From Aeromicrobium sp. A1-2 (GTDB taxonomy: Bacteria; Actinomycetota; Actinomycetes; Propionibacteriales; Nocardioidaceae): DNA of 64,000 nt. Location of the stretch: assembly GCF_003443875.1 (NCBI RefSeq), contig NZ_CP027482.1, forward strand, positions 1,240,001 to 1,304,000, read 5' to 3'. A program made the translations under genes and the position numbers. Each line of letters opens with the position of its first letter. Position 1 is the first letter of the stretch. The notes beneath the pieces were generated by a model. That model worked only from the letters and a program-made list of their open reading frames with translations, searched no databases and was not told where the DNA came from. Positions 1 to 64,000 of this stretch are shown here, one piece after another.

Positions 1-430
1 ACGCTCCGAGCGAGAAGAACTCGTGGCCCTCGGCCTCGACGTTGGAGTCCAGCAGAATCTCCTCGCCGGCGATCTCGGTGCCGGCCTCGAGCGCCGGCGG
101 ATCCCAGTCGTCGGGGTCACCGATCGGGCATCTGCAACGGATCGCGTACTGCTGGCCCTCGACGGTGCGGGCGTAGTACCACCAGGCGCCCCGTCGCACC
201 GGCACCGAGAGATCCGTCTCGAGGGTGCGGGCCTTGATCTCGTCGAAGATCTGCCGGCGCAACGGCTCCAGGTGAGCAGTCGCTGCGTCGGTGTGGACGT
301 TCTCGGCCTCGAGATAGGCCAGCGTCGCGGGATCCTCCTTGTCGCGCATCCACTCGTAGTCGTCGACGAACTCGTCTCCGTGGTGGCTGCGGACGATGGG
401 CCGGCGCTCGGCGATCGGAGGAACAGTCAT
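1..430 (-). CDS. S9 family peptidase (oligopeptidase B-type), N-terminal part only
   Basis: Cytoplasmic serine peptidase of the prolyl oligopeptidase clan; oligopeptidase B-type members cut short peptides after basic residues. Only the first 143 codons are in the window and the gene runs off the left edge, so the Ser-Asp-His catalytic domain is not visible. The visible part has the family's typical opening: HHGDEF at residues 16-21, YEWMRDKEDP at about 25-34, a LAYLEAEN helix, then RRGAWWYYAR. The ATG at 430 overlaps the TGA of dinB as ATGA, so translation is probably coupled to dinB. A prolyl endopeptidase of the same clan is the alternative. Confidence 0.85.
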   Translation of the reverse strand, partial: MTVPPIAERRPIVRSHHGDEFVDDYEWMRDKEDPATLAYLEAENVHTDAATAHLEPLRRQIFDEIKARTLETDLSVPVRRGAWWYYARTVEGQQYAIRCRCPIGDPDDWDPPALEAGTEIAGEEILLDSNVEAEGHEFFSLGA

Positions 431-1731
431 ACCCCGAACGTACCGGTGTGCCCAGTGCCGAGGGCAGGGTCGTCGGTGCGGAAGGTGTGCACAGGCCCCG
501 GGGGAGTCCACCGGGTCTCGAACCGCACCGTGACCCGTCCCAGTCCCGAGCCCCAGACCCAGCCGTCGCCATGGTGCTCGTGGTGCACGTCCATGCCGGG
601 ATACCAGCGGACGGCGCGGCTCACGTCCTCCTCGACCGGATCCTCGTCGAGGTCATCATCGTCTTCGGAAGCGAACAGATCGTCCTGCACCCAGTCGGCC
701 AGGCCGCTCACGCCGACGCCGAGCAGGCGCAGGCCGTTGCTGATGTCCTCGCCGGCCAGCAGACCGCAGGCAATCGTGGCGAGGATCCGGGCGTTGTCGG
801 TGGGATTGGGCAGTGTCGAGGACCGGGTGTGGGTCTCGAAGTCGTGGTGCCGCATCTTGAGTGTCACGGTGCGCCCCGAGAGCCCGTTCTTGCGTAGCCG
901 TGCCGAGACCGATCGGGCCATCCGATCGACGATGGTCTCGAGCTGGACCCGGTCGGAGATGTCCTGCTCGAAGGTGTCCTCGACGCTGACCGACTTGGTT
1001 TCTCGCGATGCCACGACAGGGCGGTCGTCGTCGGCACGGGCCATCCGGTGCAGCGAGCGGCCGGAGGCCTGGCCCAGCAGGCGCACCAACTCGTCCTCGC
1101 TGGGGGTGCGCAGGTCATCGACGGTCAGGATGCCGACCCGGCGCAGGCGTTCGGCTGTCGCGGGTCCGACGCCAGGGAGTGCCGTGGCCTGCATCGGGCC
1201 CAGGACCGCGGCCTCGGTGCCCGGCTGCACGACGAAGACCCCGTCGGGCTTGTTGATCTCGCTGGCGATCTTGGCCATGAGCTTGGACGACGCGACCCCC
1301 ACCGACGCGGTCAGTCCGCCGGTGAGATCGGCGATGTCGGCGCGGATGCGGGCCACGACCTGCTCGACCTCCTGCGAGTCGAAGTCCGGGGCGGCCGCCA
1401 GGTCGACGAATGCCTCGTCGAGGGACAGCGGCTCGATCAGCTCGGACTCCTCGCGCAACCGCTCCATGACGAGCCGGCTGGCCTCTCGGTAGGCGTCGAA
1501 GCGACCGCCCAGGAACGCTGCGTGTGGGCAGCGGGCGCGAGCCTCGGCGGTGCGCATCGCCGAGCGGACGCCATGCACCCGGGCTTCGTACGACGCAGTC
1601 GCCACGACGCCGCGTGGGCCGATGCCGCCGACGATGACCGGACGGCCGCGCAGCGATGGCTTGTCGCGCTGCTCGACCGACGCGAAGAACGCATCGAGAT
1701 CCAGGTGCATGATCGTCGCCGTGGACCGCAT
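427..1731 (-). CDS. dinB: DNA polymerase IV (Y-family translesion polymerase)
   Basis: Error-prone Y-family polymerase that bypasses lesions and extends mismatched termini. The 434-residue product has HLDLDAFF (Asp11) and SLDEAF (Asp105, Glu106), the metal-binding carboxylates, then the thumb with the helix-hairpin-helix TALPGVGP near 184-190. A sliding-clamp motif QDDLF lies at 349-353, followed by an acidic run and an unusual extension of about 80 residues (PGMDVHHEHHGDGWVWG and onward). Start ATG at 1731 has no clear ribosome site; GAGACT lies six bases upstream. An internal ATG at residue 8 would also leave the catalytic core intact. The gene ends in a 4-base overlap with the S9 peptidase. 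Confidence 0.93.
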   Translation of the reverse strand: MRSTATIMHLDLDAFFASVEQRDKPSLRGRPVIVGGIGPRGVVATASYEARVHGVRSAMRTAEARARCPHAAFLGGRFDAYREASRLVMERLREESELIEPLSLDEAFVDLAAAPDFDSQEVEQVVARIRADIADLTGGLTASVGVASSKLMAKIASEINKPDGVFVVQPGTEAAVLGPMQATALPGVGPATAERLRRVGILTVDDLRTPSEDELVRLLGQASGRSLHRMARADDDRPVVASRETKSVSVEDTFEQDISDRVQLETIVDRMARSVSARLRKNGLSGRTVTLKMRHHDFETHTRSSTLPNPTDNARILATIACGLLAGEDISNGLRLLGVGVSGLADWVQDDLFASEDDDDLDEDPVEEDVSRAVRWYPGMDVHHEHHGDGWVWGSGLGRVTVRFETRWTPPGPVHTFRTDDPALGTGHTGTFGV

Positions 1732-1737
1732 GGCACC

Positions 1738-1743
1738 AGTCTC
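1738..1743 (-). promoter_or_regulatory. candidate leaderless -10 of dinB (GAGACT)
   Basis: On the minus strand GAGACT stands exactly six bases before the dinB ATG, and no Shine-Dalgarno is visible. The same hexamer at the same distance precedes lprG. It departs from TANNNT at the first base, so this is a weaker call than the other leaderless sites. Confidence 0.35.
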
Positions 1744-1852
1744 TCGTGCCCGGCGGCCACGTCTTCATGCACACCCGCGGCCCGGGTCCCGGGTGTCCAC
1801 AGTCGCCGAGAGGGAGGCTGACCGGCGGCTCCCCGGCGGCCAGCGTGGAGGC

Positions 1853-2839
1853 ATGACACAGACCCCTTCGATCTACACGGCTCACGACATCCCCGACCTG
1901 CTGAATGCCCTGCCAACCCTGTTCGGCTTCCGACCGGCGGAGTCGCTCGTCGCCGTGGCAACCCACGGACCGCGGCGCCGATTCGGCTTCCGGCTCCGTG
2001 TCGACATCCCGGCCGGCGAGGACGTGCAGACACTCGCACGGGTCGTCGTGGGCCACCTGCGACACCAGGGTGCTGAGGGCGCGATCGTCCTGGCGGTGAC
2101 CCGACAGCAGGAAGTTGCTCGCGACCTGCTGGCCGCGATCGAGCGCGAGCTCGACCAGATCGACGTCATCGTCTGTGCCCGGGCCGACGGGGAGCGCTAC
2201 TGGTCCGACGAGCCGGGCTTCCCCGTAGCGGGCATCGCGTACGAGTCGTCGGATCATCACCTTTCGATCGTCCAGGCGGTCGCCGCCGGCCAACAGATCC
2301 TGCCGGACCGGGACGCCCTCGTGCAGCGCTATCGCGCCGTCGAGCAGCCCCGCCGAGCGTGGATGGATCGCACGACGGCCGAGGTGCTCGACGAGGTCGT
2401 CCGGGTGGTCAGCCGGACCCCGGACGAAGACCTCGCCGAGGTCGGGATGGGGCAGGTTCAGCCCATCCTCGCCCGCGGCCTCGCGGGGGAGCGGCTGACG
2501 GACGACGACTTGGCTCGGCTCTCGATCTGGGTCTCGGGAATCGCGGTGCGCGACCAGGTGTGGAGCCAGATCACGACCGAGACGGCCGACGGCATGCTCC
2601 GGGTGCTCGCCGAGGTGTCGCGCAGCGTCGTGCCACCGTTCGAGCCGGGAGTGTTGAGCCTCACGGCGTTCGCGGCCTGGCTGACCGGTGACGGCACGCA
2701 GTCGCTGATTGCGGTCGAGCGCGCCTTGGCGGCTGATCCGGCGTACTCGATGGCCGGGCTCATGCTGCAGATGCTCGAAGGGGGAGTGCCGCCATCTCAA
2801 TGGAGCGCAATTCGCGCCGTTGGGCCTGCCTCGGCCTAG
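1853..2839 (+). CDS. DUF4192 family protein
   Basis: A 328-residue soluble actinobacterial protein of the DUF4192 family, function unknown. The N-terminus has the family's PSIYTAHDIPDLLNALP followed by LFGFRPAESLVAVA, and the middle contains DRDALVQRYR near 150. The tail (AVERALAADPAYSMAGLMLQMLEGG) looks like a single TPR-type helix pair. No signal peptide or membrane segment. ATG 1853 is chosen because GTGGAGG lies just upstream and the conserved domain begins at once; in-frame upstream starts would only add residues from the strand opposite dinB. It is divergent from dinB. Its TAG stop is also the start of the next gene's -10 hexamer. Confidence 0.82.
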   Translation: MTQTPSIYTAHDIPDLLNALPTLFGFRPAESLVAVATHGPRRRFGFRLRVDIPAGEDVQTLARVVVGHLRHQGAEGAIVLAVTRQQEVARDLLAAIERELDQIDVIVCARADGERYWSDEPGFPVAGIAYESSDHHLSIVQAVAAGQQILPDRDALVQRYRAVEQPRRAWMDRTTAEVLDEVVRVVSRTPDEDLAEVGMGQVQPILARGLAGERLTDDDLARLSIWVSGIAVRDQVWSQITTETADGMLRVLAEVSRSVVPPFEPGVLSLTAFAAWLTGDGTQSLIAVERALAADPAYSMAGLMLQMLEGGVPPSQWSAIRAVGPASA

Positions 2840-2842
2840 GGT
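2837..2842 (+). promoter_or_regulatory. leaderless -10 TAGGGT of the glutamate-cysteine ligase-like gene
   Basis: TAGGGT is followed by six bases and then ATG 2849, with no Shine-Dalgarno between. Its first three bases are the TAG stop codon of the DUF4192 gene. Confidence 0.65.
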
Positions 2843-2848
2843 GTGTGC

Positions 2849-4327
2849 ATGGGACAGGATGTCGACGCCCGCGAGTTCAGCCGCGAGGACCGCACGCTCT
2901 ATCGCGCCAAGGTGCGCCGGTGCCTGGATGTCTTCGCCCGGATGCTCAGCGAATACGACCTGTCGTTCGAGCACACGCACGTCGGCATCGAGATCGAGTT
3001 CAACCTGGTCGACGACCAGGGCGATCCGGCGCTCAAGAACGCCGAGGCGCTCGAGGCCATCGCGGACGAGGACTTCCAGACCGAGCTCGGTCTGTTCAAC
3101 ATCGAGATCAACGTGCCACCGGCCCGGATCGAGGGCACGGGACTCGACACCCTGCAGGAGTCCCTGCGCGACGATCTGAACGCCGCCCAGAGCAAGGCAG
3201 CCGAGGTTGGCGCGCACCTGGTCATGATCGGTATCCTGCCGACGCTGCAGGACGGCCACTTCAGCCGCGACTCGATCTCGGCGAACCCGCGCTACCACCT
3301 GTTGTCCGAGCAGATCCTCGCGGCACGCGGCGAGGACATCGAGATCGTGATCGACGGCGTCGACCGGCTCGACACGACAGCCGACACAATCGTCCCCGAG
3401 GCCGCCTGCACGAGCACCCAGCTGCACCTACAGGTCGAGCCCGACGAGTTCGCACCCATGTGGAACGCCGCGCAGGCGATCGCCGCAGTCCAGGTGGCGG
3501 TCGGGGCCAACTCGCCCTTCCTGCTGGGACGGCAGCTCTGGCACGAGACCAGGATCGCCCTGTTCGAGCAGGCGACCGACACCCGCAGCGAGGAGCTCAA
3601 GGCGCAAGGGGTGCGACCCCGCGTGTTCTTCGGCGAGCGGTGGATCACGTCGGTGTTTGACCTGTTCGAGGAGAATGTCCGCTTCTTCCCGGCGCTGCTG
3701 CCGATCGTCGACGACGAGGATCCGCTGGTCGAGCTCGAGGCTGGCCGCGTCCCCAACCTGTCCGAGCTCCGGCTCCACAACGGCACGGTCTACCGGTGGA
3801 ACCGGCCGATCTACGACGTCGCCGAGGGGCGCCCGCACCTGCGGATCGAGAACCGGCTGCTGCCCGCCGGGCCGACGGTCGTCGACACGATGGCCAATGC
3901 GGCGCTGTTCTACGGCCTGGTCAAGGTCCTGGGCTCGAGCGATCGTCCGGTGTGGTCGCAGCTCTCGTTCCGCGCGGCCGAGGACAACTTCCATCAGGCC
4001 GCCCGGTCCGGCATCGACACCGACATCTACTGGCCGTCCGTCGGCACGGTCTCGGTGCGCGAGCTCGTGCTGCGCCAGCTCCTGCCGCTGGCGCATGCCG
4101 GCCTCGAGGAGATGGGCGTCGACACCGCGGTCCGTGACCGCCTCCTCGGCATCATCGAGCAGCGCTGCATCGCCGGACGCAATGGTGCGACCTGGCTGAT
4201 CGGTGAGCTCGGGCACCAGCTGGGCGTGACGAACGACCGAACGGCTGCGATGCGCGCGACCACGCAGGCGTACGAGGAGCACATGCACGGTGGTGAACCG
4301 GTCCACACCTGGCCGATCCGCTCCTGA
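2849..4327 (+). CDS. glutamate-cysteine ligase family protein (GCS2 type)
   Basis: ATP-dependent carboxylate-amine ligase of the GCS2 family, 492 residues. The glutamate/metal-binding strand HVGIEIEFNLVD is near residues 48-59, followed by LGLFNIEINVPPAR and later ENRLLPAGPTVVDTMAN, all typical of this fold. The exact product is not evident: gamma-glutamylcysteine for thiol synthesis is one option, but Nocardioides-type actinomycetes use mycothiol, so another amine acceptor is possible. ATG 2849 is preferred over GTG 2843 because TAGGGT sits six bases before it in the leaderless arrangement. About 120 bases separate it from sigA. Confidence 0.8.
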   Translation: MGQDVDAREFSREDRTLYRAKVRRCLDVFARMLSEYDLSFEHTHVGIEIEFNLVDDQGDPALKNAEALEAIADEDFQTELGLFNIEINVPPARIEGTGLDTLQESLRDDLNAAQSKAAEVGAHLVMIGILPTLQDGHFSRDSISANPRYHLLSEQILAARGEDIEIVIDGVDRLDTTADTIVPEAACTSTQLHLQVEPDEFAPMWNAAQAIAAVQVAVGANSPFLLGRQLWHETRIALFEQATDTRSEELKAQGVRPRVFFGERWITSVFDLFEENVRFFPALLPIVDDEDPLVELEAGRVPNLSELRLHNGTVYRWNRPIYDVAEGRPHLRIENRLLPAGPTVVDTMANAALFYGLVKVLGSSDRPVWSQLSFRAAEDNFHQAARSGIDTDIYWPSVGTVSVRELVLRQLLPLAHAGLEEMGVDTAVRDRLLGIIEQRCIAGRNGATWLIGELGHQLGVTNDRTAAMRATTQAYEEHMHGGEPVHTWPIRS

Positions 4328-4450
4328 GAGGATGCCGACACGGGCCTGAGAAGACCCTGAATGGAACGCCTTGGCGTGGCGTGGCACACTTGAGCCAGAG
4401 GTTGACCACAGGCCTCATTGTTGCGCCCATCTACCGTTTGCGAGGTTGAC

Positions 4451-5845
4451 GTGCCGGTGAATCCCGCATCTGCGAACCCCCTCAAGGCAGTCACAAAGGT
4501 CTTGGCGGCAGCAACAAAGGATGATCCTGCAGCACCCAGCAAGGCTTCGGCCGCCAAGGCCAGCACACCGTCCAGTTCCCCGGCGAAGACAGAAGCGACA
4601 GTGACCAACACCGCATCAGGCACGACCAAGAAGACCCCCGCCAAGAAGGCTCCGGCTGCGAAGAAGGCCCCGGCCAAGAAGGCAGCGCCCAAGAAGGGCG
4701 CTGAGAGCCAGGAGGGGTCGAACATCCCAGCGAACATCGACATCGCCAAGGTCCTTGAGGTCCCGGCCGTGCAGGTCGACGCGCAGGGCAAGAAGACCCT
4801 TCCGGACATTCCCGACGAGGAGTTCGAGAAGGACCTGGCGACGGACCCGACGCTCAAGGAGGACGAGAAGTCGTCCTACACGATCTCGGCGGCCGACGAG
4901 AGCGACGAGCCGGTCCAGCAGGTCATGGTGGCGGGCGCCACCGCCGACCCGGTCAAGGACTACCTCAAGCAGATCGGCAAGGTCTCGCTGCTGACCGCCG
5001 GTCAGGAGGTCGAGCTGGCCAAGCGCATCGAGGCCGGGCTGTTTGCCGAGGAGAAGCTCGCCAAGGGCGGTCGTATCTCGCCGAAGATGCTCGAAGAGCT
5101 CGAGTGGATCACGGTCGACGGCCGTCGGGCCAAGAACCACCTGCTCGAGGCCAACCTGCGCCTCGTGGTCTCGCTGGCCAAGCGCTACACGGGTCGCGGC
5201 ATGTTGTTCCTGGACCTGATCCAGGAGGGCAACCTCGGTCTGATCCGCGCGGTCGAGAAGTTCGACTACACCAAGGGCTTCAAGTTCTCGACCTACGCGA
5301 CGTGGTGGATCCGCCAGGCGATCACCCGTGCGATGGCCGACCAGGCCCGCACGATCCGCATCCCGGTCCACATGGTCGAGGTCATCAACAAGCTGGCCCG
5401 CGTGCAGCGCCAGATGCTGCAGGACCTGGGCCGCGAGCCCACGCCCGAAGAGCTCGCGATCGAGCTCGACATGACTCCGGAAAAGGTCGTCGAGGTCCAG
5501 AAGTACGGCCGCGAGCCGATCAGCCTGCACACGCCCCTGGGCGAGGACGGCGACTCCGAGTTCGGCGACCTGATCGAGGACTCGGAGGCCATCGTCCCGG
5601 CCGACGCGGTCTCCTTCACACTCCTGCAGGAGCAGCTTCACGCGGTGCTCGACACACTCTCCGAGCGTGAGTCCGGCGTCGTCTCGATGCGTTTTGGCCT
5701 GACCGATGGACAGCCCAAGACGCTTGACGAGATCGGCAAGGTCTACGGCGTCACGCGCGAGCGGATCCGTCAGATCGAGTCCAAGACCATGAGCAAGCTG
5801 CGGCACCCGTCGCGCTCGCAGGTTCTGCGCGACTACCTCGACTGA
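4451..5845 (+). CDS. sigA: principal RNA polymerase sigma factor (RpoD/HrdB/SigA)
   Basis: Housekeeping sigma-70 factor. The first ~100 residues are Ala/Lys/Pro rich, with repeated PAKKAP units, as in other actinobacterial HrdB proteins. Region 1.2 starts at [16 protein letters not shown]. Regions 2.1-2.4 hold [27 protein letters not shown] and the promoter-melting [13 protein letters not shown]. Region 4.2 holds [23 protein letters not shown] 4451 is chosen (464 residues) because GAGG lies five bases upstream; an in-frame TTG at 4418 has no ribosome site. The gene is monocistronic, closed by a strong terminator. This factor presumably reads the TANNNT promoters seen across the window. Confidence 0.96.
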
Positions 5846-5861
5846 GGATCACGACCAGATA

Positions 5862-5898
5862 CGAAAGAGCCGGCCAGATGATCTGGCCGGCTCTTTCG
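5862..5898. terminator. bidirectional intrinsic terminator between sigA and the DUF7455 gene
   Basis: Two perfect 18-base arms (5862-5879 and 5881-5898) around one base, containing AGAGCCGGCCAGAT and its complement. AAAG at the left foot and CTTTCGTT at the right give a short T-run in either direction. It lies between convergent genes, so it probably stops both. Confidence 0.9.
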
Positions 5899-5919
5899 TT
5901 GTTGTGGTGCGGGTAGGCC

Positions 5920-6144
5920 TCAGACCTCGTCGTCGATGAGCGGCGAGCTGGGCTTGGCCAGTCGCTCGCTCTCGTCGTGGATCGAGGCGGACATCTCGCG
6001 GAGCTTGTCCTCGTGCTGCCGTGCGTGGTGAGCGCAGAACATCAGCTCACCACCGCCGCCGAGCGTCACGCGTACGTATGCCTGGGCGCCGCAACGGTCG
6101 CAGCGGTCGAGGGAGCTCAGCATGGGGGCTGTCAGTGTTGTCAC
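5920..6144 (-). CDS. DUF7455 family small zinc-ribbon-like protein
   Basis: A 74-residue protein of the DUF7455 family, found beside the principal sigma factor in many actinobacteria; function unknown. CDRCGAQA at 15-22 and FCAHHARQH at 36-44 supply two Cys and further Cys/His ligands for one likely zinc ion; the tail is acidic. GTG 6144 is supported by AGAGAAGG five bases upstream; an ATG seven codons later lacks such a site. It is convergent with sigA and divergent from parE. Confidence 0.85.
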   Translation of the reverse strand: MTTLTAPMLSSLDRCDRCGAQAYVRVTLGGGGELMFCAHHARQHEDKLREMSASIHDESERLAKPSSPLIDDEV

Positions 6145-6259
6145 GGTGACCTTCTCTCTGAGCGTTCGGCGGATCTGTTGTGGTCAACATCCAATCACGA
6201 GGCGGTATTCCTCGTAGCCGTTCGTGACCTACGACATACATACTCCCCGACCGACACAA

Positions 6260-8416
6260 ATGGACGCAGGCGCGCGGCGGGCCGCGTGTCACGAGGAGAG
6301 CGCTCGGCTTCTCTCGATAGTCTTGGCGGAGGCCGAACAGCTCGAAAGGCACCTCATCATCGACAGCACGTACGACGCCCGCAACCTCCTGGTCCTCGAA
6401 GGACTCGAGGCCGTTCGCAAGCGACCCGGGATGTATGTCGGCTCGACCGACACCCGCGGTCTGATGCACTGCCTGTGGGAGATCATCGACAACTCGGTCG
6501 ACGAGGCGCTCTCGGGCTACGGCACCCACATCAGGGTGGCCCTCAATGACGACGGCTCGGTCGAGGTGCAGGACGACGGCCGCGGCGTCCCGGTCGACAT
6601 CGAGAAGAAGACCGGTCTGACCGGCGTCGAGGTCGTCTACACCAAGCTGCATGCCGGCGGTAAGTTCGGCGGCGGCTCCTATGTGGCGACCGGCGGCCTG
6701 CATGGTGTCGGCGCTTCGGTCGTCAACGCCCTGTCGGCACGGCTCGACGTTGAGGTCGACAAGGGCGGCGCGACGTGGGCCATGTCGTTCCGTCGGGGGG
6801 AGCCCGGCGTGTTCGCCGACGATCGGCCCGAGTCGGACTTCACCCCGACCAACGAGCTGCGCAAGATCGGCAAGGTTCCCAAGGCCAGGACCGGCACCCG
6901 GGTTCGCTACTGGGCGGATCCGCAGATCTTCATCAAGGGTGCCCGCTTCGCCTACGAGGAGCTCGTGGCCCGGGCCCGGCAGACCTCGTTCCTGGTGCCG
7001 GGCCTCGAGATCGTGATCAGCGATCGCCGCGGAGACGAGCCGCACGAGGAGAAGTTCCGGCACGACGGCGGCATCACCGAGTTCTGCGAGTTCCTGGCTC
7101 CCGATGCACCCGTCACGGATGTGCTGCGGCTGCAGGGCGAGGACGTGTTCACCGAGACCGTGCCGCTGCTGGACGACAAGGGGCACATGACCCCGCAGGA
7201 CATCGAACGCACGCTCGGGGTCGACGTCGCGCTGCGCTGGGGCACCGACTACGGCACCGAGGTGCAGTCATTCGTCAACATCATCGCCACGCCCAAGGGC
7301 GGCACCCACCTGGGTGGCTTCGAGCGGGGCGTGACCAAGACCTTCAACGACGTCCTCAGGAACACCAGGCTGCTCAAGGCGGGTGATCCGGACATCATCA
7401 AGGACGACATCCTCGAGGGCATGACCGCGGTGGTGACCGTCCGCCTGGCCGAGCCGCAGTTCGAGGGTCAGACCAAGGAGGTCCTCGGCACGCCGGCGGT
7501 GACCAAGATCGTCAACCAGGTTGTCAGTCGCGAGCTCAAGGCGTTCCTGACCTCCACCAAGACCGCTCACAAGGCCAAGGCGCGCCAGGTCATGGAAAAG
7601 GTCGTCGGCGCGTCCCGTACGCGCCTGATGGCCCGTCAGCAGCGTGACACCCAGCGCCGCAAGAACGCGCTCGAGTCCAGCGCTCTGCCGGCCAAGCTCG
7701 CCGACTGCCGCAGCAACGACGTCGAACGCTCCGAGCTGTTCATCGTCGAGGGCGACTCGGCGCTCGGCACCGCCAAATCGGCCCGAGATTCCGAGTTCCA
7801 GGCCCTGCTGCCGATTCGCGGCAAGATCCTCAACGTGCAAAAGGCCAGCATCGGCGACATGCTCAAGAATGCCGAGTGCTCCTCGATCATCCAGGTCGTC
7901 GGGGCCGGTTCGGGCCGGACGTTCGACGTCGACGCGGCCCGCTATGGCCGGATCATCTTCATGGCTGACGCCGACTCGGACGGAGCGCACATCCGTTGCC
8001 TGCTGGCGACGTTGTTCTTCCGCTACATGCGCGAGCTGGTCGACGCCGGACGTGTCTACACCGCGGTGCCGCCGCTGCACCGGGTTGAACTGTCCAACCC
8101 CAAGAAGGGGCAGGACAAGTACGTCTACACGTACTCCGACGCCGAGCTGCAGCGCAAGCTCGCCGAGCTGCAGCGCAAGAACATCAAGTGGAAGGACCCG
8201 GTCCAGCGCTACAAGGGACTGGGCGAGATGGACGCCGGTCAGCTGGCCGAGACCACGATGGACCCACGGCACCGCACGTTGCGCCGGCTCACGGTCGACG
8301 ACGGTGAGGAGGCCTCGTCGGTCTTTGAGCTGTTGATGGGCAATGACGTTCCGCCGCGCAAGGAGTTCATCGTGCAGGGCGCCTACGAGATCGACGCGGA
8401 CAAGATCGACGCCTGA
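6260..8416 (+). CDS. parE: DNA topoisomerase IV subunit B
   Basis: ATPase subunit of the type IIA topoisomerase that decatenates chromosomes with ParC. Seen in order: EGLEAVRKRPGMYVGSTD, the ATP-binding EIIDNSVDEAL and GGLHGVGASVVNAL, then the TOPRIM motifs EGDSALG, LPIRGKILNV and DADSDGAHI. The start is uncertain. Similarity to the family begins only near 6360. The entry uses the ATG at 6260 as an outer limit; GTG 6224 is also open. A TAGTCT promoter at 6318-6323 and GAAAGG at 6344-6349 would instead point to an ATC codon at 6356. GyrB is the alternative identity, but the parC partner in this window favours ParE. Confidence 0.92.
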   Translation: MDAGARRAACHEESARLLSIVLAEAEQLERHLIIDSTYDARNLLVLEGLEAVRKRPGMYVGSTDTRGLMHCLWEIIDNSVDEALSGYGTHIRVALNDDGSVEVQDDGRGVPVDIEKKTGLTGVEVVYTKLHAGGKFGGGSYVATGGLHGVGASVVNALSARLDVEVDKGGATWAMSFRRGEPGVFADDRPESDFTPTNELRKIGKVPKARTGTRVRYWADPQIFIKGARFAYEELVARARQTSFLVPGLEIVISDRRGDEPHEEKFRHDGGITEFCEFLAPDAPVTDVLRLQGEDVFTETVPLLDDKGHMTPQDIERTLGVDVALRWGTDYGTEVQSFVNIIATPKGGTHLGGFERGVTKTFNDVLRNTRLLKAGDPDIIKDDILEGMTAVVTVRLAEPQFEGQTKEVLGTPAVTKIVNQVVSRELKAFLTSTKTAHKAKARQVMEKVVGASRTRLMARQQRDTQRRKNALESSALPAKLADCRSNDVERSELFIVEGDSALGTAKSARDSEFQALLPIRGKILNVQKASIGDMLKNAECSSIIQVVGAGSGRTFDVDAARYGRIIFMADADSDGAHIRCLLATLFFRYMRELVDAGRVYTAVPPLHRVELSNPKKGQDKYVYTYSDAELQRKLAELQRKNIKWKDPVQRYKGLGEMDAGQLAETTMDPRHRTLRRLTVDDGEEASSVFELLMGNDVPPRKEFIVQGAYEIDADKIDA
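6318..6323 (+). promoter_or_regulatory. candidate parE -10 (TAGTCT)
   Basis: TAGTCT would start transcription near 6330, giving a leader of about 26 bases with GAAAGG at 6344-6349, six bases before the ATC at 6356. If used, GTG 6224, ATG 6260 and TTG 6323 would all lie outside the transcript. Confidence 0.4.
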
Positions 8417-8418
8417 GC

Positions 8419-8715
8419 ATGGACCCGGAGCAGGCTCGGACGATCGCGCTGGCGTTGGCTGGTGCGACCGAGCGGGACCATCACGGCTTCCCCTCCTTCC
8501 GGGCCCGGACGATCTTCGCGACGATGCCTGACCCCCGGACGCTGCGGATCATGCTGCCGGAGCCGAGCATCCGCGAGGCGGTCGCCGAGTTTCCGGCGTG
8601 GGCCTCGGTCGCGATGTGGGGCAAGCAGGTGGCAGCCATCGCCGTCGACCTGCCGAGCGCCGATGCGCGGGTCGTGGCCGAGTGGCTCGACGAGGCGCAC
8701 CGGCACCACGGCTGA
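8419..8715 (+). CDS. MmcQ/YjbR family protein
   Basis: A 98-residue protein of the MmcQ/YjbR family, a small alpha/beta fold related to double-wing DNA-binding domains; its biological role is unsettled. It opens with DPEQARTIALALAGATE, followed by HHGFPSFRARTIFATM, the conserved core, and ends with WLDEAHRHHG. It starts two bases after the parE stop, so it is cotranscribed with parE. It converges on the carbonic anhydrase gene with nine bases between stops. Confidence 0.82.
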   Translation: MDPEQARTIALALAGATERDHHGFPSFRARTIFATMPDPRTLRIMLPEPSIREAVAEFPAWASVAMWGKQVAAIAVDLPSADARVVAEWLDEAHRHHG

Positions 8716-8724
8716 CGGGGACGA

Positions 8725-9219
8725 TCAGTCGACGCGGTTGAGCAGGCCCGTGTCGACGTCGTAGAGGAATCCGCCGACCAGGATGTCGTCGCCGATCAGT
8801 GGGTGGCTGCGGACCCGCAGCACATCAGCACGGACCGTGCTCCTCTGGTCGACGATTGCGCCCAGCGTCATCCACGAGGCGTCGGCGCCGGCGCTCGCTC
8901 CGATCTGCTTCTTGAGCTCGTCCTCGGTGGAGGTGGCCATGGCGCACCGGGTGTGCTCGACGACCAGGATGCGGTTGACCTTGAGCAGGTTGACGCCCAG
9001 CACGAGCGCGACGAGTGCCTGGTCGGTGACACGTCCGCCGGGATTGCGCATGATCTTGGCGTCGCCGGGCTCGAGCCCGATCATCTTGAGCGGGTCGATC
9101 CGCGAGTCCATGCAGGTCACCATGGCAATGCCGGCATGGGCGATGCCATCGAAACCGGACAAGCCGAAGTCGGCGGAATAGTCACTGTTGGCGGCCAGCA
9201 GGTCGTCGAATTCGGGCAT
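8725..9219 (-). CDS. beta-class carbonic anhydrase
   Basis: Zinc enzyme interconverting CO2 and bicarbonate in the cytoplasm. At 164 residues it is the short actinobacterial beta-CA form. Zinc and catalytic residues are visible as TCMDSR (Cys36, Asp38, Arg40) and EHTRC (His89, Cys92), with MRNPGG near 57-62. ATG 9219 is chosen over an in-frame ATG at 9294 because TAGTAT lies seven bases upstream and the longer form would begin inside the MFS gene and lack homology. The MFS stop codon forms part of this promoter. Confidence 0.9.
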   Translation of the reverse strand: MPEFDDLLAANSDYSADFGLSGFDGIAHAGIAMVTCMDSRIDPLKMIGLEPGDAKIMRNPGGRVTDQALVALVLGVNLLKVNRILVVEHTRCAMATSTEDELKKQIGASAGADASWMTLGAIVDQRSTVRADVLRVRSHPLIGDDILVGGFLYDVDTGLLNRVD

Positions 9220-9226
9220 GGGGCCG

Positions 9227-9232
9227 ATACTA
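9227..9232 (-). promoter_or_regulatory. leaderless -10 TAGTAT of the carbonic anhydrase gene
   Basis: Read on the minus strand, TAGTAT is followed by seven bases and the ATG. The first three bases are the TAG stop of the upstream MFS gene. Confidence 0.65.
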
Positions 9233-11014
9233 GCCAGCCTCCGCTCGGTCTCCGTCGGCGGTTGGGTACGACCTGCTGCCGGTGGCCGGTTCACGCAGCA
9301 GCACGGCTGCGAGCACCGCTGCGATCAGTGCGCAGACCGCCGCACCGACGAACACGGTGTGCAGCTGGGTGATGCCCGCGTCGCGGACCGCATCCTTGTA
9401 CGCCTGACAGAGCGTCGACTCCCCGTTGCACAGCGTCGCTGCCGGAGGGATCTTGTCCGACGCGGTGTAGAACGCCCGCAGGCCGATCGTGGTCAGGGCC
9501 GAGATGCCCAACAGCATGCCGACCATGCGCGCGACGATCAGCAGGGCCGAGGTGACGCCGTGCACGGCGTCAGCGGTGTGGGCAAGCAGGGCAGCGTTGA
9601 CCGGTGCGATCGCCAACCCGAAACCCAGACCGCCCAGGATCAGGGAGAGAGTCTCGGTCTGGTTGTCGAGGGACTGCGCGTCCCACGTCGACATGTGCCA
9701 GAACGCGACCGCACTCATCAGCATCGCGACGCTGGTCAGCGCTGACGCCGGCACCCTGCGCAGGAGCCAGCCACCGAGCAAGGCCCCGATCGGCAGCGCG
9801 ACCAGGAAGCGGACGAGCACGAGTGCCGCGTCGAGCTGGGAGTCGCGATGCACGGTCAGACGGGCGAAGAACGGGATGTCGACCAAAGCCGCGATGAGTG
9901 AGGCGCCGACGAAGAACGACACAATCAGGGCGCCCCACGCGGGACGGGCCGACAGCGCGCCGCGCGGGATCAGGGGGCGGGCGGCGCGACGCTGCCGGAC
10001 CGTGAATCCCGCGAAGGCGGCGATGGCGATCGGGACCAGCCACGGCGCCTGCTCCGAGACCGCGCCCTGCTCAGGCTGGGCGGAGGCGAAGGTGACGATG
10101 ACGGCGCCCAGGCCCGCGGTCAGCAGCAGGGCGCCCCAGATGTCGGTCTCCCGGGCGAGGGCCGGCCAATCCCGCCAGCCGACGAGCGGCCGGGGGGCAG
10201 TGACCTGGCGAGCGAGGAACAGCACCAGGAACAGGGCCGTTGCCAGCGCGAGCGGGGACAGCCAACGAGATTCGCCGGTGACCGGCAGGTAGGCGCGACC
10301 GAGCTGGACGTCCTGCACCAGCGCGGTGGGTGCCGCCATCACGAGGGTCAGCCCGGTGAGGGTCAGGACCGCCAGCGCGGCACCGGAGGTGTCGAAGCGG
10401 CCGGCCCGGGCCGGCTCGACGGACTGCGCCTGGACGGCGTCACGTTGCGCGAACATCGCCGCGGTCAGGACAAGACCGATCGAGCAGTTGAGCCAGAAGA
10501 TCAGGCGCCAGTCGCCGAACGCCAGCACCGCGGCACCGTAGAGCGGGCCCAGAACGCTGCCCAGCTCCTGGACGGCGCCGACGATGCCGAGCGGGAGCCC
10601 GCGCTTCTTGGGCGGCCACAGGTCCGCAACCAGGGCCAGGGTCGGCGGGATGAGCCCTCCGCCGCCGATGCCCTGCACCAGCCGTCCGAGCACGACGGTC
10701 TCGAGGTTGTACGCCGCTGCCGTGACCAGTGAGCCGATCGCGAACACGATGAGTGAGCCGAGCAACACCGGCACTCGGCCCCGCAGGTCGGAGATCCGGC
10801 CGATCAGGGGCAGGACCCCGACATAGCCGAGCAGAAATCCCGACACGATCGGGGCGGCTCGCTGGAGCTCGTCGAGCTCCAGCCCGGTCGAGGTCATCAT
10901 GTCCGGCAACGCGAGCACCACGACGTACGTGTCTGCGGCGGCGAACGAGATCGCGACGGCTGCCAGGCCGAGCAGGATCTTGGACGCCGGGCTGATCGCC
11001 TCCCGGGTGGCCAT
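9230..11014 (-). CDS. MFS transporter of the Rv1410/P55 type (14 TM), partner of LprG
   Basis: Proton-coupled major facilitator protein, 594 residues, about 14 membrane helices. ADTYVVVLALPDM at 27-39 matches the first-helix motif of DHA2-type carriers, and GRISDLRGR at 72-80 is the cytoplasmic motif A. A loop between the last two helices carries Cys529 and Cys536. Its start overlaps the lprG stop by one base (TGATG). In mycobacteria the equivalent LprG-P55 pair moves triacylglycerol and other lipids toward the cell surface and affects drug tolerance; the same role is inferred here. Without the lprG neighbour it would be called only a DHA2 drug efflux pump. Confidence 0.82.
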   Translation of the reverse strand: MATREAISPASKILLGLAAVAISFAAADTYVVVLALPDMMTSTGLELDELQRAAPIVSGFLLGYVGVLPLIGRISDLRGRVPVLLGSLIVFAIGSLVTAAAYNLETVVLGRLVQGIGGGGLIPPTLALVADLWPPKKRGLPLGIVGAVQELGSVLGPLYGAAVLAFGDWRLIFWLNCSIGLVLTAAMFAQRDAVQAQSVEPARAGRFDTSGAALAVLTLTGLTLVMAAPTALVQDVQLGRAYLPVTGESRWLSPLALATALFLVLFLARQVTAPRPLVGWRDWPALARETDIWGALLLTAGLGAVIVTFASAQPEQGAVSEQAPWLVPIAIAAFAGFTVRQRRAARPLIPRGALSARPAWGALIVSFFVGASLIAALVDIPFFARLTVHRDSQLDAALVLVRFLVALPIGALLGGWLLRRVPASALTSVAMLMSAVAFWHMSTWDAQSLDNQTETLSLILGGLGFGLAIAPVNAALLAHTADAVHGVTSALLIVARMVGMLLGISALTTIGLRAFYTASDKIPPAATLCNGESTLCQAYKDAVRDAGITQLHTVFVGAAVCALIAAVLAAVLLREPATGSRSYPTADGDRAEAG

Positions 11015-11715
11015 CAGCGGCGTGCGGGCTTCTCGATCGTGACGGGTGTGTCGGAGGTGGTGAGCTTGACGGTGTACGTGACGTCTCCACCCTCGGGATA
11101 GAACGGCCCCTTGAGGGTCGCGTCGCGCAGGACGTCGTCGTCATCGAGCCGGTAGGAGACCGTGAACGTCTTGTCGGCCGCGGCGGACGGGATGATGTCG
11201 CGCACCAGGCTGCCGGGCAACGTACCCGTGATCGTCGTCAGGACGTCCTTGCCGTCGCGTGACTTGTCGCCCTGGGCGAGCTTTTCGGTCTTGGCGAGGA
11301 TCTGGGTGATCCCGGTGTCCCGGGCCAGCAGGGATGCCGGATCAGGTGCCTTGAGCGTCGCCGGATCGATCGACAGGAAGACCGGTGCGAAGCTGGTCTT
11401 GGCAAAGACCTGCCCGCCGACCGCGATGACTTCGGCGCCGAGGCTCGTGCCCCCGGTCAGGACCGTGACCTTGCCGTCGAACGCGGGGGAGTGGTTTCCC
11501 TGGCCCTTGGCGGACAACAGGCCTGTGACGCCCGAGGGGAGACCCTTGGTCACCAACGAGATCGTGATCGTCTCGGCGTCGTCGATGGTCTTCTTGGCGG
11601 CCGTGAGCCGAGCCTGCAGCGCGGCGGGGTCGACCGTGTCGTCCGAGGAGCCGGAGCAACCGCCCAGGACCAGGGCCGCGGCGATCAGGGGAAGGATCAG
11701 GTGTCGGATACGCAC
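11014..11715 (-). CDS. lprG: LppX_LprAFG family lipoprotein
   Basis: Secreted lipoprotein with a cradle fold that binds acyl chains in mycobacterial LprG. The signal peptide HLILPLIAAALVLGGC ends in a lipobox with Cys20. The body (ITISLVTKGLPSGVTGLLSAKGQG) matches the LppX_LprAFG family, and the length of 233 is normal. It is translationally linked to the downstream MFS gene by TGATG, matching the mycobacterial lprG-P55 operon. GTG 11715 has no Shine-Dalgarno, but GAGACT stands six bases upstream. Confidence 0.85.
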   Translation of the reverse strand: MRIRHLILPLIAAALVLGGCSGSSDDTVDPAALQARLTAAKKTIDDAETITISLVTKGLPSGVTGLLSAKGQGNHSPAFDGKVTVLTGGTSLGAEVIAVGGQVFAKTSFAPVFLSIDPATLKAPDPASLLARDTGITQILAKTEKLAQGDKSRDGKDVLTTITGTLPGSLVRDIIPSAAADKTFTVSYRLDDDDVLRDATLKGPFYPEGGDVTYTVKLTTSDTPVTIEKPARR

Positions 11716-11721
11716 GGAATC

Positions 11722-11727
11722 AGTCTC
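11722..11727 (-). promoter_or_regulatory. candidate leaderless -10 of lprG (GAGACT)
   Basis: GAGACT on the minus strand, six bases before the GTG start, lies in the 26-base gap after parC. It has the same sequence and distance as the dinB site. Confidence 0.35.
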
Positions 11728-11741
11728 GCACGATTGTTGTC

Positions 11742-14189
11742 TCAGTCTTGGTTGGTTCCGGCCGGACCGGACACCGCGAGGATCGGCTGCGCAGCAGGGA
11801 CACCGGAGCCGTCCCGACGGTCGGTCGGCTCGGGCAGGTCCACCGGCGATCCGCTCGTCGCGCAGGCCATCGGCCGCCCGTCGCCCACCCAGGCCAGCAG
11901 GAGGGCATCCTCGCCCTTGAGCAGGCGCTGGCAGCGGACGCCACCCGTCGCGCGACCCTTGGCCGGGTAGATCGCGAGTGGGCTGACCTTGACCGCACCG
12001 TTCTGGGTGCCGGGCAGGGCGTCGCCCGATCCCGCGATCGTCACGATGTGGGCGGTCTGGATGTCGCGCACGGCGCCGAAGGACACCGCCCGCTCGCCTG
12101 CCGCCACCTTGATGCCCGCGACACCACCGCCGGATCGACCCTGCGGGCGCACCAACGATGCCGCAAAGTGCAGGAGCTGCGCGTCCGACGTGACGAAGGC
12201 GAGTTCCTCGTCGCCCGATGTGAGCTCGACCGCGCCGACCAGGACATCGCCCTCGTCGAGCGAGATGATGTCCCAGGAGTCGCGGGAGAGCAGCTCGGGT
12301 TTGACCCGCTTGACGACCCCCGCACGGGTGCCGAGCGCGAGGCCGGGACCTGCGTCTCCGAGGCCAGTCAGAGCCAGCGCTGTGCCCTCCAGGCCGGGGA
12401 TCTCGCGCAACGGCACGCCGCCCTGCAGGTTGGGGGACTGTGCCGTGGGCGGCAACGCCGGCAGCTCGAGGACCGAGACACGCTGGATGCGCCCGTCAGC
12501 CGTCACGACGCCGATGTCACCGCGTGCCGTCGTGCGGACGACCGACACGATCGTGTCGTGCTTGACCCGTTGGTCGACTTCGCCGAGCGGTGAGTCGTCG
12601 GAGGTGCGTGCCAGCAGGCCGGTGGCGGAGAGCAACGCCCAGCAGGGGTCGTCGGCAATCTCGAGCGGCGACGCGGCAGTGGCGGTCTGTCCGGAGGACT
12701 CCAGCAGCACGGTCCGCCGCGGGGTGCCGAAGGTCTGGGACATGACGTTGAGCTCGTCACCGACGACCTTGCGGAGCAGCTGGTCGTCCGCGAGGATCGC
12801 GTCCAGCCCCTCGATCAGCTCGCGGAGCTCGGCGATCTCCTTCTCGACCTCGATCCGGTCGTACTTCGTCAACCGGCCCAGGGTCAGGTCCAGGATGTAG
12901 GTCGCCTGGATGTCCGACAGATCGAAGACCGTCATGAGACGTTCCTTGGCAGCGCTGCGGTTGTCGCTGGCCCGGATGAGCTGGATGACCTCGTCGATGT
13001 CGACCAGGGCCAGCATCAGGCCGTCGAGCAGGTGCAGGCGGTCGGCGGCCTTGCCACGGCGGAACTGGGTGCGCCGCTTGACCACCTCGAGCCGGTGCCC
13101 GAGATAGACCTCGAGCAGCTCCTTGAGGCCCAGGGTGCGTGGCTGGCCGTCGACCAGCGCGACCGCGTTGATGCCGAACGACGTCTCCATCGGTGTGCTC
13201 TTGTAGAGCTGCTCGAGGATCGTCTCGGGAATGAAGCCGTTCTTGATCTCGATGACCAGGTTGAGGCCCTTGTGCCGGTCAGTGAGGTTCTTGATGTCGG
13301 AGATGCCCTGCAGCTTCTTGGCCTGCACGAGCTTCTTGATCGCCTCGATGACCTTCTCGGGACCGACGTTGTACGGCAGCTCCGTCACGACGATGCCCTT
13401 GCGGCGGGGCGTGACGCTCTCGATGCGCGCCGACGCTCGCATGCGGAACGAGCCGTTGCCCGTGGCGTACGCGTCGCGGATGCCCTCGAGCCCGACGATC
13501 TTGCCGCCGGTGGGCAGATCTGGGCCCGGAATGAACCGCATGAGGTCGTCGAGATCGGCCTTCGGCTTGGCGATCAGGTGACGCAGGGCCTGGACGACCT
13601 CGATGAGGTTGTGTGGGGCGATGTTGGTCGCCATGCCCACGGCAATGCCGCTGGCGCCGTTGACCAGCAGGTTGGGGAGTGCGGCGGGCAGCACGACGGG
13701 CTCTGTCTCGCGACCGTCGTAGTTGGGGCGGAAGTCGACGGTGTCCTCGTTGATCGAGGCAGTCATGGCCTCCGCGGCACCGTGCATGCGGACCTCGGTG
13801 TAACGCATTGCGGCCGGGGGATCGTCCTGCGAGCCGAAGTTGCCGTGACCATCGGCGAGCGGCAGACGCAGGGACCAGGGCTGGATCAGCCGGACCAGCG
13901 CGTCGTAGATCGAGCTGTCGCCGTGGGGGTGCAGCCGACCCATGACCTCACCGACGACGCGGGCGCTCTTGACGTGCCCACGATCGGGACGCAGGTTGAG
14001 GTCGTCCATCGTGTAGAGGATGCGGCGCTGCACGGGCTTGAGCCCGTCGCGGGCATCGGGAAGTGCGCGCGCGTAGATGACCGAGTAGGCGTACTCGAGA
14101 AAGCTCGAACGCATCTCGTCGCTCACGTCGGTATCGACGATGTGCTCCTCGAAATCCTCTTCGGGAGCCTGCTTGCTGCTGCGGGCCAT
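11742..14189 (-). CDS. parC: DNA topoisomerase IV subunit A
   Basis: DNA breakage-rejoining subunit partnering ParE; 815 residues. [21 protein letters not shown] opens the winged-helix core, and the catalytic tyrosine is Tyr130 in [10 protein letters not shown]. The quinolone-determining stretch [12 protein letters not shown] keeps Ser92 and Asp96, the drug-sensitive residues by comparison with E. coli GyrA. The C-terminal beta-pinwheel has only a degenerate [10 protein letters not shown] and no proper GyrA box, favouring ParC over GyrA. ATG 14189 follows AGGAGAGG by four bases; an in-frame upstream start at 14225 has no ribosome site. It is divergent from the acetyltransferase gene. Confidence 0.92.
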
Positions 14190-14275
14190 GCATCCTCTCC
14201 TGATCTGCGGGTCGTGCGGGTCCATTCTCCCGGTCTGACCTGCGGTCTTCCCGCGCCACGCCGTGGACCACCCGA

Positions 14276-14281
14276 TAGGTT
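14276..14281 (+). promoter_or_regulatory. leaderless -10 TAGGTT of the Pat-type gene
   Basis: TAGGTT is followed by six bases and GTG 14288. No Shine-Dalgarno is present. Confidence 0.6.
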
Positions 14282-14287
14282 GGTGAC

Positions 14288-16981
14288 GTGACGAGTGAAG
14301 TGCATCCGGTCCAGCACTGGGAGGCCGATGTCCTGCTCAAGGACGGCGGCGTCGCCCAGCTCCGACCAATTCTCGCCAAGGACGCCGAACGGCTCGTCGA
14401 GTTCTACTCCCGAGTCTCGGAGCAGTCCAAGTACTTCCGCTTCTTCGCGCCCTACCCGACGCTCTCGGACAAGGATGTCACGAGGTTCACGACCGTCGAT
14501 CACGATCGACGGGTCGCTTTCGTCGTGACGCTGCACTCGACGATCATCGGGGTCGGCCGGTACGACGCCGTGACCGACGACGAGGCCGAGGTCGCCTTCC
14601 TCGTGGAGGACGCCCAACAAGGCCGGGGCGTGGGCCAGCTGCTCCTGGAGCACCTCGCCCAGGCCGGCCGCGAGCGCGGCATCCGGACCTTCGTCGCTGA
14701 CGTTCTGCCGTCCAACATGCGAATGCAGCAGATCTTCCGCGAGATGGGCTATCAGGTCGACGGCATGATCGACGGTGGCGTCACCCGGTTGACCTTCCGC
14801 ATCGAGCCGACCGACCTCGCCGTCGGTGTCATGCGAGCGCGCGAGCAGCGTGCCGAGGCCGCGTCGATCGAGCGCATCTTCCGCGCCCGCAGCATCGCGG
14901 TCATCGGCGCCAGCCGCCGACAGAACTCGATCGGCCAGGCCATGGTCCGCAACCTTGTCCTGGGGGACTTCAGCGGCAGTGTCTATGCCGTCAACTCCCA
15001 GGCCGAGGCCGTGTCGGGTCTGCCGGCGTACAAGACCGTGCAGGACATCCCCGGTGAGGTCGACGTCGCGATCGTGGCGGTGCCGGCCGACTCGGTCAAC
15101 GACGTCGTCCTCGACTGCGCGGCCAAGGGCGTGCACGGTCTGATTGTGATCTCGGCCGGATTCGCCGAGGAGGGCACTGAGGGCCGCCAGCGCCAACGCG
15201 CTCTGCTGGGCCTCAGCCGGTCCTACGGTCTGCGGCTGATCGGTCCCAACTGTCTCGGCATCATCAATACCGCCCCGGATCTGCAGCTCAACGCCTCGCT
15301 GTCACCCGCGATGCCCCCGCAGGGGCGGGTGGGATTCTTCTGCCAGTCCGGCGCCCTTGGCACTGCGATCCTGGAGTCGGTGTCACGGCGAGGCCTGGGC
15401 CTCTCGACTTTCGTCTCGGCCGGCAACCGCGCCGATGTGTCCGGCAACGACCTGCTCCAGTACTGGCAGGAGGACGACTCGACCGAGGTCATCCTGCTCT
15501 ACCTGGAGTCGATCGGTAACCCGCGCAAGTTCTCCCGCATCGCCCGTCGGGTGTCCCGCACCAAGCCGATCGTCGCGGTCAAGTCCGGGCGCTCGACGCA
15601 GGGCGTCCCGGTCGGCCACACCGTCAAGCGCACCTCGGCGCCCCAGTCGGCCGTCGACGCGATGTTCCGGCAGGCCGGGGTGATCCAGGTCGACACGTTG
15701 GACGAGATGTTCGACGTCGCGCAGCTGCTGGCCCACCAGCCGTTGCCGCGCGGCAACCGTGTCTCGATCGTGGGCAACTCCGACGCCGTGGCGCTGATCG
15801 TCGCCGATGCGGCCTCGGCGGCCGGTCTGCAGGTCAACGAGCCGGTCTCGTTGGGCGCCGATGCCAACGCCGACGACTTCGAGGCCGCGATCGAGACCGC
15901 GATCGCCAGTCCCGACACCGATGCGCTCGTCGCGGTCTACATCCCGCCGCTCAACACCAGCGGTGAGGAGGTCGCCAACGTCCTCGCGGCAGTCGGGGAG
16001 CAGTCGGACAAGCCGATCGTCTCGACCTTCCTGGGCAGCGAGGGCGTCCCGGTCCTCCTGCGGGTGCCCGACCTCCTGGGCGGCTCCGCCGGCCGTGGTT
16101 CTGTACCGTCCTACGCGGCTCCGGAGTCGGCCGTGCGCGCCCTGGCCCGGGTCGTCAACTATGCCGAGTGGGCCGCTCGTGACCACGGCGAGTTCCACAT
16201 CGCCCTGGACCACCGCACGGGCGACGCGCGTGCATTGGTCCGCCAGGTGCTCCTCGCGGCGCCTCGCGGTGCGATCCTGTCGACCGAGCAGGTGCATGCG
16301 CTCCTGGCTTGCTACGGCATCGACCTGTGGACCTGGATCAATGTCCACGACAGGGACGAGGCGATCGCGGCCGGGGAGAAGCTCGGCGGCGACGTTGTGC
16401 TCAAGGCCGGCAGTGAGCACCTGCGCAGCCGACCCGACCTGGCCCATGTGTGGCGCAACATCCGCGGAGCCGAGGAGATGGGCCGCGCGTGGGACGAGCT
16501 GACGAGCTGGACCGGCATGCGCAAGGACACCAAGTTCTTCGTCCAGCGCGCCGCCGCCGACGGCATCCACGTGTCGTTCAGCGTCACGGAGGACCCGTTG
16601 TTCGGCCCGCTCGTCTCGTTCGGCCTCGCCGGAGCACCGAGCGAGCTCCTGGGCGACCGTTCGTACGGCATCCCTCCGCTGACCGACCTCGATGCCGAGT
16701 CGATGATCCGCAACCTGCGCTCGGCGCCGTTGCTGTACGGCTATCGCGGTTCCGACGCGGTCGACGTCGATGTCCTGCAGGACATCATTGTGCGGCTGGC
16801 CGCGATGAAGGACGACCTGCCAGAGATCGCCGAGCTCGACCTCGAGCCAGTGCTCGTGCACGGCAAGGGATACACCGCGTTGAGCGCTCGTGCCAAGGTC
16901 ATCCCGTCGGCGGATCGGCGTGGCGAGTGGTACGTCCGACGCCTGAGTCAGCCCGACTCGATGGGGGATACGCTGGCGTGA
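14288..16981 (+). CDS. GNAT acetyltransferase fused to an NDP-forming acyl-CoA synthetase-like protein (Pat type)
   Basis: An 897-residue fusion. Residues ~10-170 are a GNAT domain with the acetyl-CoA loop QQGRGVG at 110-116. VIGASR at 205-210 starts a CoA-binding Rossmann domain. Succinyl-CoA synthetase-like domains follow, and an ATP-grasp domain begins near 670 (LSTEQVHALLACYGIDL). Proteins of this kind acetylate lysines, notably in acetyl-CoA synthetase. Here GNAT is N-terminal, the reverse of Salmonella Pat and, as I recall, like Streptomyces Pat. His444 in GVPVGHTV falls near the phospho-histidine position of active synthetases, so catalytic activity of that half cannot be excluded. It heads an operon with DUF5998 and a phosphatase. 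Confidence 0.9.
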   Translation: MTSEVHPVQHWEADVLLKDGGVAQLRPILAKDAERLVEFYSRVSEQSKYFRFFAPYPTLSDKDVTRFTTVDHDRRVAFVVTLHSTIIGVGRYDAVTDDEAEVAFLVEDAQQGRGVGQLLLEHLAQAGRERGIRTFVADVLPSNMRMQQIFREMGYQVDGMIDGGVTRLTFRIEPTDLAVGVMRAREQRAEAASIERIFRARSIAVIGASRRQNSIGQAMVRNLVLGDFSGSVYAVNSQAEAVSGLPAYKTVQDIPGEVDVAIVAVPADSVNDVVLDCAAKGVHGLIVISAGFAEEGTEGRQRQRALLGLSRSYGLRLIGPNCLGIINTAPDLQLNASLSPAMPPQGRVGFFCQSGALGTAILESVSRRGLGLSTFVSAGNRADVSGNDLLQYWQEDDSTEVILLYLESIGNPRKFSRIARRVSRTKPIVAVKSGRSTQGVPVGHTVKRTSAPQSAVDAMFRQAGVIQVDTLDEMFDVAQLLAHQPLPRGNRVSIVGNSDAVALIVADAASAAGLQVNEPVSLGADANADDFEAAIETAIASPDTDALVAVYIPPLNTSGEEVANVLAAVGEQSDKPIVSTFLGSEGVPVLLRVPDLLGGSAGRGSVPSYAAPESAVRALARVVNYAEWAARDHGEFHIALDHRTGDARALVRQVLLAAPRGAILSTEQVHALLACYGIDLWTWINVHDRDEAIAAGEKLGGDVVLKAGSEHLRSRPDLAHVWRNIRGAEEMGRAWDELTSWTGMRKDTKFFVQRAAADGIHVSFSVTEDPLFGPLVSFGLAGAPSELLGDRSYGIPPLTDLDAESMIRNLRSAPLLYGYRGSDAVDVDVLQDIIVRLAAMKDDLPEIAELDLEPVLVHGKGYTALSARAKVIPSADRRGEWYVRRLSQPDSMGDTLA
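16969..16974 (+). promoter_or_regulatory. internal leaderless -10 TACGCT before DUF5998
   Basis: TACGCT lies inside the last codons of the acetyltransferase gene and is followed by six bases and ATG 16981. It could give DUF5998 its own leaderless transcript. Confidence 0.45.
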
Positions 16982-17547
16982 TGACCACTGACGACACGAA
17001 GGCGCTGTTCGACGAGGTCTCCACCAGCGGCTACTACCCCGAGATCGTTGCCGAGGGTCTCAGCGACGCGTTGGCCGGGGAGCCGGTCGCGGCCTATGTC
17101 CTGCACCACGAGCCAACCTTTGACCACGACGAGATCCGCCGGCACATGACGGTGCTGGCCCTGACCCCGAGCAGGCTGGTGCTGGTCCACACCGACGAGC
17201 ACCCCGGCGACGATCTGCTGCCCAAGCCGTACACCTCGACGACGTCGGAGGCGGTTGCGCTAGCGCAGGTGCGCTCGGTCGTCGTGACCCGCATGGTGAC
17301 CTCGAAGTCCAAGCAGCTAGAGGAAGCCTTGATGACGGTCGGCTGGGGCGCGGTGTCGCGAGTTGACCTCGAGCCCGCTCGCTGCGCAGATCCAGAGTGC
17401 GACGCCGATCACGGCTATACGGGCTCCTTGACCGGCGACGACTTCTCGCTGCGTCTGGCTGCTGCTGCCGACGGTGGCACGGCGGTGGAGCGTCTGCTCG
17501 GCTTCGCCCGCACCCTCTCGGCTGCAACCGCCGGCCGCACCGCATGA
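16981..17547 (+). CDS. DUF5998 family protein
   Basis: A 188-residue soluble protein of the DUF5998 family, conserved beside this phosphatase in actinobacteria; function unknown. Recognisable parts are YYPEIVAEGLSDAL at ~17-30, VLHHEPTFDHDEIRRHMTVLALTPSRLV (first half at ~40-55), a stretch of beta strands resembling a PH-like fold, and a Cys pair at CADPECD that could bind metal. The ATG overlaps the upstream TGA by one base, and the stop overlaps the next ATG by four, so the three genes are tightly coupled. Confidence 0.82.
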   Translation: MTTDDTKALFDEVSTSGYYPEIVAEGLSDALAGEPVAAYVLHHEPTFDHDEIRRHMTVLALTPSRLVLVHTDEHPGDDLLPKPYTSTTSEAVALAQVRSVVVTRMVTSKSKQLEEALMTVGWGAVSRVDLEPARCADPECDADHGYTGSLTGDDFSLRLAAAADGGTAVERLLGFARTLSAATAGRTA

Positions 17548-18647
17548 CCCTGGCCGGACTGGGCGGTCGCGCGACGATCGACCAGATCATGCCGTCGGTT
17601 GCGGCCGCGCTGGGGGCCCCCGGTTTCGCCAACAGCCTGGGCCTGCCCGAAGCGCCGCGCTACGTGGTGTTCCTGGTCGACGGACTGGGCCTGGACCTGC
17701 TGCGCGAGCACGCCGATGCCGCGCCGTTCCTGTCCTCGCTGCTGAACGTCGACGACGTGGTCTGCGGCGTGCCCTCGACGACCGCCACGAGTCTGACCTC
17801 GCTCGGCACCGGTGTCCAGGCCGGCTCGCACGGCATCGTCGGCTACACCTCCCGGGTTCCCGGGAGCGGGCAGCGGCTCAACTCCCTGAAGTGGGACCAG
17901 CCGATCGACCCGGTGATCTGGCAACCGCACCCCACCGTGCTGGAGCAGCTCCAGGCTGCCGGTGTCGCAGCTTCGTCGGTCAACGACGCGAAGTTCGTCG
18001 GGACGGGTCTGACGCTGTGCAGTCAGCGGGGGGTGCCGTTCCACGGCATCAACTCGGTCTGGGAGCGCCTCGACGTCGTCCTGGATGTCATCGAGTCGGC
18101 GCCCCGGTCCGTGACTTACGCCTATGAGTCACGCCTGGACCACACAGGCCACGGCAAGGGCTGCACATCACCGGAGTGGCGGGAGATGCTCACGACGATC
18201 GACGCAGAGCTCGCAGACCTGCGCGAGGAGCTGCCGCGCGACGCGGTCCTGCTGGTGACTGCCGACCACGGCATGATCGACCTGCCGATGGCGGACAGGT
18301 TCGACGTCGACTCGCTCCCGCAGCTGCTGGACGATGTGACGCTGCTGGCCGGTGAAGCCAGGTTCCGTCACCTTTACACTCGGGCCGGCGCCTCCGCCGA
18401 CGTCGCGGCACGCTGGCAGGCCGAGCTCGGCGAGCGTGCCATCGTCCGGACCCAGGATGGCCTCGAGGATTGGTTCGGGCCGATCGCGCCGGACGTCCGC
18501 GGCCGCATTGGTGATGTCGTCGTGGCATCGCTCGGCGACTTCGCGGTGTTCTCGTCCCGTGAGTTCGGCATCGAGCTCAAGATGACCGGCTTCCACGGCT
18601 CGGTCACCGAGGCCGAGCTGCGCATCCCGGTCCTCGTCGCACCCTAG
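17544..18647 (+). CDS. alkaline phosphatase / nucleotide pyrophosphatase family protein
   Basis: A two-metal phosphodiesterase or phosphatase of the alkaline phosphatase superfamily, 367 residues with no signal peptide, so cytoplasmic. Metal and nucleophile motifs in order: FLVDGLG (Asp46), GVPSTTATSL (nucleophilic Thr at 79 or 80), SRLDHTGHGKG, VTADHGM and TGFHGSVTE. The substrate is not deducible from sequence. ATG 17544 is fixed by the ATGA overlap with DUF5998. It is the last gene of the operon. Confidence 0.85.
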   Translation: MTLAGLGGRATIDQIMPSVAAALGAPGFANSLGLPEAPRYVVFLVDGLGLDLLREHADAAPFLSSLLNVDDVVCGVPSTTATSLTSLGTGVQAGSHGIVGYTSRVPGSGQRLNSLKWDQPIDPVIWQPHPTVLEQLQAAGVAASSVNDAKFVGTGLTLCSQRGVPFHGINSVWERLDVVLDVIESAPRSVTYAYESRLDHTGHGKGCTSPEWREMLTTIDAELADLREELPRDAVLLVTADHGMIDLPMADRFDVDSLPQLLDDVTLLAGEARFRHLYTRAGASADVAARWQAELGERAIVRTQDGLEDWFGPIAPDVRGRIGDVVVASLGDFAVFSSREFGIELKMTGFHGSVTEAELRIPVLVAP

Positions 18648-18662
18648 GCCGCCAAGCCGCGA

Positions 18663-19148
18663 TCAGTCGGACGGTGGTGCCGCGCTCATCGAGGTGTCGG
18701 CCCACGCAGCCTCGGCGCCGCTGTGTCCGATGCGGGCCACCTGGACGGCGGTGCCCGCCGCGGCTGCGATCGCGAGCACCGCGACGGCCATCGTGAAGGC
18801 CCGGCGCACACTGCCCTCGCGCGCCGAGCGCCAGTACAGGGCGTATCCGATCGAAGCCACGACCGTCAGGCCGATCATCCACGGGAGCAGACCGTCTGCC
18901 AGGTGTGTGTGCTCACGCAGCTGTGCGGAGCGCTCCACGTGTCGCTCCAGTGTCTCGCCGGTCGACGTGGAGAGCGGCACCAGGATCAGGCCCACGAGGC
19001 TCGTCGCGACCGGCAGCGGACCGGCCCACTGCCGGAAGCGCGGCCAGAGCGCGGCCAGTAGGACCACGACGGCGGCGGTGGGGATGATGACCACGGTCGC
19101 GTGCACGATCAGCGGGTGCAGGGGCAGGCCGTAGAAGTCGTTGGGCAT
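18663..19148 (-). CDS. DUF2231-type membrane protein
   Basis: A 161-residue inner-membrane protein with four predicted helices. The opening PNDFYGLPLHPLIVHATVVI carries the HPxxVH signature of DUF2231 proteins, a family without settled function that may bind haem or metal through these histidines. The stretch between helices 2 and 3 holds two more His (REHTHLADG), and the tail is short and soluble. ATG 19148 follows GGAG by a few bases; an in-frame start at 19265 would add 39 unlikely residues. It converges on the phosphatase gene. Confidence 0.75.
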   Translation of the reverse strand: MPNDFYGLPLHPLIVHATVVIIPTAAVVVLLAALWPRFRQWAGPLPVATSLVGLILVPLSTSTGETLERHVERSAQLREHTHLADGLLPWMIGLTVVASIGYALYWRSAREGSVRRAFTMAVAVLAIAAAAGTAVQVARIGHSGAEAAWADTSMSAAPPSD

Positions 19149-19278
19149 CGGGCTCCGATCAGAACGGGCTCCTACGCGGATTCGCGCAGGAGGCTCGAGC
19201 CTGAGACTAGGTTCGCCAACCTGACTGCCACCTGATCGGCCGTCGCCGGGGGAGCGCACCGACAAGAACGGCCTCGAC

Positions 19279-19284
19279 TAGCCT
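19279..19284 (+). promoter_or_regulatory. leaderless -10 TAGCCT of tdk
   Basis: TAGCCT, six bases, then the GTG start of tdk at 19291. No Shine-Dalgarno is visible. Confidence 0.65.
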
Positions 19285-19290
19285 TGTGCG

Positions 19291-19944
19291 GTGGCTGATC
19301 TGAACTTCTACTCCGGCACGATGGACTGCGGCAAGAGCACCCTGGCGCTGCAGATGGACCACAACCACCGCGCGCGTGGACGCGTGGGGCTGGTGTTCAC
19401 ATCGCACGACCGCGCGGGCACCGCGACGCTCTCGAGTCGGCTCGGCCTGGCGGTCCCGGCGATCGAGGTGGACGACGCGTTCAGCTTCTGGCAGCACACC
19501 GTCGACCAGCTGACCCAGGGCGGGCGCATCGACTACTTCGTGTGCGACGAGGCACAGTTCTACACCGTCGAGCAGGTCGACCAGCTCGCCAAGATCACCG
19601 ACGAGCTGTCGATCGACGTCTTTGCCTTCGGTATCCTCACGGACTTCCGCACGCAGCTGTTCCCCGGCTCCCTGCGCCTGGTCGAGCTGGCCGACCACGT
19701 GCACACCCTCCAGGTCGAGGCGTTGTGCTGGTGTGGCGAACGGGCCACGCACAACGCGCGGACCGAGGACGGGGTCATGGTGACCGAGGGCGATGTCATC
19801 GTGGTCGGCGACGTTGAGGAGATCGGCCGGCCGACGCCGACGGTCGGCTACGAGGTGCTGTGCCGACGTCACCATCGGCGCAGGATGACCGTTGCGACGG
19901 CCAAGGCCGCCGCGATGTCGCCGGACGTCCTGCCGTTCGGCTGA
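19291..19944 (+). CDS. tdk: thymidine kinase
   Basis: Type II thymidine kinase, a zinc-bearing tetrameric salvage enzyme making dTMP from thymidine and ATP. GTMDCGKST at 9-17 is the P-loop and CDEAQF (Glu87) supplies the catalytic base. CWCG (Cys146, Cys148) and CRRHH (Cys191 with His194/195) form the zinc site. Length 217 is usual. GTG 19291 is the leaderless start. The 3' end runs into a triple 10-base repeat shared with the sepH stop region. Confidence 0.93.
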   Translation: MADLNFYSGTMDCGKSTLALQMDHNHRARGRVGLVFTSHDRAGTATLSSRLGLAVPAIEVDDAFSFWQHTVDQLTQGGRIDYFVCDEAQFYTVEQVDQLAKITDELSIDVFAFGILTDFRTQLFPGSLRLVELADHVHTLQVEALCWCGERATHNARTEDGVMVTEGDVIVVGDVEEIGRPTPTVGYEVLCRRHHRRRMTVATAKAAAMSPDVLPFG

Positions 19945-19950
19945 GCCGAA

Positions 19951-19980
19951 CGCGCTCAGTCGCGCTCAGTCGCGCTCAGT
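19951..19980. repeat. three tandem copies of CGCGCTCAGT between tdk and sepH
   Basis: Three exact 10-base copies. On the minus strand each contains TGA; the first is the sepH stop, and the next two are shifted by ten bases each, so TGA occurs in all three frames after sepH. Confidence 0.9.
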
Positions 19981-20944
19981 CGTTCTTGTCGCCGAACATG
20001 ATCTCGTCCCAGCTCGGGACGCGACGGCGTTCGTGTCGCTTCTTGCGTGGGCCCATCGTGTCGGGCACCGCGACGTCGTGCTCGAGGGAGTCCTCGAAGT
20101 CGTCCGCCTCGTGCTCGACCTCCGTAGTGGTCTCGGAGTCCTCGGTCTCCTCGGCGTCGCCGATCGCGAGCTGCTCGAGCGCTTTGCGGTCTCGCGCGGC
20201 CTTGAGTGACGAGACGCCGGTCCGCACCTCGGGCTCGGCCTCGGGCTCCGCCTCGTGGAGCGTGTCGAGGACCTCGGCGGGTGTGGTCGGCCGTGCAGCT
20301 TCCGGCTCGGCGCGACGCTCGGAGCGCACGGCATCAGCGATCGCCATGTCGGCCGAGTCCGGCAGCGCCACATCGCCGACCAGGTCGTGCGCGAACTCGT
20401 CCGCGGGCACGACGTAGCGACTCTTGACGTCGAACAGGAAGGTGGCTGGATACTTGGCGGCATGGGGAGTCACCAGCACGGTCCAGCGGCCGTCCTCGCG
20501 ACGCCAGGAGTCCCACGTGGCCGACTCGGGCACGCCGCCGTCAGCGAGAATGTTCTCGGAGACCAGGGTGCCGAGCAGGACGCCTGCCCCGCCGACGTGC
20601 TTGCGCCGGATCGAAGTCTTGCGGGCCTGCTCGCACATGAACTCGCGCTCGGCGAGGACCGGGCCGGCGAATCCGTTGATCTGCTCGACCGGCACGCCGG
20701 CCGAATCGGCAACCGACTGGGGCGACTCGCCGCGGCGGATGCGGGTCTGGATGTCGCGCGGGCTGAGAGAGCTTTCCATGCGGATCTCCAACTGGCCGGA
20801 GGTGTTCCCAGAGTGGGACGGCTTGCCGATCAGGGAAGTGAGGCGGTGATCAGCGGGGATGCGGAACTTCTCACCGGTGGCACTGTCGTGCGCGATGAGG
20901 AACCGTCTGTCCTCGCTCAGTCGGTCCAGACCGAGATCACGCAT
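19976..20944 (-). CDS. sepH: SepH, septation protein (DUF3071)
   Basis: Actinobacterial cell division protein that binds and stimulates FtsZ assembly. The 322-residue product has the N-terminal DUF3071 domain (MRDLGLDRLSEDRRFLIA at the start, then SLSPRDIQTRIRRGES with a helix-turn-helix near 60-90). A long acidic, Glu/Thr-rich disordered linker follows from ~215 to 300, and the conserved C-terminal tip RRRVPSWDEIMFG is near 304-316. ATG 20944 follows GGAGG by seven bases. It is divergent from the TRIC channel gene. Confidence 0.92.
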   Translation of the reverse strand: MRDLGLDRLSEDRRFLIAHDSATGEKFRIPADHRLTSLIGKPSHSGNTSGQLEIRMESSLSPRDIQTRIRRGESPQSVADSAGVPVEQINGFAGPVLAEREFMCEQARKTSIRRKHVGGAGVLLGTLVSENILADGGVPESATWDSWRREDGRWTVLVTPHAAKYPATFLFDVKSRYVVPADEFAHDLVGDVALPDSADMAIADAVRSERRAEPEAARPTTPAEVLDTLHEAEPEAEPEVRTGVSSLKAARDRKALEQLAIGDAEETEDSETTTEVEHEADDFEDSLEHDVAVPDTMGPRKKRHERRRVPSWDEIMFGDKND

Positions 20945-21050
20945 GTCATCGCCTCCAATGTGATGCCGGCTCCGCGTGGGCGTTCACCCGAAGCGTGTTC
21001 TCATCCTAGGCGGGCGAGCCCCGAACCTGCGGTGACGCGCCGACACCCGA

Positions 21051-21056
21051 TAGCGT
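21051..21056 (+). promoter_or_regulatory. leaderless -10 TAGCGT of the TRIC-type gene
   Basis: TAGCGT is followed by seven bases and GTG 21064, with no ribosome site. Confidence 0.6.
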
Positions 21057-21063
21057 CGTCGCC

Positions 21064-21684
21064 GTGTCCGACACCCTTCTTCTGGTCCTCGATCTGGCCG
21101 GCATCGCAGTATTCGCCTCCACCGGCGCCCTGGTCGGGGTGCGCAAGGAGCTCGATGTGTTCGGGGTCATAGTCCTCGCGCTCATCACGGGCCTCGGCGG
21201 AGGCGTGCTGCGGGACGTGATGATCGGGGCCGTCCCGCCGGCGGCTCTCGACGACTGGCGCTACCTGGTGGTGCCGGCAGTCACGGCGATCGCGGTGTTC
21301 GTGTTCCATCCGACGTTCGGCCGGATGGAGCGGCAGATCCTGGTGCTCGATGCGGTCGGTCTGGCGCTGTTCTGCGTGACGGGCGCGGTCAAGGCAGACG
21401 CGGCCGGACTCGGAGTGCTGGCCGCCGCAGCCCTTGGGATGCTGACCGGCATCGGAGGCGGCATGATGCGTGACGTCGCAGCCGGCCGCGTGCCGGTGAT
21501 CTTCGGCGGTGAGCTGTACGCCACCCCGGCCTTTGCGGGTGCACTGATCGCGACGCTCGTGCACCACCTCGAGCTCAATGAGTGGTGGTACGCGTTGGCC
21601 TTCGTCGTGTGCCTGGGCTGGCGGCTGCTGGCACTCAAGCGAGGCTGGACCGCGCCGCTGCCTCCCGGAATGGCACACGGTTGA
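21064..21684 (+). CDS. TRIC-type cation channel family protein (YicG/UPF0126)
   Basis: A 206-residue inner-membrane protein with seven predicted helices in two repeated halves, matching prokaryotic TRIC-like channels that pass K+ and Na+ as trimers. The duplicated motif GLGGGVLRD and GIGGGMMRD, one in each half, marks the pore loops. The physiological role in bacteria is uncertain; glycine export has been proposed for a relative. It converges on putA with twelve bases between stops. Confidence 0.85.
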   Translation: MSDTLLLVLDLAGIAVFASTGALVGVRKELDVFGVIVLALITGLGGGVLRDVMIGAVPPAALDDWRYLVVPAVTAIAVFVFHPTFGRMERQILVLDAVGLALFCVTGAVKADAAGLGVLAAAALGMLTGIGGGMMRDVAAGRVPVIFGGELYATPAFAGALIATLVHHLELNEWWYALAFVVCLGWRLLALKRGWTAPLPPGMAHG

Positions 21685-21696
21685 ACCGTTCGACGC

Positions 21697-24600
21697 TCAG
21701 TGCGGGCGGGGGAGGACCTGCTCGAACTCGGCGTCGTGGTTGCCGAACCGGTGGTTCGTGATCGAGATGGCCTGCTCCTGCAGGAACGGCAGCGCCTCGA
21801 CCCGTCCCGAGGGCGTGACCTGCCCGCTGTAGATGGCCACATCAGGATCGCCGTCGACCGCATTGGCGACCTCACGCGGATCGGGCCCGATCAGGCGCAG
21901 CCGGGCCGGGCGGTTGGCCGAGACGTCCGCGAGCCACTCCTGGTGCGTCTGGACCGTGGCGTGGGGCGCGAGGCCGTCCGGCAGGGCGCTGCGTGAGCTG
22001 ACCGTGATCGGGGCGTCGGTACGCGCAGCGACCAGCAGGACACGGACGAGCTCGGGCAGGAAGCCCTCGAACCGGATCGAGACCGGCACTGGCACGTAGC
22101 GGAAGACATTCCGCTCGACACCGAGCTTGGAGACGTCCTTCAGCACGCCGTACTCCCGCGTCCAGGCCGTCTGGTCAGAGCCGGCAGCTGCGATGAGCGC
22201 GCGGTGCTCCGCGGCGGTGACGTGACGTTCGCAGGCGTCGAGGATCTTGCTCACCGCAGGTGAGAGATCGGGGATCTCGGTCGGCCTGAGGGGGCGTGGA
22301 CGCCACGTGCCCAGGTGAGTCAGGTAGTTGGGTCCGCCAGCCTTGGCCGTGGTGCCGACCGAGGATCGCTTCCAGCCGCCGAACGGCTGCCGCTGCACAA
22401 TCGCGCCGGTGATGCCGCGGTTGACGTAGAGGTTGCCGGCCTGCACCTTGCTGATCCAGCTGTTGACCTCGTGCGGGTCGAGCGAGTGGATGCCCGCCGT
22501 CAGCCCGTAGTGGGTGGCGTTCTGCCACTCGATGGCCTGGTCGAGTGAGCGGGCACTCATGATGCCGAGGATCGGCCCGAAATACTCCGTCGTGTGGAAC
22601 CGGCTGCCGGGACGAACTCCGGTGCGGACCCCGGGCGACCAGAGCCGGGAGTCGGAACCGAGCTGCTGCGGCGCGATGAGCCACTCCTCGTGATCACCGA
22701 GCGTCGTGAGGCCCTCGGCGAGCTTGCCGAGCGGCGGCTCGATGATCGGGCCCATCGTGACCTCGGGGTCCTCGGGGAAGCCGACCTTGAGCGAGGACAC
22801 TGCGTCGACGAGCTGCCGGTGGAACCGCTCGGAGTCCGCGACGGAGCCGACAAGGATCGCCAGGCTCGCGGCCGAACACTTCTGACCCGCGTGGCCGAAG
22901 GCACTGCGGACGATGTCGGCGACGGCGAGGTCGATGTCAGCGCTGGGCGTCACGATGATGGCGTTCTTGCCACTTGTTTCGGCGAGCAGAGGCAGGTCGG
23001 GGCGCCACGAGCGGAACAGGTTGGCCGTCTCCCAACCGCCGGTCAGGATGACCCGGTCGACGTCGGAGTGCGCGATGAGGGTCTTGCTGAGCGGACCTTC
23101 GTCGATCGTGGCGTAGCGGAGGACGTCCCGAGGAACACCCGCCTGCCAGAGCGCCTCGACCATCACGGCCGCGCAACGGCGGGTCTGCGGAGCGGCCTTG
23201 ATGATGACTCCGCTGCCGGCGGCGAGAGCGGCGAGCACGGAGCCGGCCGGGATCGCGACCGGGAAGTTCCACGGGGGCGTCACGACGGTGAGGGTGTCCG
23301 GGACGAACTCTGCCCCGTCGACCGCGTCGAGACGGCGGGCGGCCTCGGCGTAGTAGTGCGCGAAGTCGATCGCCTCGCTGACCTCGACATCACCCTCGGC
23401 GATCGTCTTGCCGGCTTCGGCTGCCATGACCGAGGCGAGATCGCCGCGACGGGCGCCGAGCGCGTTGCCAGCCTGGTGCAGGATCCAGGCCCGGACCTCC
23501 GAGCCCCGGGCCTGCCACTCGCGGGCGGCCTTGCGGGTGTCCTGCACGACGCTCTCGAGGCTGGCCGGCCCCGGGATCTTGTTGTTGCGGACCGTCTCGG
23601 CACCGAGCTGGGTGTACGACGAGCGGGACAGGACCAACCGGCCCCATTCGCGGTTGCCGGCGGTCGAGGGATCGGTGTCGGGGGTGTTGGCGAACGACCC
23701 TGAGCGCACGGGCGCGATCTCGGTCAGTCGGTTCTGTACACGGTGCGGCGCGGGGACTTCGTCGTCGAGGTCGTCGACGGCAGCGAAGAACCGCCGGATC
23801 TCGCGATTCAGCAGATCGGGCTCGTCTGCGAGCTCGAACGCCGCGGACATGAAATTGTCGCTGCTGGCGTTCTCCTCGAGGCGTCGTACGAGGTAGGAGA
23901 TCGCGACGTCGAACTCGTCCGGGTGGACGACCGGCGTGTAGAGCAGCAGCTGTCCGATGTCGCCGCGCACGGCGTCGACCGGCCCGCTGTCCATCCCGAG
24001 CAGCATCTCGAAGTCCACGCCGTCGCGCACACCGCGATCGCCCGCGAGCAGCCAGGCGTACGCGATGTCGAACAGGTTCTGGCCGGCAACGCCGATCCGC
24101 ACCGCGTCGGTGCGCTCGGTCGTCAGCGCCCAGTCGAGCACGCGCTTGTAGTTGGTGTCGGTCTCCTGCTTGCTGCCCCACGTCGCGAGTGGCCACCCGT
24201 GGACCGTGGCATCGACGCGTTCCATCGCGAGGTTGGCGCCCTTGACGACGCGCACCTTGATCGCGGCGCCGCCGTTGGCGCGCCGTGTGGTCGCCCACCC
24301 CTGCAGGTTCTGCATCGCACCGAGGGCGTCGGGGAGGTAGGCCTGCAGCACGATGCCGGCCTCGAGATCGGGGAACGACTCCAGGATCGTGGTGAACACC
24401 GCCACCGTGAGATCCAGGTCGTGGTACTCCTCCATGTCGAGGTTGATGAAGGTCGGCTCTCCGCTGGACGCCCGTTCATACAAGGGGGTGAGCTGCTTGA
24501 CGACCCGAGCCACCGACTCGTCGAACGCCCACATCGAGAGCTGGCTGGCGACCGAGGAGACCTTGACCGACACGTAGTCGACGTCATCGCGCTCGAGGAG

Positions 24601-25089
24601 CTCCATCGTGCCGTCCCGGCGCCGGGCGGCCTCACCCTCGCCGAGGACCGCCTCGCCGAGCAGGTTGAGGTTGAGCCGGTCGCCGCCTGATCGCAGACGC
24701 TTGATCGTGCGACCGAGCTGCTTGGGCCGGGCGTCGACGACGAGGTGCCCGACCATCCGGCGCAACGTCCGGCGGGCGATCGCCACCACGGTGCCGGGAA
24801 GGACCACGGCGACGACTGCTCCGAGCTTGAGCAGAAGCCGCTGGCTCAGCGGCAGGAACGATGGCGTGTGCAGGGCGAGCGTACGCAGGTTGCGAGCGGC
24901 GACCCGGTGGTCGTCCGGACGGACGACACGGTCGACGAAGCCGATCGTGAACTCGAGCCCTTGGGGATCCTTCAACAGCATCGCCAGTCGTGCGGCGGCG
25001 GCATCGGTGTGCCGGCCCTGGGTACGTGTGGGAGCGATCCAGCGCCGCACGAGTTCGACGCTGCGCTCGGCCAAGGTGAGTTCGGTCAT
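21697..25089 (-). CDS. putA: bifunctional proline dehydrogenase / glutamate semialdehyde dehydrogenase
   Basis: Oxidises proline to glutamate in two steps with substrate channelling. The N-terminal part holds an FAD-dependent proline dehydrogenase barrel, from ~100 to 430, with FEMLLGM at 360-366 and YLVRRLEEN at 399-407. The ALDH domain follows, with PPWNFP near 605, Glu704 in AETSGKN and catalytic Cys738 in HAGQKCSA. A C-terminal ALDH-like extension fills out 1130 residues. No DNA-binding domain is present, so it should not self-repress. ATG 25089 is preceded by TAACCT ten bases away, a very short leader. It lies 36 bases after the MFS gene on the same strand. Confidence 0.93.
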   Translation of the reverse strand: MTELTLAERSVELVRRWIAPTRTQGRHTDAAAARLAMLLKDPQGLEFTIGFVDRVVRPDDHRVAARNLRTLALHTPSFLPLSQRLLLKLGAVVAVVLPGTVVAIARRTLRRMVGHLVVDARPKQLGRTIKRLRSGGDRLNLNLLGEAVLGEGEAARRRDGTMELLERDDVDYVSVKVSSVASQLSMWAFDESVARVVKQLTPLYERASSGEPTFINLDMEEYHDLDLTVAVFTTILESFPDLEAGIVLQAYLPDALGAMQNLQGWATTRRANGGAAIKVRVVKGANLAMERVDATVHGWPLATWGSKQETDTNYKRVLDWALTTERTDAVRIGVAGQNLFDIAYAWLLAGDRGVRDGVDFEMLLGMDSGPVDAVRGDIGQLLLYTPVVHPDEFDVAISYLVRRLEENASSDNFMSAAFELADEPDLLNREIRRFFAAVDDLDDEVPAPHRVQNRLTEIAPVRSGSFANTPDTDPSTAGNREWGRLVLSRSSYTQLGAETVRNNKIPGPASLESVVQDTRKAAREWQARGSEVRAWILHQAGNALGARRGDLASVMAAEAGKTIAEGDVEVSEAIDFAHYYAEAARRLDAVDGAEFVPDTLTVVTPPWNFPVAIPAGSVLAALAAGSGVIIKAAPQTRRCAAVMVEALWQAGVPRDVLRYATIDEGPLSKTLIAHSDVDRVILTGGWETANLFRSWRPDLPLLAETSGKNAIIVTPSADIDLAVADIVRSAFGHAGQKCSAASLAILVGSVADSERFHRQLVDAVSSLKVGFPEDPEVTMGPIIEPPLGKLAEGLTTLGDHEEWLIAPQQLGSDSRLWSPGVRTGVRPGSRFHTTEYFGPILGIMSARSLDQAIEWQNATHYGLTAGIHSLDPHEVNSWISKVQAGNLYVNRGITGAIVQRQPFGGWKRSSVGTTAKAGGPNYLTHLGTWRPRPLRPTEIPDLSPAVSKILDACERHVTAAEHRALIAAAGSDQTAWTREYGVLKDVSKLGVERNVFRYVPVPVSIRFEGFLPELVRVLLVAARTDAPITVSSRSALPDGLAPHATVQTHQEWLADVSANRPARLRLIGPDPREVANAVDGDPDVAIYSGQVTPSGRVEALPFLQEQAISITNHRFGNHDAEFEQVLPRPH

Positions 25090-25125
25090 GTCGTGCCCAA
25101 GGTTAGTGCCACTTCGGCTCGAAGT

Positions 25126-26310
25126 TCACCTTGCGGCACGGTCTGTCTTCTTGCCGATCGTCCAGGCCACGACGGCGCCTGCGAGTCCCGCCACCAGGGG
25201 AACCAGGAACCCCGCCGCGGCGCCGTGCCCGTCGACGACCCATCCGGCGACCGCGGCGCCCGGCGCGACCCCGACGGCCATGCCCGTGCCGGTCCACGTC
25301 AGGGCCTCGGTGAGTCGAGACGGGGGCACCCCCAGCTCGATCAGGTTGACCATCGAGATCAGCGCAGGGGAGATCATGGCGCCGGCGAAGAACAATCCGG
25401 CGGCAAGCCACAGCGAGCTCGGGAGGAATCCGAGGGGGGCGAACAGCAGAGCCAGCACCAGCACGGCGATCCTGAATCGGCGCAGGGGGTTGCGGGTCTC
25501 GGGGAGAGCCCCGACCACGACGCCGGCCAGCAGGCTCCCGGCGGCCCAGACCGCGAGCACGGCCCCGGCGGCACCGGGGCGACCCTCCTCCTTCGTGAAA
25601 GCCACCACGATGACCTCGGTCGATCCGAAGAGGACACCCAGACCCACCGAGACTGCGACCAGCGGACCCAGCAGGCCCCAGCCGATGGGGATCCGTGGGG
25701 CCCCGGTCTGCTCGATACGCGGGGGAGCGGTGCCCCGCTGCAGCGCAAGCGCCCACGACCCCAGTGTCGCCGCCGCGCCGGCGAAGATCAGACCTGAGAC
25801 GTCGGCGACCTGCAGGGTCAGGAAGGTCACCAGCACCGGCCCGACGACGAACACGACCTCGTCGATGACGGCCTCGATCGAGAACGCGGTGTTGAGCTGG
25901 CTGCGGTCGGAGACCGCGTGGGTCCACCGGGCGCGCACCATGCTGCCGGTCTGCGGGGTCGCGACGCCTGCGACGGCCGCGCACAGGTGAGGTAGCGGCG
26001 ACGACCAGTCGAGGTCGATCGCGAGGATCGTCAGAGCGATCCCCACGGCGTAGAGGGCACCGACTGCCCACAGCACTCGGGACTGACCCAGACGATCGGC
26101 CAGACGGCCCTGCAGCGGTCCGAGAGCGGCGGCCGCCAGCACGTACGCCGCTGCCACGACGCCCGCTCGGCCGTACGAACCGGTGCGCTCCGACACCAGC
26201 AGCACGATGCCCAGCCCGGCCATCGACAACGGCAGGCGGGACCACAGGGCTGTGAATGAGAACAGCGCGGCGCCCGGGCGCGACAGCACAGCGCGATACG
26301 TCGTGATCAT
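25126..26310 (-). CDS. MFS transporter
   Basis: A 394-residue, 12-helix major facilitator protein. Motif A is degenerate as GRLADRLGQSR near 68-78, and a second-half counterpart is missing. Substrate unknown: it lacks sugar or drug family motifs that I recognise, and the neighbouring putA does not by itself make it a proline carrier. ATG 26310 has GGGAGG six bases upstream, with TAAGGT further back as a possible -10. It is divergent from cpfC. Confidence 0.8.
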   Translation of the reverse strand: MITTYRAVLSRPGAALFSFTALWSRLPLSMAGLGIVLLVSERTGSYGRAGVVAAAYVLAAAALGPLQGRLADRLGQSRVLWAVGALYAVGIALTILAIDLDWSSPLPHLCAAVAGVATPQTGSMVRARWTHAVSDRSQLNTAFSIEAVIDEVVFVVGPVLVTFLTLQVADVSGLIFAGAAATLGSWALALQRGTAPPRIEQTGAPRIPIGWGLLGPLVAVSVGLGVLFGSTEVIVVAFTKEEGRPGAAGAVLAVWAAGSLLAGVVVGALPETRNPLRRFRIAVLVLALLFAPLGFLPSSLWLAAGLFFAGAMISPALISMVNLIELGVPPSRLTEALTWTGTGMAVGVAPGAAVAGWVVDGHGAAAGFLVPLVAGLAGAVVAWTIGKKTDRAAR

Positions 26311-26350
26311 CCATGGCCTCCCAGCCTGAGCACCTTATCGACCTCGGTGA

Positions 26351-26356
26351 GAGAAT
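26351..26356 (+). promoter_or_regulatory. candidate leaderless -10 GAGAAT of cpfC
   Basis: GAGAAT is followed by six bases (GGAGCC) and ATG 26363. The GGAG is only two bases from the ATG, too close for a normal ribosome site. Confidence 0.4.
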
Positions 26357-26362
26357 GGAGCC

Positions 26363-27403
26363 ATGGATGCCAGACCCTTCGACGCCCTGCTGCTCGTGTC
26401 GTTCGGGGGGCCGGAACATCCCGACGACGTCGTCCCGTTCCTCGAGAACGTGACCGCCGGACGCGGCATCCCGCGGGAGCGCCTCGAGGAGGTGGGCCAG
26501 CACTACTTCCTGTTCGGTGGCAAGTCGCCCATCAACGAGCTCAACCTCGAGCTGCTCGACGCGATGCGCAAGGATTTTGCCGACCATGGCGTGGACCTGC
26601 CGATCTACTGGGGCAACCGCAACTGGGACCCCTACCTGCGTGACGCGGCCCGTCAGATGGCCGCCGACGGCATCAAACGGGCGGCTTGCTTTGTGACCAG
26701 CGCCTACTCGTCCTACTCCGGCTGCCGGCAGTACCGCGAGGACCTCCACGACGCGGTCAGCGGACTCGACATCCAGCTCAGCCGGCTGCGCCACTACTTC
26801 AACCACCCGGGGTTCGTCGGTCCGTTCACCGAGGCCACCGCCGAGGCGCTCGCATCGGCGCCCGACGGTGCGCACGTGGTCTTCGTGACGCACTCGATCC
26901 CGGAGTCGATGAACGCGGCCAGCGGCGGGCCGGGGCGAGAGATGTACGTCCGGCAGCACCGGAGCGCTGCGGCGGCGGTTGCCGAGGGTGCCGGGGCGCA
27001 GAACTGGTCGCTGGCGTTCTGCTCGCGATCGGGATCGCCGCACGTGCCGTGGCTCGAGCCCGACATCAACGACCACCTGCGCGAGCTGCACGAGTCCGGC
27101 GTCTCCTCCGTCATCGTCGTGCCGATCGGGTTCATCTCCGACCACATGGAGGTCATCTACGACCTCGACACGGAGGCCAAGATGACCGCCGACGGCCTCG
27201 GGCTCCGCTACGACCGCGTCGACACTCCCGGCGCCCACCCGGACTTCGTCGCGATGGTGCGCGATCTGCTGCTCGAACGTGCCGCGATCGAGCGCGGTGA
27301 GGGGTTCGAGCGATGCTCGGTGGGCGACCTCGGACCTTCGCACGACGTGTGCCCGACGGACTGCTGCCTCAACCCGCGCTCGCCGCTGCCGACGATCTCA
27401 TGA
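26363..27403 (+). CDS. cpfC: coproporphyrin ferrochelatase
   Basis: Inserts iron into coproporphyrin III in the haem pathway of actinobacteria and firmicutes. The 346-residue protein has [11 protein letters not shown] at the start, [10 protein letters not shown] near 112-121 and THSIPESM with the metal-facing His. Four cysteines, Cys121 and Cys318, Cys330 plus Cys334 or Cys335, match the pattern that holds a [2Fe-2S] cluster in actinobacterial members; one is spare. A C-terminal tail after the cluster is short. The stop overlaps the next ATG by four bases. Formerly called hemH. Confidence 0.93.
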
Positions 27404-28191
27404 GCGAGTCGCTGCTGAGCCTGGCTCGGACGGTGGGTCGCGAGGCTGCCGCCTTCGTCGCGGATCGGCGTCCCGCGGGACGCGTCGACGTCGCGGCGAC
27501 CAAGTCAAGCCCGACCGATGTCGTCACCGAGATCGACGAGGCCTGCGAGCGACTGATCCGCGAGCGCATCTTCGCAGCGCGACCCGATGACGGCTTCGTC
27601 GGCGAGGAGGGCAACGACGTGGCCGGCTCCTCGGGAGTCGAGTGGGTCGTCGACCCGATCGACGGCACGGTCAACTTCGTCTACGGCATCCCGACGTACG
27701 GCGTCTCGATCGCTGCGCGCCGGGACGGCGAGGTCGTCGCGGGGTACGTCATCAACATCGCCTCGGGCGCCGAGTGGGGCTCGGTCCGCGGTACGGGCTC
27801 GTGGCGCTACGACGGTGACGAGCGGCGAGTGCTCTTCGCCCCGGTCCCCGAGTCGGTCGCCCACGCGCTCGTGGCGACCGGCTTCAACTATGTCCCCGAG
27901 ATCCGTGCCGCCCAGGCTGCGGCGATGGCGACTTTCCTTCCGCAGGTCCGCGACATCCGCCGGATCGGCTCTGCGGCGCTCGACCTGTGCGGTCTCGCCG
28001 AGGGCCAGTTCGACGCGTACCTCGAGCAGGGGCTGAAGCCCTGGGACCTGGCGGCGGGTGGTCTGATCGCCGCCGAGGCCGGACTGGTCCTGAGCGGTCT
28101 GGACGGACCCCCGGGTGAGCGTATGGTCATGGCAGCACATCCCGCGGTCGCGGAGGAATATTTTGCCCTCGTTCGCGCTTGTGGGTTCTGA
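27400..28191 (+). CDS. inositol monophosphatase family protein
   Basis: Mg-dependent Li-sensitive phosphatase family, 263 residues. Motifs: GEEG at 68-71, DPIDGTVNF at 85-93 and [11 protein letters not shown] near 211, which together bind two or three metals. Plausible substrates are inositol-1-phosphate (mycothiol and phosphatidylinositol supply) or other sugar phosphates; the sequence does not decide. ATG 27400 overlaps the cpfC stop as ATGA, so the pair is one operon. Confidence 0.9.
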
Positions 28192-28254
28192 CTGTGAGCG
28201 CTACTTGAAGATGTGGCACAATCACGCCGGTTGTTCCGCACAGAGGGAGATTTG

Positions 28255-28554
28255 ATGGCTACCGACTACGACGCACCACGCAAGACCGAGGAAGAGCAGT
28301 CCGAGGACAGCATCGAGGAGCTCAAGGCGCGTCGGCACGAGAAGAACTCGGGCAAGGTCGACGAGGACGAGACCGAAGCAGCTGAATCGTTCGAGCTGCC
28401 CGGAGCCGACCTCTCCCACGAGGAGCTGGCCGTCCAGGTCGTGCCCAAGCAGCTCGACGAGTTCACCTGCTCGTCATGCTTCCTGGTGCACCACCGCAGC
28501 CAGCTTGCTTCGGAGAAGAACGGCGCGCTCATCTGCCGCGATTGCGCCTACTGA
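28255..28554 (+). CDS. DUF4193 family zinc-binding protein
   Basis: A 99-residue actinobacterial protein. The N-terminal half is strongly charged and probably disordered, ATDYDAPRKTEEEQSEDS. The C-terminal half has CSSCFLVHHRSQL and ends in CRDCAY, giving a four-Cys zinc ribbon. Function unknown; a transcription-associated role has been suspected for the family because of the ribbon. ATG 28255 follows AGGGAG by about six bases. The 3' end overlaps the opposite DUF4235 gene by 26 bases. Confidence 0.88.
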   Translation: MATDYDAPRKTEEEQSEDSIEELKARRHEKNSGKVDEDETEAAESFELPGADLSHEELAVQVVPKQLDEFTCSSCFLVHHRSQLASEKNGALICRDCAY

Positions 28555-28984
28555 CCTTTTTCTTGGTCGACGCACGTTCGGGAGCCGGGTCCGCAAGGAC
28601 CGGCTCCTTTTCGTTTCCCTTGGGCACCGTGACGATCGGCTTCATGCCCGGCGGCAGGTTTCCGGTCGAGCGAACCCAGTAGGTGGCCGTGCCGCGGCGC
28701 ACGGCGACCTTGACGAGCTCGATGATCGCGCCACCTACGACGGCCCAGGCCACGGCCTCGCCGGTCGTGACCTCGGGGTGGCGACCGCTGGTGGGAGGCT
28801 TCTTGCCTGTGACCGCGCGCCAGGCGATGACCGACGCGCGTTGGGCGAGCAGGCCGGCGACGATGGCCGAGCCCTTGTCCATGAGTCGCCATGCGCCCTT
28901 GCCGGGTGACTTGGTCGCGGGTGTGGCTGCTGCCTCCGCCGCAAGCTTGTCGGCGTGCTCAGACTGCTTCTTCTTCTTCGCCAC
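28529..28984 (-). CDS. DUF4235 family membrane protein
   Basis: A 151-residue protein: a Lys-rich head ([12 protein letters not shown]), the DUF4235 core with [17 protein letters not shown] and [24 protein letters not shown] giving about two membrane helices, and a basic tail ending [11 protein letters not shown]. Function unknown. The GTG start lies inside the end of the DUF3093 gene (26-base overlap), and the end overlaps DUF4193 in antisense by 26 bases. Confidence 0.75.
28581..28613 (+). terminator. intrinsic terminator of the DUF4193 gene, inside the opposing gene
   Basis: GGAGCCGGGTCC and GGACCGGCTCC pair around GCAA with a single bulged G, followed by TTTTCGTTT. It lies 26 bases past the DUF4193 stop and within the DUF4235 coding sequence on the other strand. 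Confidence 0.75.
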
Positions 28985-29471
28985 GGGGCGCCTCTCGTGT
29001 GGTCTCGTGCGCCGACGGCTGTGGCGCGCTCCCAGTGTGGCCCAACGCTGCCGCCAGCGCGTCCGGGCGTCGGCTCGACACCAGCCAGTACGGTGCCGGA
29101 TCGCTGGTGTCGTCGATCGGCACCAGGACACCGCGGCCGAGGTAGGGCCGGGTGGCGAGGTACGCCCGGGCGTCGGCACCGATGCCGAGCCGGTGGCGGT
29201 AGGCCTCGTGGTGCAGCGGCTCGACGGCGCCGACGTGCGCCAGGTCGATCGACGCGCGGCCGACCTGGAGCCGGTCCGGCCCGACCGAGACAAGCAGCGA
29301 TCCGTAGCGCCACACGGCGTAGACATCGGCAGCCGCAACAATGAGAAAGGCCGTGATCGCGATCGGCCAGGTGGTCACGACCAGCACGACCCAACCCCAG
29401 ACTGCGGCGAAGGCCAGGGCGGCCATCCACCAGGAGATGGGGGCGGTCAGGCGCTCGCGGTAGGTGGTCAC
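28959..29471 (-). CDS. DUF3093 family membrane protein
   Basis: A 170-residue protein with two N-terminal membrane helices ([20 protein letters not shown] and the next) and a soluble C-terminal part, ending in an acidic tail. [22 protein letters not shown] is the conserved DUF3093 core ([12 protein letters not shown] about 109-120). Function unknown, but the family regularly sits next to dut in actinobacteria, as here. GTG 29471 has AAGG seven bases upstream. It is divergent from dut. Confidence 0.85.
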
Positions 29472-29512
29472 AGTTCAACCTTGCCTCATGCCGCCCCACA
29501 TCGGGACGCAGG

Positions 29513-29518
29513 TAGGGT
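29513..29518 (+). promoter_or_regulatory. leaderless -10 TAGGGT of dut
   Basis: TAGGGT is followed by seven bases and ATG 29526, with no ribosome site. Confidence 0.65.
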
Positions 29519-29525
29519 CGCAGCC

Positions 29526-29993
29526 ATGTTCGAGGTGACCATCACACGGCTGGATCCGGATGTCCCGCTTCCGGGGTACGCACACCCCGGTGACGCCGGC
29601 GCCGATCTCGTCACGACGATCGACGTCGAGCTCGCGCCCGGGGCCCGAGTGCTGGTGCCGACGGGGGTGGCGATCGCGCTGCCGGACGGTCTGGCCGGGT
29701 TCATCCACCCCCGGTCGGGGCTCGCGCTCCGTCACGGCCTGTCGATCGTCAACACCCCGGGCACGATCGATGCCGGTTACCGTGGAGAGATCAAGGTCCT
29801 CCTGGTCAACCACGACCCGCACACGTCAGTGACACTGTCGCGGGGTGACCGGATCGCGCAGCTCGTGATCCAGCGGGTCGAGCGGGTCTCGTTCGTCGAG
29901 GCTGACACGCTTCCCGACTCGGCGCGGGGTGCCGGGGGATACGGTTCAACCGGTGGCCATGCGGCCGCTGTGACGCAGGGGGAGACGAGCTGA
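29526..29993 (+). CDS. dut: dUTP diphosphatase
   Basis: Trimeric dUTPase, hydrolysing dUTP to dUMP to keep uracil out of DNA and feed dTMP synthesis. All five motifs are present: DAGADL at 23-28, [17 protein letters not shown] with the catalytic Asp, RIAQLVIQ, and the C-terminal [11 protein letters not shown] arm. Length 155 is standard. The ATG at 29526 is the leaderless start; longer in-frame readings would run antisense through DUF3093. The TGA overlaps the next ATG by one base. Confidence 0.95.
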
Positions 29994-30634
29994 TGGCACT
30001 TCGACGCAAGAAGGTCCACGCGGACGACCAGGCCGAGGAGCATCACGACCCGGTCGAGACTCCGCCCGCCTTGCGCGCGAACGGCCCGTGGGATGTCTCG
30101 GAGAAGGTCCCTGGCGCCGATGAGCCATACGTCGACCTGGGACCTCTGATCGTCCGCGGGCACGACGACTACGCGATCCAGCTGCCGACCGAGGGCGACA
30201 GCGAGGACATTGGTTCGGTCGTACTCGTCACGGCCGACGCCGCCCTGGAGCTGCGTGCCTTCGCCGCGACGCGATCGGGTGGATTGTGGGACGACGTGCG
30301 CGACGACCTGATCATCGAGGTCGAGCGCCTGGGCGGCCAGAGCGAGCAGATCTCCGGACCGTTCGGGCCCGAGCTGCACATCCGGGTACCGGTCGAGCTG
30401 CCCGATGGCGAGGAGGGCTTCCAGCCCAGCCGCATCGTCGGCATCGAAGGTCCCCGCTGGTTGCTCCGCGGCACGTTCCTGGGCGACGCTGGCCTCAACC
30501 CCAGCGACGAAGGTGTCCTGATGGACGCCCTCAAGAACGTCATCGTGGCGCGCGGCGACGAGCCCCGGATCCCGCGCGAGGCTTTGTTGCTGACACTGCC
30601 CGCGGACGCGGTCATGACATCGGAGCAGGAGTAG
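29993..30634 (+). CDS. DUF3710 family protein
   Basis: A 213-residue soluble protein of the DUF3710 family, which follows dut in many actinobacteria. Function unknown. The N-terminal 40 residues are charged (ALRRKKVHADDQAEEHH); the folded core begins at GPWDVSE, with LDLGPL-type VDLGPLIVRG near 47-56 and GPRWLLRGTFLGDAG near 153-167. No membrane segment. It is translationally coupled to dut through TGATG. Its TAG stop begins the next gene's TAGAAT hexamer. Confidence 0.85.
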   Translation: MALRRKKVHADDQAEEHHDPVETPPALRANGPWDVSEKVPGADEPYVDLGPLIVRGHDDYAIQLPTEGDSEDIGSVVLVTADAALELRAFAATRSGGLWDDVRDDLIIEVERLGGQSEQISGPFGPELHIRVPVELPDGEEGFQPSRIVGIEGPRWLLRGTFLGDAGLNPSDEGVLMDALKNVIVARGDEPRIPREALLLTLPADAVMTSEQE

Positions 30635-30637
30635 AAT
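30632..30637 (+). promoter_or_regulatory. leaderless -10 TAGAAT of the OB-fold gene
   Basis: TAGAAT, six bases, then ATG 30644. It is the closest match to TATAAT among these sites, and its first three bases are the DUF3710 stop codon. Confidence 0.7.
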
Positions 30638-30643
30638 TCAGGC

Positions 30644-30994
30644 ATGGGACGTTTCAGCAGGACGCTCGAGAGGCTCTCCACCGAGAACATCGAGGCCGGG
30701 GAGCTCAAGAGCGAAGCCGTCAAGGCAGGCTGCAAGCTCATCGTCTCCCACCAAGACCGTTCGTTCGTCACGATCCACGGAGTGCTTCGCTCGGTGACGC
30801 TGCGTCCCGTCGGTGAGGTCACAGCCCTTGAGGCCGAGCTCTACGACGGCTCAGACTGTGTCACGCTGATCTGGCTCGGACGCCGCAAGATCGAGGGTGT
30901 GTCGGCCGGTCGACAGCTCAAGGCCTACGGGCGCATCGGCATGCGGACGGGCGATCGGGTCATCTACAACCCGCGCTACGAACTCGAGGCATGA
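30644..30994 (+). CDS. OB-fold nucleic acid-binding domain protein
   Basis: A 116-residue single OB-fold protein. The barrel covers VTIHGVLRSVTLRPVGEVTALEAELYDG onward (VTIHGVLRSV about 42-51), with SDCVTLIWLGRRKIEGVSAG and GRIGMRTGDRVIYNPRYEL as the later strands, resembling the nucleic-acid-binding barrel of DnaE and aminoacyl-tRNA synthetases. What it binds is unknown. The stop overlaps the DUF3159 start as ATGA. Confidence 0.85.
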   Translation: MGRFSRTLERLSTENIEAGELKSEAVKAGCKLIVSHQDRSFVTIHGVLRSVTLRPVGEVTALEAELYDGSDCVTLIWLGRRKIEGVSAGRQLKAYGRIGMRTGDRVIYNPRYELEA

Positions 30995-31662
30995 CCGCCC
31001 CCGACGGCCCGCCGACCACCGACGCACATGACACCGTCGAACAGCTGGTCCGTGCCCAGCTGGCCAAGGCGCTCGGTGGGCGCCGAGGCATCGTCGAGAG
31101 CGCTGTCCCGACGATCCTGTTCACGTTGTCGTGGATCATCTCGCACGACCTGCGGGCGTCGCTGGTCCTGAGCTTTGTCGTGACCGTCGGGCTCCTGGTC
31201 CTCCGCCTCGCGCAGCGCTCGACCGTGCAGTTCGTGGTCAATGCCTTGTTCGGCATCGGCATCGCTGCCCTGTTCGCATCCCGGTCCGGCGAGGCCCGTG
31301 ACGTGTTCCTGCCCGGCATCCTCTACAACGGTGGCTACGCGGTCGTCTTCATCGTCTCGATCGTGGTCGGCTGGCCGTTGCTGGGATTCATGATCGGCAG
31401 CGTCATGGGCGATCCGACGGCGTGGCACGGCGACCGCGGTCTGGTGAGGCTCTGCTCGCAGCTGACCTGGATCATGGCCCTTCCATGCATCCTGCGGGTC
31501 GTCGTGCAGTACCCGCTGTACGCCACCGACCACGTCGCGCTGTTGGGTACGTCCAAGATCGTCCTGGGCTGGCCACTGCAGATTGCCTCGTTCGCGATCA
31601 TGGCGTGGCTCCTGGGCCGCAATCACACGCCGATCGATCCGATCGAGCCCCAGCAGGCCTGA
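30991..31662 (+). CDS. DUF3159 family membrane protein
   Basis: A 223-residue integral membrane protein with about six helices. The N-terminal ALGGRRGIVESAVPTILFTL is the DUF3159 hallmark, followed by HDLRASL and GDPTAWHGDRGLVRLCSQLTW (HGDRGLVRLCSQL near 144-156). Family members sit at this position next to the TrkA-type pair in actinobacteria; transport of an unknown solute has been guessed. Coupled by ATGA to the OB-fold gene. It ends 36 bases before the convergent ceoC. Confidence 0.82.
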   Translation: MTAPDGPPTTDAHDTVEQLVRAQLAKALGGRRGIVESAVPTILFTLSWIISHDLRASLVLSFVVTVGLLVLRLAQRSTVQFVVNALFGIGIAALFASRSGEARDVFLPGILYNGGYAVVFIVSIVVGWPLLGFMIGSVMGDPTAWHGDRGLVRLCSQLTWIMALPCILRVVVQYPLYATDHVALLGTSKIVLGWPLQIASFAIMAWLLGRNHTPIDPIEPQQA

Positions 31663-31697
31663 CCCGCACCTCCCCAGTCAGTGGGAAGGTGGCCGGC

Positions 31698-32360
31698 TCA
31701 GTGCTTGGGGGACAGGAGCTCGCCGAGGTTGTCCTCGGCGTCCTCGGGGGTCACGAACAGCAGCTCGTCGCCCGCCTCCAGCGAGCGATCGGCGTCGGGC
31801 GTCTCGATCGAGTTGTCCCGCAGGATCGCGACCAGCACGACGTCACCGGGCCACGGCACCTCGCTGACGCGCTTGCCGACGAACGGCGAGTCCTCGGGCA
31901 TCGTCAGCTCGACCAGGGTCGTGTTGCTCTGGCGGAACGTGAACAGGCGCACCAGGTCACCCACCGTCACGGCTTCCTCGACCAGGGCTGACATCAGGCG
32001 CGGGGTCGACACCGAGACGTCGACGCCCCACGACTCGCTGAACAGCCACTCATTGCTGGGGTGGTTGACCCGACCGACCGTGCGGGGGACCGAGAACTCG
32101 GTCTTCGCCAGCAGCGAGCAGACCAGGTTGACTTTGTCGTCGCCGGTCGCCGAGATGACGACATCGCAGGACTCCAGCTGGGCCTCCTCGAGCGAGGACA
32201 GCTCGCACGCGTCGGCGAGCAGCCACTGGGCATCGGGCACGGCGTCAGAACGGATGGCTGAGGGCGACTTGTCGATCAGCAGGACGGTGTGGCCGTTGTC
32301 GATGAGTTCCTGGGCGATCGAGCGGCCGACCGCTCCGGCTCCGGCGATCACGACGCGCAT
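31698..32360 (-). CDS. ceoC: TrkA-type RCK potassium uptake regulator (second of pair)
   Basis: A 220-residue cytoplasmic protein with an RCK_N Rossmann domain (VVIAGAGAVGRSIAQEL, glycines at 7-12; acidic LLID for nucleotide binding) and an RCK_C domain (PFVGKRVSEVPWPGDVVLV near 155-175). Such proteins bind NAD(H) or adenine nucleotides and gate K+ transporters. Its ATG overlaps the ceoB TGA by one base, so the two should form a heteromeric ring. No trkH or ktrB is in the window; a KimA-like permease is the adjacent partner. Confidence 0.88.
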   Translation of the reverse strand: MRVVIAGAGAVGRSIAQELIDNGHTVLLIDKSPSAIRSDAVPDAQWLLADACELSSLEEAQLESCDVVISATGDDKVNLVCSLLAKTEFSVPRTVGRVNHPSNEWLFSESWGVDVSVSTPRLMSALVEEAVTVGDLVRLFTFRQSNTTLVELTMPEDSPFVGKRVSEVPWPGDVVLVAILRDNSIETPDADRSLEAGDELLFVTPEDAEDNLGELLSPKH

Positions 32361-33022
32361 CAGTCGGCCTCCGGCCCGGACTCGAGAACGGCATGCGCCT
32401 GCTGGGCGTTGTCTTCACGCATGAACACGCTCAAGTAGTCGCCCTCTTGCATCACGGTGTCGGGACGGGGGATGACGCCGCTGCCGAGCCGTCGCAAGAA
32501 GGCCACGCGAACGCTGGCGGCCTCCTCGAGCTCGGCGACCCGGCGACCGATCCACGCAAACGGGGCGTAGACCTGGTCAAGGCGTACCTCGCCGGACTGG
32601 TCGCGCCAGGCCGACTCGGAGCCGGCCGGCAGCAGCCGGCGGAGCACCTGGTCGGCGGCCCAGGGCACTGTGGCAACCGTGGGCACGCCGAGCCGCTCAT
32701 AGACCTCGGCGCGGCCCGGATCGTAGATGCGGGCGACGACATTGTCGATCTTGAACTGCTCGCGCGCGACACGTGCCGAGATGATGTTGGAGTTGTCGCC
32801 GCTGGAGACCGCGGCGAAGGCGTCGGCGCGCTCGATGCCGGCCTTCTTCAACACCTCGCGGTCGAAGCCCACGCCGGTCACGGCGATCCCGGTGAAACCG
32901 GGGCCGAGCCGCCGGAATGCGTCAGGGTTGGAATCGATCACGGCGGTGGAGTGACCGCGCTCCTCGAGGCTCCGGCTGAGGGCCGAACCGACACGGCCGC
33001 AGCCCATGATCACGATGTGCAC
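32360..33022 (-). CDS. ceoB: TrkA-type RCK potassium uptake regulator (first of pair)
   Basis: A 220-residue paralogue of ceoC: HIVIMGCGRVGSALS with the Gly-rich loop at 7-12, VIDSNPDAF after beta-2, and an RCK_C domain near 145-215. GTG 33022 is chosen because TAGCGT lies seven bases upstream in the leaderless arrangement and the Rossmann strand starts directly; longer in-frame readings run antisense through the permease promoter. It is divergent from the KimA-like gene with 70 bases between starts. Confidence 0.88.
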   Translation of the reverse strand: MHIVIMGCGRVGSALSRSLEERGHSTAVIDSNPDAFRRLGPGFTGIAVTGVGFDREVLKKAGIERADAFAAVSSGDNSNIISARVAREQFKIDNVVARIYDPGRAEVYERLGVPTVATVPWAADQVLRRLLPAGSESAWRDQSGEVRLDQVYAPFAWIGRRVAELEEAASVRVAFLRRLGSGVIPRPDTVMQEGDYLSVFMREDNAQQAHAVLESGPEAD

Positions 33023-33029
33023 GCAGGCG

Positions 33030-33035
33030 ACGCTA
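33030..33035 (-). promoter_or_regulatory. leaderless -10 TAGCGT of ceoB
   Basis: On the minus strand TAGCGT is followed by seven bases and GTG 33022. Confidence 0.6.
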
Positions 33036-33078
33036 CACCGCAGGCGCAGTCGTCGCGCACGGAAGGACCCCCCAGGTC

Positions 33079-33084
33079 TAGCAT
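33079..33084 (+). promoter_or_regulatory. leaderless -10 TAGCAT of the KimA-like gene
   Basis: TAGCAT is followed by eight bases and GTG 33093, with no ribosome site. It faces the ceoB promoter across 43 bases. Confidence 0.5.
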
Positions 33085-33092
33085 CGTCTCTC

Positions 33093-35105
33093 GTGGGTAT
33101 CACCGAGGTTGCCAAACGTGCGTTGGTCGGCCGTAAGCTCCGCAGCACGCAGCTCGGCGAGACCCTTCTCCCCAAGCGGATCGCGTTGCCGGTCTTCGCC
33201 AGCGATGCGCTCTCGTCGGTGGCGTACGCGCCGGACGAGATCTTCCTGACCCTGTCGCTCGGCGGCCTGTCGGCGTACGCGTTCAACTGGAAGATCGGCA
33301 TCGCCGTGGCACTGGTGCTGGCCGTCGTCATCGCGTCCTACCGGCAGAACGTCCACGCGTACCCCAGCGGTGGCGGCGACTACGAGGTCGCGACGGTCAA
33401 TCTCGGACCCACGGCCGGACTGACGGTCGGTAGCGCGTTGCTGGTCGACTACGTCCTGACCGTGGCGGTGTCGATCTCCTCGGGTGTGCAGAATGCGAGC
33501 TCGGCCCTGCCGTGGCTTGACGGCCACGAGGCAACGGCCGCCAGTGCACTGGTGCTGCTGTTGATGGCGATGAACCTGCGCGGGACCAAGGAGTCCGGCA
33601 AGGCGTTCGCGGTCCCGACCTATCTGTTCATGTTCGCGATCCTGATGATGGGGCTGTGGGGCTACGCCCGCTACCTGACCGGCAACCTCCCCGAGGCGCC
33701 CAGCGCAGGGTTCACGATCGCCCCCGAGGACCAGTACGAGAACGGTGTCACCGGCATCGCGATGGTGCTCCTGCTGGCCCGTGCGTTCTCCTCCGGCTGC
33801 GCGGCCCTGACCGGTGTCGAGGCGATCAGCAACGGCGTCCCCGCGTTCACGAAGCCCAAGAGCAAGAACGCCGCCACGACGCTCCTGCTGCTCGGCACGC
33901 TGTCGGTCACGATGCTGATGAGCATCGTGGTGCTCGCGGACCTGATGAAGCTGCGCTACGTCGAGGACCCGGCCACCCAGCTGCTCAAGAACGGGAAGCC
34001 GATCGGTGCGGCGTACGAGCAGGACACCGTGATCGGCCAGCTCGCCAAGACGCTCTACAGCGACTTCACGCCACTGTTCTACTTCACGATCGCGTGCACC
34101 GGCGTGATCCTGGTGCTGGCCGCCAACACGGCCTTCAACGGCTTCCCGGTGCTCGGGTCGATCCTGGCCCGTGACGGATTTCTCCCGCGCCAGCTCGACA
34201 CCCGCGGCGACCGGCTGACCTTCAGCAATGGCATCATCCTGCTCGCCGTCGCAGCGATCGTCCTGATCCAGGCATTCGACGCCGAGGTCACCAAGCTCAT
34301 CCAGCTCTACATCGTCGGTGTGTTCGTGTCGTTCGTGCTCAGCCAGCTCGGGATGATCCGGCACTGGAACCGGCACCTGAGGTCCGAGACCGATCCCGAC
34401 GCCCGACGTCGCATGCAGCGGTCGCGCATCGTCAACACGATCGGCCTGGGCATGACGTTCGCGGTCCTGATCATCGTGCTGGTCACGAAGTTCCTCGCCG
34501 GCGCGTGGATCGCGATCGTGGCCATGGTTGCGGTGTTCATGCTGATGCGCAGCATCGGTCGCCACTACGACCGGGTCTCGACCGAGCTCGAGATCGACGA
34601 CACCGACGTCACGCTCCCGTCGCGGGTCCACGCGATCGTCCTGGTCAGCAGGTTGCACAAGCCGACGATGCGGGCCCTGGCGTACGCCCGTGTCTCCCGT
34701 CCGAACACGATCGAGGCGCTCACGGTGGAGTTCGACCCCGCCGCGACCGAGGCGCTGATGGCGAAGTGGGACGAGCTCGCGATCCCGATCCCGCTGAAGG
34801 TCATCGACTCCCCCTACCGGGAGCTCGTCCGCCCCGTCATCCGGTACGTCAAGGAGCTCCGCAAGCAGAGCCCCCGCGACATCATCACGGTCTACATCCC
34901 CGAGTACGTCGTCGGGCGTTGGTGGGAGCAGCTCCTGCACAACCAGACCGCTTTGCGGCTCAAGGGCAGACTGTTGTTCATGCCCGGCGTGATGGTGACC
35001 AGCGTGCCCTACCAGCTCAGCTCTGCGGGTCGGGCCAAGCAACGACTCGGCCGCAACCGACCGGCGCCCGGCGACGTGCGCCGTGGATACCGGGACCGCG
35101 GATGA
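33093..35105 (+). CDS. KimA-like APC family potassium permease
   Basis: A 670-residue APC-superfamily transporter. Similarity to Bacillus KimA (YdaO), the c-di-AMP-controlled K+/H+ symporter, is clear from memory: FASDALSSVAYAPDEI near 31-46, SYRQNVHAYPSGGGDY, SLLVDYVLTVAVSIS-type SALLVDYVLTVAVSIS, ARAFSSGCAALTGVEAISN, and LAANTAFNGFP. Twelve helices precede a soluble tail of about 150 residues (SRVHAIVLVSRLHKPT on) like KimA's UspA-like domain. GTG 33093 is the leaderless start. It heads an operon with the methyltransferase (ATGA overlap). An amino-acid permease is the alternative, less likely. Confidence 0.82.
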   Translation: MGITEVAKRALVGRKLRSTQLGETLLPKRIALPVFASDALSSVAYAPDEIFLTLSLGGLSAYAFNWKIGIAVALVLAVVIASYRQNVHAYPSGGGDYEVATVNLGPTAGLTVGSALLVDYVLTVAVSISSGVQNASSALPWLDGHEATAASALVLLLMAMNLRGTKESGKAFAVPTYLFMFAILMMGLWGYARYLTGNLPEAPSAGFTIAPEDQYENGVTGIAMVLLLARAFSSGCAALTGVEAISNGVPAFTKPKSKNAATTLLLLGTLSVTMLMSIVVLADLMKLRYVEDPATQLLKNGKPIGAAYEQDTVIGQLAKTLYSDFTPLFYFTIACTGVILVLAANTAFNGFPVLGSILARDGFLPRQLDTRGDRLTFSNGIILLAVAAIVLIQAFDAEVTKLIQLYIVGVFVSFVLSQLGMIRHWNRHLRSETDPDARRRMQRSRIVNTIGLGMTFAVLIIVLVTKFLAGAWIAIVAMVAVFMLMRSIGRHYDRVSTELEIDDTDVTLPSRVHAIVLVSRLHKPTMRALAYARVSRPNTIEALTVEFDPAATEALMAKWDELAIPIPLKVIDSPYRELVRPVIRYVKELRKQSPRDIITVYIPEYVVGRWWEQLLHNQTALRLKGRLLFMPGVMVTSVPYQLSSAGRAKQRLGRNRPAPGDVRRGYRDRG

Positions 35106-36304
35106 GCGCCGACCCGATCGTCGACGTCGGCCCGATCGCGCACGGAGGCCACTGCGTCGCTCGCCTGGACGGCCAGGTCGTCTTCGTGCGGCACACGCTG
35201 CCCGGCGAGCGGGTCCGGATCCGCATCACGGACCGGTCGAAGTCGTTCCTGCGCGCCGACGCGATCGAGATCATCGAGCCGGCCGCGGGCCGGGTCGAGG
35301 CTCCGTGCGCGTACGCCGGGCAGTGCGGCGGGTGTGACTTCCAGCATGTCGACCCCGCGGTCCAGCGGGCGCTGCTCGGTGATGTCGTGCGCGAACAGCT
35401 GCGCCGACTCGCCAACATCGCATGGGACGGGGAGGTTGAGGCGGTCGAGCCTGCCGCGACGGGCTGGCGGACCCGCATGCAGTTCGCGGTCGACGAGCAG
35501 GGCCGTCCCGGTCTCCGGCGACACCGCTCGCACGAGATCATCCCGGTCGATCGTTGCCTGATCGCGCACCCCGAGCTGCCCCAGGTGCTCGGACGCACGT
35601 GGGACGCGGAGTCGGTCGAGGCCATCGTGTCGTCGACGGGCGACCGGCTCCTGGTCACTGACGCGAGCATCCCCGATGACGTCGAGGACGCGGTCGACGG
35701 TGTCGTCGCGGTCGACGGCACGGTCCGCGGTGGCAAGGGCTCGGTCGTCGAGCAGGTGCTCGCCGCCGACTTCCGGGTCTCGGGCTCGGGCTTCTGGCAG
35801 GTGCACCCCGATGCCGCGGCGACGCTCGTTGAGGCCGTCATCGAGGGTGCCCAGGTCGGGGCGGGGGACACCGTGCTGGATCTGTACGCCGGCGTCGGCC
35901 TGTTCACGACCTTCCTGGCCGACGAGGCCGGCGAGGACGGAGCAGTGCTGAGCGTCGAGTCGGATCGGGGCGCCTCACGCGACGCTCGACGCAACCTGCA
36001 CGACCTGCCGCAGGTCCGGCTCGTCGGTGAGACGGTCGAGCGAGCGCTGGGCCAGCGGTTGCTGGGGGTCACGGCCGATGTCGTCGTGCTCGACCCGCCA
36101 CGTACCGGTGCCAAGAAGGCAGTCCGCGGAATCGTCGACCTCGCGCCCCGGCGCATCGTCTACGTCGCGTGCGATCCCGCAGCGCTCGCACGCGACCTGG
36201 CGGCCTTCGGCGCGCACGGCTATCGACTCGACAGCCTTCGCGCGTTCGCACTCTTTCCCATGACGCATCACGTCGAGTGCGTGGCGGTCCTTGTGCAGCG
36301 GTGA
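35102..36304 (+). CDS. TRAM-domain 23S rRNA/tRNA (uracil-5-)-methyltransferase
   Basis: SAM-dependent m5U methyltransferase of the RlmD/TrmA class, 400 residues. An N-terminal TRAM barrel covers ~1-60 (GPIAHGGHCVARLDGQVVF). A [4Fe-4S] site follows with Cys69, Cys75, Cys78 and Cys152. The Rossmann core has LDLYAGVGLFTTFLA and DPPRTG, and the catalytic cysteine is in YVACDPAALARDL near 357. The iron-sulphur site suggests an RlmD-like rRNA enzyme over tRNA-specific TrmA, but the target base cannot be read. ATG 35102 overlaps the permease stop by four bases. Confidence 0.88.
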   Translation: MSADPIVDVGPIAHGGHCVARLDGQVVFVRHTLPGERVRIRITDRSKSFLRADAIEIIEPAAGRVEAPCAYAGQCGGCDFQHVDPAVQRALLGDVVREQLRRLANIAWDGEVEAVEPAATGWRTRMQFAVDEQGRPGLRRHRSHEIIPVDRCLIAHPELPQVLGRTWDAESVEAIVSSTGDRLLVTDASIPDDVEDAVDGVVAVDGTVRGGKGSVVEQVLAADFRVSGSGFWQVHPDAAATLVEAVIEGAQVGAGDTVLDLYAGVGLFTTFLADEAGEDGAVLSVESDRGASRDARRNLHDLPQVRLVGETVERALGQRLLGVTADVVVLDPPRTGAKKAVRGIVDLAPRRIVYVACDPAALARDLAAFGAHGYRLDSLRAFALFPMTHHVECVAVLVQR

Positions 36305-36325
36305 CGGCCAGTCCACAGTGAGGCC

Positions 36326-38881
36326 ATGCGCTTCGCTAATCCTCATGCCTGCCCGGATTGTCGAGGCGCCATCGCCGGCCAGTCCTTCTGTCCGCACTGC
36401 GGCCTCGACCTGACCTCTCCGGAGGTGCGCCAGCTGTGGCAGACCCTCCTGCAGGCCGATGAGCTGCTGGTCAGCGCGACGCGCCAACGGGACGCAGCGG
36501 CCGCCGCGCAGGCCCCTCCAGGCTCGCCGCAGACTCCGACAGCGCCGGTCGCGGCGCCGGCGACACCACCGGTCGGCCCCCACGTCACGGTGCCGCAGCA
36601 GGACCCACCGGCCGCCCCGACAGCGGCCGCTGCGTACGTGAACTATCCGCAGACCGCGGGTCAGGTTCCCATTGCGCGCCCCGAGCGCCGCTGGTCGGTC
36701 GGGACCGTCCTGCTGGTCCTCGGCGCATTCGGCCTGATCGTGGCCGGGCTGATCTTCGTGACCCGCTCCTGGGGCGATCTCGGGCTGGCTGGTCGCACCG
36801 GGGTCCTCCTGGGCGTCACGGTGGTCATCGGTGCGCTCGGCGTGTGGGTCACGGCGCGCCCGCTCCGCGCCTCGGCCGAGGCGGTCTGGACAATCTTCCT
36901 TGCCCTCTTGACGCTCGACTTCTTCGCCGCTCGTCACGAGGGCCTCGCTGGCCTTGGCGGCATGGACGTCCCGTGGGCGTGGATCGTCTGGGGCGTGGTG
37001 GCGCTCGGTCTGGGGATGGCCATCGCGTTGTGGGCGCGACCTCACGTCAAGGCCGACCTGATAGCGCCGGCGATTTGCGGTGGACTCGGCATCACGCTCT
37101 CCGGGCTCGGTGCAGGCGCCGTGCCGGACGACCTCGATTTCGGCTGGCGAGCGATCGTGGCGCTCATCGTCGCAGGGCTCCTAGCCCTGGCGACCAGGCC
37201 TGCACGTCTGCGCCCCATGACCTTGCTGGCCCGTATCGTGTTCGCAGGGTTCTTCATCGCGGCCTATGTCGCGGCGTTCGTCGAGCTTGCCGACCACGCG
37301 TCCCTGCGCCAGCTCACCGTGGACGGGCACGGCTACGCCATGATCGTGATGGCGCTGGCCGCGTTGGTCGTTGCCCGTCTCGTCGAGCCCTTGCGGTTGC
37401 CAGCAGTCGCGCTCGCCGTGCTCGGAGCGGCAGCTCTGGTCATCGCACCGGCGTGGGAGGCGTGGGATCCCGAAGGTGGGTGGCTCGCTGTCGCCGCCGT
37501 GGCCACGGCCCTGACGCTCGGCGCGACGAACGGCACCGGCGCCTGGGTCCGGGGAGTGCGGCTCGGAGCCGTGCCGATCGTCGTCGCGGCGTTGGCCGTC
37601 CAGGTCGCGCTCCTGGGCGAGGCGTTCGCCACGATCGGCCCGATCCTCGAAAATCCGTGGAGAGCGAACGGGAGCAGCCGGCTGGACATCGCCTCTGTCG
37701 TCGACCACGCCGCGTGGGTCGCGCCCGTCCTGCTGGTCGCCTTCCTGCTCGTGACCTGGCTCGTGCTGCGCTGGCCCGAGCTGGACGGCGTTCGTCAGCA
37801 CGGCCCGACGACGCTGGCTGCAGTCATCGCGCTCGGCTCGGCGGGTGCGGTCGTCGCGACCCGGCCACCGGTCTGGACCGCGGCGCTCGCGCTGCTGGTC
37901 GTCGCGGCAGGTCTGGCCGCCGCGCAGGTCCGCGGCCTGGCGCGTCTTGCCGGACCGTCCGCCGTGATCGCCATCATCGGCGCCTCCGGGGTGGCCGCGG
38001 CCTCCCAGGGTGTCTCGGGCGCCACGTGGCTCACCGGTGCGGCCATCCTCGGTGTCCTGGCCTTCGGTCGGGGAGAGGTGCCCGTGCGCCAGGTCCACGC
38101 GGCGCTCGCGGTCCTGCTCGGACTGAGCGGCGTCGCGACGATCGTGGACCTGCTCGATGTCGACGATGCCGTGCCGGCCCTGGTGACTCTCGTGGTCGCG
38201 CTCGGCCTGATCGCGATCGCGGGCCTGCGTACGGATGATGCCCTGCGGCTGCCGATCGAGGTATCCGCCGCGCTGGCGGGAGCCGTGGCGCTCCTAGTTC
38301 CCGGCTCGACCTCCGAGCTGGCGGTGCGATGGACGATCGTCGGCGTCGCGCTGATCGCCCTGAGCTTCGCGGTCCGGGACCGGCGCTGGTATCTCTGGCC
38401 CGGCGCCCTGGCGCTGGTCGTGGCGTACATCCTGCTGATCGTCGACAGCGGCTTCTCATTCGTCGAGGCGTACACGCTCCCGCTCGGGGCTATTGCGCTG
38501 TCCGCCGGCCTCTACGCCGCGCACCGCAAGCCTGACGCCGGGACCTGGCTGCTGCTGGGGCCGGGCCTGGCGCTGGCGCTCCTGCCGAGCCTCCCGCAGG
38601 CCTTGGTCGATCCGACCGACCTGCGTGCCCTACTGCTGGGTCTTGGTGCGGTCGTCGTGCTGGCCCTTGGTGTGCGGATGGGCTGGCAGGCGCCGTTCGT
38701 GACAGGCGTCGTGATCGCGACGTTGCTCGTGCTGTTCAACATCGGCCCGTACGCCAACGCGGCACCCCGAGTCGTGCTGATCGCAGTCGTCAGCGCGATC
38801 CTGCTGGGGTTCGGCATCACCTGGGAGGACCGGGTGCGCGATGGACGCCGACTCGTCGGCTACGTTCGATCGATGCGGTAG
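36326..38881 (+). CDS. large polytopic membrane protein with N-terminal zinc ribbon (SCO7613 C-terminal domain type)
   Basis: An 851-residue protein. Cys9, Cys12, Cys22 and Cys25 form a zinc ribbon. A Pro/Ala-rich linker runs to ~118, and more than 20 hydrophobic segments fill the rest, many separated by only a few polar residues. It resembles the actinobacterial family named after the SCO7613 C-terminal domain and DUF2157-type proteins; no function is known. ATG 36326 lies 21 bases after the methyltransferase stop, so it is probably cotranscribed. The TAG stop overlaps the GGAGG of the RDD gene. Confidence 0.75.
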   Translation: MRFANPHACPDCRGAIAGQSFCPHCGLDLTSPEVRQLWQTLLQADELLVSATRQRDAAAAAQAPPGSPQTPTAPVAAPATPPVGPHVTVPQQDPPAAPTAAAAYVNYPQTAGQVPIARPERRWSVGTVLLVLGAFGLIVAGLIFVTRSWGDLGLAGRTGVLLGVTVVIGALGVWVTARPLRASAEAVWTIFLALLTLDFFAARHEGLAGLGGMDVPWAWIVWGVVALGLGMAIALWARPHVKADLIAPAICGGLGITLSGLGAGAVPDDLDFGWRAIVALIVAGLLALATRPARLRPMTLLARIVFAGFFIAAYVAAFVELADHASLRQLTVDGHGYAMIVMALAALVVARLVEPLRLPAVALAVLGAAALVIAPAWEAWDPEGGWLAVAAVATALTLGATNGTGAWVRGVRLGAVPIVVAALAVQVALLGEAFATIGPILENPWRANGSSRLDIASVVDHAAWVAPVLLVAFLLVTWLVLRWPELDGVRQHGPTTLAAVIALGSAGAVVATRPPVWTAALALLVVAAGLAAAQVRGLARLAGPSAVIAIIGASGVAAASQGVSGATWLTGAAILGVLAFGRGEVPVRQVHAALAVLLGLSGVATIVDLLDVDDAVPALVTLVVALGLIAIAGLRTDDALRLPIEVSAALAGAVALLVPGSTSELAVRWTIVGVALIALSFAVRDRRWYLWPGALALVVAYILLIVDSGFSFVEAYTLPLGAIALSAGLYAAHRKPDAGTWLLLGPGLALALLPSLPQALVDPTDLRALLLGLGAVVVLALGVRMGWQAPFVTGVVIATLLVLFNIGPYANAAPRVVLIAVVSAILLGFGITWEDRVRDGRRLVGYVRSMR

Positions 38882-38891
38882 GAGGCAGCCC

Positions 38892-39578
38892 ATGGCGAGT
38901 TACCGGACGATCAAGCAACTGAGACGAGCGGCTCTCGGGCACGACGCGCTGCTGTTCAGCGCCGCGTTCACCGCCGGCGCGCTGGCCTTCGCCGTGGTCG
39001 GGCTCATCGGCGAGCTCGCGACCGACAGCGCCAACAGGGACTTCTGGTCGATCAGCCTGTCCGACAACCTGATCCTGAGCGGACTGGTCGCCGGCGAGCT
39101 CTTCGTCATCTGGAACAACGGGCTGCGACAGGGCCTGCGGGGCCACAGCCTGGGCAAGCACCGGGTCGGCATCGCCGTCGTCGACGTCGGGGACGGTGCG
39201 CCCACCGGTGCGCTCCGTGGGGTGCTGCGCGGCGCGATCATGGCTGTCCTGCTGGATCTCGCGGCCGCCGCGATCCCGATCGGGCTGCCGACCGTGCTCC
39301 GGAGCTCGACCCCCGAGAGCTGGCACTTCGGCGGCGCCGCCTACCTCGCGCTGCTGGTCCTGCTCGTGCCCCTGGTGCTGTCGTCCGATCGTGGATTCGC
39401 AGACCGGATCGCGCGGACCAAGGTCGTCCGAGCAAGCGGTTCGGACGCCGTCACGTCGGTCCGCCGCAGCCGGGTGCTGGTCGCGATCGACGTGCTCGGA
39501 GTCGTGGGTCTGCTGGCAGTCGCGATCTCGTACATCGCCTACTTCTCGCCGCTCCTGCGCTTCCCCCAGCCGTTCTGA
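38892..39578 (+). CDS. RDD family membrane protein
   Basis: A 228-residue membrane protein. The RDD core GHSLGKHRVGIAVVDVGDG near 85-103 carries the Gly/Lys-His-Arg pattern of the family, flanked by helices LLFSAAFTAGALAFAVVGLI and NLILSGLVAGELFVIW. Some RDD proteins act as Na+/H+ antiporters; most are uncharacterised. ATG 38892 has GGAGG six bases upstream, overlapping the previous TAG. It is the last gene of the KimA-like operon. Confidence 0.8.
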   Translation: MASYRTIKQLRRAALGHDALLFSAAFTAGALAFAVVGLIGELATDSANRDFWSISLSDNLILSGLVAGELFVIWNNGLRQGLRGHSLGKHRVGIAVVDVGDGAPTGALRGVLRGAIMAVLLDLAAAAIPIGLPTVLRSSTPESWHFGGAAYLALLVLLVPLVLSSDRGFADRIARTKVVRASGSDAVTSVRRSRVLVAIDVLGVVGLLAVAISYIAYFSPLLRFPQPF

Positions 39579-39617
39579 CCCGTTGCGGCGGGGGAGTGGG
39601 CAATCTTCTCGATATCA

Positions 39618-39639
39618 TGTATCTTGATGTCAAGAGACA
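39618..39639. promoter_or_regulatory. 22-base palindromic operator candidate upstream of acnA
   Basis: TCTTGA-TG-TCAAGA (39622-39635) extended by TGTA and GACA, so that ten of eleven base pairs match. A MarR/TetR-sized dimer site about 85 bases before the acnA ATG. In Streptomyces coelicolor the MarR protein TamR controls aconitase; I cannot confirm that its motif is the same. Confidence 0.6.
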
Positions 39640-39720
39640 TTCGCCCAAGGTTAGGCCTACCTGACCGTGCGTCCCACAGCGATGCTGGGCAGGATGGAAG
39701 ACGACGCGAAGGAGAAGACG

Positions 39721-42543
<2,823 letters not shown>

Positions 42544-42557
42544 CATCACCGCAGGTC

Positions 42558-42586
42558 AGGGGCATCACCGATTCGGTGGTGCCCCT
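42558..42586 (+). terminator. intrinsic terminator of acnA
   Basis: AGGGGCATCACCG and CGGTGGTGCCCCT pair with a single G-T across a 3-base loop, followed by TCTGCTGTCT, a weak T-rich tail as is common in actinobacteria. Confidence 0.75.
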
Positions 42587-42606
42587 TCTGCTGTCTCCAG
42601 GCCCGC

Positions 42607-42686
42607 ACAAAGTTGTCCCAAACCACAATTTGTTGTCTGAAGCGCTGGACGTGACCCCGGTCACGCTATACGTTGTGTCAAACAAC
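42607..42686. promoter_or_regulatory. cluster of ACAA/TTGT inverted half-sites before xylF
   Basis: Three sites: ACAA-AG-TTGT at 42607-42616, ACAA-TTTG-TTGT at 42625-42636 and GTTGT-GTCAA-ACAAC at 42672-42686. They surround a possible -10 (TATACG, 42667-42672) in an AT-richer stretch. Likely operators for one of the two ROK regulators in this locus. Confidence 0.55.
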
Positions 42687-42753
42687 AAACGCGTCACGTG
42701 GACGAAACAATGTCGGCCGCGGCGCACTACTGGAGGATTAGGAGGCGGTCTGT

Positions 42754-43839
42754 GTGAAGCGGACACGCAATCTCGTACTTGCAACACTCATGGGTGCGAC
42801 CCTCGCACTCAGTGCCTGCGGCAGCAGTGACAGCAGCGGTGGAAGCGACGGCGGCGGCGACAAGGCCAGCGGCAAGATCGGCGTCATCCTGCCCGACACG
42901 AAGTCCTCGGTTCGCTGGGAGAGCGCGGATCGTCCGGCGCTCGAGAAGGCGTTCAAGGCGGCCGGTGTCGACTACGACATCCAGAACGCCGAGGGCAACG
43001 CCGACAAGATGGCCACGATCGCCGACGGCATGATCACGGGTGGCGTGACGGTCCTGGCAATCGTCAACCTCGACTCTGACTCGGGTGCCGCAATCGAGGA
43101 GAAGGCCGCCAAGCAGGGCGTCAAGACGATCGACTACGACCGTCTGACCCTCGGTGGCTCGGCCGACGTCTACATCTCCTACGACAACGGCAAGGTCGGC
43201 GCCCTGCAGGGCGAGGGCCTGGAGAAGTGCCTCGGAGACAAGGACGCCAACATCGTCTACCTCAACGGCTCGCCGACCGACAACAACGCGACGCTGTTCT
43301 CGCAGGGCGCGCACAGCGTCCTCGACAAGCAGACGAAGTACAAGAACGTCGCCGAGCAGGCCGTTCCTGACTGGGACAACGACAAGGCCGTCACGATCTT
43401 CGAGCAGCTGTACACCAAGGTCGACGGCAAGGTCGACGGCGTCTACGCGGCCAACGATGGTCTCGCCGGCGGTGTCATCTCGATCCTGAAGAAGAACGGT
43501 CAGAACGGCAAGGTCCCGGTCACGGGTCAGGACGCCACGATCGAGGGTCTGCAGAACATCCTCGCGGGTGACCAGTGCATGACGATCCAGAAGTCCGCCA
43601 CGGGACAGGCCGGCGCGCTCGCGGAGGCTGCGATCGCCATGGTCAAGGGCGGCAAGGCCGACACGACCGGAACCGTCACGGACGACACGGGCAAGCGTGA
43701 CGTCCCGGCGATCCTGCTGGACCCCGTCGCGATCGACAAGTCGAACGTCAAGGCTGTCATCGACTCGGGTGACATGAAGGCTGCCGATCTGTGCACCGGC
43801 GACTACGCCAAGCTGTGCACTGACGCTGGTATCAGCTGA
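42754..43839 (+). CDS. xylF: sugar (xylose-type) ABC transporter substrate-binding lipoprotein
   Basis: Extracytoplasmic binding protein of a CUT2-type importer, anchored at lipobox LALSAC (Cys22). The periplasmic-binding fold starts at KIGVILPDTKSSVRWES, which resembles XylF/ChvE, and the later DGVYAANDGLAGGVISIL and VPVTGQDATIEGLQNIL match D-xylose-binding proteins. Length 361 is normal. GTG 42754 has GGAGG eight bases upstream. It starts an operon xylFGH-ROK and lies opposite xylBA, which supports D-xylose as the ligand. Confidence 0.9.
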   Translation: MKRTRNLVLATLMGATLALSACGSSDSSGGSDGGGDKASGKIGVILPDTKSSVRWESADRPALEKAFKAAGVDYDIQNAEGNADKMATIADGMITGGVTVLAIVNLDSDSGAAIEEKAAKQGVKTIDYDRLTLGGSADVYISYDNGKVGALQGEGLEKCLGDKDANIVYLNGSPTDNNATLFSQGAHSVLDKQTKYKNVAEQAVPDWDNDKAVTIFEQLYTKVDGKVDGVYAANDGLAGGVISILKKNGQNGKVPVTGQDATIEGLQNILAGDQCMTIQKSATGQAGALAEAAIAMVKGGKADTTGTVTDDTGKRDVPAILLDPVAIDKSNVKAVIDSGDMKAADLCTGDYAKLCTDAGIS

Positions 43840-43933
43840 TTGCCGCGGGTGCGGTCCTCCGGGCAGTCTCCGGCGGGCCGCGCCCGATGCTGTTGTGCAT
43901 CATCGCCACACCGCACGATCCCTGGAGGGCCCC

Positions 43934-44713
43934 ATGAGTCAGACCGCACCACTCCTCGAGCTGCGAGGAGTCAACAAGAGCTTCGGTGTCGTCCACGTCC
44001 TGCACGACGTGAACCTCGCCATCTACCCCGGACAGGTCACCGCTCTCGTCGGCGACAACGGCGCCGGGAAGTCGACCCTCGTCAAGTGCCTGGCCGGTAT
44101 CTACCCGGCCGACAACGGTGAGTACGTGTTCGACGGCAAGTCCGTCAGCGTCCACGGCCCCAAAGATGCGTCGGCGCTCGGCATTGAGGTCGTCTACCAG
44201 GACCTCGCCCTGTGCGAGAACCTCGACATCGTCGAGAACATGTTCCTCGGACGTGAGAAGACCAATGGCATCGTCCTTGACGAGACGACGATGGAGTCCA
44301 AGGCCCGCGAGGCATTGACGTCGCTGTCGGTCCGCACCGTCAAGTCGGTGCGGCAGAGCGTCGCGAGTCTCTCCGGCGGACAGCGGCAGACCGTTGCGAT
44401 CGCCAAGTCGGTCCTGTGGAACTCCCGAGTCGTGCTGCTCGATGAGCCGACCGCGGCCCTCGGCGTCGCCCAGACCCGTCAGGTCCTCGACCTCGTGCGT
44501 CGCCTTGCCGACTCCGGCGTCGGCGTGCTGCTGATCTCGCACAACCTGACCGACGTCTTCGAGGTCGCCGATCGCATCACGGCGCTGTACCTCGGACGTG
44601 TTGCGGCCGACGTGGCCACGAAGGACGTCACCTCGCGCCAGGTCGTGGAGCTCATCACGACCGGCCACTCATCCGACCTCGACGGGGCTGCAGCCCCGTC
44701 CACCACGGCCTGA
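43934..44713 (+). CDS. xylG: sugar (xylose-type) ABC transporter ATP-binding protein
   Basis: ATPase of the xylose importer, 259 residues with a single nucleotide-binding domain instead of the duplicated ~500-residue form in enterics; such single-domain CUT2 ATPases occur in actinobacteria and should work as a homodimer. GDNGAGKST at 40-48 is Walker A, SLSGGQRQ the signature, VVLLDEPTAAL Walker B and LISHNL the H-loop. ATG 43934 follows GGAGG. The 94-base gap after xylF is GC-rich with small inverted repeats (for example GATGC and GCATC at 43886-43901) that may lower expression relative to xylF. Confidence 0.92.
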   Translation: MSQTAPLLELRGVNKSFGVVHVLHDVNLAIYPGQVTALVGDNGAGKSTLVKCLAGIYPADNGEYVFDGKSVSVHGPKDASALGIEVVYQDLALCENLDIVENMFLGREKTNGIVLDETTMESKAREALTSLSVRTVKSVRQSVASLSGGQRQTVAIAKSVLWNSRVVLLDEPTAALGVAQTRQVLDLVRRLADSGVGVLLISHNLTDVFEVADRITALYLGRVAADVATKDVTSRQVVELITTGHSSDLDGAAAPSTTA

Positions 44714-44726
44714 CACCGGAGACATC

Positions 44727-45989
44727 ATGACCGACATCATCACCGACGCGGAGGAAGCGGGCTTCTCGTCCGACCTTACGCAGACAAGCACCCTCAGCTC
44801 GTCCATCCAGGGATACATCCGCCGGGTCCGGGGCGGTGACATGGGAGCCCTGCCGTCCGTCTTCGGACTCGTCGTGCTCTTCATCGTCTTCGGACTCGCG
44901 AACGACCGGTTCCTGTCGAACCTGAACATGGCGAACCTGGCCACGCAGTCCGGCTCGATCATAATCCTCGCGATGGCGCTCGTGCCGGTCCTGCTGCTGG
45001 GCGACATCGACCTGTCCGCCGGCGTGGCGGGCGGCGTCGCGGCCTGTGTCATGGGCGTGACGATGGTCGAGCACGGTCAGGCGTGGGGGCTGGCCGTCCT
45101 CGCCGCCCTGGCCACAGGAGCCTTCATCGGGCTGATTATCGGCTCGCTCGTGGCCAAGCTCGGCATCCCGTCGTTCGTCGTGACGCTGGCGTTCTTCCTC
45201 GGCCTGCAGGGCGTGACCCTCAAGCTGATCGGCGAGGGCGGCTCAGTGCGCATCAACCAGCCGGTCATCAGCGGGATAGCCAACACCAACATGAGCGTCA
45301 TGTGGGGCTGGATCGCCGCGATCACGATCGCTGCTAGCTTCGCGGTCCTGAGCCTGCTTCGGCACCGGCGCAAGGTCGCCAAGAACCTGCAGCACCCGCC
45401 GATGTCCGTCGTGATCGCGCACATCGCCGCGGTCGCCGCGATCCTGCTGGTCGTGACGTACATCCTCAACCAGAACCGCAGCGTCAACCCCGACTTCCCG
45501 ATCTCGGGCATCCCGTACGTCATCCCGATGGTCATCATCCTGTTGATCATCTGGACGTTCCTGCTGGGCCGCACGACCTGGGGCCGGCACGTCTACGCCG
45601 TCGGCGGCAACCCCGAGGCGGCTCGTCGCGCCGGCATCAACGTCGACCGCATCCGCATCTCGGTCTTCATGGCTTGCTCCAGCATGGCGGCGCTGAGCGG
45701 CATCGTGGCCGCCTCCTACGGCGGCAAGGTCTCGACGTCCTCGGGCGGCGGCAACGTGCTGCTGTATGCGGTCGGCGCGGCCGTGATCGGCGGCACGAGC
45801 CTGTTCGGCGGCAAGGGCAAGGCCAGCGATGCCGTCATCGGCGGCCTGGTCATCGCGACGATCGCCAACGGCCTGGGCCTGCTGGCCCGCGCGTCGTACA
45901 TCAACTTCCTGGTGACCGGAGGCGTGCTGCTGCTGGCGGCGAGCGTCGACGCGATCTCACGCAGGCGGCGCTCCGCGACAGGCCTCTGA
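44727..45989 (+). CDS. xylH: sugar (xylose-type) ABC transporter permease
   Basis: Membrane subunit of the importer, 420 residues, about ten to twelve helices. NMANLATQSGSIIILAMALV and LLLGDIDLSAGVAGGVAACV are the typical CUT2 permease opening, and the coupling loop toward the ATPase is near WGRHVYAVGGNPEAARRAGI. A cytoplasmic linker (RRKVAKNLQHPP) splits the middle as in XylH. ATG 44727 follows GGAG by about six bases. It lies 13 bases after xylG and two before the ROK gene. Confidence 0.92.
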   Translation: MTDIITDAEEAGFSSDLTQTSTLSSSIQGYIRRVRGGDMGALPSVFGLVVLFIVFGLANDRFLSNLNMANLATQSGSIIILAMALVPVLLLGDIDLSAGVAGGVAACVMGVTMVEHGQAWGLAVLAALATGAFIGLIIGSLVAKLGIPSFVVTLAFFLGLQGVTLKLIGEGGSVRINQPVISGIANTNMSVMWGWIAAITIAASFAVLSLLRHRRKVAKNLQHPPMSVVIAHIAAVAAILLVVTYILNQNRSVNPDFPISGIPYVIPMVIILLIIWTFLLGRTTWGRHVYAVGGNPEAARRAGINVDRIRISVFMACSSMAALSGIVAASYGGKVSTSSGGGNVLLYAVGAAVIGGTSLFGGKGKASDAVIGGLVIATIANGLGLLARASYINFLVTGGVLLLAASVDAISRRRRSATGL

Positions 45990-45991
45990 CC

Positions 45992-47218
45992 ATGGCATCA
46001 GCCGGGCGCACGGGTGTCGGCACCAACCAGGAGGACGTTCGCCGGCACAATCTCGGGACCGCGCTCGGTCAGGTGCACCGGGCCGGCCGGATCTCACGCG
46101 CCGAGCTGACCGCTCGGATGGGCCTCAACCGCAGCACGATCGCCGGTCTGGTCGCCGAGCTGGAGTCGCTGGGACTCGCCGACCAGGTGAAACCCTCCGG
46201 CACCCGCGTTGGCGCCGGGCGTCCGTCGGTCGACGTCAAGGCGCGCACGGGGGCGTACGTCCTGGCGGTCGACCTGCGGGTCGACGGCCTGACGGTCGCG
46301 CGGGTCGGCCTGGGCGGAGTCGTCCAGGCGAGAGCGACCGGTCCGGTGCCGGCCGATCACGACCCGCACGCCACGGGCGACTACGTCGTCGACCTGATGA
46401 AGCTCGTCGTCAAGGACGTCGAGCCGCGCGCTGCACTGGTCGGCGTCGGGGTGGGCGTTCCGGGCATCGTCCGCGCCGAGGACGGCCTCGTCCGGCTGGC
46501 CCCCAACCTGGGCTGGCGCGACGTGCCGTTCGCGCAGATCCTCGCGGACCGCATCGGCACCGCCGCGATGCCGGTGCTCGGCAACGATGCCGACCTTGGC
46601 GCGCTCGCCGAGCACCTGCGCGGCGCCGGCGTCGGCGTCCAGGACCTGGTCTATCTCTCGGGTGAGGTGGGTGTGGGTGCGGGCGTGATCGTCGCGGGCC
46701 GCAAGCTCGACGGCGCCGGGGGATATGCCGGCGAGATCGGGCACATGCCCTTCGTGCCCGACGGAAAGCTCTGCCACTGCGGTGCACGCGGCTGCTGGGA
46801 GACCGAGATCGGCGCTCCGGCCATCGCCCTGGCGATCGGTTGCCCGCCTGAGCGGATCGGTGCGCTCGGCGAGTTTCTTGAGGGTGTCCACGAGGCGACA
46901 CCCGAGCTGCGCGCGGTGGGCCGCCACCTGGGTCGCGGACTGGCTGGCGCGGTCAACCTGCTCAACCCGCGGGTCGTCGTCCTGGGTGGCTACCTGCGCT
47001 CGTTGTTCCCGCTCGTGCACGAGGACGTCGACAGCGAGCTCGCGGTGCATGCCCTCACGGCCCCGCGGGAGCAGGTCCTGGTGACGTTGCCGGGACTGGG
47101 TGGCGACTCGGTGCTCCACGGCGCGGCGGAGCTGGCGTTCGAGCCGCTCCTGGCCGATCCGGTCGGGCGTCTGACCGCCGCCTGCCACGACGTCGAGGCC
47201 TCGTTGCTCGCGGGCTGA
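45992..47218 (+). CDS. ROK family transcriptional regulator (XylR-like), transporter operon
   Basis: A 408-residue repressor type: N-terminal winged helix (GRISRAELTARMGLNRSTIAGLV near 32-54) and a C-terminal ROK sugar-kinase-like domain with a CHCGARGCWE zinc motif and GEIGHMP. Expected to sense xylose or glucose and bind operators at the xylose genes. It is the last gene of xylFGH-ROK, starting two bases after the xylH stop, and its stop faces the second ROK gene across 16 bases. Confidence 0.88.
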   Translation: MASAGRTGVGTNQEDVRRHNLGTALGQVHRAGRISRAELTARMGLNRSTIAGLVAELESLGLADQVKPSGTRVGAGRPSVDVKARTGAYVLAVDLRVDGLTVARVGLGGVVQARATGPVPADHDPHATGDYVVDLMKLVVKDVEPRAALVGVGVGVPGIVRAEDGLVRLAPNLGWRDVPFAQILADRIGTAAMPVLGNDADLGALAEHLRGAGVGVQDLVYLSGEVGVGAGVIVAGRKLDGAGGYAGEIGHMPFVPDGKLCHCGARGCWETEIGAPAIALAIGCPPERIGALGEFLEGVHEATPELRAVGRHLGRGLAGAVNLLNPRVVVLGGYLRSLFPLVHEDVDSELAVHALTAPREQVLVTLPGLGGDSVLHGAAELAFEPLLADPVGRLTAACHDVEASLLAG

Positions 47219-47234
47219 CCACGAGGCCGCTGGA

Positions 47235-48413
47235 TCACCCGGGCAGCGAGCCCGCGTAGACGTCCGCGAGGGCCTGCTCCGCGGCGCCCAGTGCCGCGCC
47301 GTGGATGCCCAGCGAGCTGAGCCTGATCTGTGGCAGGTGGATCGAGGCGGAGGGGAGGCGCTCGGCCAGGACCGCTTCGGCCGCCGGCACGACGTACGCA
47401 CCGAGCGGGACGAAGTAGCCGCCCAGCACGATGGCGGCCGGGTCCAGCACGGCCGCGAGCGTCGCGACTCCCGTCCCCAGCGCCGTGCCGAGTCTTGCGA
47501 GCGCGGCGCGCACTTCGGCGTCCGTCGCTGCCCGAGCGGCCACGGTGAGGGCGGTCTGCACGGGGGTGGTGCCCTCTTCCATCCCGACGGCGGAGAGCAT
47601 CGCCCGGAGGCCGACCGATGCCTCCCAGCACCCGGTGCGTCCGCATCCACAGATCGCCTCGGGGTCACCGATGGGCATGTGCCCGACCTCGCCGGCGAAT
47701 CCGGCGCCACCGCGCAGCAGTGACCCGGCCTGCACGATTCCGGCGCCGATCCCGATCGTGCCGGTGATGTAGAGGGAGTGCTGCACGTCGGTCGTCACCC
47801 CGTGCGCAGCCTCGGCCAGCGCGGCGCAGTTGGCGTCGTTGTCGATCGTGGTCGGGCAGCTGCCGCCGAACGCGGCTTCGAGCTCGGTTGCCAGCTCGCG
47901 GCCGGTCCAGCCGAGGTTGGGCGCCCACGACACGGTCCGGTTGTCCTGTGCGACGAGTCCCGGCACGGCGACCGTCGCCCCGACCACGGTGTGACCCCCG
48001 TCGATCAGGGCGGTCCGCACGTCGGTCGCGAGCTCGACGAGCTCCCGTGTGCTCGGTGGGGTGCCGGCCGTGGCGAGCGCGCGGGTCTCGACGACCCGGA
48101 CCGTGCCGGCGAGGTCGAGCCCGACGGCCGCGACGTAGTCGACGTTGACCTCCAGGCCGAGTCCGATGATGGCCTGCCCGGTCAAGGTGATCGGTCGCCC
48201 GGGGCGGCCGCGTCCCGAGGGGGTCGAGTCGTCCTCGTGGACGGCCTCGATCGCCTCGAGCTCACCGATGATGGTGCCGACCGTGGCCTTCGCGAGACCC
48301 GTTCGTCTGGCCAGCTCGGTGCGCGTCGCCGAGCCCTGCGCCCGCAACGAGCGCAGCACGAGCCCGGTGTTCTGGCGCCGGACGAACTCGGTCCCGGTCG
48401 GGACTCCGGTCAA
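47235..48413 (-). CDS. ROK family transcriptional regulator (XylR-like), catabolic operon
   Basis: A second ROK regulator, 392 residues. HTH: GSATRTELARRTGLAKATVGTIIGEL (first 16 residues from ~29). Zinc motif: CGCGRTGCWE. GEVGHMP is conserved. The start is a TTG: TTG 48413 has GGAG seven bases upstream, whereas TTG 48419 is only one base from it. Both lie inside or against the xylA stop, giving coupled translation. It is divergent enough from the first ROK protein to expect a different operator or inducer. Confidence 0.85.
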   Translation of the reverse strand: MTGVPTGTEFVRRQNTGLVLRSLRAQGSATRTELARRTGLAKATVGTIIGELEAIEAVHEDDSTPSGRGRPGRPITLTGQAIIGLGLEVNVDYVAAVGLDLAGTVRVVETRALATAGTPPSTRELVELATDVRTALIDGGHTVVGATVAVPGLVAQDNRTVSWAPNLGWTGRELATELEAAFGGSCPTTIDNDANCAALAEAAHGVTTDVQHSLYITGTIGIGAGIVQAGSLLRGGAGFAGEVGHMPIGDPEAICGCGRTGCWEASVGLRAMLSAVGMEEGTTPVQTALTVAARAATDAEVRAALARLGTALGTGVATLAAVLDPAAIVLGGYFVPLGAYVVPAAEAVLAERLPSASIHLPQIRLSSLGIHGAALGAAEQALADVYAGSLPG

Positions 48414-48415
48414 CG

Positions 48416-49582
48416 TCAAGCTCCGCGCACCCCGTACAGGTACTCGAGCGCGAGCTGGTCGAGGTGCTCGAATGCTGCACCGCGGGCGGCCAGCTGATCC
48501 GGGTCGGCGAGCGGCGCCTTCTCCAGCTCGGCCCAGCCCTCTCCTTCGGCCAGCGTCGGTACGGACAGCTCGGGCAGTTTGGCGGCGACCAGCGCCTCCT
48601 GGACCTCCGGATCTGCCCGGAACGCCTGCACCTTGTCCCGCAGGATGAGGTAGTTGGTCATGCACGCCTCGGCGGCGACCCAGACGCCCTTGTCGTCCTC
48701 GGTGCGGGGCGTCTTGAAGTCGAAGTGGACCGGTCCGTCATATCCACCCGACAGGATCGTGTCGACGACCCAGAACGAGCCTCGGACGTTGCCCGCGCCG
48801 AAGCGGAAGTCCTGGTCGTAGCGCGGACCGTTCTGGCCGTTGAGGTCGATGTGGAAGAGCTTGCCCTGCCACAACGCCTGCGCGTAGCCGTGGGCGGCGT
48901 TGAGGCCAGCCATCTCCTCGTGCCCGATCTCGGGGTTGACGCCGACGTTCTCGGAGCGGTCCAGGGTGTTGATGAACGCCAGTGCGTGCCCGATCGTCGG
49001 CAGCAGGATGTCGCCGCGCGGCTCGTTGGGCTTGGGCTCGATCGCGAACTTCATGTCGTAGCCCTTGTCGTGGACGAACTCGCCCAGGACGTTGAACGCC
49101 TCGCGGTAGCGGTCGAGCGCCGCCGCGACGTCCTTGGCGGCTCCGGACTCGGCACCTTCGCGCCCGCCCCAGCAGACGTAGACCTTGGCGCCGAGCTCGG
49201 CTGCCAGGTCGATGTTGCGCATGACCTTGCGGATCGCGAACCGGCGTACCTCGCGGTCGTTCGACGTGAAGCCGCCGTCCTTGAACATCGGGTGCGTGAA
49301 GAGGTTGGTCGTCGCGGTCGTCACGGCGAGGCCGGTGTCGGCGAGACCCTGCTTCCAGCGTTGGATGATCGCGTCGCGAGCGCTGTCGTCGGATCCGAAC
49401 GGGATCAGATCGTCATCGTGGAAGTTGACGCCGTACGCGCCGAGGCGGGCCAGGTTCTCAAGTGCGTAGATGGGGTCCATGTCGGCGCGGGTCGGCTCGC
49501 CGAACGGGTCGCGGCCGGGATACGCGACGGTCCATAGGCCGAAGGAGAACTTGTCGGAGGGGGCAGGGGTCGGGATGCTCAT
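48416..49582 (-). CDS. xylA: xylose isomerase
   Basis: Converts D-xylose to D-xylulose. The 388-residue form is the class I actinobacterial enzyme, as in Streptomyces. [17 protein letters not shown] opens the barrel. FHDDD (His55 to Asp58) holds the proton-relay His, and [11 protein letters not shown] carries metal and substrate ligands. ATG 49582 has AAAGG seven bases upstream and overlaps the xylB stop as ATGA. It is followed by the ROK gene on the same strand. Confidence 0.96.
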
Positions 49583-50997
49583 CGTGAGCCTTTCGTCGGA
49601 GTCCAGTCGGAGGTGCGGTGGCGCAGCTGTGCGTAGGCCTCACGCACGAGAGGTGTCGAGGGTGCGTCGTAGGTCTCGGCGGTGGCCGTGGCCCACGTGG
49701 GGGGATCGGGGGTGCCCGCGAGTGCCCACGCCGCCTGGCGCGCTGCGCCCAGTGCGACGTACTCGCCGGGCGCCGGCACGCTGACCGGTGTTCCGAAGAT
49801 CGCCGGGGCCAGGGCGTGGACCGCGGCGTTGCCGGCCGCGCCGCCGACCAGCAGGATGCGTCCCGGCGTGATGCCGGTGCGCTCGACCAGGTGGTCGACG
49901 GCATCGGCGAGGGAGCAGAGCAGTGCCTCGAACGCTGCACGGGCCAGGTCCTCGCGAGTCGTCGAGGAGGTCAGGCCGGTCCAGGTGCCGGTCGCGCCCG
50001 GTCGGTTGGGGGTGCGTTCGCCGTCGTAGTACGGCAGCAGGGTCAGCCCGTTGGCTCCGGCCGGGGCGGCGAGGGCGAGCCGGCCGAGCTCGTCGTGGTC
50101 GACGCCGAGCAGTCGAGCCTGCAGGTCCAGGATCCGAGCGGCGTTCATCGTCGTCGCCATCGGGAGGAAACGTCCGGTCGCGTCGGCGAACCCGGTGACC
50201 GACCCCGAGCCGTCCGAGATGCGGTGGGGGCTGACCGCGGAGGCGACTCCGGAGGTGCCGATCGACACCACGACGTCGCCGGGGCCCAGGTCGAGGGCCA
50301 GCGCCGCGGCCATGTTGTCGCCGGTCCCTGCGGCCACGACTGTGCCATCGGCCACCGTGGCGGCAACCTGCGAGGACGGCACGATGCGAGGGAGGTCCAC
50401 GGCATGGCCGAGCGCCGACTCGGCGAGATCGGGCCGCCAGGCGTCGTCCGCCGTGGAGAAGTAGCCGGTCCCCGAGGCGTCACCGCGGTCGGTGAACGGA
50501 TCACCGCCCGTGAGGTGGCGCGAGACGTAGTCGTGGGGGAGCAGGACCTGGGTCGTGCGGGCCGCAGCCTCTGGCTCGTGGTCGCGCAACCAGCGCAGCT
50601 TGGTCGATGTGAACGAGGCCACGAGCACGCTCCCGACCGCCTCGGCGCACGCGTCGGGGCCGCCGAGCTCGGCGATCAGGTCAAGAGCCTCGGCACTCGA
50701 GCGCGTGTCGTTCCAGAGAATCGCGTCGTGCACAGGTGTGTCAGTGGCGTCGAGCGCAACCATGCCGTGCTGTTGGCCGCCCACCGAGACCGCATCGGCG
50801 CGAGCCAGCAGCCCGTCGGTGGCCGCGTCGAAGGCGTCCAGCCAGGCCCGGGGATCGACCGACGTGCCCTGCGGGTGCCGTGCTGACTGCTGTGCCACGA
50901 CCCGTCCGGTCGCAGCATCCACCAGCAGGGCCTTGGTCGACTGCGTTGACGAGTCCACACCGAGGACCAGGCTTGTCCTGCTGTCGTTGGCTCCCAT
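49579..50997 (-). CDS. xylB: xylulokinase
   Basis: FGGY-family kinase making xylulose-5-phosphate for the pentose phosphate pathway; 472 residues. [16 protein letters not shown] is the N-terminal phosphate loop, [11 protein letters not shown] the FGGY substrate segment, [10 protein letters not shown] and GTSGVAS the ATPase-fold loops, and [16 protein letters not shown] the C-terminal signature. First gene of xylB-xylA-ROK. The start at 50997 lacks a good ribosome site, and an operator-like palindrome lies 20 bases upstream. Confidence 0.94.
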
Positions 50998-51017
50998 GGT
51001 TCAGGTTTAGTACGAGT

Positions 51018-51033
51018 CTTGAATTAAGTCAAG
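51018..51033. promoter_or_regulatory. operator-like palindrome upstream of xylB
   Basis: CTTGAATTAAGTCAAG, 14 of 16 positions symmetrical, overlapping a TTGACT that could be the xylB -35. Different in sequence from the ACAA/TTGT sites at xylF. Confidence 0.55.
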
Positions 51034-51043
51034 GGCGCCGCGC

Positions 51044-51049
51044 TACGCT
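51044..51049 (+). promoter_or_regulatory. leaderless -10 TACGCT of the flavin reductase-like gene
   Basis: TACGCT, six bases, then GTG 51056. No ribosome site. Confidence 0.55.
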
Positions 51050-51055
51050 GGCGAC

Positions 51056-51574
51056 GTGACGATTCATTCGGACCACCCGTTCGTGCCGGCCGAGGGCGAC
51101 CGCGACCAGCTGCGCCGCATACGCGGCCGCATGCCGGCGCCCGTGACGGTGTGGACCGCCGGGGCCGGCCGTGACCGGCGCGGCCTGACGATGTCGTCCG
51201 TCCTGATCGCCGGCGGAGAACCGGGACGGGTCGTGGGGCTGGTCGACGCGGACTCCGACTTCTGGGAGTCGGTCCCGACCTCGTGGGTCGTGAACATCGT
51301 GGGGGTCGAGCACAGGTTCCTGGCCGATGCGTTCGCCGGCACTGCCCCGGCACCTGGCGGCCCATTCACCCTGGGCGAGTGGAGCGACAGCGAGTGGGGG
51401 CCTGTCCTGGCCGGGAGCGCAGGATGGATCGGCGTGCGCCTGGAGCCGGACAGGACCCGCTCGGTGGGGTGGAGCCTGTTGGTCGAGGGCGTCGTCGAGT
51501 CGGTCGAGGTGGGATCGGCCGAGACCCTCGCGCACCTGCGCGGTCGCTACCTCGAACTGGGCCAGAGTGACTAG
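51056..51574 (+). CDS. flavin reductase-like FMN-binding protein
   Basis: A 172-residue split-barrel protein resembling flavin reductases and related FMN-binding oxidoreductases. MPAPVTVWTAGAGRDRRGLTMSSVLIAGGEP (RRGLTMSSVLIAG at ~41-53) corresponds to the loop that contacts FMN phosphate, followed by HRFLADAFAG near 86-95. Whether it acts alone or supplies reduced flavin to a monooxygenase is unknown, and no such partner is adjacent. Divergent from xylB, 76 bases before dxs. Confidence 0.75.
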   Translation: MTIHSDHPFVPAEGDRDQLRRIRGRMPAPVTVWTAGAGRDRRGLTMSSVLIAGGEPGRVVGLVDADSDFWESVPTSWVVNIVGVEHRFLADAFAGTAPAPGGPFTLGEWSDSEWGPVLAGSAGWIGVRLEPDRTRSVGWSLLVEGVVESVEVGSAETLAHLRGRYLELGQSD

Positions 51575-51610
51575 TGGGCCTGCCGACTCGGCGTCTGCCA
51601 ATGTCCTCGA

Positions 51611-51616
51611 TAGACT
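51611..51616 (+). promoter_or_regulatory. leaderless -10 TAGACT of the dxs leader ORF
   Basis: TAGACT, seven bases, then ATG 51624 of a nine-codon ORF that ends on the dxs start codon. Confidence 0.55.
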
Positions 51617-51617
51617 G

Positions 51618-51638
51618 ACCCTCATGGCTGATGAGGGT
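51618..51638 (+). other. hairpin in front of the dxs ribosome binding site
   Basis: ACCCTCAT and ATGAGGGT form a perfect 8-base stem with a 5-base loop; the AGGAGGT of dxs starts at 51639. If transcription begins near 51624 the left arm is mostly lost, so its use depends on the true start site. Confidence 0.4.
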
Positions 51639-51653
51639 AGGAGGTATCGATGA
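51624..51653 (+). CDS. nine-codon upstream ORF overlapping the dxs start
   Basis: ATG 51624 encodes MADEGRRYR and stops at TGA 51651-51653, which overlaps dxs ATG 51650 as ATGA. The dxs Shine-Dalgarno AGGAGGT lies inside it. The TAGACT seven bases upstream fits leaderless initiation. A role in coupling dxs translation is inferred. Confidence 0.45.
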
Positions 51654-53530
51654 GCGTTCTCGCGAACCTGACCGGACCCTCGGAGCTGCGAGACCTGGGT
51701 GAAGACCAGCTGATCGAGCTCGCGGCCGAGATCCGTGAGCTCCTGATCGCCTCGGTCGCGTCCAACGGCGGCCACCTCGGTCCCAACCTCGGTGTCGTCG
51801 AGCTCGCGATGGCGATCCACCGGGTGTTCGACTCACCGGTCGATCGTGTCGTCTGGGACACCGGCCACCAGGCGTACGTCCACAAGATGCTGACTGGCCG
51901 CGCAGGCCAGTTCGACAAGCTGCGCAAGGAGGGTGGCCTGTCGGGCTACCCCAGCCGCGCCGAGTCCGAGCACGACTGGGTCGAGAACTCGCACGCTTCG
52001 ACGAGCCTGTCCTACGCCGATGGCATGGCCAAGGCCAATCACATCCTGGGCAAGGACGACCATGTCGTCGCGGTGATCGGTGACGGTGCGCTGACCGGCG
52101 GCATGGCCTGGGAGGCGCTCAACAACATCGCGGCGGACAACGACCGACGACTCGTCGTGATCGTCAATGACAATGGTCGCTCCTACACCCCCACCGTCGG
52201 CGGCCTGGCCAACCGGCTGACCGAGATCCGCACCAACCCGCGCTACGAGCCGGCGCTGGGCGCGATCAAGGATCGGCTCAATCGGACGCGTCGGGTCGGA
52301 CCCGTCGCCTACGAGGCGCTGCACGCGATCAAGAAGGGCGTCAAGGACGTCCTGGCGCCGCAGGGCATGTTCGAGGACCTCGGGCTCAAGTACATCGGCC
52401 CCGTCGACGGGCACGACCGGCCCGCCCTCGAGCGGGCGTTGACGCAGGCCAAGAAGTTCGGCGGTCCCGTGATGGTCCACGTCCTGACCACCAAGGGTCA
52501 GGGCTATGACATCGCGGTCGCCAACGAGAACGACCAGATGCACCAGGCAAACCCCTTCATCCGGGAGACCGGCGAAGCGGTTGCCGTGCCGCCGGCGGGC
52601 TGGACCTCGGTGTTCCGCGACGAGATCGTTCGGATCGCCGACGAGCGTCCCGACGTCGTGGGCATCACTGCGGCGATGCTCTACCCGGTCGGCCTGGACG
52701 CCTTCGCGGACAAGTTCCCCGATCGGGTGTTCGACGTCGGCATCGCCGAGCAGCACGCTGTCACGAGTGCTGCCGGGCTGGCGATGGGTGGGCTGCACCC
52801 CGTCGTCGCGGTCTATGCCACGTTCATCAACCGGGCCTTCGACCAGGTGCTGCTGGACGTCGCCCTGCACCGCTGCGGCGTGACGTTCGTGCTGGACCGC
52901 GCCGGGGTCACCGGAGACGATGGTGCCAGCCACAACGGCATGTGGGACATGTCGTTGCTGCAGATCGTCCCGACCCTGCGCATCGCCGCACCCCGCGACG
53001 GCTCGCAGCTGCGCGAGCTCCTGCGCGAGGCGGTCGAGGTCTCGGACGCACCCACTGTCGTCAGGTTCGCCAAGGGCGCGGTGTGCGACGACCTGCCCGC
53101 GATCGAGCGGATCGGCACGACCGACATCCTGTCCCGCGACGACGACCGCGATGTGCTGGTCGTCGCGATCGGCTCCTTCGGGCATCTTGGTGCCGAGGTC
53201 GGCGATCTGCTGCGTGCTGCGGGGCACGGCGTCACGGTCGTCGACCCGCGCTGGGTCAAGCCGGTCGATCCCGCCCTTGTCGAGCTGGCTTCCGGATTCG
53301 GGTTGGTCGTCACGATCGAGGACAACGGGCGTCACGGCGGTGTCGGCGCTGCGATCACGCAGGCCGTGAGGGACGCCGGCAGCGACGTGCCGATCCGGGT
53401 GCACGGGGTCAAGCAGGAGTTCCTCGACCATGCCAAGCGCGACGTCATCCTCGAACGCCTCGGACTGACACCACAGGCCGTCGCCGAAGACACCCTGGCG
53501 ACCCTCGCCCGGAATAGCGCTGCGCAGTGA
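51650..53530 (+). CDS. dxs: 1-deoxy-D-xylulose-5-phosphate synthase
   Basis: Thiamine diphosphate enzyme joining pyruvate and glyceraldehyde-3-phosphate, first step of the MEP isoprenoid pathway; 626 residues. [16 protein letters not shown] holds the conserved His, [16 protein letters not shown] is the ThDP/Mg motif, and VGIAEQHAV holds the catalytic Glu in the pyrimidine domain. The C-terminal transketolase domain ends with [14 protein letters not shown] 51650 follows AGGAGGT by four bases. The strong site, hairpin and leader ORF suggest translational control. Confidence 0.96.
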
Positions 53531-53540
53531 GTGGTTGACC

Positions 53541-54443
53541 ATGGCGATGAAGTGGATACCGAAACGCAAGGAAGAACCCGCCGACCGTGAGCGCAACGGG
53601 CCGGTGCTGATCCATGCCCTCGATGGCTTCCTGGGCGCCGGATCGGCCGCTCGGCTCGCCTCCGACCAGCTGCGTTCGGGCGAAGGTCAGATCGTGCACG
53701 AGTTCGACGTCGACGCGATGTTCGACTATCGGGCCCGCCGCCCGATGATCGCCTTTCGCGAGGACCACTACGCCGAGTACGACGATCCCCGCTTACAGGT
53801 CCTCCTCGAGCACGATCTCAACGGGACCCCTTACTTCCTGCTGGCCGGCCCGGAGCCGGACTTCCAGTGGGAGCGGTTCATCGCTGAGGTGCATGACGTC
53901 ATCGAGGAGCACGACGTCCCGTTGACGCTGGGGCTCGGCGCCGTGCCGATGGGCGTGCCTCACACGCGGCCCGCGATGATCACGGCCCACGGCACACGTC
54001 CCGACCTCGTCGACCGGCAGAACCTGTGGTCCGCGCAGGTCACGGTGCCGTCCTCGGCCCAGTCCCTGTTGGAGTACCGCCTGGGCCAGTGGGGCCATGA
54101 CGCGGCCGGCTATGTCGTCCACGTGCCGCACTACCTCGCCCAGATCGACTACCCGACTGCCTCGTTGGCCCTGATCGACGCATTGGTCGACCGCACGGGC
54201 CTCAGCATCGATCTGGACGGTCTCCGCGCCCGCCAGGGCGAGGCGCTGGCTGCGATCGAGGAACAGATCGAGGAGCAGGGTGGAGCGAGCCTGCTCGGTG
54301 GCCTGGAGGAGCAGTACGACGCCTTCACACGCGGCGCGGCCCAGTCATTGCTGGCCAGCGACGCGGACCTCCCCAGCGGAGACGAGCTGGCCGACCAGTT
54401 CGAGCAGTTTCTCGCCCGGCAGCGCAAGAACGACCAGGGCTGA
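53541..54443 (+). CDS. PAC2 family protein
   Basis: A 300-residue protein of the PAC2 family, related to archaeal and eukaryotic proteasome-assembly chaperones; the role in actinobacteria is open. GPVLIHALDGFLGAGSAARL near 20-39 and PSSAQSLLEYRLGQWGHDAAGYVVHVPHYL (YVVHVPHYL near 195) are family core. The C-terminal third is Glu/Gln-rich and helical and may bind another protein. ATG 53541 lies ten bases after the dxs stop with a weak GAGTGG upstream; TTG 53535 is the alternative. Cotranscription with dxs is likely. Confidence 0.85.
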   Translation: MAMKWIPKRKEEPADRERNGPVLIHALDGFLGAGSAARLASDQLRSGEGQIVHEFDVDAMFDYRARRPMIAFREDHYAEYDDPRLQVLLEHDLNGTPYFLLAGPEPDFQWERFIAEVHDVIEEHDVPLTLGLGAVPMGVPHTRPAMITAHGTRPDLVDRQNLWSAQVTVPSSAQSLLEYRLGQWGHDAAGYVVHVPHYLAQIDYPTASLALIDALVDRTGLSIDLDGLRARQGEALAAIEEQIEEQGGASLLGGLEEQYDAFTRGAAQSLLASDADLPSGDELADQFEQFLARQRKNDQG

Positions 54444-54487
54444 TCCGTCGTCCTGCCGCCCGCAGCGGCGGAGCGTGCTCACGACGA

Positions 54488-54493
54488 TAGGCT
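54488..54493 (+). promoter_or_regulatory. leaderless -10 TAGGCT of tesB
   Basis: TAGGCT, six bases, then GTG 54500, 45 bases after the PAC2 stop. Confidence 0.65.
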
Positions 54494-54499
54494 GACCTC

Positions 54500-55372
54500 G
54501 TGCCCGCATCCCTTGACGAAGTCGTCGGCCTGCTCGATCTCGAACGCCTCGAGGTGGGGCTCTACCGCGGTTCGCAGCCCGAGGGCTCGTCGCTCACACG
54601 CGTGTTCGGCGGGCAGGTTGCGGCGCAGGCCCTGATGGCAGCACAGCTGACGGTCCCCGACGACCGCTTCGTGCACTCGATGCACTTGTACTTCATCCTG
54701 GGCGGCGACCCGAGCATCCCGATCGTCTACGACGTCGAGAACGTCCGCGACGGTCGGTCCTTCACGACGCGTCGCGTCGCGGCCCGCCAGCATGGCGAGA
54801 TCATCTTCTACATGACTGCGTCGTTCCAGGTCGTCGAGGACGGCTGGGAGCACCAGGACCAGATGCCAACCGTGCCATCGCCCGACGAGGCGACGCCGAT
54901 GCGCGACATCGTCGGGATGCAGGGTGAGGAGGCCAAGGAGCACTGGGAACGTGAGTGGTCCTCGTTCGACGCGCGATACATCGGCGACAACCGCGCCGCC
55001 GACGATCCGCAGCGGGCGCTGGTGCCCGCGGTCCAGCGACTGTGGTTCAAGGCCGATGGGACACTCCCGGAATCGCGGATCGTGCACAACGCCGCGTTCA
55101 CCTACATCAGCGACCTGAGCCTGCTCGGCGCGAGTTTGGTCCCGCACGGCCAGTTCATCGGCTCCGCCGAGGTCCAGCCGGCCTCGTTGGACCACACGAT
55201 CTGGTTCCACCGCCCGGTCGCCGCCGACCAGTGGCTGCTGTACGACCAGACGTCACCGTCAGCGTCGGGCGCCCGCGGGCTCGCGACGGCCCGGGTCTTC
55301 TCCGAGGACGGCACCCTCGTCGCGACCGTCGCGCAAGAAGGTCTGATCCGCCACATCAAGCCGCGGGACTGA
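54500..55372 (+). CDS. tesB: acyl-CoA thioesterase II
   Basis: Double hotdog thioesterase that hydrolyses medium and long acyl-CoA; 290 residues. The first hotdog has RVFGGQVAAQALMAA near 34-48 and HSMHLYFILGGDPSIPI; the second has SLDHTIWFHRPVAADQWLLYDQTSPSASGARG with the Asp/Thr-Ser/Gln catalytic set of TesB (SLDHTIWFHRP at ~229-239). GTG 54500 is the leaderless start. The stop is directly abutted by the stop of the opposite hydrolase gene. Confidence 0.92.
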   Translation: MPASLDEVVGLLDLERLEVGLYRGSQPEGSSLTRVFGGQVAAQALMAAQLTVPDDRFVHSMHLYFILGGDPSIPIVYDVENVRDGRSFTTRRVAARQHGEIIFYMTASFQVVEDGWEHQDQMPTVPSPDEATPMRDIVGMQGEEAKEHWEREWSSFDARYIGDNRAADDPQRALVPAVQRLWFKADGTLPESRIVHNAAFTYISDLSLLGASLVPHGQFIGSAEVQPASLDHTIWFHRPVAADQWLLYDQTSPSASGARGLATARVFSEDGTLVATVAQEGLIRHIKPRD

Positions 55373-57253
55373 CTACCTGACGGTCGGCAGCGTCCCGACG
55401 CTGGGGAAGTTGATCGTCGACGGGTTCTTCGCGGACGTGTGCACTCGCATCACGGTGACGGTCCCGAGCAGGTCCGGCAGCGTCGGCAGCAGGTGGGGGA
55501 CATCGAAGGCCTGGATCGCGATCCGCAGCCGGTGACCCGGCAGGATCTTGGCCCGGGTCGGGAAGATCTCGACGTCGATCGGCGCGATCTCGCCGGACGC
55601 GAGGTTCTTCTTCGCGGCCTTCGTGAACGGGTGGAATGGCTGGATCAGCACGCCGTCGAGGTAGCGCGAGCGGGCGGTGTCGAGCGACCGGTGCGAGATG
55701 ACCTGCCAGCCGCCGGTGAGCCGGCTGACCGTCCCGTCAGGTGCCTCGTCCTCCAGCGTGACCGAGAGCATGCCGTCGCCGCTGACGCTCGACGTGAACA
55801 GGTGTGCGTTGATCGGGCCCTGCAGAGTCACGGCCTTGGTCAGCGGCTGGGTCGAGAAGACTGCGCCGGACGCATCGTTGAGGGCGTTGTTGGTGAAGCA
55901 CGGCAGCGTCGGTGCGACGGTGTTGGCGATGCCGGCAGTCCACTGGTTGGCAGATCGGGTGCACAGGCCGGCGGCGGGGATCGGCAGGATGGCCGATGTG
56001 CCGCTCGTGACGGCGCCGTCGGTCAGTCCGCCCGCGGCGCCGAGCGGTGCCGAAGCGCCGCTGAGGCTGAGCTTGGAGCCCTTCAGCGACGAGCCGATCC
56101 ACTTCGAGTCGGTGCGCCAGGCGTCCGTGCCCTGCTCGTAGTACGTCAGGTTGGGGATGTCAGACCCGAGCCGTGAGTCCTTGGCGCCCTTGAGGTAGCG
56201 GTCGAACCAGCGCAGCTGCAGTTCGGCGAGCGATCCGTATCCCGCGCGGCCGACCTCGGCGCCGCTGGAGCCCTGCAGGTGGTCCCACGGGCCGACGATC
56301 ATCTTGGCCGGGATGCCGCGCTTGTTGAGGTTCTCGAACAGCAGGGGAGTGCCGCGCTGGAACAGGTCGTACTCGCCCGCGATGAAGAACGCCGGGACCT
56401 TGACCTTGTCGATGACGTTGATGACCGACCGCTCGGTGTAGAACGGTCCGTCGTGCGCCGGCTCGCCGCCCAGCAGGGCGTTGAGCAGGAGGGGAGCGGT
56501 GAAGGTCGCGGCGCCGTCCAGGTGCTGGAGCAGCGTGACGACAGCCGACTGCGGGTCCGAGCTGGCGACCGCCGGCGGGATCAGCCCGGTGCCGGTCACC
56601 AGTCCGAGCCACAGTGGGATGAAGCCCACGTCGAGCTGGCCGCCCGACGCCACGACGTCGCGATAGACGTCCGCGCCGGGAACCTGCGGGAAGATCGCCT
56701 TGAGGCCCGGCGGCTGTGCTGCGGCCGCCCAGAGCTGCGCGATGCCCATGTACGAGGGCCCGGTCATGCCGGTGCTGCCATTGCTCCATGGACGCTTCGA
56801 CGAGTGCGCCCAGGTCATGATCTCGCCGCCGTCCTTGTTCTCCCGGGCGTCGAAGGCCCTCCACGAGCCCTCGGAGCTGCCGGTGCCTCGTGCGTCGACC
56901 GTGAGCTGGACGTAGCCGCGCTTGACCAGGTACGACGGGTTGGCGCCACCGAGCCCACCCGCCGAGCCGAGGATCGACTTGTTGTAGGCCGTGATCGTGA
57001 CGATGACCGGAAGTCGCTTCGCGATGGCCTTGCCGCTGGCATCCGCCGGACGCATCACGTCACCGCGCAGGATGGTCCCGTCGGACATCGGGATCGCGAC
57101 GTCCCGCTCGGTCACGGTGCCGGCGTACTGCTCGGCACGCGGCTGCCAGGTCGTGGCGGCCGAGACCGTGCTGAGCGAGAGCGAGGCACCGACGAGTCCC
57201 ATGACGAGACCGACGACGGTGACCAGCCGGATGAGCGCGTGGCGAGTGTTCAC
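55373..57253 (-). CDS. secreted CocE/NonD-type X-Pro dipeptidyl-peptidase family hydrolase
   Basis: Alpha/beta hydrolase with a C-terminal jelly-roll domain, 626 residues. A Sec signal peptide ends after VSA at residue 32. Catalytic residues are visible as GPSYMG (Ser167), EYDLF (Asp296) and PWDHLQG (His325). Family members act on acyl-Pro peptides, cocaine-like esters or glutaryl compounds; the substrate cannot be read. GTG 57253 has GGAAGGA five bases upstream. It is 51 bases behind maoC on the same strand, so it may be the third gene of that operon. Confidence 0.85.
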   Translation of the reverse strand: MNTRHALIRLVTVVGLVMGLVGASLSLSTVSAATTWQPRAEQYAGTVTERDVAIPMSDGTILRGDVMRPADASGKAIAKRLPVIVTITAYNKSILGSAGGLGGANPSYLVKRGYVQLTVDARGTGSSEGSWRAFDARENKDGGEIMTWAHSSKRPWSNGSTGMTGPSYMGIAQLWAAAAQPPGLKAIFPQVPGADVYRDVVASGGQLDVGFIPLWLGLVTGTGLIPPAVASSDPQSAVVTLLQHLDGAATFTAPLLLNALLGGEPAHDGPFYTERSVINVIDKVKVPAFFIAGEYDLFQRGTPLLFENLNKRGIPAKMIVGPWDHLQGSSGAEVGRAGYGSLAELQLRWFDRYLKGAKDSRLGSDIPNLTYYEQGTDAWRTDSKWIGSSLKGSKLSLSGASAPLGAAGGLTDGAVTSGTSAILPIPAAGLCTRSANQWTAGIANTVAPTLPCFTNNALNDASGAVFSTQPLTKAVTLQGPINAHLFTSSVSGDGMLSVTLEDEAPDGTVSRLTGGWQVISHRSLDTARSRYLDGVLIQPFHPFTKAAKKNLASGEIAPIDVEIFPTRAKILPGHRLRIAIQAFDVPHLLPTLPDLLGTVTVMRVHTSAKNPSTINFPSVGTLPTVR

Positions 57254-57293
57254 GAGTTCCTTCCAGGGTCGTTGCTGGGGACAACGACGCCCG

Positions 57294-57308
57294 GTAACTC
57301 GAAGTTAC
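57294..57308. promoter_or_regulatory. 15-base palindrome between maoC and the CocE-type gene
   Basis: GTAACT-CGA-AGTTAC, perfect arms, overlapping the maoC stop codon and 41 bases before the hydrolase GTG. It could be an operator or an RNA hairpin. Confidence 0.4.
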
Positions 57309-58186
57309 GGTTGCGTGAGGACTCGCCCGACGAGGTGTGTCACGGGCTTCTTGGCACCCTTGACCCCGAAAACCAGATCGGCTCCCTTGGTTCGCGACCC
57401 GAAGACGACGGTTCCCGGCAGCAGGATTGGCTTGCGGAACTCGGCATCGACCGTGAACGCCCCGGGGAGCTTGTTCTGGATCGCCGAGAGGCTCCGCGCG
57501 AGCGTCCACATGCCGTGTGCGATGTTGCTCGGGAAGCCGAACGCCTTCGCGGTCAGCGGGTAGAGGTGGATCGGGTTGCGGTCGCCCGACACCGCGCCGT
57601 AGCGGCGGCCGAGGTCACCTCCGAGCTTCCAGTGCACGACGCCGTCCGGAGCCTCGATGCCGACCAGCGGCGCCGGTGAGGTCTCCGCCGAGCCGCCCTT
57701 GTGGCGGGAGAACAGCGTCGTGACCTCGTCCCAGACGAGCTCGCCGGCGATCGAGATCTCCGTGACGACGTCGACCAGCGAGCCCTTGGGGAAGGGGCGC
57801 AGGTCAGCGGCGCGGACCGACACGTCGAAGGACTCATCGACCCCGATCGGCCGGTGCTGCGTGATGGTGTTGCGCAGGTGGACCAGGCCCATGGGAGCGA
57901 ACGGGAAGGCTGTGTCGGTCATCAGAGCCAGGTGGAGCCCGAATGCGGCCATGTGCGGGTACGTCGCCGGCAGGGTGTCGCCGCGCGGGAACCCGCAGAC
58001 CTCGTTGTACGTCTCAAGGTGTGCGCGGTCGGTCTGGACACCCTTGCGCTCGAGCACGATCTCCGGGACCGAACCCTTGGCGTGCCGGACCCCCGGCAGA
58101 CCCCCGACGAGGGGGATCGCCGGGAGGACGGCCTTGAGCATCAGCGGCGCGGTGGACGGCGCCTTGTCGAACGTTCGGGTGACCAT
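57305..58186 (-). CDS. MaoC-type (R)-hydroxyacyl dehydratase (HtdX-like)
   Basis: Double hotdog dehydratase/hydratase, 293 residues. The hydratase-2 motif is present as YGAVSGDRNPIHLYPLTAKAFGFPSNIAHGMW (SGDRNPIH near 200-207, with catalytic Asp and His). Mycobacterial HtdX, Rv0241c, lies directly downstream of fabG4 as here and hydrates (R)-3-hydroxyacyl thioesters in fatty acid elongation. The ATG follows the fabG4 stop by one base (TGACATG), so the two are coupled. Confidence 0.88.
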   Translation of the reverse strand: MVTRTFDKAPSTAPLMLKAVLPAIPLVGGLPGVRHAKGSVPEIVLERKGVQTDRAHLETYNEVCGFPRGDTLPATYPHMAAFGLHLALMTDTAFPFAPMGLVHLRNTITQHRPIGVDESFDVSVRAADLRPFPKGSLVDVVTEISIAGELVWDEVTTLFSRHKGGSAETSPAPLVGIEAPDGVVHWKLGGDLGRRYGAVSGDRNPIHLYPLTAKAFGFPSNIAHGMWTLARSLSAIQNKLPGAFTVDAEFRKPILLPGTVVFGSRTKGADLVFGVKGAKKPVTHLVGRVLTQP

Positions 58187-58187
58187 G

Positions 58188-59537
58188 TCAGGCTCCGATC
58201 AGTGCCTGGCCGCAGACCCGCACGACATTGCCGGAGATCGCGGACGAGCCGGGGTTGGCGTACCAGGCGATGGCCTCGGCCACGTCGATCGGCTGGCCAC
58301 CCTGCGACAACGAGCTGAGTCGGCGGCCCGCCTCGCGGATGCCGAGGGGCATGGTGTTGACCATGTCGGTCTCGATGAAGCCCGGCGCGATCGCGTTGAC
58401 CGTGATGCCGTCCTTCGCGACCCGCTTGGACAGATCCTCCACGAAGCCGATCACGCCGGCCTTGGCGGTGCCGTAGCTCGTCTGCCCGTTGTTGCCGGCG
58501 ATGCCGGCGATCGAGGAGATGCCGATGACGCGTCCACCCTTGCGGAGGAGCTTCTGGTCGAGCAGCTCGGCGGTGATGCGCTGCGGGGCGCCGACGCTGA
58601 TGTCGATGACCAGGTTCCAGTTTTCGGTCAACATGTTCTTGAGCCGCTTGTCGCGGGTGATCCCGGCGTTGTGCACGACGATGTCGACACCGCCGTGGGC
58701 ATCCTTGAGCGCCTTGGCGATGACCTTGGGTGCGTCCTCGGCGGTGATGTCCGCGGCGATCGCCGTGCCACCCAGCTCGGCCATGACGGCGTCGAGCTCG
58801 GCGGACAGCTGCGGGACGTCGAGACCGACGATCTGCGCGCCGTCACGGTGCAACGTGCGGGCCATGGCCTCGCCGAGTCCGCGCGAGGCGCCCGTGATCA
58901 GGGCGACCTTGCCGGCCAGCGGCTTGGCCCGGTCGGCCACGGGGTCGGCGGAGACCAGGTCGGTCAGGCCCAGTCGGATGACCTGACCGCCGACGAAGGC
59001 CGACTTGGGGGAGAGCAGGAACTCCAGCGTCGAGCCGAGCGCGTCCTCGGCGCCGGCGCCGACATAGACCAGGTTGGCGGTGCTGCCGTTGCCGCCGACC
59101 TCCTTGCCCGCCGAGCGCACGAAGCCCTCGAGTGCACGCTGCGCTATCGCGGCAGTCTCGGAGGTGGCCTGCTCGGGGAGGGTGCCGATCACGACGAGCC
59201 GGCCCGAGGCCGCCAGGCTGCGCAGCGCGGGGGTGAAGAACTGTTGCATGTCGGCGAGGCCCGCGGTGTCGGAGATGCCGGTCGCGTCGAACACGAGGCC
59301 CTTGTAGCGCTTGCCATCGGCGCGCACGCCGACCGCCGTGATGCCACTGGACTTCAGGGTGCTGTTGAGCTTCTTGCCTAGCGTGCCGCCCGTGGCTGCG
59401 CCGATCAGGACCGTGCCCTTGACCAGCGGCGCGCCTTCGGTCCAGCGCTCGAGCACGGGAGGGTTGGGCAGACCCAGGTTCTTGATGAGGAACTTGCCGA
59501 TCGGGTTGTGAGCAAGGGACTGATAGCGATCTGCCAT
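58188..59537 (-). CDS. fabG: high-molecular-weight 3-oxoacyl-ACP/CoA reductase (FabG4 type)
   Basis: A 449-residue SDR. The N-terminal ~205 residues form a degenerate flavodoxin-like domain seen in mycobacterial FabG4 (Rv0242c). The C-terminal SDR has TGASRGLG at 215-222, HNAG near 289 and the Ser341-342/Tyr355/Lys359 catalytic set. NADH-dependent reduction of long 3-oxoacyl-CoA is known for FabG4. The gene is divergent from fadA2 with a shared palindromic operator. ATG 59537 lies 11 bases from a TAGGAC -10 candidate. Confidence 0.92.
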   Translation of the reverse strand: MADRYQSLAHNPIGKFLIKNLGLPNPPVLERWTEGAPLVKGTVLIGAATGGTLGKKLNSTLKSSGITAVGVRADGKRYKGLVFDATGISDTAGLADMQQFFTPALRSLAASGRLVVIGTLPEQATSETAAIAQRALEGFVRSAGKEVGGNGSTANLVYVGAGAEDALGSTLEFLLSPKSAFVGGQVIRLGLTDLVSADPVADRAKPLAGKVALITGASRGLGEAMARTLHRDGAQIVGLDVPQLSAELDAVMAELGGTAIAADITAEDAPKVIAKALKDAHGGVDIVVHNAGITRDKRLKNMLTENWNLVIDISVGAPQRITAELLDQKLLRKGGRVIGISSIAGIAGNNGQTSYGTAKAGVIGFVEDLSKRVAKDGITVNAIAPGFIETDMVNTMPLGIREAGRRLSSLSQGGQPIDVAEAIAWYANPGSSAISGNVVRVCGQALIGA

Positions 59538-59561
59538 GACTTGGGTGTGTCCTATCTCTCG

Positions 59562-59576
59562 GATACCATTGGTATC
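59562..59576. promoter_or_regulatory. perfect 15-base palindromic operator shared by fabG4 and fadA2
   Basis: GATACCA-T-TGGTATC. It sits between the -10 and -35 positions implied by the fabG4 TAGGAC (59549-59554, minus) and beside the -35 position of a fadA2 TAGCCT (59596-59601). TetR-sized site; the cognate regulator is not known. Confidence 0.65.
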
Positions 59577-59684
59577 TGGAATGCTGCTGAAACTGTAGCC
59601 TCATCAAACGGCACCAGTCCACCATCGTGGATGCGGTGCTCATCACGTTCAGAATCATCGTTCACGAAGATCGAGGAGACCGCC

Positions 59685-61034
59685 ATGGCGGACACCACCC
59701 CAGCCAAGAAGACTGTCAAGAAGGCGCCGTCCAAGAGGGCCGCAGCTGCAGCCTCGCCGCAGCAGGTGCGCCGAGTCGCCGTCATCGGCGGCAACCGCAT
59801 CCCGTTCGCGCGCTCCAACTCCGTCTACCTCAACGCGTCCAACCAGGACATGCTGACCGCGGCAGTCGACGGGCTCGTCGACCGGTTCGGTCTCGAGGGT
59901 GAGCGGGTCGGCGAGCTCGCCGCCGGTGCGGTCCTCAAGCACAGTCGCGACTTCAACCTGGCCCGCGAGACGGTCCTGGGCTCCAAGCTGTCGCCCGACA
60001 CCCCGGCGTTCGACGTCCAGCAGGCCTGCGACACCGGCATCCAGGCGGCGGTGCTGGTCGCCAACAAGATCGCGCTCGGCAAGATCGAGTCCGGCATCGC
60101 CGGCGGGTCGGACACGACGTCCGACGCGCCGCTCGCCGTGGGCGACAAGCTCCGCAAGATCCTGCTCGACGCCAACCGCGCCAAGGACACCAAGGGTCGC
60201 CTCAAGGCGCTGGCTCGGATCCGACCGGCGGACCTGGCACCCGACCAGCCGCGCAACGCCGAGCCGCGCACCGGGCTCTCGATGGGCGACAGTCAGGCCT
60301 TGACGACCAAGGAGTGGGGCATCACCCGTGAGGCGCAGGACGAGCTCACCGTGGCGTCGCACCTCAACCTCGCCAAGTCGTACGACGAGGGCTGGCAGGA
60401 CGACCTGGTCACTCCGTTCATGGGAGTCACGAAGGACAACAACCTGCGTCCGGACTCAAGCATCGAAAAGCTCGCGAAGCTCAAGCCGGTGTTCGGCAAG
60501 GGTGACGGCGCCACGATGACCGCGGCCAACTCGACTCCACTGTCCGACGGCGCGTCCGTCGTGCTGCTGGCGTCCGAGGACGAGGCCAAGAAGCATGGCT
60601 GGACCCCCGAGGCGTACCTCGTCGACTACGAGACCGCTGCGGTCGACTACGTGTCCGGCGCCGAGGGCCTGCTGATGGCTCCCGTCTACGCCGTGCCGCG
60701 GATGCTCGCGCGCCAGGGTCTGACGCTGCAGGACTTTGACTTCTACGAGATCCACGAGGCGTTCGCGGGCCAGGTCCTGACGACCCTCGCGGCATGGGAG
60801 GACCCGACCTTCTGCAAGGAGCGTCTCGGTCTGGACCTGCCGCTGGGCTCGATCGACCGCAGCAAGCTCAACGTCAAGGGCTCGTCCCTCGCCGCGGCGC
60901 ACCCGTTCGCCGCGACGGGTGGTCGCATCATCGCCAACCTGGCCAAGCTGCTGCACGAGAAGGGATCGGGCCGTGGCCTGATCTCGATCTGCGCCGCTGG
61001 CGGTCAGGGTGTCGTCGCGATCCTCGAGGCGTGA
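59685..61034 (+). CDS. fadA2: acetyl-CoA acetyltransferase (FadA2-type thiolase)
   Basis: Thiolase condensing or cleaving acetyl-CoA units, 449 residues. Nucleophile Cys115 in QQACDTG, EIHEAF with the catalytic His near 385, AAHPFAATGG, and Cys436 in CAAGGQG. ATG 59685 has GAGGAG six bases upstream. The N-terminus carries a Lys/Ala-rich tail of ~27 residues (TPAKKTVKKAPSKRAAAA) before the thiolase core at RRVAVIGG, which is unusual. Divergent from fabG4-maoC exactly as Rv0243 is from Rv0242c-Rv0241c in M. tuberculosis. Confidence 0.92.
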   Translation: MADTTPAKKTVKKAPSKRAAAAASPQQVRRVAVIGGNRIPFARSNSVYLNASNQDMLTAAVDGLVDRFGLEGERVGELAAGAVLKHSRDFNLARETVLGSKLSPDTPAFDVQQACDTGIQAAVLVANKIALGKIESGIAGGSDTTSDAPLAVGDKLRKILLDANRAKDTKGRLKALARIRPADLAPDQPRNAEPRTGLSMGDSQALTTKEWGITREAQDELTVASHLNLAKSYDEGWQDDLVTPFMGVTKDNNLRPDSSIEKLAKLKPVFGKGDGATMTAANSTPLSDGASVVLLASEDEAKKHGWTPEAYLVDYETAAVDYVSGAEGLLMAPVYAVPRMLARQGLTLQDFDFYEIHEAFAGQVLTTLAAWEDPTFCKERLGLDLPLGSIDRSKLNVKGSSLAAAHPFAATGGRIIANLAKLLHEKGSGRGLISICAAGGQGVVAILEA

Positions 61035-61062
61035 CCCCACGAAGCAGCTGAGCCACCCCTCC

Positions 61063-61126
61063 CGCTGAGCCTGACGCTTCTGTTGCGACACACCGGTGTC
61101 GCTCGACAGAGACGTCAGGCTCAGCG
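61063..61126. repeat. 64-base nested palindrome after fadA2
   Basis: Perfect 14-base outer arms (61063-61076, 61113-61126; CGCTGAGCCTGACG), inside them TCTGT/ACAGA, and innermost GCGACAC-ACCG-GTGTCGC. A third copy of GCTGAGCCTGA starts at 61144, in the end of the next gene. It probably terminates both convergent genes; it may also be a dispersed repeat. Confidence 0.7.
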
Positions 61127-61136
61127 CGTTGGGGAG

Positions 61137-61427
61137 CTACAGGGCTGAGCCTGAGGCGTGCAGGACGTCCAGGCGGTCGCTGTGCGGCTCCTCGGCAGGT
61201 CGGTTGCCGCCGAGCGCCTGGTCCACCGCGGGATGGATGCGCTGGTCGAATGCATCGGCGCACTTCTGCTCGGACTCCCACACGTCGATATAGCGCAAGC
61301 CGCCATCGACCCGGCGGACGCAGAGGTGCAGGATGCATCCCTCCAACGGATCCGGGCCGAGGTTGGCGATGATCTTCTCGTACGTGGGTAGGTCGATCGG
61401 CACGTCCTGGGTGAATGCGTGAACCAT
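61137..61427 (-). CDS. hypothetical small protein, possible dimeric alpha/beta barrel
   Basis: A 96-residue soluble protein. HAFTQDVPIDLPTYEKIIANLG, then GLRYIDVWESEQKCADAF (YIDVWES near 49-55) and HPAVDQALGG resemble the beta-alpha-beta pattern and the W-S signature of antibiotic-biosynthesis monooxygenase-like (ABM) proteins, but I do not recognise a named family. ATG 61427 lies ten bases after AGGAG; a GTG at 61436 is too close to it. It is divergent from a TetR gene across a large palindrome, so it is probably that regulator's target. Confidence 0.65.
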   Translation of the reverse strand: MVHAFTQDVPIDLPTYEKIIANLGPDPLEGCILHLCVRRVDGGLRYIDVWESEQKCADAFDQRIHPAVDQALGGNRPAEEPHSDRLDVLHASGSAL

Positions 61428-61442
61428 GATGAACACTCTCCT

Positions 61443-61473
61443 GAATTGACCCGAACCATATTCGGATTAATTC
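61443..61473. promoter_or_regulatory. 31-base two-tier palindrome in the TetR divergon
   Basis: Outer arms GAATT (61443-61447) and AATTC (61469-61473), inner arms CCGAA (61451-61455) and TTCGG (61461-61465), all spaced symmetrically around CCATA. It overlaps the divergent promoters, ending four bases before the TetR -10. Confidence 0.65.
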
Positions 61474-61476
61474 TGG

Positions 61477-61482
61477 TAGCGT
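61477..61482 (+). promoter_or_regulatory. leaderless -10 TAGCGT of the first TetR gene
   Basis: TAGCGT, seven bases, then ATG 61490. No ribosome site. Confidence 0.65.
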
Positions 61483-61489
61483 CGCACCG

Positions 61490-62140
61490 ATGGACGAACC
61501 AGTCAAGACCCGCAGCTACACCTCGACGGTGCGCGCCGAGCAGGCAGAGAAGACCCGCGGCGCGATCCTGGCTGCCGCCCGAGCGCTGTTTGTTGAGCGG
61601 GGCTATCGCCGTACGACGGTGCAGCTGATCGCCCAGCAGGCCGGCGTCAACGTCGACACGATCTACCAGGCGATCGGGCGTAAGCCTGATCTGATGCGTG
61701 AGCTTGTTGAGACGTCGCTGTCGGGTCGCGCCGTAGCGGTGCCGGCCCGGCAACGGGAGTACGTCCGCCTGATCAGGGAGGCGCCTGCCGCGACGGACAA
61801 GATCGACATCTACGCCCGCGCGATCACCGACATCCACGAGCGGATGGCGCCAATCTTCATCGCGCTGCGGGATGCGGCGTCCACCGACGAGCCGTGCCGC
61901 GCCCTGTGGAGGGACATCAGTGCCCGGAGGGCACGCAACATGCTGGAGTTTGCGGCCGACCTGCGAGCGACGGGAGAGCTTCGGGATGACCTCGGCGACC
62001 AGCGCGTGGCAGACGTCATCTGGAGCATGAATGCCGCGGAGTACTGGGTCCTGCTCGTGCAGGAGCGAGGCTGGGCAGCGACAGAGTTCGAGCGCTGGAT
62101 CTCCGATGCGTGGCGCCGCCTGCTGCTACGGGCGGACTAG
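61490..62140 (+). CDS. TetR family transcriptional regulator
   Basis: A 216-residue TetR protein. Helix-turn-helix at about 25-70: AEKTRGAILAAARALF, then TTVQLIAQQAGVNVDTIYQAIG. The C-terminal ligand domain is helical and of unknown specificity. Divergent small gene and the 31-base palindrome between them argue for autoregulation and control of that gene. The leaderless promoter puts the operator directly on the RNA polymerase site. Confidence 0.88.
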   Translation: MDEPVKTRSYTSTVRAEQAEKTRGAILAAARALFVERGYRRTTVQLIAQQAGVNVDTIYQAIGRKPDLMRELVETSLSGRAVAVPARQREYVRLIREAPAATDKIDIYARAITDIHERMAPIFIALRDAASTDEPCRALWRDISARRARNMLEFAADLRATGELRDDLGDQRVADVIWSMNAAEYWVLLVQERGWAATEFERWISDAWRRLLLRAD

Positions 62141-62159
62141 ACGGCGGCGCGGTGGCGGA

Positions 62160-62813
62160 TCAGACCGTGCCGCGGGCCATCGCGACGGCGGCGAGGGTCA
62201 CGAGGTGCTTGACCTCATCGAACGGGACGGCATCGACGGCGGGGAGGCCGGGGTTCTGCTCACGGACCGAGAGCTGCAACGTCGCCAGGTTCATGACTCC
62301 GAGCGACTGGGTGTAGAGCACGTTGGCCAGCAGGTAAGGATCGCGGACATGGAACTCGCCGGTCGCGGTCCCCGCCTCGAGCACCGTCACGACGTGCGAC
62401 AGGCAGGCGGCCATGGCCCGTCCCAGGTCAAACATGACCCGCTCGCTGACCTCCTCCATGAGCTCCTCGCCGCGCCGCCGCAGGAGCGCCTGGGCGCAGT
62501 CGACGAACGCCGGCAGGCCGGCGCCGAAGTCGAGGAAGGTGTCGGACAGGGTCTGTAGCCGGTCGACCGGCTCGCAGGACGCGTCGTCGGCCGAGGCGAG
62601 GGCCGTGTCGAGCTCGTCGAGGTAGCCCACGAGAGTCTGGGCGAACAGCTCCTCCTTGCCGGAGAAGTGTCGATAGATGATGGCGCGGTTGATCCCCACC
62701 GCGCGTGCGATGTCCTCAATCTGGGCGTCGCTCACGCCACGTTCATCGAACAGGGACCTGGTGGCGTCCAGGATCTCCCTCTTGCGCTCTGCGCGGCGTT
62801 CAGAGACGGGCAT
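62160..62813 (-). CDS. TetR family transcriptional regulator
   Basis: A 217-residue TetR protein with HTH ERKREILDATRSLFDERG and AQIEDIARAVGINRAIIYRHFSGKEELF (IEDIARAVGINRAIIYRHF about 32-50). A Tyr/Phe-rich C-terminal domain suggests a hydrophobic or acyl ligand. It is convergent with the first TetR gene and divergent from uvrB. Targets unknown; the fadA2/fabG4 operator 3 kb away is a candidate but unproven. Confidence 0.88.
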   Translation of the reverse strand: MPVSERRAERKREILDATRSLFDERGVSDAQIEDIARAVGINRAIIYRHFSGKEELFAQTLVGYLDELDTALASADDASCEPVDRLQTLSDTFLDFGAGLPAFVDCAQALLRRRGEELMEEVSERVMFDLGRAMAACLSHVVTVLEAGTATGEFHVRDPYLLANVLYTQSLGVMNLATLQLSVREQNPGLPAVDAVPFDEVKHLVTLAAVAMARGTV

Positions 62814-62819
62814 GAGACC

Positions 62820-62825
62820 ACTTTA
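62820..62825 (-). promoter_or_regulatory. leaderless -10 TAAAGT of the second TetR gene
   Basis: On the minus strand TAAAGT, six bases, then ATG 62813. Confidence 0.6.
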
Positions 62826-62849
62826 AGGCCCTTTGTCGGAGGCGGGACG

Positions 62850-62855
62850 TAGGCT
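62850..62855 (+). promoter_or_regulatory. leaderless -10 TAGGCT of uvrB
   Basis: TAGGCT, six bases, then ATG 62862. No ribosome site and no SOS box that I can recognise in the 48-base gap. Confidence 0.6.
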
Positions 62856-62861
62856 CGTCGT

Positions 62862-64000
62862 ATGAGGTCAGTGTCCGAGCTGCAGCGCCAGGTGGCTCCC
62901 ATCGAGGTCGTCTCCGAATACCAGCCCGCAGGTGATCAGCCGGCCGCGATCGCCGAGCTCGAACGCCGCATCAACTCGGGCGCGGTCGACAACGTCCTGC
63001 TCGGCGCGACCGGCACCGGCAAGACCGCGACGACGGCGTGGTTGGCCGAGCGGCTGCAGCGGCCGATGCTCGTGATGATGCCCAACAAGCTGTTGGCTGC
63101 GCAGTTCGCCAACGAGCTCCGCGAGCTGCTGCCCAACAATGCCGTCGAGTACTTCGTCTCCTACTACGACTACTACCAACCAGAGGCGTACATCGCGCAG
63201 AGCGACACCTACATCGAGAAGGACTCCTCGATCAACGAGGAGGTCGAGCGGCTGCGCCACTCTGCGACGTGGTCACTCCTGACCCGCCGCGACGTCATCG
63301 TGGTCGCGACGGTGTCATGCATCTATGGTCTCGGTTCGGCACAGGAGTACCTCGAGCGGATGATCGGGTTCAAGGTCGGTGAGGAGCAGCCTCGTGACGA
63401 GCTGCTTCGCACCCTCGTGCAGGCCCAGTACGTCCGCAACGACGTCAGCTCGACCCGTGGCACGTTCCGGGTCAAGGGCGACACGATCGAGATCTTCCCG
63501 GTCTACCAGGAGCACGCCGTACGGGTCGAGTTCTTCGGCGACGAGATCGAGCGGCTCATGACCCTGCACCCGCTGACCGGTGAGGTCCTGAGCGATGACC
63601 AGGAGCTCTACGTCGGCGCCGCGACGCACTACGCCGCCGGCCAGGAGACCATGAACCGGGCGATGCGCACGATCGAGGTCGAGCTGGAGGAGCGGCTCGC
63701 CGAGCTCGAGGGCGAGGGCAAGCTGCTCGAGGCGCAGCGACTGCGCATGCGCACGACGTACGACCTGGAGATGATGCAGCAGGTCGGCACGTGCGCCGGC
63801 ATCGAAAACTACTCCCGCCACATGGACGGGCGCGGCCCCGGCACCCCCGGCCACTGCCTGCTCGACTACTTCCCCGACGACTTCGTGCTGGTCGTCGACG
63901 AGTCGCACGTGACGATCCCGCAGATCGGCGCCATGTACGAGGGCGACATGTCCCGCAAGCGCTCGCTGGTCGAGCACGGATTCCGGCTCCCGAGCGCGAT
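62862..64000 (+). CDS. uvrB: excinuclease ABC subunit B, N-terminal part
   Basis: DNA damage-verifying helicase-like subunit of nucleotide excision repair. The window holds 379 of roughly 700 codons; the gene runs off the right edge. Walker A is GATGTGKT at 48-55, the DNA-clamping beta-hairpin is [11 protein letters not shown] at 100-110, [11 protein letters not shown] and the Walker [12 protein letters not shown] follow. All match UvrB. ATG 62862 is fixed by the leaderless promoter and by the usual short distance to the [13 protein letters not shown] segment. Confidence 0.96.

What the first reader, a model, noticed from the sequence alone, without database searches (positions are those of the whole stretch)
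31698..35105. RCK pair ceoB-ceoC is divergent from a KimA-like permease with no trkH in sight
TrkA-type RCK proteins normally gate TrkH/KtrB channels. Here both RCK genes share a 70-base regulatory gap with an APC-family KimA-like K+ transporter and no TrkH gene is nearby. This suggests the pair may regulate the KimA-like protein, replacing or adding to c-di-AMP control.
Basis: inference. Interest (0 to 1): 0.6.

Follow-up and report, generated by a model that had tools for sequence, protein, structure and literature searches.

The report
Potassium regulator pair beside KimA-like symporter
Two regulator proteins of a kind thought to gate a potassium channel are, in many actinobacteria, encoded next to a different potassium importer (a KimA-type proton symporter), which may be the missing membrane partner of the "Trk" system described in mycobacteria.

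Summary
ceoC (31698-32360) and ceoB (32360-33022) are divergent, across 70 bp, from a KimA-type K+/H+ symporter gene (33093-35105). No trkH is near; the one-contig genome has one trkH 360 kb away with its own ktrA, three strong RCK genes and no kdpA. CeoB and CeoC match the two subunits of the T. maritima TrkA ring.

In 197 genomes of the phylum, trkH occurs in 13 of 61 with a CeoC ortholog and 105 of 136 without; a KimA relative in 59 of 61 versus 17 of 136 (no phylogenetic correction). Outside the class, 37 of 37 KimA-CeoBC loci lack the RumA and DUF3159 genes that flank it within the class. All 53 KimA-linked pairs in a tree of 96 fall in one clade; other RCK pairs sit beside TrkH or P-type ATPases.

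Against exclusivity, several lineages keep CeoBC with no KimA at the locus. KimA's c-di-AMP pocket is largely kept, so RCK control would add to c-di-AMP control, not replace it. Functional coupling is well supported; direct regulation is an untested inference.

The parts
31698..32360 (-). ceoC: RCK protein, 220 aa, TrkA_N + TrkA_C; resembles TM1088B of the two-subunit TrkA ring
   Evidence: PDB sequence match TM1088B 76.2 bits vs TM1088A 48.6 (single-chain TrkA entries 4g65 and 4j9u score higher, 93.4 and 90.9)
32360..33022 (-). ceoB: RCK protein, 220 aa from GTG; G7xG9xxG12...D30 motif; resembles TM1088A
   Evidence: best PDB match TM1088A 94.8 bits vs TM1088B 55.5
33023..33092 (.). 70-bp gap between the divergent ceoB and permease start codons
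   Evidence: no Rfam family at gathering threshold in 28000-40000
33093..35105 (+). KimA-type K+/H+ symporter, 670 aa (alternative ATG at 33006)
   Evidence: 6s3k E 1e-109; KimA residues D36, Y43, D117, T121, S125, T230, E233, Y377 all present; AF2 model best matches 8b70/8b71/6s3k
34938..34949 (+). H616-N617-Q618-T619, part of the predicted c-di-AMP pocket of the permease
   Evidence: aligned to KimA H579-S582, residues taken from PMC10284832 passages; conserved in the class
35019..35102 (+). C-terminal tail beyond the end of KimA: extra helix 643-654 and low-confidence stretch to 670 with a GDVRRG-like motif; possible docking segment (inference)
   Evidence: motif in 93 of 128 class permeases by a strict pattern; evidence for docking inconclusive
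30991..31662 (+). DUF3159 gene, part of the block conserved within the class (context, not part of the system)
35102..36304 (+). RumA-like methyltransferase (TRAM + tRNA_U5-meth_tr), context gene of the same block

Best explanation
CeoB and CeoC form a two-subunit TrkA/RCK ring whose main membrane partner in Actinomycetota is the KimA-type K+/H+ symporter encoded beside them, not TrkH. The ring would bind adenine nucleotides (as TM1088A and TrkA do) and so tie K+ uptake to the cell's energy state by contacting the cytosolic side of the KimA dimer, while c-di-AMP acts separately through KimA's own pocket. Shown here: the homologies, the linkage, its conservation, the anti-correlation with trkH and the conserved active sites. 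Inferred: ring formation, nucleotide sensing by this pair, and direct contact with the permease. CeoBC probably also serves other partners, because several lineages keep it without KimA at the locus.
For: (1) TrkH in 13/61 genomes with a CeoC ortholog vs 105/136 without; KimA relative 59/61 vs 17/136 (Fisher, no phylogenetic correction). Class sample: CeoC 141/148, TrkH in 49 of those 141 and in 7/7 genomes without CeoC, all of one family. (2) Linkage: 14/14 other genomes of the order and 18/18 class genomes of the phylum sample by coordinates; 36 of 43 fetched loci outside the class, 5 of the 7 misses at contig ends; 76 of 80 named loci, 3 of the 4 misses at contig ends. (3) 37/37 KimA+CeoC loci outside the class have neither RumA nor DUF3159 in the fetched stretch, 36/41 in the class have both; in 7 of the 36 linked loci the nearest permease is on the same strand as the pair. 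(4) All 53 KimA-linked pairs in the tree lie in one clade, SH-aLRT 99, quick method. (5) The genome's TrkH has its own RCK gene, as do 18 of 20 TrkH loci fetched from the class. (6) Published M. tuberculosis data: transposon mutants of ceoB and the adjacent Rv2690c share a rifampicin-survival phenotype (PMC12216072 passages); both are in a table of regions enriched in unfixed within-host variants (PMC13308281 passage).
Against: CeoBC without KimA at the locus: G014 and G020 (permease absent from the whole genome); six of six fetched f73 genomes (of 14 f73 genomes in the sample), a family in which no TrkH was found; seven f69 genomes, G288, G242 and G307, which have TrkH. KimA without CeoBC: G009 (no second or third RCK gene in the genome) and Arthrobacter hankyongi (none in 6 kb upstream); 17 of 136 genomes without a CeoC ortholog have a KimA relative. 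My prediction that TrkH would be an orphan wherever KimA is lost mostly failed: 10 of 10 such class genomes have a TrkH with its own RCK gene; an extra TrkH exists in 3 of the 10, none in 8 genomes with KimA examined, but G046 has KimA beside CeoBC and two TrkH. In M. tuberculosis a mutant lacking ceoBC and kdp still imports K+ (PMC13163235 passage), so CeoBC is not needed for all K+ import. No KimA-RCK fusion in the loci. No contact, binding or transport was measured.
Confidence: 0.55

Rival explanations
1. CeoBC and KimA belong to one K+ homeostasis module by co-regulation only (shared divergent promoter region); CeoBC is a general RCK regulator acting on several transporters without binding KimA specifically.
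For: CeoBC is kept in lineages without KimA at the locus; related RCK pairs sit beside TrkH and P-type ATPases; clade-specific residues are few (1 in CeoB, 4 in CeoC at my thresholds).
Against: Linkage persists in seven loci where the nearest permease is on the same strand as the pair and no divergent promoter is shared; eight unlinked KimA paralog loci in the class have no RCK gene in the fetched stretch.
Confidence: 0.27
2. Canonical Trk: CeoBC gates the TrkH/KtrB encoded elsewhere, and its place beside KimA is passive gene-order conservation.
For: Within the class the RumA-KimA-CeoBC-DUF3159 block is conserved (36 of 41 loci have both flanks); G014 and G020 lost the permease, kept CeoBC and carry an extra TrkH without an RCK gene directly beside it.
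Against: 92 of 141 class genomes with CeoC have no TrkH match; this genome's TrkH has its own RCK gene; linkage persists outside the class without RumA and DUF3159.
Confidence: 0.13
3. CeoBC serves another, unidentified membrane protein in most hosts (for example an MchK-like channel).
For: Six fetched f73 genomes keep CeoBC with no TrkH in the genome and no KimA at the locus.
Against: Profiles for TrkH, P-type ATPase, pyrophosphatase and Na/H exchanger found only one further transporter beside CeoBC in 40 class loci (a P-type ATPase in L272); other membrane genes were not surveyed. This genome's only other strong TrkA_N match is KtrA.
Confidence: 0.05

Closest known systems
KimA of Bacillus subtilis (KUP family; PDB 6s3k, 8b70, 8b71)
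   Same: Full-length homology including the cytosolic domain; K+/H+ residues and most c-di-AMP pocket residues conserved
   Different: Encoded beside a CeoB-CeoC RCK pair; extra C-terminal helix and tail; no Rfam riboswitch found near it. The passages seen of PMC10284832 and PMC6994465 mention no RCK partner of KimA
Two-subunit TrkA ring TM1088A/TM1088B with TrkH (TM1089) of Thermotoga maritima (PDB 3l4b)
   Same: CeoB resembles TM1088A; CeoC scores higher with TM1088B than with TM1088A; overlapping adjacent genes (PMC4380455 passages)
   Different: Adjacent membrane gene is KimA-type, not TrkH; CeoB carries a TrkA_C domain that TM1088A lacks
Mycobacterial 'Trk' (CeoB/CeoC; TrkA/TrkB of M. smegmatis)
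   Same: Same arrangement in the Mycobacterium loci fetched; ceoB and Rv2690c adjacent (PMC12216072 passage)
   Different: The passages seen describe two TrkA proteins and name no membrane partner
KtrAB / TrkAH
   Same: RCK regulation of K+ uptake
   Different: Membrane partner is a TrkH-family channel, not an APC/LeuT-fold symporter

Membership tests
KimA (KUP family K+/H+ symporter) | K+ and H+ site residues D36, Y43, D117, T121, S125, T230, E233, Y377 | tested here: met
   all present in the window protein; each in 143 or 144 of 144 class permeases beside RCK genes
KimA (KUP family K+/H+ symporter) | APC/LeuT-fold membrane domain plus PPAT-like cytosolic domain | tested here: met
   PDB match over residues 7-642; top fold matches 8b70, 8b71, 6s3k, TM to target 0.79-0.86
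KimA (KUP family K+/H+ symporter) | c-di-AMP binding site | tested here: inconclusive
   Y118, N237, R337, V457, L461, H579, N580, Q581 kept; P479, A481, F565, F568, I569, S582, R587, W592 changed; binding not measured
KimA (KUP family K+/H+ symporter) | K+ transport | not testable with these tools
   needs an uptake assay
Two-subunit TrkA/RCK ring | Two adjacent RCK genes of the TM1088A and TM1088B types | tested here: met
   for CeoC single-chain TrkA entries score above TM1088B
Two-subunit TrkA/RCK ring | Hetero-octamer and nucleotide binding | not testable with these tools
   CeoB motif G7xG9xxG12...D30 conserved in at least 90% of 60 rows; assembly and binding not tested
Trk/Ktr system | TrkH/KtrB channel as cognate membrane subunit | tested here: not met
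   none at the locus; the genome's one TrkH has its own RCK gene; 92 of 141 class genomes with CeoC have no TrkH match. The locus is therefore not filed as a complete Trk system

The most novel reading that the evidence does not exclude
The two-subunit RCK ring is an exchangeable regulatory module that controls several unrelated kinds of K+ transport protein: TrkH channels, KimA-type proton symporters, and type-IIC-like P-type ATPases. In most Actinomycetes its cognate partner is KimA, so the mycobacterial 'Trk' system is really an RCK-regulated symporter.
Probability: 0.4. Interest if true: 0.8.

Novelty: new variant of a known kind. Interest (0 to 1): 0.6.

Why it matters
[quoted passage not shown] tuberculosis (PMC13163235 passage), and it is linked to infection-related and drug-survival phenotypes, yet the passages seen treat it as two TrkA proteins with no membrane pore. 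If the neighbouring KimA-type permease is that partner, this gap becomes directly testable. RCK rings would then control a secondary symporter, not only channels, side by side with c-di-AMP control.

Tried and rejected
Passive gene-order conservation: plausible within the class, rejected as the whole explanation by the loci outside it. KimA-RCK fusions: none in the loci (loci fetched later were not checked for this). C-terminal tail as docking site: motif in 93 of 128 class permeases by a strict pattern, tail lost in Arthrobacter hankyongi (no RCK upstream), but motif kept in G009 (no CeoBC) and partly in paralog L231, and found in 0 of 51 outside the class, so inconclusive. Clade-specific residues: only five. 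Orphan TrkH wherever KimA is lost: mostly failed. Faster CeoBC in G014 and G020: longer end branches (0.32, 0.20 against a median of 0.068), no control gene compared. c-di-AMP riboswitch: no Rfam hit. Coevolution analysis: not done (too few diverse pairs). Complex prediction: not done (the tool takes single chains).

Choices that affect counts: the E<=1e-50 cut for a CeoC ortholog was mine and scores run on below it without a gap. One search missed the permease of G201, which my profile finds beside CeoBC in L109 (Pfam found no family in that long frame), so 59/61 is a lower bound. The tree used 96 of 201 pairs (most near-duplicate KimA-linked ones left out); L122 was dropped as too short, and the label of L160, which also has KtrB beside it, was set to KimA by hand. 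The first 20 of 40 class loci were mostly chosen for being odd. Two TrkH matches each in G012 and G015 were counted as one gene split in two.
Full report
OBSERVATION. The window holds ceoC (31698-32360, -) and ceoB (32360-33022, -, GTG start), each with TrkA_N and TrkA_C domains over their cut-offs. Across exactly 70 bp lies a divergent permease gene whose likely GTG start is 33093 and whose end is 35105. The permease is a full-length relative of KimA: the only PDB match at E<=0.001 is 6s3k/8b70/8b71, E 1e-109. An AlphaFold model from 19 sequences (mean pLDDT 81.8) has those three entries as best fold matches. All eight K+/H+ residues of KimA checked are present (residue numbers from passages of PMC6994465 and PMC10284832).

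GENOME INVENTORY. The genome is one contig of 3,446,585 bp. It has one TrkH-family gene, 360 kb away, followed directly by its own RCK gene. TrkA_N gives three strong matches: CeoB, CeoC and that KtrA; four further matches are weak. There is no KdpA match and one diadenylate cyclase. Kup and other K+ channels were not searched for. The lineage is probably Nocardioidaceae, perhaps Aeromicrobium; this is my inference from genome sizes and nearest named hits, not a tool result.

RELATIVES. Of 25 genomes of the genus, 18 have both CeoBC and the permease (17 adjacent; in G004 they lie on different contigs), one has the permease only (G009), three have CeoBC only (G002, G014, G020) and three have neither (G001, G017, G023). 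G001, G002 and G017 are 82-83% complete. A second TrkH occurs in G014, G020 and G023 and in none of the 19 genomes with the permease (Fisher p 0.009). In G014 and G020 the extra TrkH has no RCK gene directly beside it (in G014 a Na/H exchanger with a TrkA_C domain lies about 1.4 kb away); in G023 it has one. In G014 RumA lies directly beside CeoB, so the permease is cleanly missing; in G009 CeoBC is cleanly missing. G002, G004, G014 and G020 form one clade (SH-aLRT 96), so the break of linkage may be a single event. All 14 other genomes of the order have the adjacent arrangement by coordinates, and two of them have a TrkH match.

PHYLUM. Among 197 genomes, 61 have a CeoC match at E<=1e-50 (18 in the class, 43 outside). 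A KimA relative is in 59 of those 61 and in 17 of the other 136; TrkH is in 13 of 61 and in 105 of 136 (Fisher p 5e-32 and 1e-13, with no correction for shared ancestry, which matters because the groups differ by class). All 18 class genomes have the permease beside CeoBC (coordinates; 17 fetched loci and the window). Of the 43 fetched loci outside the class, 36 have a KimA in the stretch; five of the seven misses run off a contig end, and the other two (L070, L100) have a pyrophosphatase or a P-type ATPase beside the pair.

CLASS. In 148 genomes of the class, CeoC is found in 141 and TrkH in 56; the seven genomes without CeoC, all of one family, all have TrkH (Fisher p 0.0009). So 92 of 141 genomes with CeoC have no TrkH match. 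I fetched the CeoC loci of 40 of these 141 genomes. Twenty were spread over families: 19 have KimA beside CeoBC, the miss being G307. The other 20 were mostly chosen for being odd, and 15 of them have no KimA at the locus: six f73 genomes (1.2-2.2 Mb), seven f69 genomes with divergent CeoC, G288 and G242. In the 12 permease-less loci laid out, RumA and DUF3159 are still there, so the permease is missing from an otherwise kept block. No f73 genome of the sample (14) has a TrkH match; the f69, G288, G242 and G307 genomes have one or two. Of 80 named loci found with the permease, 76 have an RCK gene upstream and 75 have two; three of the four misses are at contig ends, the fourth is Arthrobacter hankyongi.

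IS IT PASSIVE GENE ORDER? Within the class, 36 of 41 KimA+CeoC loci also have RumA and DUF3159 nearby, so adjacency there is weak evidence. Outside the class, 37 of 37 have neither in the fetched stretch, and in seven of the 36 linked loci the nearest permease is on the same strand as the pair. The linkage is thus found in a different neighbourhood and in more than one orientation. Eight unlinked KimA paralog loci in the class have no RCK gene in the fetched stretch.

TrkH LOCI. Of 20 TrkH loci fetched from the class, 18 have an RCK gene beside them (one of these has two TrkH in tandem); the two without are second TrkH genes of G300 and G307. I had predicted that genomes without KimA would have orphan TrkH genes for CeoBC to serve. 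Instead 10 of 10 such genomes have a TrkH with its own RCK gene, and only 3 have an extra TrkH. Eight genomes with KimA have one TrkH each, with an RCK gene; G046, not among those eight, has KimA and two TrkH.

THE RCK PAIR. CeoB is closest to TM1088A, and CeoC scores higher with TM1088B than with TM1088A, the two chains of the T. maritima TrkA ring (PMC4380455, passages). A tree of 96 of the 201 RCK pairs puts all 53 KimA-linked pairs in one clade of 61 rows (SH-aLRT 99, quick method, midpoint root) with seven pairs that have no partner in the stretch (two at contig ends) and one beside a P-type ATPase. The other 16 pairs labelled P-type ATPase and all 18 labelled TrkH lie outside it. Two of these P-type ATPases were scanned with NCBIfam and score best with the Na,H/K type IIC model, below its cut-off.

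c-di-AMP. In 144 class permeases beside RCK genes the KimA contacts Y118 and N237 are invariant, R337 is kept in 137, H579 in 143, N580 and Q581 in 142; P479, F565, F568, R587 and W592 are mostly replaced. Outside the class the H-N-Q stretch is often lost, with or without RCK genes. RCK control is therefore not a visible substitute for c-di-AMP in this lineage.

LITERATURE. All papers were seen as passages, not whole. Passages of PMC13163235, PMC8358298, PMC4553272 and PMC5401905 describe the mycobacterial Trk as two TrkA-type proteins and name no membrane partner; word searches of PMC6375644 and PMC12136442 for TrkH, TrkG, TrkA and Rv2690 found nothing. In M. tuberculosis, transposon mutants of ceoB and the adjacent Rv2690c share a rifampicin-survival phenotype (PMC12216072), both genes are in a table of regions enriched in unfixed within-host variants (PMC13308281), and Rv2690c and ceoC changes emerged in one isolate (PMC11878324). 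On the other side, a mutant without ceoBC and kdp still imports K+, which its authors ascribe to other channels (PMC13163235). That Rv2690c is the KimA-type permease is my inference from Mycobacterium loci of the same order. Searches combining KimA with ceoB, ceoC, Rv2690c, RCK, TrkA or mycobacteria, and ceoB with TrkH, TrkG or KtrB showed no title or abstract start that states the pairing; several lists were capped, most listed papers were not opened, and subscription papers are not held. One search for RCK genes with P-type ATPases gave two papers, not opened (one of them also).

VERDICT. Functional coupling of CeoBC with a KimA-type symporter is well supported by comparative evidence and agrees with published genetics. 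Direct regulation is the best reading but is untested, and it is not exclusive: CeoBC is kept where KimA is missing from the locus in several lineages.

Noticed in passing
L114, L116, L117, L118, L119, L121, L122, L123, L124, L125, L127, L128 (and L069, L113, L115): RCK gene pairs, mostly in other classes of the phylum, sit beside a P-type ATPase on the same strand by profile search; L114, L117, L121 and L128 were checked with Pfam, and L117 and L128 with NCBIfam (best model type IIC Na,H/K, below cut-off). A possible RCK-regulated P-type ATPase.
   Followed up: partly
L070-L077, L079, L082, L085, L092, L093, L096, L097, L101, L114, L116, L118, L126: Membrane pyrophosphatase (HppA) genes lie within about 3 kb of the RCK pair in these loci outside the class (profile search; L070 and L114 checked with Pfam).
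   Followed up: no
L160: 4507-10091: One cluster holds CeoC-CeoB, the divergent KimA-like permease, then KtrB and KtrA.
   Followed up: no
L185: 3440-5470; L212: 3683-5800: In two Streptomyces a 676-705 aa protein with two TrkA_N stretches lies between ceoB and the permease.
   Followed up: partly
L242-L247: Six small genomes (1.2-2.2 Mb) keep CeoBC at the usual locus although no TrkH was found in them and no KimA is at the locus; what CeoBC does there is unexplained.
   Followed up: partly
L079, L097 and other phylum-sample loci: Many KimA relatives outside the class show a second match to the ~140-residue C-terminal cytosolic domain.
   Followed up: no
L067: 2896-5190; L068: 2762-4405: A second CeoC copy in two class genomes lies beside a Na/H exchanger that itself has a TrkA_C domain.
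   Followed up: partly
G029:C1:4050889-4052924: The permease gene of G029 matches in two overlapping pieces, suggesting a frameshift or sequencing error.
   Followed up: no
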